Virus record (IMG/VR): IMGVR_UViG_3300047489_000148
Location: 1 to 25,146 of that record
From: a virus
Length of the DNA: 25,146 nucleotides
Direction: 5' to 3' (one strand)
A program made the position numbers and the translations under genes. The notes under the pieces were generated by a model, which saw only the letters and a program-made list of their open reading frames with translations, ran no database searches and was not told where the DNA came from. Positions 1 to 25,146 of the stretch are shown here, piece after piece. Numbering within the stretch: the stretch's first letter is position 1; each line of letters begins with the position of its first letter.

Positions 1-360
1 TCGGACCGCGATGAGATCCTGCGGGGTAAAATCCTTGATTGGTTTCGTGAGATAATTTTTTAATTCTCGGAGCGCTGATTTTAAGACATGAATCTGACTG
101 GTGGGTTTTCCGGTGACCGGGTCGCGATAATAAGTGTCGGCCCAGCGGGCAAACTGATTGATGAGATCGGCGACGATTGGATCTGCGGAGGGAGTGAGCG
201 GATCGAGGCCCGAGGCAAATGCCGCCACCCATCGGGAGTAGTTTTCCTTGGTTGACCGCAGTCCCCAAGGGCCGTGATAGACAACATGCCCGGTGCGCGG
301 GTCGGTTGAGTACCCGAGGTTCTTTGCCTTGTGCCGACAGAGTTTAGGTGTGCGCTTCAT
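1..360 (-). CDS. int: tyrosine recombinase (phage integrase), N-terminal part, cut by window edge
   Basis: A 120-codon frame is open from the ATG at 360 to the left edge, so only the N-terminus is seen. GGGAG lies about 9 bases before the ATG and supports this start. The protein begins MKRTPKLCRHKAKN, continues through VVYHGPWG and STKENYSRWVAAF, and then has a region (about residues 55-120) that looks like a SAM-like core-binding domain (YYRDPVTGKPTSQIHVLKSA). The PKLCRHKA...GPWG...Y..W opening is a form I know from integrases of Planctomycetota and Verrucomicrobiota. The catalytic R-H-R-Y residues would lie outside the window. The candidate attP core is 135 bases upstream, the usual arrangement for an integrase and its site. 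Inferred role: integration into a tRNA-Pro gene, and excision. The family call is by motif resemblance; the gene boundary is firm. Confidence 0.85.
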   Translation of the reverse strand, partial: MKRTPKLCRHKAKNLGYSTDPRTGHVVYHGPWGLRSTKENYSRWVAAFASGLDPLTPSADPIVADLINQFARWADTYYRDPVTGKPTSQIHVLKSALRELKNYLTKPIKDFTPQDLIAVR

Positions 361-372
361 GCGACTTATCTC

Positions 373-395
373 CCTTGAGGATGGTTGCCCCAAGG
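373..395 (-). promoter_or_regulatory. hairpin overlapping the integrase ribosome binding site
   Basis: On the minus strand CCTTGGGG (395-388) can pair with CCTCAAGG (380-373) across a 7-base loop, with one G-U pair. The 3' arm contains part of the AAGGGAG Shine-Dalgarno sequence of the integrase. A transcript could therefore limit integrase translation. This is seen by eye only; no folding energy was computed. Confidence 0.4.
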
Positions 396-443
396 ATTCA
401 GTATACATGAAAAAACGCACATCTCCTTTTCAATCTGCCATGA

Positions 444-678
444 TTTTCTGTACGGTACAGAAAATTGAGGGGTCTCGATTCGTCGTAAGTCTAGTCGGGG
501 ATACAGGATTTGAACCTGCGACCTCTTCCACCCCAAGCGGTTGCAACGAATCCGCAAAAAACCCTGTGTTTATAGCGTTTCATGCACGCATTTTCTGCGA
601 AAAGATATTTTGAAAAAATCGAGGATTTCTGCGGTAATTTGAAGATTTTAAAAACGGTTTTCTGTACGGATTCTGTAC
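444..678. other. attP: candidate phage attachment site attP with flanking arm-type repeats
   Basis: A 235-base noncoding stretch between the integrase and the last lysis-side gene. The core is the tRNA-Pro 3' fragment at 495-536. To its left is a palindrome at 444-464: TTTTCTGTAC, one base, then its reverse complement. To its right are two direct copies: TTTTCTGTAC at 658-667 and ATTCTGTAC at 670-678. Degenerate versions (TTTTCTGCGA at 591-600 and ATTTCTGCGG near 625-634) lie between. A core flanked on both sides by repeated short sites matches the general layout of attP sites of tyrosine recombinases, where the arm sites bind the integrase N-terminal domain. The palindrome could alternatively be an operator for the integrase promoter. 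No convincing protein-coding gene lies in 361-687. Confidence 0.65.
495..536 (-). other. 3' fragment of a tRNA-Pro(GGG) gene; att core
   Basis: Read on the minus strand this is an anticodon loop TTGGGGT (536-530), the 3' anticodon-stem strand GGAAG, variable loop AGGTC, a perfect T-arm (GCAGG, TTCAAAT, CCTGT at 519-503), the acceptor 3' strand ATCCCCG and discriminator A at 495. The acceptor strand implies a 5' CGGGGAT, typical of bacterial tRNA-Pro. The 5' half is absent: the next bases upstream, ACCGC (541-537), do not pair with GGAAG, so tRNA identity ends exactly at the anticodon loop. This is what a phage att core looks like when it restores the 3' end of its target tRNA. It is not a functional tRNA gene. 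Confidence 0.8.
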
Positions 679-687
679 AAAATTTAA

Positions 688-888
688 TCAAAAAATGTCG
701 TGCAATTTCAAAAACATCCGGCGCACCAGATAACCCCGCGCCACGCTGGCGACCGTGAACACCAGGGACATGATTAAATTTTGGTCGAGGCTCATCTGGA
801 TCGAGAGAGCGGATGTCATCATCAATTGCAGGAGGATTGACATCACGAACCCGACCAGCGTGTTGGTGATCGCCTCGATCATGCTCAT
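688..888 (-). CDS. small membrane protein, DUF7220-like
   Basis: A 66-residue protein starting MSMIEAITNTLVGFVMS. The pattern IEA..NT..GF, then two hydrophobic stretches (about residues 10-30 and 38-55), then FTVASVARGYLVRRMF at the C-terminus, is the form I associate with the DUF7220 family of small phage proteins. The function of that family is not known to me. The ATG at 888 follows the TAG of the upstream gene by only 4 bases, which suggests translational coupling. The same frame is open further upstream, but that part overlaps the previous gene in another frame and is an unlikely start. It is the last gene before the attachment site, a usual place for accessory genes. Confidence 0.6.
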   Translation of the reverse strand: MSMIEAITNTLVGFVMSILLQLMMTSALSIQMSLDQNLIMSLVFTVASVARGYLVRRMFLKLHDIF

Positions 889-892
889 GGAT

Positions 893-1405
893 CTAGTCTG
901 CATCAAGGCCGATCTCATCGGGAACACTGAAGATTTTCTCGACCGGGCTGTTGTGCCAGCCAGAGGCCCGCTTGACTGTTTTCTCTCCTCGGAGATGCCT
1001 CCCTGGGCGAGCCGACATGCCGAGCTCACCGCGCTCGCTCGGGATGAGGCAATCGTGGGGGTGCCAAAGAAGCTCGTGGCGGGCGTGCCGTGCGATCAGC
1101 ACTTGAATCTTTTCCTCGGTCCCGGGTCGAGCCATCGTAGGTGACAAGGGCTGGACCCTCATGCTGTCGTATTGATTTTCCTGCTCCTCACGGACGCATC
1201 CGAGCGAGTGTGTCATTTTCGGGAACCCTTTCTTTTTCTTGTCGTAGCAAAGCGCGCAAAGTCTCCGAGCTCGATGCTCACGGACCTTCCCGCACCCGAG
1301 ACAGGTTATTTTCTTTCTCGGTAGTTTGTCATAACAATTAATGCAAAGATTTTTCGCCCGGTGTTTTTTGATCTGCCTGCATCCGGGGCACAAGAATTCT
1401 CTCAT
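893..1405 (-). CDS. hypothetical protein with twin zinc-knuckle motifs
   Basis: 170 residues. The ATG at 1405 was chosen because AGGAG sits 7 bases upstream and because it follows the TAA of the upstream gene by a single base; a longer frame start at 1447 would overlap that gene. The N-terminus has two copies of a CxxC-x11-CxxC unit (C6, C9, C21, C24 and C35, C38, C50, C53), each ending in CYDK, about 29 residues apart, in a Lys/Arg-rich setting. They could bind zinc and possibly nucleic acid. The remainder (about residues 85-170) has a GTEEKIQVLIARHARHEL stretch and no domain I can name. Its place in the lysis/accessory end of the late region does not define a role. No HNH nuclease motif is visible. 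Confidence 0.6.
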   Translation of the reverse strand: MREFLCPGCRQIKKHRAKNLCINCYDKLPRKKITCLGCGKVREHRARRLCALCYDKKKKGFPKMTHSLGCVREEQENQYDSMRVQPLSPTMARPGTEEKIQVLIARHARHELLWHPHDCLIPSERGELGMSARPGRHLRGEKTVKRASGWHNSPVEKIFSVPDEIGLDAD

Positions 1406-1406
1406 G

Positions 1407-1748
1407 TTAAACTCCTGGGATGGCATAGGGGTCTTTCCCACGACCACGACGCATTTTTTTCAGCTTGGCGTGAAATCTCGGATCGCTGAGCTCAATGAAG
1501 TTTTCATCGAGGCTTTGAAAACACATTTTGGTTTTGCCGTTTCGAGCGTAGTCAATCGCGAACTGCTGGATGAGGAGCGGCATGAGGGAGTTTACATAGT
1601 CGGAATCCACTCCAAACACGATCACCAGCCTGCGCAGCATGAGGGTGCGTAGATCCTCGGGATCGACAGCGTTTGCTCCCTTGTCTCGGTTGAGATAGCA
1701 ATGCTCTAAATGAGCCACCCAGGGATCATCCTCGGGGTTTGTTGGCAT
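1407..1748 (-). CDS. hypothetical protein
   Basis: 113 residues starting MPTNPEDDPWVAHLEHCYLN. The frame is open up to 1871, but the ATG at 1748 is preferred. It follows the TAG of the small membrane ORF at 1750-1893 by one base, the same tight spacing as the next junction (TAA, one base, ATG), and the longer form would overlap that ORF completely. The middle is predicted-helical (LRTLMLRRLVIVFGV, then YVNSLMPLLIQQFAI) and the C-terminus is basic (KLKKMRRGRGK). There is no signal peptide or membrane segment. I do not recognise the family. It lies in a chain of overlapping or nearly abutting small genes after the holin-like gene. Confidence 0.5.
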   Translation of the reverse strand: MPTNPEDDPWVAHLEHCYLNRDKGANAVDPEDLRTLMLRRLVIVFGVDSDYVNSLMPLLIQQFAIDYARNGKTKMCFQSLDENFIELSDPRFHAKLKKMRRGRGKDPYAIPGV

Positions 1749-1749
1749 G

Positions 1750-1893
1750 CTAGAGGAGAGCTCCGAGTAACCAGAGGAGAAGTTTTCCGAGAGAAACGAG
1801 TGGACGCTGACTGGCACACTGGCACCCTCCGTAGAGCGTGATCCAAAGCACCCAGCCGATGAGGCCTCCAAGGATAAAGTCCCGGAAGTTCAT
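1750..1893 (-). CDS. 47-residue membrane protein, possible lysis accessory
   Basis: A short frame whose ATG (1893) overlaps the TGA of the holin-like gene as ATGA, the classic coupled junction seen repeatedly in this genome. Its TAG is one base before the next ATG. The protein starts MNFRDFILGGLIGWVLW, has a hydrophobic N-terminal segment (about residues 6-20), the cysteine pair in YGGCQCAS (C24 and C26), and a second hydrophobic stretch near the C-terminus (LLLWLLGALL). Position and shape would suit a lysis accessory such as a spanin component, but the lipobox is not canonical (Y-G-G before the Cys) and there is no periplasmic coiled coil. It is short and easily missed. Confidence 0.5.
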   Translation of the reverse strand: MNFRDFILGGLIGWVLWITLYGGCQCASQRPLVSLGKLLLWLLGALL

Positions 1894-2114
1894 CGGGTTT
1901 TCACCGCGACTCGGGCCTTGATGTAGTTGAGCACGGTGCTGCCGGAAACCAGCAGCGAGAAAAGAGCGGTGATCATCTTGGTCAATGAATCCGCGAGTGT
2001 GGAGCTATCGGAACTGTTGATGACCCCGAAGACGACGGCAAGGGAAATTCCCTGCACGACCATCGTGGTCCAGAATTCGGTTGTCTGCCAGCCTGGCTTG
2101 ATTGGGTCTGCCAT
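1890..2114 (-). CDS. putative holin
   Basis: 74 residues, beginning MADPIKPGWQTTEFWTTMVV. AGGAGG lies 6 bases before the ATG. Two hydrophobic segments (about residues 16-32 and 47-63) are separated by a short polar loop (NSSDSSTLADS) and followed by a basic tail (KARVAVKTR). The TTEFW opening before the first segment is frequent in small two-helix phage holins. Holins accumulate in the inner membrane and set the time of lysis. Its place just after the peptidase gene, with a tiny membrane ORF overlapping its end, fits a lysis cluster. No annotated homologue could be checked. Confidence 0.65.
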   Translation of the reverse strand: MADPIKPGWQTTEFWTTMVVQGISLAVVFGVINSSDSSTLADSLTKMITALFSLLVSGSTVLNYIKARVAVKTR

Positions 2115-2186
2115 TATCGCCTCCTAGTTATTCGACGATTGTCACCCGAGATTTCCAAAAATCCAGCGCTCGGAAAAAATAATTTC

Positions 2187-3671
2187 CTAAGTCTTTTTGC
2201 GACGGCGCTTTACTGGTTTTTTAACCTCGGGTTCCTTGTTTGCGATGGCGCTCCCGCCACGCACCAGAGCGGCCAGCAGAGGGAAACCCGCAAGCGTCAA
2301 CCCGCCCGCCACCAGCATCAAGAAGAGGCTTAGAAAACTTCCCGAGGATGGCAGCGGGTTCGGGATCTTGCGCTTGTCTGCGTCTTTTTTGGGGTCGTAG
2401 TCAGGTCGCACCCTGCGGAGCGCATCCGCAAGCGCCGCAGCTCCGCCATCATAGTCACCTTGGGAATGCAAAACCTTGCCAACACCCTTGGCATCGGGCC
2501 CCGATTGCACCACGATCCGTGGTGAACCCGGAAGCAATCCGATATCCTTGACCGCCCAGGAGTCGGGCCGGTATGACTGGACCAGCAAGATGTCAGCAAA
2601 AGCGTGTAATGAGGGATGATCTTCGAGATCTTTGACAACTGCCTGACACTCAGCTTTAGTGCCGATCACCGTTAAACGGAGCTTCTGACGGTCGTCGATG
2701 AGATCGGTTCCCTTTCCCTCAAGCGCGCTGTAAGCTTGTTTCTTGGAAACCTCAACGCCACCGAGCCAGAACTTCTCGACCCCGGTGTCGATGCGAGAAC
2801 GATCCAAACCGAAGTTGAGTTCCTTCTGTTCGATGACTTTCTCGAGGTGGGATTCGGGTGGCGTGATCGGGGCCTCGGGTTGATCCGCTCCCCAGTTGCC
2901 ATCTGGGAGAAGCTCTCGGTAGCATTGGCGTTTCTTGATCCAGACTCCCCGCTGGTAACCACCGCTGTAGAGCGCAACCTGGTCCGCGTCGATGACCCTC
3001 CACTCATAGGGCACCGCGACCGCGGCGCTGGAGCTTGCGCCCCATTTCTGCCCGTAGGTTTTCACCGGAGGCGAGTCATTGACCGGGATCGGAGGAGGAG
3101 GAGGTGCCAGCAGCACGACCGCCCAGCCACCACCGCCGGAGATCCAGCGTTTCTTGAACTCGCTGGGAGACATCCACTCGTATTTATCCTCGCCGGGAAA
3201 ATTATTGTCCAGGATCGCTGCCCACTTTTCCGAGAGATGCGCAGCGTTTACCATGTGAGCGATCTTGCCACTGTACCTGGGCGAATATCCGTAGGTGACC
3301 GATGGCATCCTCCCGGTCGTGAGAGCGAGCTTGATGAGTGAGGGATCGTTTCCCTCGTACTGAAGATATTGCGCACCCTCGCAATACTTGGCCAGCATCT
3401 TCTCGACCTTCGATGGGTAGCCGCCGCCGAGCTCCTTGGTCATTTTCTTTTGCAGGCCGAGGATGGATTCGACATTCTGCCAGCGTCCGCTGTGCTCGAT
3501 CGAGGTGAAAACGCAAAGGCCAGCGCCATCGCGGCCTCCGGTGTTCTTCATCTGCTCCGAGCCCGGTAGATCGACCTGGATCTCCTCGCTGCCGTCGGGT
3601 GAGGTGCGACCACCCTCGACCGAGGTTGACTCGATCTGGGAAAACATAAGGAGATAGATGAGAAAGTTCAT
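2187..3671 (-). CDS. C39-like (papain-fold) cysteine peptidase with C-terminal membrane segment
   Basis: 494 residues. AAGGA lies 7 bases before the ATG at 3671. The first 10 residues are hydrophobic (MNFLIYLLMF) but too short for a clear signal peptide. Residues about 45-185 carry a peptidase-like domain: GLCVFTS with Cys53, KIAHMVNAAHL with His139, and ILDNNFPG with Asp155/Asn156. That is the Cys-His-Asp/Asn order of papain-like and C39-like enzymes. A WMSPSEF...GGGGWAVVLL end and a proline-rich linker (APPPPPIP) follow. The C-terminal part has a hydrophobic segment (SLFLMLVAGGLTLAGFPLLAAL) and a basic tail (KKPVKRRRKKT). It sits directly before the holin-like gene, so it may cleave a cell-wall peptide bond during lysis or entry; this is inference. 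No classical lysozyme, amidase or CHAP gene is visible in the window. Confidence 0.65.
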   Translation of the reverse strand: MNFLIYLLMFSQIESTSVEGGRTSPDGSEEIQVDLPGSEQMKNTGGRDGAGLCVFTSIEHSGRWQNVESILGLQKKMTKELGGGYPSKVEKMLAKYCEGAQYLQYEGNDPSLIKLALTTGRMPSVTYGYSPRYSGKIAHMVNAAHLSEKWAAILDNNFPGEDKYEWMSPSEFKKRWISGGGGWAVVLLAPPPPPIPVNDSPPVKTYGQKWGASSSAAVAVPYEWRVIDADQVALYSGGYQRGVWIKKRQCYRELLPDGNWGADQPEAPITPPESHLEKVIEQKELNFGLDRSRIDTGVEKFWLGGVEVSKKQAYSALEGKGTDLIDDRQKLRLTVIGTKAECQAVVKDLEDHPSLHAFADILLVQSYRPDSWAVKDIGLLPGSPRIVVQSGPDAKGVGKVLHSQGDYDGGAAALADALRRVRPDYDPKKDADKRKIPNPLPSSGSFLSLFLMLVAGGLTLAGFPLLAALVRGGSAIANKEPEVKKPVKRRRKKT

Positions 3672-3675
3672 GATT

Positions 3676-3726
3676 TCATCCTTGCTTCAAAAGTTTCCTG
3701 ACCGCCCTAATCTCATCAGGAGTCAT
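3676..3726 (-). CDS. possible 16-residue coupling peptide
   Basis: An ATG at 3726 overlaps the TGA of the preceding gene as ATGA, opens 16 codons (MTPDEIRAVRKLLKQG) and stops 4 bases before the ATG of the peptidase gene. The stop region also contains the AAGGA used by the peptidase. It may be a real micro-ORF or leader that hands ribosomes on to the peptidase gene, or it may be chance. There is no good ribosome binding site of its own. Confidence 0.3.
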   Translation of the reverse strand: MTPDEIRAVRKLLKQG

Positions 3727-3911
3727 ACCTGTGCATTAAAATAATTCTTCAACAGCTTTTTAAGTTCACCAATTTTGACTTCAACATCTGAGCCAGCCGG
3801 GAAAAAGTCCGTATCATTAGTTGATCTCTTTTTATTTCTGTTCACGAATGTGACATTATAACCATTCTCTTTGATTTCAACATTTTTAAATTCGCTAATC
3901 AAAATCTCCAT
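3723..3911 (-). CDS. small hypothetical protein downstream of the collar fibre gene
   Basis: 62 residues starting MEILISEFKNVEIKENG. The ATG at 3911 was chosen because GGAG lies 5 bases upstream; the frame extends to 3953 but that part overlaps the fibre gene. The protein is charged, beta-like in the first half (YNVTFVNRNKK) and ends in a predicted helix (VKIGELKKLLKNYF). It is AT-rich compared with the head genes, like the 536-residue tail protein upstream. Small genes directly after a fibre gene can encode fibre assembly factors, but nothing in this sequence proves that. I do not recognise the family. Confidence 0.55.
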   Translation of the reverse strand: MEILISEFKNVEIKENGYNVTFVNRNKKRSTNDTDFFPAGSDVEVKIGELKKLLKNYFNAQV

Positions 3912-3919
3912 GAGATCTC

Positions 3920-5068
3920 CTATGTTTTGATGATGTAATTTAAAACAACGCAAGGTGGAATTGTGTTGTGTCTGCTACCGCTACCAGCAGAGGCATTTGA
4001 GATTGTTGGAGTGAAAGTGTGGGAATGATCTGCCTGTGTGCTTAAGGTTAGGCCTGCCCCTGCTGAACCTTTCCACACCGAACCAGGATAAGGGTCGTAT
4101 CGATCACCACCACTACCAAGATAAGTCAAAACTTCCCTACTAAGTGTGTGGCTATGACTTCCAGCATTTCCTGTGCTTCCACCACTGACTGTGTTGGCGT
4201 GTGTATGACTAGCTAATTCTGCAGTTGTTAAGGCGTGAGTTTCTTCACCAAACCATTGACCCATAGTTCGTGCCGTTTGTGCAGTTCCAGATGGCAGGCC
4301 AGTCCCAGAACTGTTCAGCCCTGTTCCTGTTCCAGCTCCCATTGGTAGTCGGCCTCTAAGATCCGGTAAATTGAAAGTTGTTGAACCGTCACCAGATCCG
4401 TAGGTTGTGCCAATTACTCCAAAAAGTGTCGCGTAGGTGGTTCGACTGACTGCTGAAGCATCACACAAAAGATATCCGGTTGGTGCTGCTGAACCGGCAA
4501 AAGGGAAAAGTGATCCGGTTGGAACTCCAGGGGATGCCACCCATGATGGAGCAGCAGTGCCACCATTTGCCTGAAGTAGCTGCCCTGCTGTTCCGTTAGA
4601 CAGCATTGCAGTCGTGCCAGCAGCAGACTGATAAGGAATTGTTCCACCAGAACCAGCAGCAAGATTAGTTGCTGTGGATGCGGTTCCTGTCAGGGATGCT
4701 GTTATCGTTCCTGCCGAAAAGTTTCCGCTGGCATCACGAATCACCAGCTTGCTTGCGGTGTTTGCGCTGGCGGCGTCCGCTGTAATCACGCCTGTGGAGG
4801 ATGAATAAGTAATTCCGGTTCCTGCGGAAACCGCTGCGCGCGCCCTGGCATCGGTGTAATATAAATTCGTGCCTTCGGTGATGTTTGTCGTGCTGCCCGC
4901 CATGTCGGAAAGGCTCAATGACGCGACCAAAACATTCCCGGTGCCTGCGGAGTTTCCGATCCAAATTTTTGGTGTTGCCGATGCGTTCACCGCAAGCTCC
5001 CCGGCGGCGAGGCCGCTGGGGACGCTGCTTAATGTATAACTTCGCTTGGGCTTTATCGTGTTCGCCAT
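3920..5068 (-). CDS. tail fibre protein with C-terminal phage tail collar domain
   Basis: 382 residues. The N-terminus (MANTIKPKRSY...ELAVN...IWIGN) resembles that of the next fibre gene upstream, suggesting a shared attachment domain. Residues about 55-190 are a Ser/Thr/Ala/Gly-rich fibre shaft (TNLYYTDARARAAVSAGTGI). From about residue 195 comes a tail collar domain (PF07484 type): FPFAGSAAPTGYLLCDASAVSR, LFGVIGTTYG, TTFNLPDLRGRLPMG, several His-rich turns (ASHTHAN, AGSHSHTL, QADHSHTF) and a C-terminal NTIPPCVVLNYIIKT, which is characteristic of this family. It should form part of the receptor-binding fibre at the tail tip. The gene starts 2 bases after the stop of the previous one. Family assignment is confident; the ligand is unknown. 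Confidence 0.9.
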   Translation of the reverse strand: MANTIKPKRSYTLSSVPSGLAAGELAVNASATPKIWIGNSAGTGNVLVASLSLSDMAGSTTNITEGTNLYYTDARARAAVSAGTGITYSSSTGVITADAASANTASKLVIRDASGNFSAGTITASLTGTASTATNLAAGSGGTIPYQSAAGTTAMLSNGTAGQLLQANGGTAAPSWVASPGVPTGSLFPFAGSAAPTGYLLCDASAVSRTTYATLFGVIGTTYGSGDGSTTFNLPDLRGRLPMGAGTGTGLNSSGTGLPSGTAQTARTMGQWFGEETHALTTAELASHTHANTVSGGSTGNAGSHSHTLSREVLTYLGSGGDRYDPYPGSVWKGSAGAGLTLSTQADHSHTFTPTISNASAGSGSRHNTIPPCVVLNYIIKT

Positions 5069-5070
5069 TC

Positions 5071-6348
5071 CTAGAAAGTGCCTCCGTCAATCGCCACGCC
5101 ATCAAGAGCGGTTGCTGACAACACGGTGGTGCCGTTAATCTTGAGCACTTTGCCCGAAGCCAGATCGAGGTGCTCGGAGCTTGTCCAGGAGTCGGTTGAA
5201 TCAACCCAGTTGATGGTCTTGTCGGTTGCGCCCTTCAAGGTGAGCCCGCCACCATCCGCGGTGGTGTCGGTCGGAGTCGTGACATTTCCGAGCACGATGT
5301 TTTTGTCTGCGACATTGACCGTCGTCGAGTCGATGGTGGTCGTGGTTCCCTGCACGGTCAGGTCGCCTGTGACGGTGACATTCCCGGAAACCGTGCCTCC
5401 CGAGGTCGAAAGATAGGAGAGCGCCGGGATGTCACCAGCGACTAATGCCCGGAATGCTGGAGTTGCCGAGCCACCGGAAGTCGGGCCAGCCCAGACATAA
5501 TTCGCCGTTTGTGTGGCAAGGCTGAGCGCCAAGGTCCCGGTCGAGGTCACTGGGGAACCCGATACACTAAAGATGTTGGGTGCGGAAAGTGCGACGGAGG
5601 TCACCCCGGTGGCGGAGAGTGATATCCATTCGACATCGGTTGCGCCGCTGTTGAGCGCTAGGATTTTTGATCCGTTTGATGTGTAGCTTGGCAGCAAATT
5701 GATCCTGGCATTGGCGGCAGTGCTTGCCCCGGTGCCGCCATCAGCGATGGCAAGATCCGTGATACCAGTTATTGAGCCGCCGGTGATCGTCACATTGCTT
5801 GCGTCCTGGGTGCTGATGCTGCCAAGTCCCAGATTGGTGCGGGAAGTGCTGGTGCTGGCCAGCCCGGAAAGATTCCCGGCTTTGCTGAGATAGTCGGTTG
5901 CGGTCTCAGTCGCCATCGTGCCAAGACCGAGGTTTGTTCTTGCGGTGCTGGTGCTTGCGAGACCCGATAAATTGCCTGACTTTGAAAGATAGTCGGTTGC
6001 GGTCTCCGTGGACATCGTTCCGAGGCCGAGGTTGGTTCTGGCATCGCCAGCACTGCTCGCTCCGGTGCCTCCACGATTAACAGGAAGCGTGAATCCATTG
6101 GCAAAAGTTACTGATGTGTTTGTGAAAGAAACGGTGCCGCTGAAAGTCAGATTCCCGCTGAGAGAAGCGAATGCACCCGACCCGGCGATGGCGACAATGC
6201 TGGATGACACTCCGCCACCCGCATCACCGAATCCATAATAGAGCGTATTATCTGCCTCGTTAAATGCTAATTCTGAGGGTGCCAGCTGACTGGGAGCTCC
6301 GACGCTTCCCGCCGCAGATCTGCGTTTGATTCGGATCGTGTTTGCCAT
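5071..6348 (-). CDS. tail fibre shaft protein with tandem repeats
   Basis: 425 residues from the ATG at 6348, which has AAGGG 8 bases upstream; the frame opens earlier (6405) but that part overlaps the previous gene. The N-terminus MANTIRIKRRSAAG...LAPSELAFNEADNTLYYG is a common phage fibre attachment form and is related to the start of the collar fibre gene downstream. A region with a 33-residue tandem repeat (RTNLGLGTM.TETATDYLSK) follows at 5815-6039. Further on are ADGGTGAS motifs and a C-terminal part with IVLGNVTTPTDTTADGGG, LTLKGATDKTINWVDSTD and a final AIDGGTF. This pattern occurs in long tail fibres of marine and freshwater phages. It probably makes a trimeric shaft; no catalytic motif is seen. 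Confidence 0.8.
   Translation of the reverse strand: MANTIRIKRRSAAGSVGAPSQLAPSELAFNEADNTLYYGFGDAGGGVSSSIVAIAGSGAFASLSGNLTFSGTVSFTNTSVTFANGFTLPVNRGGTGASSAGDARTNLGLGTMSTETATDYLSKSGNLSGLASTSTARTNLGLGTMATETATDYLSKAGNLSGLASTSTSRTNLGLGSISTQDASNVTITGGSITGITDLAIADGGTGASTAANARINLLPSYTSNGSKILALNSGATDVEWISLSATGVTSVALSAPNIFSVSGSPVTSTGTLALSLATQTANYVWAGPTSGGSATPAFRALVAGDIPALSYLSTSGGTVSGNVTVTGDLTVQGTTTTIDSTTVNVADKNIVLGNVTTPTDTTADGGGLTLKGATDKTINWVDSTDSWTSSEHLDLASGKVLKINGTTVLSATALDGVAIDGGTF
5815..6039 (-). repeat. 99-bp tandem repeat in the fibre shaft gene (2.3 copies)
   Basis: Copy 1 is 6039-5941, copy 2 is 5940-5842, and a partial third copy begins at 5841 (RTNLGLGSIST). The phrase agatagtcggttgcggtctc recurs exactly 99 bases apart (5888 and 5987). 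Each copy encodes 33 residues containing TETATDYLSK and NLSGLASTST. In-frame copy gain or loss would change fibre length. Confidence 0.85.
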
Positions 6349-6365
6349 GATGCCAACCCTTCGAG

Positions 6366-6746
6366 TTAAAAGTTTCCACCGTCCACGGTGTTTGAATTTG
6401 TCCACGACTGCAGCGGTGCGCTGTAGCGCAGGAGCTGCCCGTCCTGCAAATTGACTAGGAGAACATCGTCCAAAGAATCAAGGCCACCGGCAACGCCAAC
6501 TGGACCCTGCGGCCCGGTTGCCCCGGTGAATCCCCTGGGACCGAGTGGTCCGGGTGCCGAGACCGTGAGCGTCCCGACCCTCGAGATGACCTCGATCGGT
6601 GCAGGAGCTTCATGAACGATGACATTCTCATTCATGAATTCCATGGAACCGACTGGTTCGGGTGTTGAGACCGTGAGCGTCCCGACCTTCGAGATAACTT
6701 CGATCGATGCAGGCGATTGATGAACGATAATAAAGTCCTCATTCAT
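6366..6746 (-). CDS. small tail-tip protein with duplicated N-terminus and collagen-like stretch
   Basis: 126 residues. The ATG at 6746 overlaps the TGA of the upstream gene (ATGA) and has GGAGGTGA 5 bases before it. The first 72 residues are two near-identical units of about 36 residues (VISKVGTLTVSTPEPVGS and VISRVGTLTVSAPGPLGP), encoded by a 108-bp duplication. They are followed by Gly-X-Y triplets (GPRGFTGATGPQGPVG), the collagen-like form used in trimeric phage fibres. The C-terminus (LQDGQLLRYSAPLQSW, ending DGGNF) resembles the ends of other fibre proteins, including the DGGTF end of the next gene. It probably forms a trimeric connector or short fibre. The exact role is unknown. Confidence 0.75.
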   Translation of the reverse strand: MNEDFIIVHQSPASIEVISKVGTLTVSTPEPVGSMEFMNENVIVHEAPAPIEVISRVGTLTVSAPGPLGPRGFTGATGPQGPVGVAGGLDSLDDVLLVNLQDGQLLRYSAPLQSWTNSNTVDGGNF

Positions 6747-7090
6747 CGAGTCACCTCCGGGGTCACGGTACAAGTGCCACCGACCAGACGAGTCACGATG
6801 CCGGTTGCGTCCACCAGCTCCAGGTCCCAGACATAGTTTCCGGGAGTGAGTGCTGCGGTTGTAGTTGCGGAAACATTGAAAGCAATGGTCCCGGTGTTTG
6901 CGGTGATCGTGAGGGTGCCAGCCTGACTGGTGAGATTGAGGACGGCAGTGGCGGAGGTGTAGCTTGAGCGCACCTGACTGCGCGCGGTGTATCCGGTGAG
7001 GTCAACGACAGCGTTGTCGGAGTCCTTGTAGGTAAAAGACTCCCGCAAAGTCGCGCCTTGATCTATGACTAGATGGTGAAATGCGGCCAT
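6743..7090 (-). CDS. beta-sandwich-like tail/fibre protein
   Basis: 115 residues with AGGGGG shortly before the ATG. The order of motifs, IDQGATLRESFTYKD, VVDLTGYTARSQVRSS, then TGTIAFNVSATTTAALTPG and YVWDLELVDATGIVTRLVGG, ending CTVTPEVTR, matches a small beta-rich protein that I often see in fibre clusters of siphoviruses and podoviruses. It has no signal peptide or membrane segment. It overlaps the next gene by 4 bases. The 66 noncoding bases before it are AT-rich but show no promoter I would defend. Its likely role is a baseplate- or fibre-associated structural protein. Confidence 0.75.
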   Translation of the reverse strand: MAAFHHLVIDQGATLRESFTYKDSDNAVVDLTGYTARSQVRSSYTSATAVLNLTSQAGTLTITANTGTIAFNVSATTTAALTPGNYVWDLELVDATGIVTRLVGGTCTVTPEVTR

Positions 7091-7156
7091 TAGACCCCCT
7101 AAAAAAACGATAATTAATATTCTAATCTCGTCCGATTCGTGCGCAAATTGCTCGGG

Positions 7157-8767
7157 TTACAGGCCGAGACTGGTGATGTATGCGTCCGGGTGGACGGACT
7201 TGATGTAGAAAATGTTCTGATGGTAATGGTTTACAGAATTGTCATTTTCTTGAATGATTTCATTGGTCAACCTAAATTTAGATTCCCCCCAACGACTAAA
7301 AGCTATGGATAATATTTTGTTTTTTTGCAGGTCATTTTGAAGAAAATCAAAATTAAATCCAAGTGGCACATTGTAAAGTATTCTTGAATCAAACCAAGAT
7401 TCACCAAGACTTAAACCTGTGGGATATCCACCAAAACTATCACATGATGAAAATAACCGCAATTTGTTGATTGCCCATAAATTCACACCCAAATCAATTT
7501 CCGCATAAAATGTTTGATAAAAGTTAAACTCTGAATTGGATGAATCATTTAAATGAATGTCTAAAAATTCGCCGCCTCTAAAATTGTTTTGTGCGCGATA
7601 ACCTGACCCACAGTTAATAAAATTCACTCCACTTGAAGTCAATGGATAAAAACTTGGAATGCTTAGATGAATTCTTCCAGTTATTCCTGCTATGTTTTGC
7701 AATGATCCCCAATAGGTTCTAGTTGAGTGATCATAAGTAAGGACATCTTCAATTAAGCCAAGGTTTATAGGTTTTTCAATAATGCTGACTGTCGCATTAT
7801 CATAAAAATTGTTTTTAAAAAAAGCATCTGGTATTGAAACTTTTATTTGAGAAGGTGGAGTGATTGAACCACTAAATGACAAATTTATGGTTGATGGCAA
7901 AAAACCTTGATCTGTAAGTTGGTTCAAATTGTTTATTACTAGAAAATCTGGTTGCGGATCAATTAAATTTAATGTCATATTAGTTTCAAAATTATTTGAT
8001 GTTGTGTAATAAAATTGACCAAATATTTGTTCACCAAAATTTGGACCATAAGATCCAGAAAAAAATATTACTAATCCCGGGTGTCCTTGAACATTTCCAG
8101 AAGGAAGTGGCAAGTCATTAAAATAAAAATTAATATAAACCTCAACATCATATACATGACCATTTGCTGATGTAAAAGTTTTTTGAATTGGTTCGTGTGA
8201 ATTTAACGAACCATCTGCGTTAAAGTTTTGACCATAAGTGTTAAATCGTGCTAACTCTCTAGTTTCACCCATATAACTAACACTTCCAATATTTGGACAA
8301 TTTGTAAATACCGCTGGCACATCAGGACAGCATGGGATTTCTGCCAGTGTTGGAGCTGCTGGTGACCATGCGTTTAAATGCCGGTAAACAATGTCGATAA
8401 AATAAACTGAAAACAAATACCCGTTTGCACTGGTGGCAAAATTAATCCGGTTGCTTTCACCCTGTGCGTCAGCAAAAGTCAAATAAACTTTTACATCACT
8501 TCCGGTTTTCCTGAGAAAATAAATCTTCTGGGTTTCTAATTCTGCAGGGAGTGCTGGCGCGTTATTAATGGGTAATTTTTCAAAAACTGCTCGAGCAATC
8601 ACATTCCCTGTTGTTTCATAGGAACCCGGGATGGATGAAAGATAAGGCCAAAATCCAGAAAATGTGTTGCCTGACCCGATGTTTATATTGTCAGTTGTCG
8701 CATTGATGTCAGAACAAAAACCACTTGGAATTGAACCTAATTGAAATGTTGTCGCAAATTGCATCAT
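7157..8767 (-). CDS. AT-rich 536-residue tail protein, candidate receptor-binding protein
   Basis: The start is the ATG at 8767, overlapping the TGA of the stalk gene as ATGA; the next ATG (8764) is equally possible. GGGGGG precedes it. The protein is rich in Asn, Phe, Tyr, Ser and Ile, is predicted beta-rich and has no known motif. A cysteine/proline patch (IPCCPDVPAVFTNCPN) lies near residues 145-160. Base composition differs sharply from the head genes: I count 13 G/C in bases 7981-8040 against 35 in 22921-22980 (terminase). Such composition in the host-range module suggests recent transfer. Its place after a coiled-coil stalk gene suggests an adhesin or tip protein. That is inference, as the family is unknown to me. 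Confidence 0.6.
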   Translation of the reverse strand: MMQFATTFQLGSIPSGFCSDINATTDNINIGSGNTFSGFWPYLSSIPGSYETTGNVIARAVFEKLPINNAPALPAELETQKIYFLRKTGSDVKVYLTFADAQGESNRINFATSANGYLFSVYFIDIVYRHLNAWSPAAPTLAEIPCCPDVPAVFTNCPNIGSVSYMGETRELARFNTYGQNFNADGSLNSHEPIQKTFTSANGHVYDVEVYINFYFNDLPLPSGNVQGHPGLVIFFSGSYGPNFGEQIFGQFYYTTSNNFETNMTLNLIDPQPDFLVINNLNQLTDQGFLPSTINLSFSGSITPPSQIKVSIPDAFFKNNFYDNATVSIIEKPINLGLIEDVLTYDHSTRTYWGSLQNIAGITGRIHLSIPSFYPLTSSGVNFINCGSGYRAQNNFRGGEFLDIHLNDSSNSEFNFYQTFYAEIDLGVNLWAINKLRLFSSCDSFGGYPTGLSLGESWFDSRILYNVPLGFNFDFLQNDLQKNKILSIAFSRWGESKFRLTNEIIQENDNSVNHYHQNIFYIKSVHPDAYITSLGL

Positions 8768-10092
8768 CCCCCCAGTGCCGTGATGCGTGAATCGAGGGAA
8801 TTGTAATTGTTTGTGATATCCGTCTGAGCAGTTGCCAGATCCGTTTGCAGCGTGCTGATGTCCGTTTGTGCGGTGGCAAGGTCAGTTTGCAAAGTTGTGA
8901 TATCCGTCTGAGCAGTTGCAAGATCTGTTTGAAGCGTGCTGATAGCTGTTTCCGCTGTGCTTAATCTGGTCAAGATATCAGCGATGTCTGTCTGAGCAGT
9001 CGCAAGGTCGGTCTGTAAAGTTGTGATATCCGTCTGAAGCGTGCTGATATTAGTCTGAGCCGTGCCTAAATCTGTTTGCAATGTGCTGATGTTTGTCTGT
9101 GCTGTACCGAGATCAGTCTGAAGCGTTGTCACATCAGTCTGGATTGTATCGATGTCCACTTCCGCAAATTCAAGCGCGGTAGCCCCCGTGTTGACTTTTA
9201 GGAATTTCCCAGCTTGGCCAGTGAAACTATTTGGCACATTGTCCAGGCTAGTGAATTTAACCTTGTACCACCCCCTGACCGATGATGAATCAGCTCCATA
9301 AAAATAATTGGCGACTGGAGTCGACACATCCCCAACCAGTTCCAAGGATGCATAGGTGGTCGGGTTGTTCGGATTCCCCCCACCCTTGATGCTATTTTTG
9401 GTGGTGATGTTGTTGTCTGAAAAACTGATCCCAGCGTTGGTGCTTGATACTGTAAGCACCTTATAGGTGTTGGTTGACCCGTATGCTGGCGGCGTGTCCG
9501 TGAGACTGATGAATGAATCTGAAACACCAGTGACAATGTCACCAAATTCAAGACCATCTGCCGTGGCATTTACCTGCACCACCCTGCCAGCATTTCCTAC
9601 ATAGGATTTTGCGTCAACATCTGAAAGGGCAAGAAAGTTTCTAATCACTGCATTGTCATAATCAGCACCTGACAAAGTCACTGTGGACACCACCAGCCCA
9701 TTGACTGGGTCGCATGTCACATCCGTTACCACATCGATCACCGCGTTGCCACCTCCCCCGCTCCCGGAAACATTGACCAAAAACAGCGGGTCATCGGTGG
9801 TCGTGTATCCTGAGAAAAGCCCGACATAATAGTTTCCGACGGTGAGGGTCGCTCCGTTGACTTCCTTGATTTTTACCTGGTTGATGTCGGCTCTGGTGTT
9901 TGCGGATGCGTTGTAATCCACCCGCTGCCCGGTGGCGAATGGGGAACCGAGACTGGTCACCTTCACGACGCTCATCTGGGAGCCGGTGAAGCGGGGACCT
10001 ACGGCGACCGGCGGCGTGGTGTCTCCCTCGACTTTTCGGACCGCGTTCACGATCCGCCTGGCACTGTCCTCGGTAAATCCGTAACCGCTCAT
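8764..10092 (-). CDS. tail stalk protein with long C-terminal coiled coil
   Basis: 442 residues with TAGGAG 7 bases before the ATG. The N-terminus SGYGFTEDSARRIVNAVRKVEG and the beta-rich middle (VKVTSLGSPFATGQRVDYNA, then several SLTDTP and VNATADGLEF turns) look like a virion-attached domain. Residues about 313-427 are a run of 14-residue units (LQTDLATAQTDIST and close variants), equal to two heptads each. This is a parallel coiled coil, probably trimeric. The last residues (NNYNSLDSRITALGG) cap it. It probably links the tail tip to the adhesion proteins encoded next. Similar central-fibre proteins follow the tape measure and baseplate genes in many siphoviruses. Confidence 0.7.
   Translation of the reverse strand: MSGYGFTEDSARRIVNAVRKVEGDTTPPVAVGPRFTGSQMSVVKVTSLGSPFATGQRVDYNASANTRADINQVKIKEVNGATLTVGNYYVGLFSGYTTTDDPLFLVNVSGSGGGGNAVIDVVTDVTCDPVNGLVVSTVTLSGADYDNAVIRNFLALSDVDAKSYVGNAGRVVQVNATADGLEFGDIVTGVSDSFISLTDTPPAYGSTNTYKVLTVSSTNAGISFSDNNITTKNSIKGGGNPNNPTTYASLELVGDVSTPVANYFYGADSSSVRGWYKVKFTSLDNVPNSFTGQAGKFLKVNTGATALEFAEVDIDTIQTDVTTLQTDLGTAQTNISTLQTDLGTAQTNISTLQTDITTLQTDLATAQTDIADILTRLSTAETAISTLQTDLATAQTDITTLQTDLATAQTDISTLQTDLATAQTDITNNYNSLDSRITALGG
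8813..9155 (-). repeat. 42-bp coiled-coil repeats in the stalk gene
   Basis: About eight imperfect copies of a 42-bp unit encode LQTD(L/I)(A/G)TAQT(D/N)I-type pairs of heptads. Nucleotide copies differ at synonymous positions, so the array is diverged but could still gain or lose units in frame. Confidence 0.8.
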
Positions 10093-10100
10093 TTAAACTC

Positions 10101-11051
10101 CTAGAGTATGTTGGCGTATATTGGTTCGAGCCAAGAAAATGAAATGTCCTCGTAAATCCTAAAACGCAAATGACCGCCGTTTGCTTCGGATGGGTCAACA
10201 TCATGATTTAATGGAATGCCGGTGTCGCCCGCAAGGATAACCCCATTGGGAAGCGGCCTCCCGCTCTTGTCGGTCGCTGGCACCAACTCGGTTCCGTTCC
10301 ATTCGGTGTAGCTGTGATTGAGGACTACAGCGTCCCAGGTGTTTTGATCAAGCTGAAACTCAAGCGTCACTCGCCAATATTTGTAGCCATTCTCGTAGAC
10401 TCTTTTGGCGCTGACTTTGTCCAGGAGAATGGTGCGTGCTGCGAACGATCCGAATGATGCCTGGTTGACGCACTTGACTCTTGCCATCCAAGTCGTCGCC
10501 AGAAATGTCGCCGTGTTGAATTCGAGCTTCATGGAAACCACGGGACGAGATCCCATAAGCGGAGGGTCTAGACGCTCGCCATTGCCGTTGACAACAGCCT
10601 TTTGCGTCGGGCTGAAATCATCAAGGATGATGTATTCCTTTTCAACGGTGCTGAAATCGACATCGGTGGGACGGAGCAGCGGGTTGATGAAATCGGGGTC
10701 GGCCTTTTCCGCAGGGCTTGCGCCCTTCATCTGATTGGCGACCTCGGGTGTCTGCGGCGCGCTCGGGGTCGAGCTCGGAGAGATCGTGTCCACATTGCTG
10801 CTGTAGGTGCAAGTGACTTTCCAGAAATAGGGGTCCTCGGTCTGCGCCGCCGTCCTGCCGACGCACCACGCCCTGGCAAAGTTTGGATGCACCGAGAAAA
10901 GTGCGGGAAGATTAGCCCCGAAAAGATCCGGTACATCGTCGCTCATCGTGTCGGTCTGGACCAAAAAGGTGCGCACCAGCGAGACCTGGAGCTTGCTGTC
11001 ATCGCTTCCGGTGCGTCCTTCATAAGTTTCGTAGGTGTTGGTGACTGCCAT
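10101..11051 (-). CDS. virion structural protein, probably distal tail/baseplate
   Basis: 316 residues with AGGAG before the ATG. It directly follows the tape measure gene (8 bases between), where siphoviruses usually place the distal tail or tail-tip genes. The sequence is mixed alpha/beta with WCVGRTAAQTEDPYFWKVTCTY-like strands in the first third, and later VSMKLEFNTATFLATTW and KYWRVTLEFQLDQNTWDAV. It has no signal peptide, membrane segment or enzyme motif. I do not recognise a named family. The strand pattern and position support a structural role, perhaps the ring at the tail end. Confidence 0.6.
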   Translation of the reverse strand: MAVTNTYETYEGRTGSDDSKLQVSLVRTFLVQTDTMSDDVPDLFGANLPALFSVHPNFARAWCVGRTAAQTEDPYFWKVTCTYSSNVDTISPSSTPSAPQTPEVANQMKGASPAEKADPDFINPLLRPTDVDFSTVEKEYIILDDFSPTQKAVVNGNGERLDPPLMGSRPVVSMKLEFNTATFLATTWMARVKCVNQASFGSFAARTILLDKVSAKRVYENGYKYWRVTLEFQLDQNTWDAVVLNHSYTEWNGTELVPATDKSGRPLPNGVILAGDTGIPLNHDVDPSEANGGHLRFRIYEDISFSWLEPIYANIL

Positions 11052-11059
11052 CGGTGCTC

Positions 11060-14000
11060 CTAGAAGTTAGCGATCACGAGGTTGTTCTGGTTTGCGGCGG
11101 CAGCGCCGATCTGCTGCAAGAGTTCATTTCTGGCGCGATCCTGCTGGAGTGCCTGTTGCTGAATGCGTGCAAGCCGATCCGCTGCGTTTTCACCTTTGCC
11201 AGCGTTCTGGATCTTGAGCACCTGGGAGAAGGCGGCGGCGCTTCCAGCCAACAGCGCACCGGGATTCTTGAGGGCCTCGACCGCACCGACTGATTTTTCA
11301 AGCTCATCGGCGAGCTGCGCAGCTCCTGCGGCGAACAGGTCGGGCCGGTCGGCCAGCGCCATCTGGAGTTCTTCCATCTTGCGCCGGTAGATCTCGAGGG
11401 GAGTTTCAACCTTGCTCAGATCCTTGATCCACTGCGGCACATTGTCGCCGCCCATGAACGCGTTAAGCCCTGCGAGATCTGGCGGGTTGAGTGCGTCAAA
11501 CTGTTGCTGGATCGCAATGATCGAGTTGCCGTACTCTTCGTTGGTAATGGTTCCAGCGGATAGTTGCGCGTCCAGAGCCGCAAACGCCGTTGTCCTCATG
11601 CGATCCATTGTCTTTGCAAATTCATCAGTGCTGATTGATCCGAGATCAAGCTGGCGCTTGAACATGGCGATCGCTGTCGCAGTGCCACCAGAAAGCTGGT
11701 TTAAGAAAGCGGTGTGCCCCATTGTTCCGTTGGTGATGCCAATGTCCAGACCATCGATCATTTTATCAAACGCGGTGTTTATCTTCATGATCATGTTGTT
11801 TTGGTTGATGGTTCCGGCAGCAGCGTCATTGATCGCCGTGTTGAACGACCCGATGAACTGCTGAACGATGCTTTGCGCCTGATCAGTTCCCGTTGCGCCA
11901 ACCGCATCCGCAATTGACTTGAAGGCATCATTCATTTTTGCCTTGATGGCTTCGGCGTCAATCATGTCACCGGCACCAGATGTTTTGCTAAACGCATAAA
12001 CAGCTCCGGTAATGCCGCCAACAATTGCCCCTGGTAAAGCGCCAATGCCACCAGCAGAAGACCCAAGTAAAGCGCCTGATCCAGCGCCAGCCACGAAACC
12101 ACCGGCGATTTTAGCAAATCTCTCCAGACCTCCGACGGATTGAATCATTTTGTTTACAATATCCACCGCTGCCAGCATCACGCTCTGAAGTGCTGTCAAA
12201 ACCCCTTGAGCAAATTGAATGACCACTGATCTGATATTGTCGATGTTTCCAACCGTGGCATCAGCGCCTCCAAGCGTCGTAAAGAAATTGACCAGACCTT
12301 GAAACGCCTGGAATAACACATCACGCACCACTGCAAGGATCATTCCGACATTCTTAATAGCCGGGACAATGCTTTCAAAGTTGTTTCTAATGTTCTGGAC
12401 AAATGCCACTAGACTGTTGGAAAATCCCTTGAGGTCAAGCGCCTCCATGATCGCACCACCGAACTCGGTGAAGAATCCCTCAACCTCGCCAGCGAGCCGG
12501 GCATAGATTCCCTTGAGCGTGTTTGCCTGTTGCTCGAGCTGCGTGATCACCTTGGGATTCGATTGCAGATTGTTTATAGCGTTGAGCGCATCGGCGGTTC
12601 CGACCTCTTTTCGAGCCAAAAGTTGCATCGCCTTCTCAGCAGTGACTGCCTGCCCTGTAACTTGAGAAAGCCGCTGCGCCAGCGCCTCATAGACTGGTAG
12701 ACCCAATGCGGCAAGCTGCTCAAAATCAGATGCCTGCACCTCGCTTGTCCTGATCATCGACTGACTGATTTCGCCGAGCTTCGCAAACACATCACCTGCA
12801 CCGGACCCGGCGACCTGGGAAATTGTCCCGAATGACTGGAGCATTCTTGCCGCGTCGGAGCTGGACACTCCAAGAGTCAGAAACCCGGTGGCGAGCTTGC
12901 CGGTGGCTTCTTGGGCGATGCGTCCTTGATTGGCGATCTCGTTCATTGCGCCGCCGATTTCAGCCGCTCCGGCATCGCCTGCGAGACCCTTGATCCGGGT
13001 GAGGATTTCCTCGGTGTTGGCAAACGCCTCCACCGCTCGGTCGTAGATCTTGTAGACTCCATAGCTCGCAAGAGCCCCGCTGATCACCGTGATCGGGTTG
13101 GTTACTAGGTTGATCACTTTGTTGTAAATTGATGACGCCGCCGAGGTGATCTTGGTCTCGACATAGTTGAGAAACTGGCTGAGCCTTACCTTGGCCTGAG
13201 ACTCTTTGTTTTTATCATTGTCGGGAGTCTTTTTAACGGCGATCTTTTCACCAGGAAGAGGTGGAGGCATGACTGGAAGAGGTGGAGGAATTCCACGCGC
13301 CCTGTTCTCAGCCTCAATTATTTTTTGTTCCTGCTCCTGAAGTTTCACCATCTCGTCGTAAAGCTTCTTGGTGGCACCCGAATCGATGTTCATTTGACGG
13401 GCCTGAAGCTCAAGAGCCTTAGTCGCTAGGTCCGTCTCAGATTTCAGCTTGATTGCGTTCGATATGTATTCGGGCGTATTGGTGTCAATCTTTGGCGGAG
13501 GAACTATGCCCTTCGCCTTGTTTTCAAGCTCTATCAGGATCTTTTCCTGTTGCTCAAGCTTTACCATCTCGTCGTAGAGTTTCTTAGTTGCCCCAGAATC
13601 CAAGTTCATCTGACGAGCTTGGAGCTCAAGCGACTTCGTGACTAAGTCGGATTCTGTTTTCAATCTCTTGGTTTCGGCGACATATTCTGCGGTGTTTGTG
13701 TCTCGGACTTTTTCGACGACCGCTGTCAAGCCAACCGTCAAAGCTTTCAAACCCTCGGCACCACTGATCGCACCCGATGAGATCCGCTTCATGACATCCG
13801 CAGTCGTGACCGCCTTGCCTTCGACCTTGGTGAGCTCCTTGGCAAGAGCGTCGAATGCCTTGACCCCCATCGACTCCAGCGCTTGGATATCCTGGAGCAG
13901 AACCTTGTCACTTTGCCCGATTTTTCCAAGCACCCCGGCGAATGCCTTGGACGCTTCGCCCGAGTTCTTGGCAAATCTCCCGATGGATTTTCCAAACTGC

Positions 14001-14275
14001 TCCAGCGAGCTGGTGATGCCATCAGCGTCAAGACCTAGCTTCTTGAGGTTGACCGCAAACGCCAGGGCATCATCGGCCCCGAGCTTTGAACTCTTTGCGA
14101 ATTTATGCAGGGCGTCACCCATGACCCCGGCGACATCCCGGTCAAAATGCTGCGAGGCCGCTTGCGTTACGGCCTCCAGTTTACCCATGTCCTCCTTGAC
14201 TTTGTCGAGGTTCTGGATGAAATCGGTGATCGACAGGCCCATCGAAACATTGAGCGACCCGATTGTTTTTGCCAT
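11060..14275 (-). CDS. tail tape measure protein
   Basis: 1071 residues, by far the longest gene here, directly after the tail assembly chaperone. AGGGGATC precedes the ATG. The N-terminal third is helical (KLEAVTQAASQHFDRDVAGV). Residues 192-263 and 264-336 are a tandem duplication (QARQMN.DSGATKKLYDEM in both). A typical tape-measure region (GAGDVFAKLGEISQSMIRTSE, ASDFEQLAALGLPVYEAL) lies at about 490-570. A Gly-rich hydrophobic stretch (GSGALLGSSAGGIGALPGA) follows, which may be a membrane-crossing region used at DNA injection. Helices continue to the C-terminus (ARIQQQALQQDRARNELL). The tape measure sets tail length, roughly 0.15 nm per residue in known phages, so a tail of about 160 nm would be expected if the whole protein acts as ruler. 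Confidence 0.92.
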   Translation of the reverse strand: MAKTIGSLNVSMGLSITDFIQNLDKVKEDMGKLEAVTQAASQHFDRDVAGVMGDALHKFAKSSKLGADDALAFAVNLKKLGLDADGITSSLEQFGKSIGRFAKNSGEASKAFAGVLGKIGQSDKVLLQDIQALESMGVKAFDALAKELTKVEGKAVTTADVMKRISSGAISGAEGLKALTVGLTAVVEKVRDTNTAEYVAETKRLKTESDLVTKSLELQARQMNLDSGATKKLYDEMVKLEQQEKILIELENKAKGIVPPPKIDTNTPEYISNAIKLKSETDLATKALELQARQMNIDSGATKKLYDEMVKLQEQEQKIIEAENRARGIPPPLPVMPPPLPGEKIAVKKTPDNDKNKESQAKVRLSQFLNYVETKITSAASSIYNKVINLVTNPITVISGALASYGVYKIYDRAVEAFANTEEILTRIKGLAGDAGAAEIGGAMNEIANQGRIAQEATGKLATGFLTLGVSSSDAARMLQSFGTISQVAGSGAGDVFAKLGEISQSMIRTSEVQASDFEQLAALGLPVYEALAQRLSQVTGQAVTAEKAMQLLARKEVGTADALNAINNLQSNPKVITQLEQQANTLKGIYARLAGEVEGFFTEFGGAIMEALDLKGFSNSLVAFVQNIRNNFESIVPAIKNVGMILAVVRDVLFQAFQGLVNFFTTLGGADATVGNIDNIRSVVIQFAQGVLTALQSVMLAAVDIVNKMIQSVGGLERFAKIAGGFVAGAGSGALLGSSAGGIGALPGAIVGGITGAVYAFSKTSGAGDMIDAEAIKAKMNDAFKSIADAVGATGTDQAQSIVQQFIGSFNTAINDAAAGTINQNNMIMKINTAFDKMIDGLDIGITNGTMGHTAFLNQLSGGTATAIAMFKRQLDLGSISTDEFAKTMDRMRTTAFAALDAQLSAGTITNEEYGNSIIAIQQQFDALNPPDLAGLNAFMGGDNVPQWIKDLSKVETPLEIYRRKMEELQMALADRPDLFAAGAAQLADELEKSVGAVEALKNPGALLAGSAAAFSQVLKIQNAGKGENAADRLARIQQQALQQDRARNELLQQIGAAAANQNNLVIANF
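13268..13702 (-). repeat. duplicated 72-73-residue segment in the tape measure gene
   Basis: Residues 192-263 (13702-13487) and 264-336 (13486-13268) start with DTNTAEY and DTNTPEY, share QARQMN.DSGATKKLYDEM and end in proline-rich GIVPPPKI and GIPPPLPV. Nucleotide identity is clearly lower than protein identity, so the duplication is not recent. Confidence 0.85.
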
Positions 14276-14284
14276 GTCGATCCC

Positions 14285-14967
14285 CTATTTTTTTGATCCC
14301 ATCGCAATCGCCCACGCCTTGAACGCGGCGAAGTTGTCGGTTTTTTTCTGCTCACCGTACCAGTCCGGGATGAAGTCTTTCACCTCGATCGCTTTGCTGT
14401 CTGAAGCCCGCCACACATTCGCCGTGGTGCTGCAGATCTGCGCCGCGTGAATGTCTGCTCGGTCCGCATCCAAGGGCTCGATCGTGGAGAACGCAATCCA
14501 CTCGGTGAGCTCGGCGGCATCCATGCCGTCGAGGATTTCCGCAACCGTCTTTTTCAAGTGCCCCGCCAGCCGGAAAAGAAACCGGCGCGCAGGGCGCTCG
14601 ATTAGTTTTTTCTGGCGTCTTCGACTGCTCCGCCAGTCATGCCGTTGTGCCGAGCGCAGGCATCAAACAGGATGCCAACAAGAGGCGCTGGCATGTCCCC
14701 GACCAGTTCCACATCGGCATCGGAGAAAATCCTTTTTCCCGCTTCGTCCGAGAGTGACCTGACCACCAGCTTGGCGCGGATGTTTGAGAGATTCCCGCTT
14801 TTGCTGCCCGATGAAATCTCGCTTTCAAGCTGGTCACGCTCCCTGGAGGAGATGACCCGCAGGAACACCTTGCCGCCGAGCTCGGGGATCTCGATCTCCC
14901 CGAGCTTGTAGGCGCTCCCTGCGCCAAGTAGTTTCGCCTTGTCTAAAATGTGAATCTCCTTAATCAA
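14285..14967 (-). CDS. tail assembly chaperone G-T fusion made by -1 ribosomal frameshift
   Basis: Joining the 14602-14967 frame to the downstream frame by a -1 slip at 14605-14611 gives a protein of about 227 residues. After the slip the reading is LIERPARRF, LFRLAGHLKKTVAEIL, then AAELTEWIAFSTIEPLD and RADIHAAQICSTTANVW. This is the contiguous DUF4035/lambda T-like domain, and its first helix is encoded before any usable start codon of the second frame. That argues strongly that the second frame is translated only as a fusion. G and G-T products help tail tube polymerisation around the tape measure and are absent from the virion. The tape measure gene follows by 9 bases, as in lambda and HK97. 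Confidence 0.85.
14602..14967 (-). CDS. tail assembly chaperone, unshifted (G-like) product
   Basis: 121 residues if started at TTG (14967), the first possible start in the frame. There is no in-frame ATG or GTG near the 5' end. The only good Shine-Dalgarno, AAGGAG (14961-14956), lies downstream of that TTG and 6 bases before an in-frame ATT (14949), so initiation may be at ATT. The protein has a beta-rich first half (YKLGEIEIPELGGKVFLRVIS) and a helical second half (LVGILFDACARHNGMTGG), ending RKN at the slippery site. Role, by position and by the frameshift: tail assembly chaperone acting with the G-T fusion. Confidence 0.8.
   Translation of the reverse strand: MIKEIHILDKAKLLGAGSAYKLGEIEIPELGGKVFLRVISSRERDQLESEISSGSKSGNLSNIRAKLVVRSLSDEAGKRIFSDADVELVGDMPAPLVGILFDACARHNGMTGGAVEDARKN
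14605..14611 (-). promoter_or_regulatory. programmed -1 frameshift slippery site A AAA AAC
   Basis: The heptamer AAAAAAC lies in the correct phase (A AAA AAC), directly before the TAA of the G frame (14604-14602). A GCCGG/CCGGC stem with an 8-base loop, plus possible outer GCCC/GGGC pairing, lies about 20 bases downstream and could stimulate slippage. The spacing is longer than usual for such elements. Confidence 0.85.
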
Positions 14968-15364
14968 ATGCGTAGGTAATTTTCCCTACTGGTTTCACGC
15001 CCACAGTCGCCTTGACAACATTGTCGCCGACTGCGATCCCATCGATCTGGACCTTGGTCACATACCCTGAGAATGACACGGTGCTGGTGTCAGCAAGGGT
15101 GATGACGCAGGCCTTGGTCGCGCCATAATCCTCGACATATCCAGCGATGGTGCTGATGCCAGCGCCAGCGCCGACAATCACGGTCGCTGACAACTCGCCG
15201 CCGTCGATCATGCCTGGGAAATATTCCTTGGCATGGTCGGCGCTGCCGAGATGGGTGGTGTCGATCATCCCGCGAGTCGAGCTCGGTGGGGTGATGTCAG
15301 TGACCCCGGTGAGCGATGTGCCACCGATGGTCAAGGTTGTTCCGCTGGTGATTACTGCTGCCAT
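14960..15364 (-). CDS. major tail (tube) protein
   Basis: 134 residues from the ATG at 15364, chosen because AGGGAGGT lies just upstream; the frame opens earlier (15469) inside the tail terminator gene. The sequence has the usual small tail-tube pattern: SGTTLTIGGTSLTGVTDI, then STRGMIDTTHLGSADHAKEY, FPGMIDGGELSATVIV, ACVITLADTSTVSFSGYV and a final VGVKPVGKITY. It should polymerise into hexameric rings of the tail tube. The order tail terminator, tube, chaperone, tape measure is the standard siphovirus order. Its stop overlaps the start region of the chaperone gene. Confidence 0.88.
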   Translation of the reverse strand: MAAVITSGTTLTIGGTSLTGVTDITPPSSTRGMIDTTHLGSADHAKEYFPGMIDGGELSATVIVGAGAGISTIAGYVEDYGATKACVITLADTSTVSFSGYVTKVQIDGIAVGDNVVKATVGVKPVGKITYAFD

Positions 15365-15368
15365 GGCT

Positions 15369-15776
15369 TTATACCTCCCTATAGATGATGGAAAAATCCA
15401 AACTCGAATGATAAAACACGGTGTCCGACCCTTCGTAAAATTCGGGTTGGTCCTGCTCATCATCCACACTGACGCCGAGCACGGTCACCCCTGCGGAGGT
15501 GCCGCGAAAATTGTCCATCACGACCCGCATGCGTGACAGAATTGTTTCCACTTCCGCCTGGGTGGCGGCGATCACATCGCACTGCATCCTGACCTCGGGC
15601 ACCTTGGCATTGCCGACATCAAGGGTCGCCGCCCTCACGGTGCTGATCCGGTGGTACACGATGTAGGGGAGCTTGACATTCTGCGGGGCTCGCCCTGGAT
15701 AAATGCGGGTGCCGACCAGTCCGGTCATGGTCGCATCATCCACCAGTCGGGCCCGGAGTGCTTTGCTTGCGCTCAT
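15369..15776 (-). CDS. tail completion/terminator protein (DUF3168-like)
   Basis: 135 residues. The ATG overlaps the TGA of the gp10-like gene (ATGA). It opens with SKALRARLVDDATMTGLVG, then TRIYPGRAPQNVKLPYIVYHRIS, VRMQCDVIAATQAEVETIL and a C-terminal YEGSDTVFYHSSLDFSIIY. This is the form of DUF3168 tail terminators, which cap the growing tail tube and join it to the head. It is followed after 4 bases by the tail tube gene, as expected. The family call is by pattern. Confidence 0.85.
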   Translation of the reverse strand: MSASKALRARLVDDATMTGLVGTRIYPGRAPQNVKLPYIVYHRISTVRAATLDVGNAKVPEVRMQCDVIAATQAEVETILSRMRVVMDNFRGTSAGVTVLGVSVDDEQDQPEFYEGSDTVFYHSSLDFSIIYREV

Positions 15777-16384
15777 GCGGAACCCCTTTCGACAGCATCT
15801 GCCAAAATCTCACCCATGACCTTGATCGCAAGGTCTTTCTTCTCGTCGTATGCTGGACGAAGGAAAGGTTGAGGTTTTGCGCCCGGATGCCAGGCACCCT
15901 TGGCTTGATACTTTTTACCCTTGCGCATCGATAAGTCGTAATTGGTGACATCTCCGCTCCCGATGGGATGCGGAGAGGTTCCGTACTCGACAAAATGACT
16001 ATACTGAGTTGCGCTGTTAACCACTTCATTGGGTGTTGAGTTTCTTCTTTGCGACCGATTCATCTGGAGTCTTTTCATTGCTGCGGTGTAGCTCCTTCTG
16101 ATCGGACCTATGACCGCGTAGCTGTATTGCGCCCTTGTCTGGAGCACAATCTTTTTTCTCATGCCAAGCGATCTGGACAGGTGCCCGCTGGCTTTTTTCA
16201 CCTTTTGGCGCGCAACATCCAGAATCATTTCGCCACCAGCTTCCAAAGCTTGACCGAGCGCCACCCTCTTGATGTAACGATCAATGTGCTCCATGTTTTG
16301 CAGGATTCCTTTGAGGGAGCTCGCCTCAATGTAAATTCTGCTGGAGTTTTTTGAGCTCGTGGATGATGACCTTGGTCTTCCCAT
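15773..16384 (-). CDS. HK97 gp10-like head-tail joining protein
   Basis: 203 residues. The ATG at 16384 is preferred over the GTG just before it because GGAG is 6 bases upstream of the ATG and the junction with the previous gene is TGATG. The protein is strongly basic and shows the gp10-like features AGGEMILDVARQKVKKASGHLSRSL near the middle, then HFVEYGTSPHP and a C-terminal AKPQPFLRPAYDE. The FVEYGT...P.PFLRPA signature is typical. Its N-terminal 35 residues (Ser/Lys-rich) are an extension. Role: joins completed tails to heads, inferred from family and position between the head-closure and tail terminator genes. Confidence 0.85.
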   Translation of the reverse strand: MGRPRSSSTSSKNSSRIYIEASSLKGILQNMEHIDRYIKRVALGQALEAGGEMILDVARQKVKKASGHLSRSLGMRKKIVLQTRAQYSYAVIGPIRRSYTAAMKRLQMNRSQRRNSTPNEVVNSATQYSHFVEYGTSPHPIGSGDVTNYDLSMRKGKKYQAKGAWHPGAKPQPFLRPAYDEKKDLAIKVMGEILADAVERGSA

Positions 16385-16713
16385 CACGCGCTCCTTTCAA
16401 TGGCATCAATCTCAAGTTCCCACGAACCCTCATCGATGTTTCTGACACTCACGATCTCGAGGACTCTGCCGCCAGCCATCGAAATCCGGTCCCCATGAAG
16501 GACGCCGTTCTTGTAGCGCAAACGCACCCGATGCGAGATCACCGCTTGGCGGGCAGCTCCCTGCTCCTGCTCCCTGCCGGAAAGCGGGCGCACGCTCGCC
16601 CAGGTCGTGTGATATGTTCCCCAGAGGCGCTGCGGTTGTCCGTAGTCATCGACGGAGTTTCCAGCGTCACGCTGGAGGTTTATTCTCTGGGTTAATTCAC
16701 CGGCTTTGATCAT
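16384..16713 (-). CDS. head-closure/head-tail adaptor protein (SPP1 gp16-like)
   Basis: 109 residues starting MIKAGELTQRINLQRDAG, the usual opening of this family (ML..G.L..RI.LQ). It continues WASVRPLSGREQEQGAARQA, HRVRLRYKNGVLHGDRISM and GRVLEIVSVRN. Its ATG shares one base with the TAA of the connector gene (TAATG). The protein sits below the portal and connector and closes the DNA exit channel. Size and position agree with the family. Confidence 0.88.
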   Translation of the reverse strand: MIKAGELTQRINLQRDAGNSVDDYGQPQRLWGTYHTTWASVRPLSGREQEQGAARQAVISHRVRLRYKNGVLHGDRISMAGGRVLEIVSVRNIDEGSWELEIDAIERSA

Positions 16714-17282
16714 TAGTTGACTGTCCCCCTAGAGAACATTTTCACGATGTTTTCAACCGCGTAGGGAACCTCGTAGCTTTGCGCCTGGGAAACAGTCTCG
16801 CGCTGGTTATACCAATGACCGACTAAAAGCTTGATCGCTTGTTTCAAGATCGCTGGGACTGCGCTTGCGTCACCGTAACCTGCGACATAGTTGATGATGA
16901 ATGAGTTGTAGTCATCGATCACATCGGGCCAGTCTTCATCATAGGCTGGCATGACTCGCCCGGGGTTGGCGCTGGTGTCGACCTGGTAGAGCGAGCTGTC
17001 CCACTCCTGCTGGTTTCCGGCGAGGTCGTAATAAATGATCGAGTCCACGGACTGCACCGGGCCATCAAGGTAAATGATCCCGCTGTCTGGAAGTTCATCT
17101 ATCGAGAGCGCAAGGGTCTGCGTGATCAGCTTGATGTTTGCCATCTGCTCGATGTGCTGACGCGCCGCCGAGATCAAGCCGAGGATGAGGTCGTCATCCT
17201 CTAGGGTGTCGATCCTCGAATGCAGTTTCATCTCTGCGAGGGTGACTGGTTCGGTCGCTGGTGGCGTGGTGACCGTGAGCAT
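16713..17282 (-). CDS. head-tail connector protein (HK97 gp6-like)
   Basis: 189 residues starting MLTVTTPPATEPVTLAEMKLH, then IDTLEDDDLILGLISAARQH and IEQMANIKLITQTLALSIDE. The pattern (vTlaeaK.HLRid...DD.li..li.aAr..iE......i.Q) defines the gp6/YqbG-like connectors. The C-terminal half has ILKQAIKLLVGHWYNQRETV and a short tail. The ring binds the portal and carries the head-closure protein. The start overlaps the upstream stop as TAATG. Confidence 0.9.
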   Translation of the reverse strand: MLTVTTPPATEPVTLAEMKLHSRIDTLEDDDLILGLISAARQHIEQMANIKLITQTLALSIDELPDSGIIYLDGPVQSVDSIIYYDLAGNQQEWDSSLYQVDTSANPGRVMPAYDEDWPDVIDDYNSFIINYVAGYGDASAVPAILKQAIKLLVGHWYNQRETVSQAQSYEVPYAVENIVKMFSRGTVN

Positions 17283-17488
17283 TAGCGAGTCTCTTTGTGT
17301 TTTTTGGTGGTTGCCTTCTCAGCCTTGTTTTTACGGGTTTCGGGGAGTGGAGGAGCAAGCGCCTCAACGACGCTTGCCCACCCAAGATCAACGCATTTTT
17401 TTGCCTCCGAGTCCGGCAGATCATAGACCAGATTCGCATCATAGCCAAAATTCAAACCGGCCACGGAGGTGAGGAATTTAACTTTCAT
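17282..17488 (-). CDS. small phage protein after major capsid, function unknown
   Basis: 68 residues. The ATG overlaps the capsid TAA (TAATG). The N-terminal 45 residues (MKVKFLTSVAGLNFGYDANL, then VYDLPDSEAKKCVDLGWASV) match a small conserved pattern I often see encoded between major capsid and connector genes. The C-terminus is a Lys/Thr-rich tail (KNKAEKATTKKHKETR), which may be disordered. Its role is not known to me; position suggests a minor head or decoration-related protein. Confidence 0.75.
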   Translation of the reverse strand: MKVKFLTSVAGLNFGYDANLVYDLPDSEAKKCVDLGWASVVEALAPPLPETRKNKAEKATTKKHKETR

Positions 17489-18855
17489 TAGCTTGCTGCC
17501 ATCACCAAGTGCTTGATGGGGTCAGTGCCAGCATCGAGGATTCTTCCGTCGTGACGGGAGAATCCAACGAAACCGACTTGGTGATAATCAGCGTACCTTT
17601 CCTCGAGACGCAGGAGGGTGAAGTCCTGGACATCGCGGATGATGTACTTGCTGAAGTCACCAAAATAGATCGCCTTGGCGGAAGCTGCCATCGTTGCCAC
17701 ATCCTGGTTGATCACGATCGGCGAGCCGAGCAGTGTGCCAGGAGATGAGGCGCTGATGTCAGGCTGGAAGATCGGACGATTCTGATCGTCCACCAATTTC
17801 CTGATAGCCTTGAAAGTGCTGTCGTGCATCATGAATCTTGCATTCGCACGATAGGCAGGATCAAGACTATGCTGGAGATCCACCAGTTCCGCATAGGTCA
17901 CAGCACCGGTTGCGGCAGCGGTGACGCTGGAACCGGATGCTGAAATGCCCTGGGGCTTGCTGGAGTTGTCACCTGTGGTGAAGTGAGTGTTTAAAATTCT
18001 TGCCACTCTCTCCCCTAAAGCCCCCCCGATAAATGATTCCAAATCAATCGCTGTATCCTGCAAAAGTTCAGCAGAAACTCGGATGAGCTTTGAGCTGTAC
18101 TTGTAAGCCTTGAGCGTGATCTGACCGAAGGTCACATCCTGCTCAGCGACTTGGGTGTTTTCAGCAAGGATTGCGCCGACATTACTGTGATCGCTCACGG
18201 TTGGAATCGGTAAGTCGTTTCCTTCGCCAGTTCGGATAATGGTTGCGACTTCTCGCATCCCACCGAATGCCAACAAAGAAGCTTCCAATTGATTGAGAAA
18301 ACCCTGTGGCACGGTGTAACCGCCCGCAGTGGTAGTCAAGGATTGAGCTCGAGCTTCGGCTTGATTCTTGGGAGCTTTGGCATTCAATTTGAACGACAAG
18401 CGATTGTTTCCAAGTTCGAGGCCTGATCTCTGGGCAGCGACTCGCTGCTCGTTGGTAGCTCCGTTCACTGAGTGAAATCCGAGCCATCCTCGAAGGGCCA
18501 GTGCTCGGTCTGTAGTTGCTTGACGATCTCCAAGATCGCGTACAAACGCAGGAGCCTCAATTGGGCTTGAGCGTCGTGCTGCTGGCCTTTTGGAAGAAGC
18601 TTCCAAGGCTGCAAGCTTTTCGCTGCGAGCGGTGCCAGCGTCAGCAGAAGCGACAGCAGGAACATCGGCAGTGTTCATCGACTCGAGGTCGGCGATGCGT
18701 ACTTCGTGCTCATCAACCTGGGCAACCAAACCATCGAAGGCGGTTTGCTCTTCAGGGGTCAGTTCTCGTTTTTCATTGGTGCCCTTGGCGTGAATGGCTC
18801 GGGCTTCTTCCAGTTTCTTGGTGCGCTCTGCGCGCAGTGTTTCGATTTCGTTCAT
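17488..18855 (-). CDS. HK97-type major capsid protein with N-terminal delta/scaffold domain
   Basis: 455 residues. AGGAAG lies 7 bases upstream of the ATG. Residues 1-60 are a charged coiled coil (IETLRAERTKKLEEARAIHA), the delta domain that scaffolds assembly and is removed by the prohead protease. A low-complexity linker follows to about residue 115. The HK97-fold core begins near residue 174 (TTTAGGYTVPQGFLNQLEAS). It continues with NDLPIPTVSDHSNVGAILAE, then TLKAYKYSSKLIRVSAELLQ and IGGALGERVARILNTHFTTG, ending with YADYHQVGFVGFSRHDGRIL. All are standard for the family. It is separated from the protease by a regulatory cassette and has its own promoter. Confidence 0.95.
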   Translation of the reverse strand: MNEIETLRAERTKKLEEARAIHAKGTNEKRELTPEEQTAFDGLVAQVDEHEVRIADLESMNTADVPAVASADAGTARSEKLAALEASSKRPAARRSSPIEAPAFVRDLGDRQATTDRALALRGWLGFHSVNGATNEQRVAAQRSGLELGNNRLSFKLNAKAPKNQAEARAQSLTTTAGGYTVPQGFLNQLEASLLAFGGMREVATIIRTGEGNDLPIPTVSDHSNVGAILAENTQVAEQDVTFGQITLKAYKYSSKLIRVSAELLQDTAIDLESFIGGALGERVARILNTHFTTGDNSSKPQGISASGSSVTAAATGAVTYAELVDLQHSLDPAYRANARFMMHDSTFKAIRKLVDDQNRPIFQPDISASSPGTLLGSPIVINQDVATMAASAKAIYFGDFSKYIIRDVQDFTLLRLEERYADYHQVGFVGFSRHDGRILDAGTDPIKHLVMAAS

Positions 18856-18887
18856 CGGATTTCTTCCTAATATTTGCGGTATTAGGG

Positions 18888-18973
18888 CAGTGCATCAGTC
18901 TCAGAACGAGACATAAAAAAACGCACAGGCCCCTAGTTCGGGATCTGTGCGTAAAGACTGCACTGATTTCGAT
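18888..18973 (-). promoter_or_regulatory. structured 5' leader of the capsid transcript
   Basis: From the predicted start near 18973 to the ATG at 18855 is about 118 bases. A long-range stem can form between GCACTG (18965-18960, in minus-strand order CAGTGC) and 18893-18888, extended by AGTCT (18959-18955) with AGACT (18901-18897). It encloses the terminator-like hairpin at 18921-18952. A small hairpin GTCTC/GAGAC (18912-18908 with 18902-18898) competes for the same AGAC bases. Mutually exclusive stems around a terminator hairpin are the layout of an attenuator. No known RNA family is recognised. Confidence 0.5.
18915..18952 (-). terminator. terminator-like hairpin inside the capsid leader (possible attenuator)
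   Basis: An 8-bp stem ACGCACAG/CTGTGCGT (18952-18945 with 18928-18921), with an inner CCC/GGG helix, is followed on the minus strand by seven Ts. It lies between the promoter at 18980-19007 and the capsid start, so it must be bypassed or act as a partial terminator. Confidence 0.65.
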
Positions 18974-18979
18974 AAGACG

Positions 18980-19007
18980 ATTAAACCACGGATTTGCGAA
19001 TTGTCAA
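18980..19007 (-). promoter_or_regulatory. sigma70-like promoter for the major capsid gene
   Basis: A perfect TTGACA (19007-19002), a 16-base spacer and TTTAAT (18985-18980, 5 of 6 matches to TATAAT). It lies just downstream of a strong terminator and upstream of the capsid leader, so it can restart transcription of the head-tail genes. A 17-base spacer to TTAATC is an alternative reading. Confidence 0.65.
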
Positions 19008-19018
19008 CACTCGCAACC

Positions 19019-19048
19019 AAAAAAAAGCCCGCCGGTTAAGGCGGGCTT
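19019..19048 (-). terminator. strong intrinsic terminator after the HTH gene
   Basis: A 9-bp stem AAGCCCGCC/GGCGGGCTT with the 6-base loop TTAACC, running into eight Ts on the minus strand. It begins 4 bases after the HTH gene stop codon. Confidence 0.88.
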
Positions 19049-19052
19049 GAGA

Positions 19053-19235
19053 TTAGACTTTCTTGGGTCGCCCGGGAGGACGGCGCTCAAGGAACTGAAG
19101 GTCACCGGGGTCGATCAGGTAGTCCCGACCGATACGCTGCGCTCGGAGCTTTCCCGACGCGATCAAAGCCTGAACCCGCCTCGGAGTGACACCGAGAAGG
19201 GCTGCGACTTTCCCGACTGGGATGAGGTTAGTCAT
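19053..19235 (-). CDS. small HTH DNA-binding protein (excisionase/MerR-like) with AT-hook-like tail
   Basis: 60 residues starting MTNLIPVGKVAALLGVTPRR. Residues about 5-30 form a winged-helix HTH of the excisionase/MerR type (VGKVAALLGVTPRRVQALIA). They are followed by the wing SGKLRAQRIGRDYLIDPGDL, a standard HTH_17-like pattern. The C-terminus RRPPGRPKKV contains the GRP core of an AT-hook. It starts 3 bases after the stop of the 77-residue gene and ends at a strong terminator, so the two form a small operon. It could repress its own promoter, regulate capsid transcription, or act as excisionase far from int. The sequence cannot separate these. Confidence 0.75.
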   Translation of the reverse strand: MTNLIPVGKVAALLGVTPRRVQALIASGKLRAQRIGRDYLIDPGDLQFLERRPPGRPKKV

Positions 19236-19238
19236 TTT

Positions 19239-19472
19239 TCACCAGACTTCTGAAACTTGGTCATCTGATATGCGAAATCTTCTCACTAATAACTTTGATA
19301 AATCATCAGGAAGCTCAGCAAGAAATTCTTCAGCGTCTTCTCCCCAAGACGGGAAATCATCCATATCTCGAATTGTGTCAGCAATTTTTTTGTTATCCTC
19401 GTCGCTGGTGGTTTCGCCAGATCGCTCAGAAACCCACAACTGTAAATCCCGAAAAGTTGTAAAAATAACCAT
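19239..19472 (-). CDS. small acidic hypothetical protein
   Basis: 77 residues starting MVIFTTFRDLQLWVSERSGE. AAGGAG lies 8 bases before the ATG. The protein is acidic (DDFPSWGEDAEEFLAELPDD), probably helical, with no membrane segment or known motif. It is the first gene of the two-gene cassette between protease and capsid. It is preceded by an AT-rich promoter-like region with a palindrome and tandem repeats. An acidic partner of a basic HTH protein could be a regulator or DNA mimic, but nothing here proves this. A competing frame (to 19510) lacks a good start. Confidence 0.55.
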   Translation of the reverse strand: MVIFTTFRDLQLWVSERSGETTSDEDNKKIADTIRDMDDFPSWGEDAEEFLAELPDDLSKLLVRRFRISDDQVSEVW

Positions 19473-19499
19473 GTCTCTATCTCCTTTTTCACCCTCACC

Positions 19500-19520
19500 C
19501 GACCGATCACTCGTCGGTCG
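19500..19520 (-). promoter_or_regulatory. hairpin in the leader of the small cassette
   Basis: CGACCGA and TCGGTCG (19520-19514 and 19506-19500) pair perfectly across a 7-base loop, 10 to 30 bases downstream of the TATAAT boxes and just before the ribosome binding site of the 77-residue gene. No T run follows, so it is not a terminator; it may affect translation or mRNA stability. Confidence 0.45.
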
Positions 19521-19530
19521 TCGTGTGGTT

Positions 19531-19562
19531 ATTATATTATACTATTCGTTGTGGCGAATAGT
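19531..19562 (-). promoter_or_regulatory. palindromic operator-like site abutting twin TATAAT boxes
   Basis: ACTATTCG and CGAATAGT (19541-19548 and 19555-19562) form a perfect 8-bp inverted repeat with a 6-base centre. On the minus strand it runs directly into TATAAT (19541-19536) and a second TATAAT (19536-19531). No good -35 box is present at the right distance. A dimeric regulator bound to the palindrome would control this start; the neighbouring HTH protein is the obvious candidate. Confidence 0.55.
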
Positions 19563-19634
19563 TTATTATCAGAATTACGGATTATTTTTCAAAATAATTT
19601 AAAATGACTGTTTTTATAGGGTTTGATGAGTCAA

Positions 19635-19664
19635 CCAGTTGTCGGCGGTTGTCGCCAGTTGTCG
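19635..19664 (-). repeat. three tandem 10-bp repeats (CGACAACYGS)
   Basis: On the plus strand the units are ccagttgtcg, gcggttgtcg and ccagttgtcg, exactly 10 bases apart. All share GTTGTCG and face the same side of the helix. They lie about 95 bases upstream of the TATAAT boxes of the cassette. This spacing is typical of cooperative binding sites for a regulator. Confidence 0.6.
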
Positions 19665-19669
19665 GAAAG

Positions 19670-19693
19670 AGGGTGAGGTAATTTCCCCACCCT
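19670..19693 (-). terminator. possible weak terminator after the prohead protease
   Basis: AGGGTG and CACCCT (19693-19688 and 19675-19670) pair, with inner GG/CC, 26 bases after the protease stop. Only CTTT follows, so termination would be weak. It may instead be an mRNA end-protecting hairpin. Confidence 0.35.
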
Positions 19694-19718
19694 TAGAAAT
19701 GCCCGAGAAAACGACTTT

Positions 19719-20273
19719 TTACCTGACCCCGCGGAGTCGGAGCTCCCGCTCCCGGATCTCTGACGCCAGCCTGTCGAGGTGTTTATTATGAGACCTTACC
19801 GCAACCGTGGTATCAGGGTAAGCGGGATAGGTCACCACGCTCACGTCGTGGAGCTCAACAGCAAGCAGCGATCGCACCCGTTGCCCGTCAACGAGATCCC
19901 AAGAGTCCTCGGTGGTGGTAAACGCAAAGGACATCTGTGAGACATCGCCCCGAGCCATCACTGCCATGAGGTCGGCAGCGTACTGGGTATCTGGTGGGTC
20001 GATCGTCACCCGCAAACCGGTGGCATCGGTCTCAAGTCTCAGAGTGCCCGAAACGGTGCGCCCGAGAATAAGGCTCGGGTTGTGGTCGATCAAGGCTCTC
20101 ACGTCGGGGTTATTGTCGAGCGACCTCTGAAACGCTCCTGGTCGAATAAACTCTCGGAAGCCACCGAGGTCTTCACTCGGGAGATCGTATTTTGCTGCGT
20201 AGCCTATGATTTTTTGCGCTGCGGTATCGACTCGCAACTCGGTGCTGAATCGTCGCTCAATGTTAGTTTTCAT
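19719..20273 (-). CDS. HK97-type prohead protease (peptidase U35)
   Basis: 184 residues. The ATG lies within the portal gene end (11-base overlap). The fold markers are IIGYAAKYDLPSEDLGGFRE, then FIRPGAFQRSL, ALIDHNPSLILGRT with His64, MARGDVSQMSFAF with Ser115, and VELHDVSVVTYPAYPDT with Glu140. His and Ser are at the positions expected for the herpesvirus-like serine protease fold of this family. It cleaves the capsid delta domain during maturation. Its length is typical. The capsid gene, usually adjacent, is here displaced by about 860 bases of regulatory cassette. Confidence 0.93.
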   Translation of the reverse strand: MKTNIERRFSTELRVDTAAQKIIGYAAKYDLPSEDLGGFREFIRPGAFQRSLDNNPDVRALIDHNPSLILGRTVSGTLRLETDATGLRVTIDPPDTQYAADLMAVMARGDVSQMSFAFTTTEDSWDLVDGQRVRSLLAVELHDVSVVTYPAYPDTTVAVRSHNKHLDRLASEIRERELRLRGVR

Positions 20274-21894
20274 CTTTAGATCCTTTCATGGTTTTGATTT
20301 TTTCAAGGACTGCATCCGAAAAATCTTTCGCTGAGACGGTGCCCGAAAAATCCAGCCATACCGATCGGAACTGGTCGAGATGCCTGCCGACATGGTGGTC
20401 GAGATCCGCGCTCAGCCCGAACGCCTCAAGCACTGGCGCGTATGCCGCCACCACCCTCGAGCGATGCTCGGTGCAGAAGTGATCGAGCTTGGCCAGAAAC
20501 TCCGAGGGCTTGTTCGCAAAGCGCTTGACGGCGCTACACTCGATTGATTGCAGGCGCTCGCCAGCGTCATCAAGCAGGCGCAGGAGAATGGATTCGTTAG
20601 ATCGGGTTGGTGGTGTCGGTTCTGGTTGCGCGGGTGCAGGAGCTGCGGGCGCTGGCGTGGTCGCTATCAATGAGGGATCAGTTGCGGGTGCGGATGCCGG
20701 ATCGGTTCCGAGCGCCTGCATGTTGAGCGGCTGCATGTAAACATCGCCGCCATCGATCGGGTTGAGGTTTTCCTTTTCGCGGATCTCGTTCACGCTTAGC
20801 CATCCCCAGTTTCGCGCGATGCTGTACGATTGGTAGCGACTTTGCAAATCGCCGCGCAGGATGCCATCGACATTGAACTCGAAAAACAATCGGCCACGGT
20901 CCTTTGGCCTTATGACTTTTCGATTAAGCTGCTGCTCCCAGCGGACAAGCCACGGGCGGAGCGTGTCGACAGCAAAAGATATATTCATCTGCTCAAGCGA
21001 ATTGTAACTGGTCTTTGACAGATCCTTGAGCTTGTTCGGTGGGATGTTGAACCAGCGGGCGATCTCAATGACCTGAAACTCTCGAGACTGCAAAAACTGC
21101 GAATCATCGGGAGGAACCCCGATGGCTTCCCATTTTAGCCCGGCCTCGAGCAAAGCCACCCGGTGCGAGTTCGCACCACCGGCGTGAAGCTCTTCAAAGC
21201 TCCGACGCAGATTGCTTCGAGCCTCCGCGGAGAGTTGTCCTGGGAAAGTCAGCACGCCACCGGGACGAGCTCCGCGCCCGAAATACCCTGCGCCAAACTG
21301 CTCGACCGCCATCGAGAGACCGATCGACTGACGGGCCAGAGCGATCGGTGACATCCCGGAAATGCCATCGAATGAAAGCCCGGGGATGTGGAGCATGTTC
21401 GCAGCGGTGATGAAGGATTTCCCGCGGTTGAGATCGTAGTAAAGCTCGCCGCTCTCGGTGCGGGTCGGTGTCACGATGGTCGGATCGATCGGCCAGATCT
21501 CGACCACATTGCCGTCGAGATCCCTCACGATCTCGCTGTAGGAATTACCCCAGAGCAGAAGATGCGCCATTGCTGCCTCACGCCACTGGAGGGAGGTCAT
21601 CTCGGGATTGGGCTCATCATGGAGGAGCGCATGAAGAGGGGATGCCCGAAAGGGTGCCTTGCCTCCAGTGGGGAGACGCTCAAAAAGATTCAATGGTAAA
21701 CATGAGACAGCTTCGGCGATGCACCTCACAGCGGCATAAACAGCGCTATAGGTGAGAGCGGTCTCGGGAGTGACCACCCGGATGCCGGAATCAGTGCCGG
21801 ATGAGCCAAACAGCTCATTAAGGCGCGGGTCCTTGAGGTTTCCACCGGACAGGGAAAGCGCACGCGTGATAAATCCTTTTATTCGATCGATCAT
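20263..21894 (-). CDS. HK97-type portal protein
   Basis: 543 residues. The ATG overlaps the large terminase stop (ATGA). The typical portal start region PETALTYSAVYAAVRCIAEA and SCLPLNLFERL is followed by PLHALLHDEPNPEMTSLQWR, AHLLLWGNSYSEIVRDLDGN and, later, EVIEIARWFNIPPNKLKDLS-like and SYNSLEQMNISFAVDTLRPW segments. All are standard for the HK97 portal family. A Pro/Ala-rich linker (ATTPAPAAPAPAQPEPTPP) and a 110-residue helical C-terminal extension follow. The dodecameric ring is the DNA channel and the docking site of the terminase. The C-terminal extension is longer than in many family members. Confidence 0.94.
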   Translation of the reverse strand: MIDRIKGFITRALSLSGGNLKDPRLNELFGSSGTDSGIRVVTPETALTYSAVYAAVRCIAEAVSCLPLNLFERLPTGGKAPFRASPLHALLHDEPNPEMTSLQWREAAMAHLLLWGNSYSEIVRDLDGNVVEIWPIDPTIVTPTRTESGELYYDLNRGKSFITAANMLHIPGLSFDGISGMSPIALARQSIGLSMAVEQFGAGYFGRGARPGGVLTFPGQLSAEARSNLRRSFEELHAGGANSHRVALLEAGLKWEAIGVPPDDSQFLQSREFQVIEIARWFNIPPNKLKDLSKTSYNSLEQMNISFAVDTLRPWLVRWEQQLNRKVIRPKDRGRLFFEFNVDGILRGDLQSRYQSYSIARNWGWLSVNEIREKENLNPIDGGDVYMQPLNMQALGTDPASAPATDPSLIATTPAPAAPAPAQPEPTPPTRSNESILLRLLDDAGERLQSIECSAVKRFANKPSEFLAKLDHFCTEHRSRVVAAYAPVLEAFGLSADLDHHVGRHLDQFRSVWLDFSGTVSAKDFSDAVLEKIKTMKGSKDEN

Positions 21895-23465
21895 AGTAGT
21901 GTGATCCCCTGAGTGTCATAGATGTTTGTCTGGTTCAGTGTGCTGACCTGGGCGCGCCCGAGCGCCATAATCGTCGCAACAATGCCGTCGATCTTTTCCA
22001 CCGCTTTGCCTTTGTGCATCTTGATGTTTCCTGCGTTATCCCGCTCCACCTGGACATTGGAGAACATCCACCTGAGAATCGGGTTGCCGTCGTGAGCGAT
22101 GCGCTGACTCATCACAAGCACCTCAAGCTCTTTCGATGGCGCGGTCATCGCCGCAAAACCCTGACCAAATCCAACAAGCCAGTCTGGTCGCCCGTTGTTT
22201 TTGCCAAGCGTCTCAAGGTCTTTGCTGATCTGGTTAATGTTCCAGCGGTCAACGGCGATCTCTTGGATGTTGTATTTTTCAGCGAGGTTTTCAATGACTG
22301 TCACCACCGCCTTGTAATCCAGACTCCGACCCGGTGTCGTGAAAATCAAACCCTGCCGCTCCCACTCCTCAAGCCGGTGCCGGTTCGTCCGCTCGCGCTC
22401 TTTCGCTGCGCCCTCGGGAGCGAAGAAAAACGGAAGCACCCAATAGGGTTCGTTAGGTTCTATCGGTGGGAACAGAAGCACGAAAGCCGTGAGATCCAAG
22501 GTGCTTGAGAGATCGAGCCCTGCGTAACACATTCGGCCCGATAGATCAGGGAACTCGCGGAGGCAGTCATCCCAGCGCTCAAGCGAGATCCATCTCGTCT
22601 CCTGCGAGGTCCACTGATTCAGGTGCAATCGACGGAATGCGTTTTCCCTGGACGGGTTCGCCAGCGCTTCCGTGACTGCCTTCTCAAAATAATCCCGCTT
22701 GACCGTCACCTCGTAATTCGGGTTCGCCTCACGCCAGGTGCTTTCCTGTTTCCAGTCGCCGCTTGAGGTGTAGATCTTTGAAAAAAATGTCGGGTCGTGA
22801 ATTAGCTTATCCTGCACTCCAAGAGCATACTGCCGAAGCTCCCAGCAAAGAGACTGGCGATCATGCCCTGCGGTCGTGATCGCAAGCGTCAGCGGCTGGC
22901 GTCTCGCTCCGGTCGAGGTGGTCAACACATCCCACAGCTCTCGATTCGGTTGGGCGTGAACCTCGTCCACGATGATCCCGTGAGCGTTCAAGCCGTGCTT
23001 CGTGAATGCGTCTGATGAAAGCGACCGGTAAAAGCTCCCGGAAGATTTATGCTCGATGGTTTTGTTTCGGTAGACACGCAGCATCGAGGCGAGGCTCGGG
23101 TTCTCCTCGATCATCTGGACCGCCTGATCGAACACGATCGAGGCTTGTTCCTTGTCGCTTGCTGCCGAGTAAATCTCAGCGCCATCCTCGCGGTCAAGGC
23201 AAAGGAGATAAAGAGCAATACCAGCGGCGAGTGTGCTCTTGCCGTTTTTCCTGGGCACCTCGAGATACGCGGTGCGGTACTGCCTAAGACCATCCTTGCG
23301 CACGGTGCCAAAAAGTTCATTCAGAAATAAACGCTGCCACTCGGCCAGCACGAAGGCGGTGCCTGCCCATTCCCCCTTCGTGTGGCAGAGGTGCTCGTTG
23401 AAAAACCGGACGATGCGGTGATCCTTTGCGACCGGTTTCTTTTTTCGTGGCGCTCTCACGGTCAC
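21891..23465 (-). CDS. terminase large subunit (TerL, HK97/phage terminase 1 type)
   Basis: 524 residues from a GTG start that overlaps the small terminase TGA (GTGA). The ATPase domain has Walker A VPRKNGKST (residues 70-78) and Walker B IIVDEVH (164-170), with the coupling motif LAITTAG near 194-200. The nuclease domain begins YAGLDLSSTLDLT (Asp318) and has later acidic sites in EIAVDRWN and KIDGIVAT. The enzyme cuts concatemeric DNA and pumps it into the prohead. Neighbours on both sides are exactly those expected. The type is common in cos phages of the HK97 group, but no cos site was identified in the window. Confidence 0.95.
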   Translation of the reverse strand: MTVRAPRKKKPVAKDHRIVRFFNEHLCHTKGEWAGTAFVLAEWQRLFLNELFGTVRKDGLRQYRTAYLEVPRKNGKSTLAAGIALYLLCLDREDGAEIYSAASDKEQASIVFDQAVQMIEENPSLASMLRVYRNKTIEHKSSGSFYRSLSSDAFTKHGLNAHGIIVDEVHAQPNRELWDVLTTSTGARRQPLTLAITTAGHDRQSLCWELRQYALGVQDKLIHDPTFFSKIYTSSGDWKQESTWREANPNYEVTVKRDYFEKAVTEALANPSRENAFRRLHLNQWTSQETRWISLERWDDCLREFPDLSGRMCYAGLDLSSTLDLTAFVLLFPPIEPNEPYWVLPFFFAPEGAAKERERTNRHRLEEWERQGLIFTTPGRSLDYKAVVTVIENLAEKYNIQEIAVDRWNINQISKDLETLGKNNGRPDWLVGFGQGFAAMTAPSKELEVLVMSQRIAHDGNPILRWMFSNVQVERDNAGNIKMHKGKAVEKIDGIVATIMALGRAQVSTLNQTNIYDTQGITLL

Positions 23466-23938
23466 TCGATTGCCCTCATGATGTCGATGATGCCGTCCTT
23501 GCCGCCGTTGCTGCTTTCAAGTCTCGGTCTCGCTGCTGGTGTCAACCCAAACTCGCTTTCGAGTTTCAACAGTTGCTCGCTGGATTTATTGAAAACCATA
23601 TACGGTGGCGTGGGGATGAACCCCTTTACCTTGCCGCTCTCATCCTTCACGGGCATGAACGATGGAACGCCGTCCGCCATCTGCTTGGCAGCATCCATCC
23701 AACGAACCAAGATTGACGCGTACCTTGTCAACGCTCCAGCATCGATCTCGGTCAGGACACCAAGGTCAAAAAGTTTCTCGGCCATCTTGTCGAAGATCTC
23801 ACGCTCCCTGGGCCCGAGAAACTCAGGCGCTTTAATTTTCATGACTTCCGGTTTCGGTTCGTTTGGTCGTGTCTTCGCACGCCAAGACCCGCGGATCTTT
23901 AGGATGTTCGTCGGGGTTGGTTTTCTTCCCTTAGGCAT
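23462..23938 (-). CDS. terminase small subunit (P27-like)
   Basis: 158 residues starting MPKGRKPTPTNILKIRGSWR, the opening of P27-family small terminases (GRKPTPT..LK..G). The middle has APEFLGPREREIFDKMAEKL, EIDAGALTRYASILVRW and YMVFNKSSEQLLKLESEFGL, ending TPAARPRLE. All are normal for the family. It recognises the packaging site on phage DNA and recruits the large subunit. Its ATG overlaps the end of the methyltransferase gene by 8 bases (ATGCCTAA), so the two are translated together. Confidence 0.92.
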   Translation of the reverse strand: MPKGRKPTPTNILKIRGSWRAKTRPNEPKPEVMKIKAPEFLGPREREIFDKMAEKLFDLGVLTEIDAGALTRYASILVRWMDAAKQMADGVPSFMPVKDESGKVKGFIPTPPYMVFNKSSEQLLKLESEFGLTPAARPRLESSNGGKDGIIDIMRAIE

Positions 23939-25146
23939 TCTTATTCTCCAGCGATGCCTTCTTCCCGGTCAGCGTTTCCCACCGCTTGACGATTACGTCG
24001 CAGTATTGGGGGCTGATCTCCATACCGTAGCACTTGCGGCCCAGTTGCTCTGCGGCGATGAGCGTGGTGCCGGAGCCGAGGAATGGGTCGTAGACATCGC
24101 CACCGTGATTCCGCATCAAGTAGGCCATGCACTCGACGGGTTTTTGGGTCGGATGCTCCGTCTTATCCTCGTCGGAACCTGACATGATGTGGTTTGGGCT
24201 TTTAGCGTCGATGACGGTTGTCTGTTTTCGGTCGCCGACCCACCCGTGTTGTTTGCCTTTTCTGACTGCGTACCAGCATGGTTCGTGCTTAAAGTGGTAG
24301 TCGCTCCTGCCCATCACCATTACAGATTTGTTCCATATCAACTGCTGACATATATCAAACCCTGCTGCCCGTAGGCTCGCCATAACGACATCCGAAAATT
24401 TATCTGCGTGCCAAACATATGCGACATCACCAGTAAAAGCCTTCCAGACTTCCGTCCAGTCAGCACGATCGTCGTTTGCCACGACGTTTCTGTTTCCAGG
24501 CCCCATCGCCTTTTCGCCGAGCGCCTTATCTCGCCATGACTGGTCTAGCTTCACTCCATACGGTGGGTCGGTTACCATAACAAATGCCTTTTGACCCGCC
24601 ATCAACCGCTCTACATCATTTGCCTTTGTCGAGTCACCGCATAGAAGGCGATGATCTCCGAGAGTCCACAAGTCACCCGGCTTCGTGATCGGGTCAACGG
24701 TTGGCTCGGGCACTTCGTCCTCGACGATTTCTTTTTCATCAAGGTAAAGTCCTTCGCCCTCGGCGAGATCAGCCAGCATCTTTTGAAGCGCCTCGCTTCC
24801 GGTGTCTACGTTTCTAAGAAGTGCATCGAGTGCACCCGCGTCGCTCTCTGCCATCGCTGCGATCGGGTCGAAGGTTGCGAGAAGCTTATCGCTCTCGGCT
24901 TCGTCGACATCCAAAACCAAAACCGGGATCTCTTGATCGTTTGTTGTCTCTGCTCTCATATGCCCATCGATCAACATGAGCGAGCCATCATCAAGCTCCC
25001 GAACCAGCACTGCCCCTGCGAAACCGACCTCGGCAAGAATGCCCTTAAGCGCATCCTGTTGCGCGATCGGGTGCGTCCTCCAGTTTTTTGGATTGGGAAT
25101 AAGCTCGGATGATTTCACCCTTCGCAGCTCCTTGATTCGATCTCTA
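23931..25146 (-). CDS. ParB-like nuclease-domain/DNA methyltransferase fusion, 5' end outside window
   Basis: At least 404 residues are visible. The frame stays open to the right edge, and the segment RDRIKELRRVKSSELIPNPK reads as protein, so the start is probably beyond the window. A GTG at 25118 with AAGGAG 9 bases before it is an alternative. Numbering from that GTG, residues 1-80 are a ParB/Spo0J-like domain (LIPNPKNWRTHP, LIDGHMRAE). The methyltransferase has DPPY at 184-187, TQKP at 324-327 and DPFLGSG at 344-350. That motif order is of the beta class of N6-adenine/N4-cytosine enzymes. It probably modifies phage DNA against host restriction. The ParB part may help target DNA. No cognate nuclease gene is seen. 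Confidence 0.88.
   Translation of the reverse strand, partial: RDRIKELRRVKSSELIPNPKNWRTHPIAQQDALKGILAEVGFAGAVLVRELDDGSLMLIDGHMRAETTNDQEIPVLVLDVDEAESDKLLATFDPIAAMAESDAGALDALLRNVDTGSEALQKMLADLAEGEGLYLDEKEIVEDEVPEPTVDPITKPGDLWTLGDHRLLCGDSTKANDVERLMAGQKAFVMVTDPPYGVKLDQSWRDKALGEKAMGPGNRNVVANDDRADWTEVWKAFTGDVAYVWHADKFSDVVMASLRAAGFDICQQLIWNKSVMVMGRSDYHFKHEPCWYAVRKGKQHGWVGDRKQTTVIDAKSPNHIMSGSDEDKTEHPTQKPVECMAYLMRNHGGDVYDPFLGSGTTLIAAEQLGRKCYGMEISPQYCDVIVKRWETLTGKKASLENKNA

What the first reader, a model, noticed from the sequence alone, without database searches (positions are those of the whole stretch)
19019..19700. Moron-like regulatory cassette between protease and capsid
HK97-type phages usually keep protease and capsid adjacent. 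Here two small genes (an acidic 77-residue protein and an HTH/AT-hook protein) have their own upstream control region and a strong terminator, and split the head operon. The capsid then needs its own promoter. The cassette may control the switch to structural gene expression, or act in the lysogen.
Basis: partly seen in the sequence, partly recalled or inferred. Interest (0 to 1): 0.65.

Follow-up and report, generated by a model that had tools for sequence, protein, structure and literature searches.

The report
Swappable self-regulated phage accessory operon
Between the protease and capsid genes of this uncultured virus family sits a plug-in slot that is empty in some members and in others holds a small operon of ever-changing cargo genes under one conserved switch, laid out like the operons phages use to disarm bacterial immunity, though what the cargo does is untested.

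Summary
On the minus strand a 77-aa acidic gene and a 60-aa HTH_17 gene lie between the S78 protease and the HK97 capsid, with an AT-rich control region and a strong terminator. Comparison with 41 distinct protease-to-capsid regions of relatives changes the meaning. Eighteen have no cassette, ten carry other cargo, thirteen carry an HTH cassette, so the cassette is a moron-like insert. The capsid's own promoter, the terminator before it and a structured leader RNA exist with or without the cassette (exception: L003/L005 lack the terminator), so the split is ancestral, not caused by the cassette. All 13 HTH cassettes, and no other region, carry an inverted repeat (TTCGC-N5-CGAA) in the cassette promoter; twelve also have a 5'UTR hairpin with invariant loop CRAGUGA and covarying stem. 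Cargo varies; the HTH gene is conserved and nearly always last. This resembles acr-aca operons: an autoregulated, exchangeable accessory operon. That the HTH switches on structural genes is not supported: its operator occurs only at its own promoter. Cargo function (host-directed or anti-defence) is inferred, not shown. By domain the HTH is not one of Aca1-10.

The parts
19719..20273 (-). S78 prohead protease (upstream neighbour)
   Evidence: Pfam PF04586 160.8 bits
19666..19694 (-). hairpin after protease; a full terminator with U7-9 in cassette-less relatives, U-tract broken here by the insertion
19635..19664 (-). three tandem 10-bp repeats CGACAACTGG; present in only some cassettes (also L003, L095)
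19542..19561 (-). inverted repeat CTATTCGCCACAACGAATAG, predicted operator of the HTH protein, lying over the -35/spacer of the cassette promoter
   Evidence: in all 13 distinct HTH cassettes and in none of 28 other regions; at the cassette promoter of HTH-bearing records
19531..19541 (-). cassette promoter -10 (two overlapping TATAAT)
   Evidence: alignment of relatives' control regions
19500..19520 (-). 5'UTR hairpin CGACCGA-[CGAGUGA]-UCGGUCG, invariant loop, covarying stem
   Evidence: 6 of 7 pairs change on both sides, 0/500 shuffles as high; elsewhere only 2 chance matches in 1.4 Mb
19481..19489 (-). Shine-Dalgarno AAAAAGGAG of P77
19239..19472 (-). P77, acidic 77-aa cargo protein; its domain is the N-terminal module of longer cargo proteins in L005, L015, L093
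19053..19235 (-). 60-aa HTH_17/Xis-like regulator with GRP tail; no clear SD of its own, 3 nt after the P77 stop
19019..19048 (-). intrinsic terminator closing the cassette
18980..19007 (-). capsid promoter TTGACA-16-TTTAAT, ancestral
18889..18964 (-). capsid mRNA leader, helices P1-P2-P3 around invariant AGUCUUUACGC
   Evidence: fold z=-5.0; relatives z -3.4 to -7.5; covariation
18866..18886 (-). leader hairpin P4, CCUAAUA/UAUUAGG, overlapping the capsid SD
17488..18855 (-). HK97-type major capsid protein (downstream neighbour)
   Evidence: Pfam PF05065 235.1 bits

Best explanation
The cassette is an exchangeable accessory operon (a regulated moron) plugged into a transcriptionally insulated slot between the protease terminator and the capsid promoter. 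Shown by comparison: the slot can be empty, hold other cargo, or hold variable cargo plus a conserved HTH_17 gene; every HTH cassette shares one promoter with an inverted-repeat operator and nearly every one shares a 5'UTR hairpin; the capsid has its own promoter regardless. Inferred: the HTH protein binds the inverted repeat as a dimer and represses its own operon, so the cargo is made in a burst when repressor-free phage DNA enters a cell and is then shut down, as in acr-aca operons; close or overlapping translation of cargo and regulator ties the brake to cargo output. P77 is most likely a small acidic host-directed protein (anti-defence or host take-over), because cargo turns over fast while its control stays fixed; that last step alone I put at about 0.45.
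For: 41 distinct protease-to-leader regions: 18 empty, 3 with a 63-aa gene, 7 with a membrane protein, 13 with HTH; operator in 13/13 HTH and 0/28 others. Only one unrelated match to the strict operator among the loci scanned; in whole records it is at the cassette promoter of HTH-bearing phages and absent from HTH-less ones, apart from one chance match in L021's record. The TTCGC half-site and the recognition-helix residues PRR(V/I)Q are both kept even in HTH proteins only about 43-54% identical. Filled and empty sites with about 93% identical flanks (L015 vs L011), and cargo swap with 93% identical flanks and control region (window vs L003). Most cargo proteins are strongly acidic and without significant Pfam/NCBIfam/PADLOC matches. 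acr-aca layout, an inverted repeat inside the core promoter and autorepression are established for Aca families (PMC9410906); in JBD30 AcrF1 is gp35, between scaffold gp33 and protease gp37/capsid gp38 (PMC11445458).
Against: No binding or expression data. Cargo has no recognisable anti-defence homologue; the Foldseek search with the P77 model gives nothing significant. Host and its defences are unknown (GTDB scans gave no close relative). L003/L005 lack the cassette terminator. L029-L031 carry a further gene after the HTH. Not all cargo is acidic (the 139-aa protein of L095/L029 is +10 to +11). L122 lacks the CRAGUGA loop. The HTH belongs to the excisionase-like family, so activation instead of repression is possible.
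Confidence: 0.66

Rival explanations
1. The HTH protein is a switch for structural genes: it acts at the capsid promoter (18980-19007) to time capsid synthesis or to silence it in the lysogen.
For: A TTCGC half-site lies in the spacer of the capsid promoter of the window; in most relatives the HTH gene is next to that promoter.
Against: The same promoter and leader exist in cassette-less phages; many HTH-bearing relatives have ATCGC instead of TTCGC there (L094, L091, L088); no full operator at the capsid promoter.
Confidence: 0.07
2. The HTH protein is the phage excisionase (recombination directionality factor).
For: Matches TIGR01764, PHROG excisionases and the PDB chain 4j2n Gp37 (the Pukovnik phage Xis, from memory); tandem repeats one helical turn apart at 19635-19664 resemble the sites described for such factors (PMC7498355).
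Against: Cassette-less and HTH-less relatives still carry an integrase (L021/G004, L049/G003, L033/G005, L051/G008); the tandem repeats are seen in only a few cassettes, the inverted repeat in all 13; the integrase lies about 20 kb from the cassette in L005's contig.
Confidence: 0.06
3. A toxin-antitoxin or prophage-encoded defence unit, with P77 as effector and the HTH as antitoxin/repressor, useful to the lysogen.
For: Two-gene operon with HTH second; weak PADLOC match of the HTH to Mad1 of MADS (E=5e-5); relatives are probably temperate.
Against: Partner genes are unrelated to one another and none matches a toxin or effector family; one to three cargo genes per operon, not a fixed pair.
Confidence: 0.14
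4. P77 is a virion part such as a capsid decoration protein; lambda gpD-like genes sit between protease-scaffold and capsid genes.
For: Position (PMC4378225).
Against: Absent from most close relatives, replaced by unrelated proteins of 60-220 aa; own regulated promoter and terminator separate it from the head operon.
Confidence: 0.05

Closest known systems
acr-aca (anti-CRISPR / anti-CRISPR-associated) operons of phages
   Same: Small variable cargo genes followed by a small HTH gene; inverted repeat inside the core promoter; conserved regulator with changing cargo; location in the head-gene region as in JBD30 (PMC9410906, PMC11445458)
   Different: HTH is of the HTH_17/excisionase type, not one of the Pfam domains listed for Aca1-10; cargo not shown to inhibit CRISPR-Cas or any defence
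Morons (lambdoid and Mu-like phages)
   Same: Extra genes with own promoter and terminator, different GC, between genes adjacent in relatives (definition in PMC4378225)
   Different: Can be multi-gene, apparently self-regulated, cargo exchanged under a fixed promoter/operator/UTR; inserted into a slot already bounded by a terminator and a promoter
Xis/RDF-type winged HTH proteins (TIGR01764; Gp37, PDB 4j2n)
   Same: Same domain family
   Different: Inverted-repeat site in the promoter of its own operon in all HTH cassettes; not linked to the integrase and absent from integrase-bearing relatives
Aca2-type dual DNA/RNA control of an acr operon (from memory; no open paper found)
   Same: Operator in the promoter plus a structured RNA element in the 5'UTR
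   Different: Here the RNA loop is invariant and the stem covaries; what binds it is unknown; sequence relation to Aca2 not tested

Membership tests
Moron | Absent from close relatives, between genes adjacent in them | tested here: met
   18 of 41 distinct regions without cargo; L015/L011 filled/empty pair
Moron | Own promoter and terminator | tested here: met
   Sequence and conservation; no transcript data
Moron | Deviating base composition | tested here: met
   P77 and control region 41% GC versus 53-57% in neighbours; the HTH gene is 61%
Moron | Expressed in the lysogen | not testable with these tools
   needs RNA data
acr-aca operon | Small HTH gene downstream of variable small genes in one operon | tested here: met
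   13 distinct cassettes
acr-aca operon | Inverted repeat within the core promoter, specific to the HTH family | tested here: met
   13/13 versus 0/28
acr-aca operon | HTH protein represses the operon | not testable with these tools
   needs reporter assay
acr-aca operon | HTH protein belongs to a known Aca family (Aca1-10) | tested here: not met
   Best Pfam match HTH_17; Aca1-10 are listed with other HTH domains. A direct comparison with Aca sequences was not run
acr-aca operon | Cargo inhibits CRISPR-Cas | not testable with these tools
   no known homologue; P77 model has no significant fold match
Excisionase (RDF) | Accompanies the phage integrase | tested here: not met
   Integrase present in HTH-less relatives; indirect evidence only

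The most novel reading that the evidence does not exclude
An HTH_17/Xis-like protein is a new Aca-type regulator that controls a swappable anti-defence operon at two levels, binding the TTCGC inverted repeat in DNA and, in the same operon, the invariant CRAGUGA-loop hairpin in the 5'UTR; the capsid next door has its own newly seen structured leader RNA.
Probability: 0.2. Interest if true: 0.78.

Novelty: new variant of a known kind. Interest (0 to 1): 0.56.

Why it matters
It marks a fixed address in an uncultured, probably temperate phage family where fast-changing cargo genes are kept under one conserved switch. If cargo is anti-defence, the promoter/operator/hairpin signature is a search key for unknown inhibitors that have no recognisable homologues. 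It also shows that the head operon of this family is split at the capsid by a terminator, a promoter and a conserved leader RNA that no Rfam family matches, which makes the question of how such phages set capsid levels testable.

Tried and rejected
Rfam on the region and on relatives: no family at gathering score; low-scoring hits to the terminator are chance. P77: no significant Pfam, PHROG, NCBIfam, PADLOC or PDB-sequence match; AlphaFold best model pLDDT 75, the other four 50-56; Foldseek best E 2.1, with AcrIE3 at E 4.6, which is not evidence. Host identification through GTDB: nothing close. A boxA/nut-like reading of the leader motif AGUCUUUACGC was considered; only UCUUUA agrees, too little. 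Attenuation by leader helix P2 plus U7 was considered; clade B (L041, L044, L045, L112) keeps the helix but has no U-tract, so a conserved attenuator is unlikely. Excisionase role disfavoured by integrase in HTH-less relatives. The automatic consensus model R1 of the leader lost helix P1, so I counted helices by hand.

Full report
WHAT IS THERE. The window is a 25,146-base IMG/VR virus record. On the minus strand it reads terminase, portal, S78 protease, P77, HTH, capsid, head-tail genes. Both genes are under purifying selection.

RELATIVES. A capsid scan of IMG/VR gave 80 loci, about 50 of them at 73-98% identity. With loci from HTH, P77 and leader scans I obtained 41 distinct protease-to-leader regions. 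Eighteen are empty (49-138 nt), three carry a 63-aa gene, seven carry a small membrane protein without HTH, and thirteen carry an HTH cassette (745-2009 nt). Many of these sequences are close variants of each other; the counts are of distinct sequences, not of independent events.

THE SPLIT IS OLDER THAN THE CASSETTE. Empty regions already contain a GC-rich hairpin with a U-tract, then TTGACR-16 nt-TTTAAT (or TCTAAT/TCGAAT/TCAAAT/TCTGAT), then the leader RNA. In L015 versus L011 (flanks about 93% identical) the cassette is inserted at the boundary of the hairpin and the U-tract and brings its own hairpin, so that a terminator is again next to the capsid promoter. The exception is L003/L005, which have no terminator after the HTH gene.

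THE CONTROL REGION. Every HTH cassette has an inverted repeat TTCG[C/T]-N4-[A/G]CGAA over the -35/spacer, followed by a -10 (TATAAT, TATACT and similar). It occurs in 13/13 HTH cassettes and 0/28 other regions, and in whole records only at the cassette promoter of HTH-bearing phages apart from one chance match. In the window the exact pattern occurs only there (with one mismatch allowed the pattern is no more frequent than chance, so the weight rests on position and conservation). Twelve of 13 have a 5'UTR hairpin with loop CRAGUGA about 27 nt before the start codon. In seven distinct versions, six of seven pairs change on both sides, and no shuffle of 500 reaches the covariation score. Among 1.4 Mb of loci, other hairpins with this loop and at least four pairs were two chance matches; a reversed-loop control gave one. 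Because the stem sequence changes while the pairing stays, this is more likely an RNA structure than a sequence-specific DNA site (inference).

THE CARGO. P77 (42-73% identity to relatives over the domain) is the N-terminal module of longer proteins in L005, L015 and L093. Other cargo includes a Cys-rich protein, a 156-158-aa acidic protein and unrelated proteins. Most are strongly acidic and unmatched in the libraries searched. The HTH gene follows cargo closely or overlaps it and is last in the operon except in L029-L031.

HOW IT MOST LIKELY WORKS. Shown by comparison: exchangeable cargo under a fixed promoter, operator and UTR, next to an independent capsid promoter. Inferred: the HTH protein dimer binds the inverted repeat and represses its own operon; cargo is expressed in a burst on entry. 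This is the logic demonstrated for Aca proteins (PMC9410906), and an Acr gene lies in the head region of JBD30 (PMC11445458). The anti-defence function of P77 is my best guess, at about 0.45. The hairpin may be a second control point, by the HTH protein or by another factor; this is open.

THE CAPSID LEADER. Independently of the cassette, the capsid mRNA starts with a conserved structure: P1 (GUGCA/UGCAC or GCGUA/UACGC), an invariant AGUCUUUACGC, P2, sometimes P3, and P4 overlapping the Shine-Dalgarno. P1 has two compensated changes between clades; P2 has two pairs changed on both sides, but these follow a single clade split, so the covariation is modest evidence. Seventy-one IMG/VR stretches hold the motif; nearly all lie before this capsid or in fragments that end there, and three (L119, L142, L164) show none of these genes. 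No Rfam family matches. A plausible role is control of capsid mRNA stability or translation.

VERDICT. Real, and more interesting than claimed in one way (a slot with a conserved switch and two conserved RNA elements), less in another (the cassette neither created the split nor, on this evidence, controls the capsid). New variant of a known kind.

Noticed in passing
window 18866-18964 (-): Capsid mRNA leader: conserved structured RNA with invariant AGUCUUUACGC and a hairpin (P4) covering the capsid Shine-Dalgarno; present with and without the cassette, not matched by Rfam.
   Followed up: partly
L089:400-460 (same contig as L109): Sequence GGACGAAACGGCGCAAGCCGUACGGAAG..CUUCCGCUGAUGAGUCC has the core letters of a permuted hammerhead ribozyme, just before a P77 homologue; Rfam did not report it at E<1.
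   Followed up: partly
L117, minus strand, around 2998-3150: Divergent capsid leader with the motif repeated twice (UAGUCUUUACGC and UAGUCUUAACGC).
   Followed up: no
L031 after the HTH gene (also L029, L030): Extra 148-aa gene whose C-terminus weakly resembles the RNA polymerase alpha C-terminal domain (Pfam E=0.02, below cut-off).
   Followed up: no
window 19635-19664; L003 and L095 upstream of first cargo gene: Optional tandem repeats CGACAACTGG / GGTCAACTGGC of 10-11 bp, one helical turn apart, variable in copy number.
   Followed up: partly
L026, L028, L036 and others: HTH-less variant of the slot: small membrane protein under a similar layout with a different inverted repeat (GTGCGTG-CTCC-CACGAAC) and a UTR hairpin with another loop.
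   Followed up: no
window 23931-25118 (-): ParB-like/DNA methyltransferase protein (phrog_498, E 5e-106) upstream of the terminase region.
   Followed up: no
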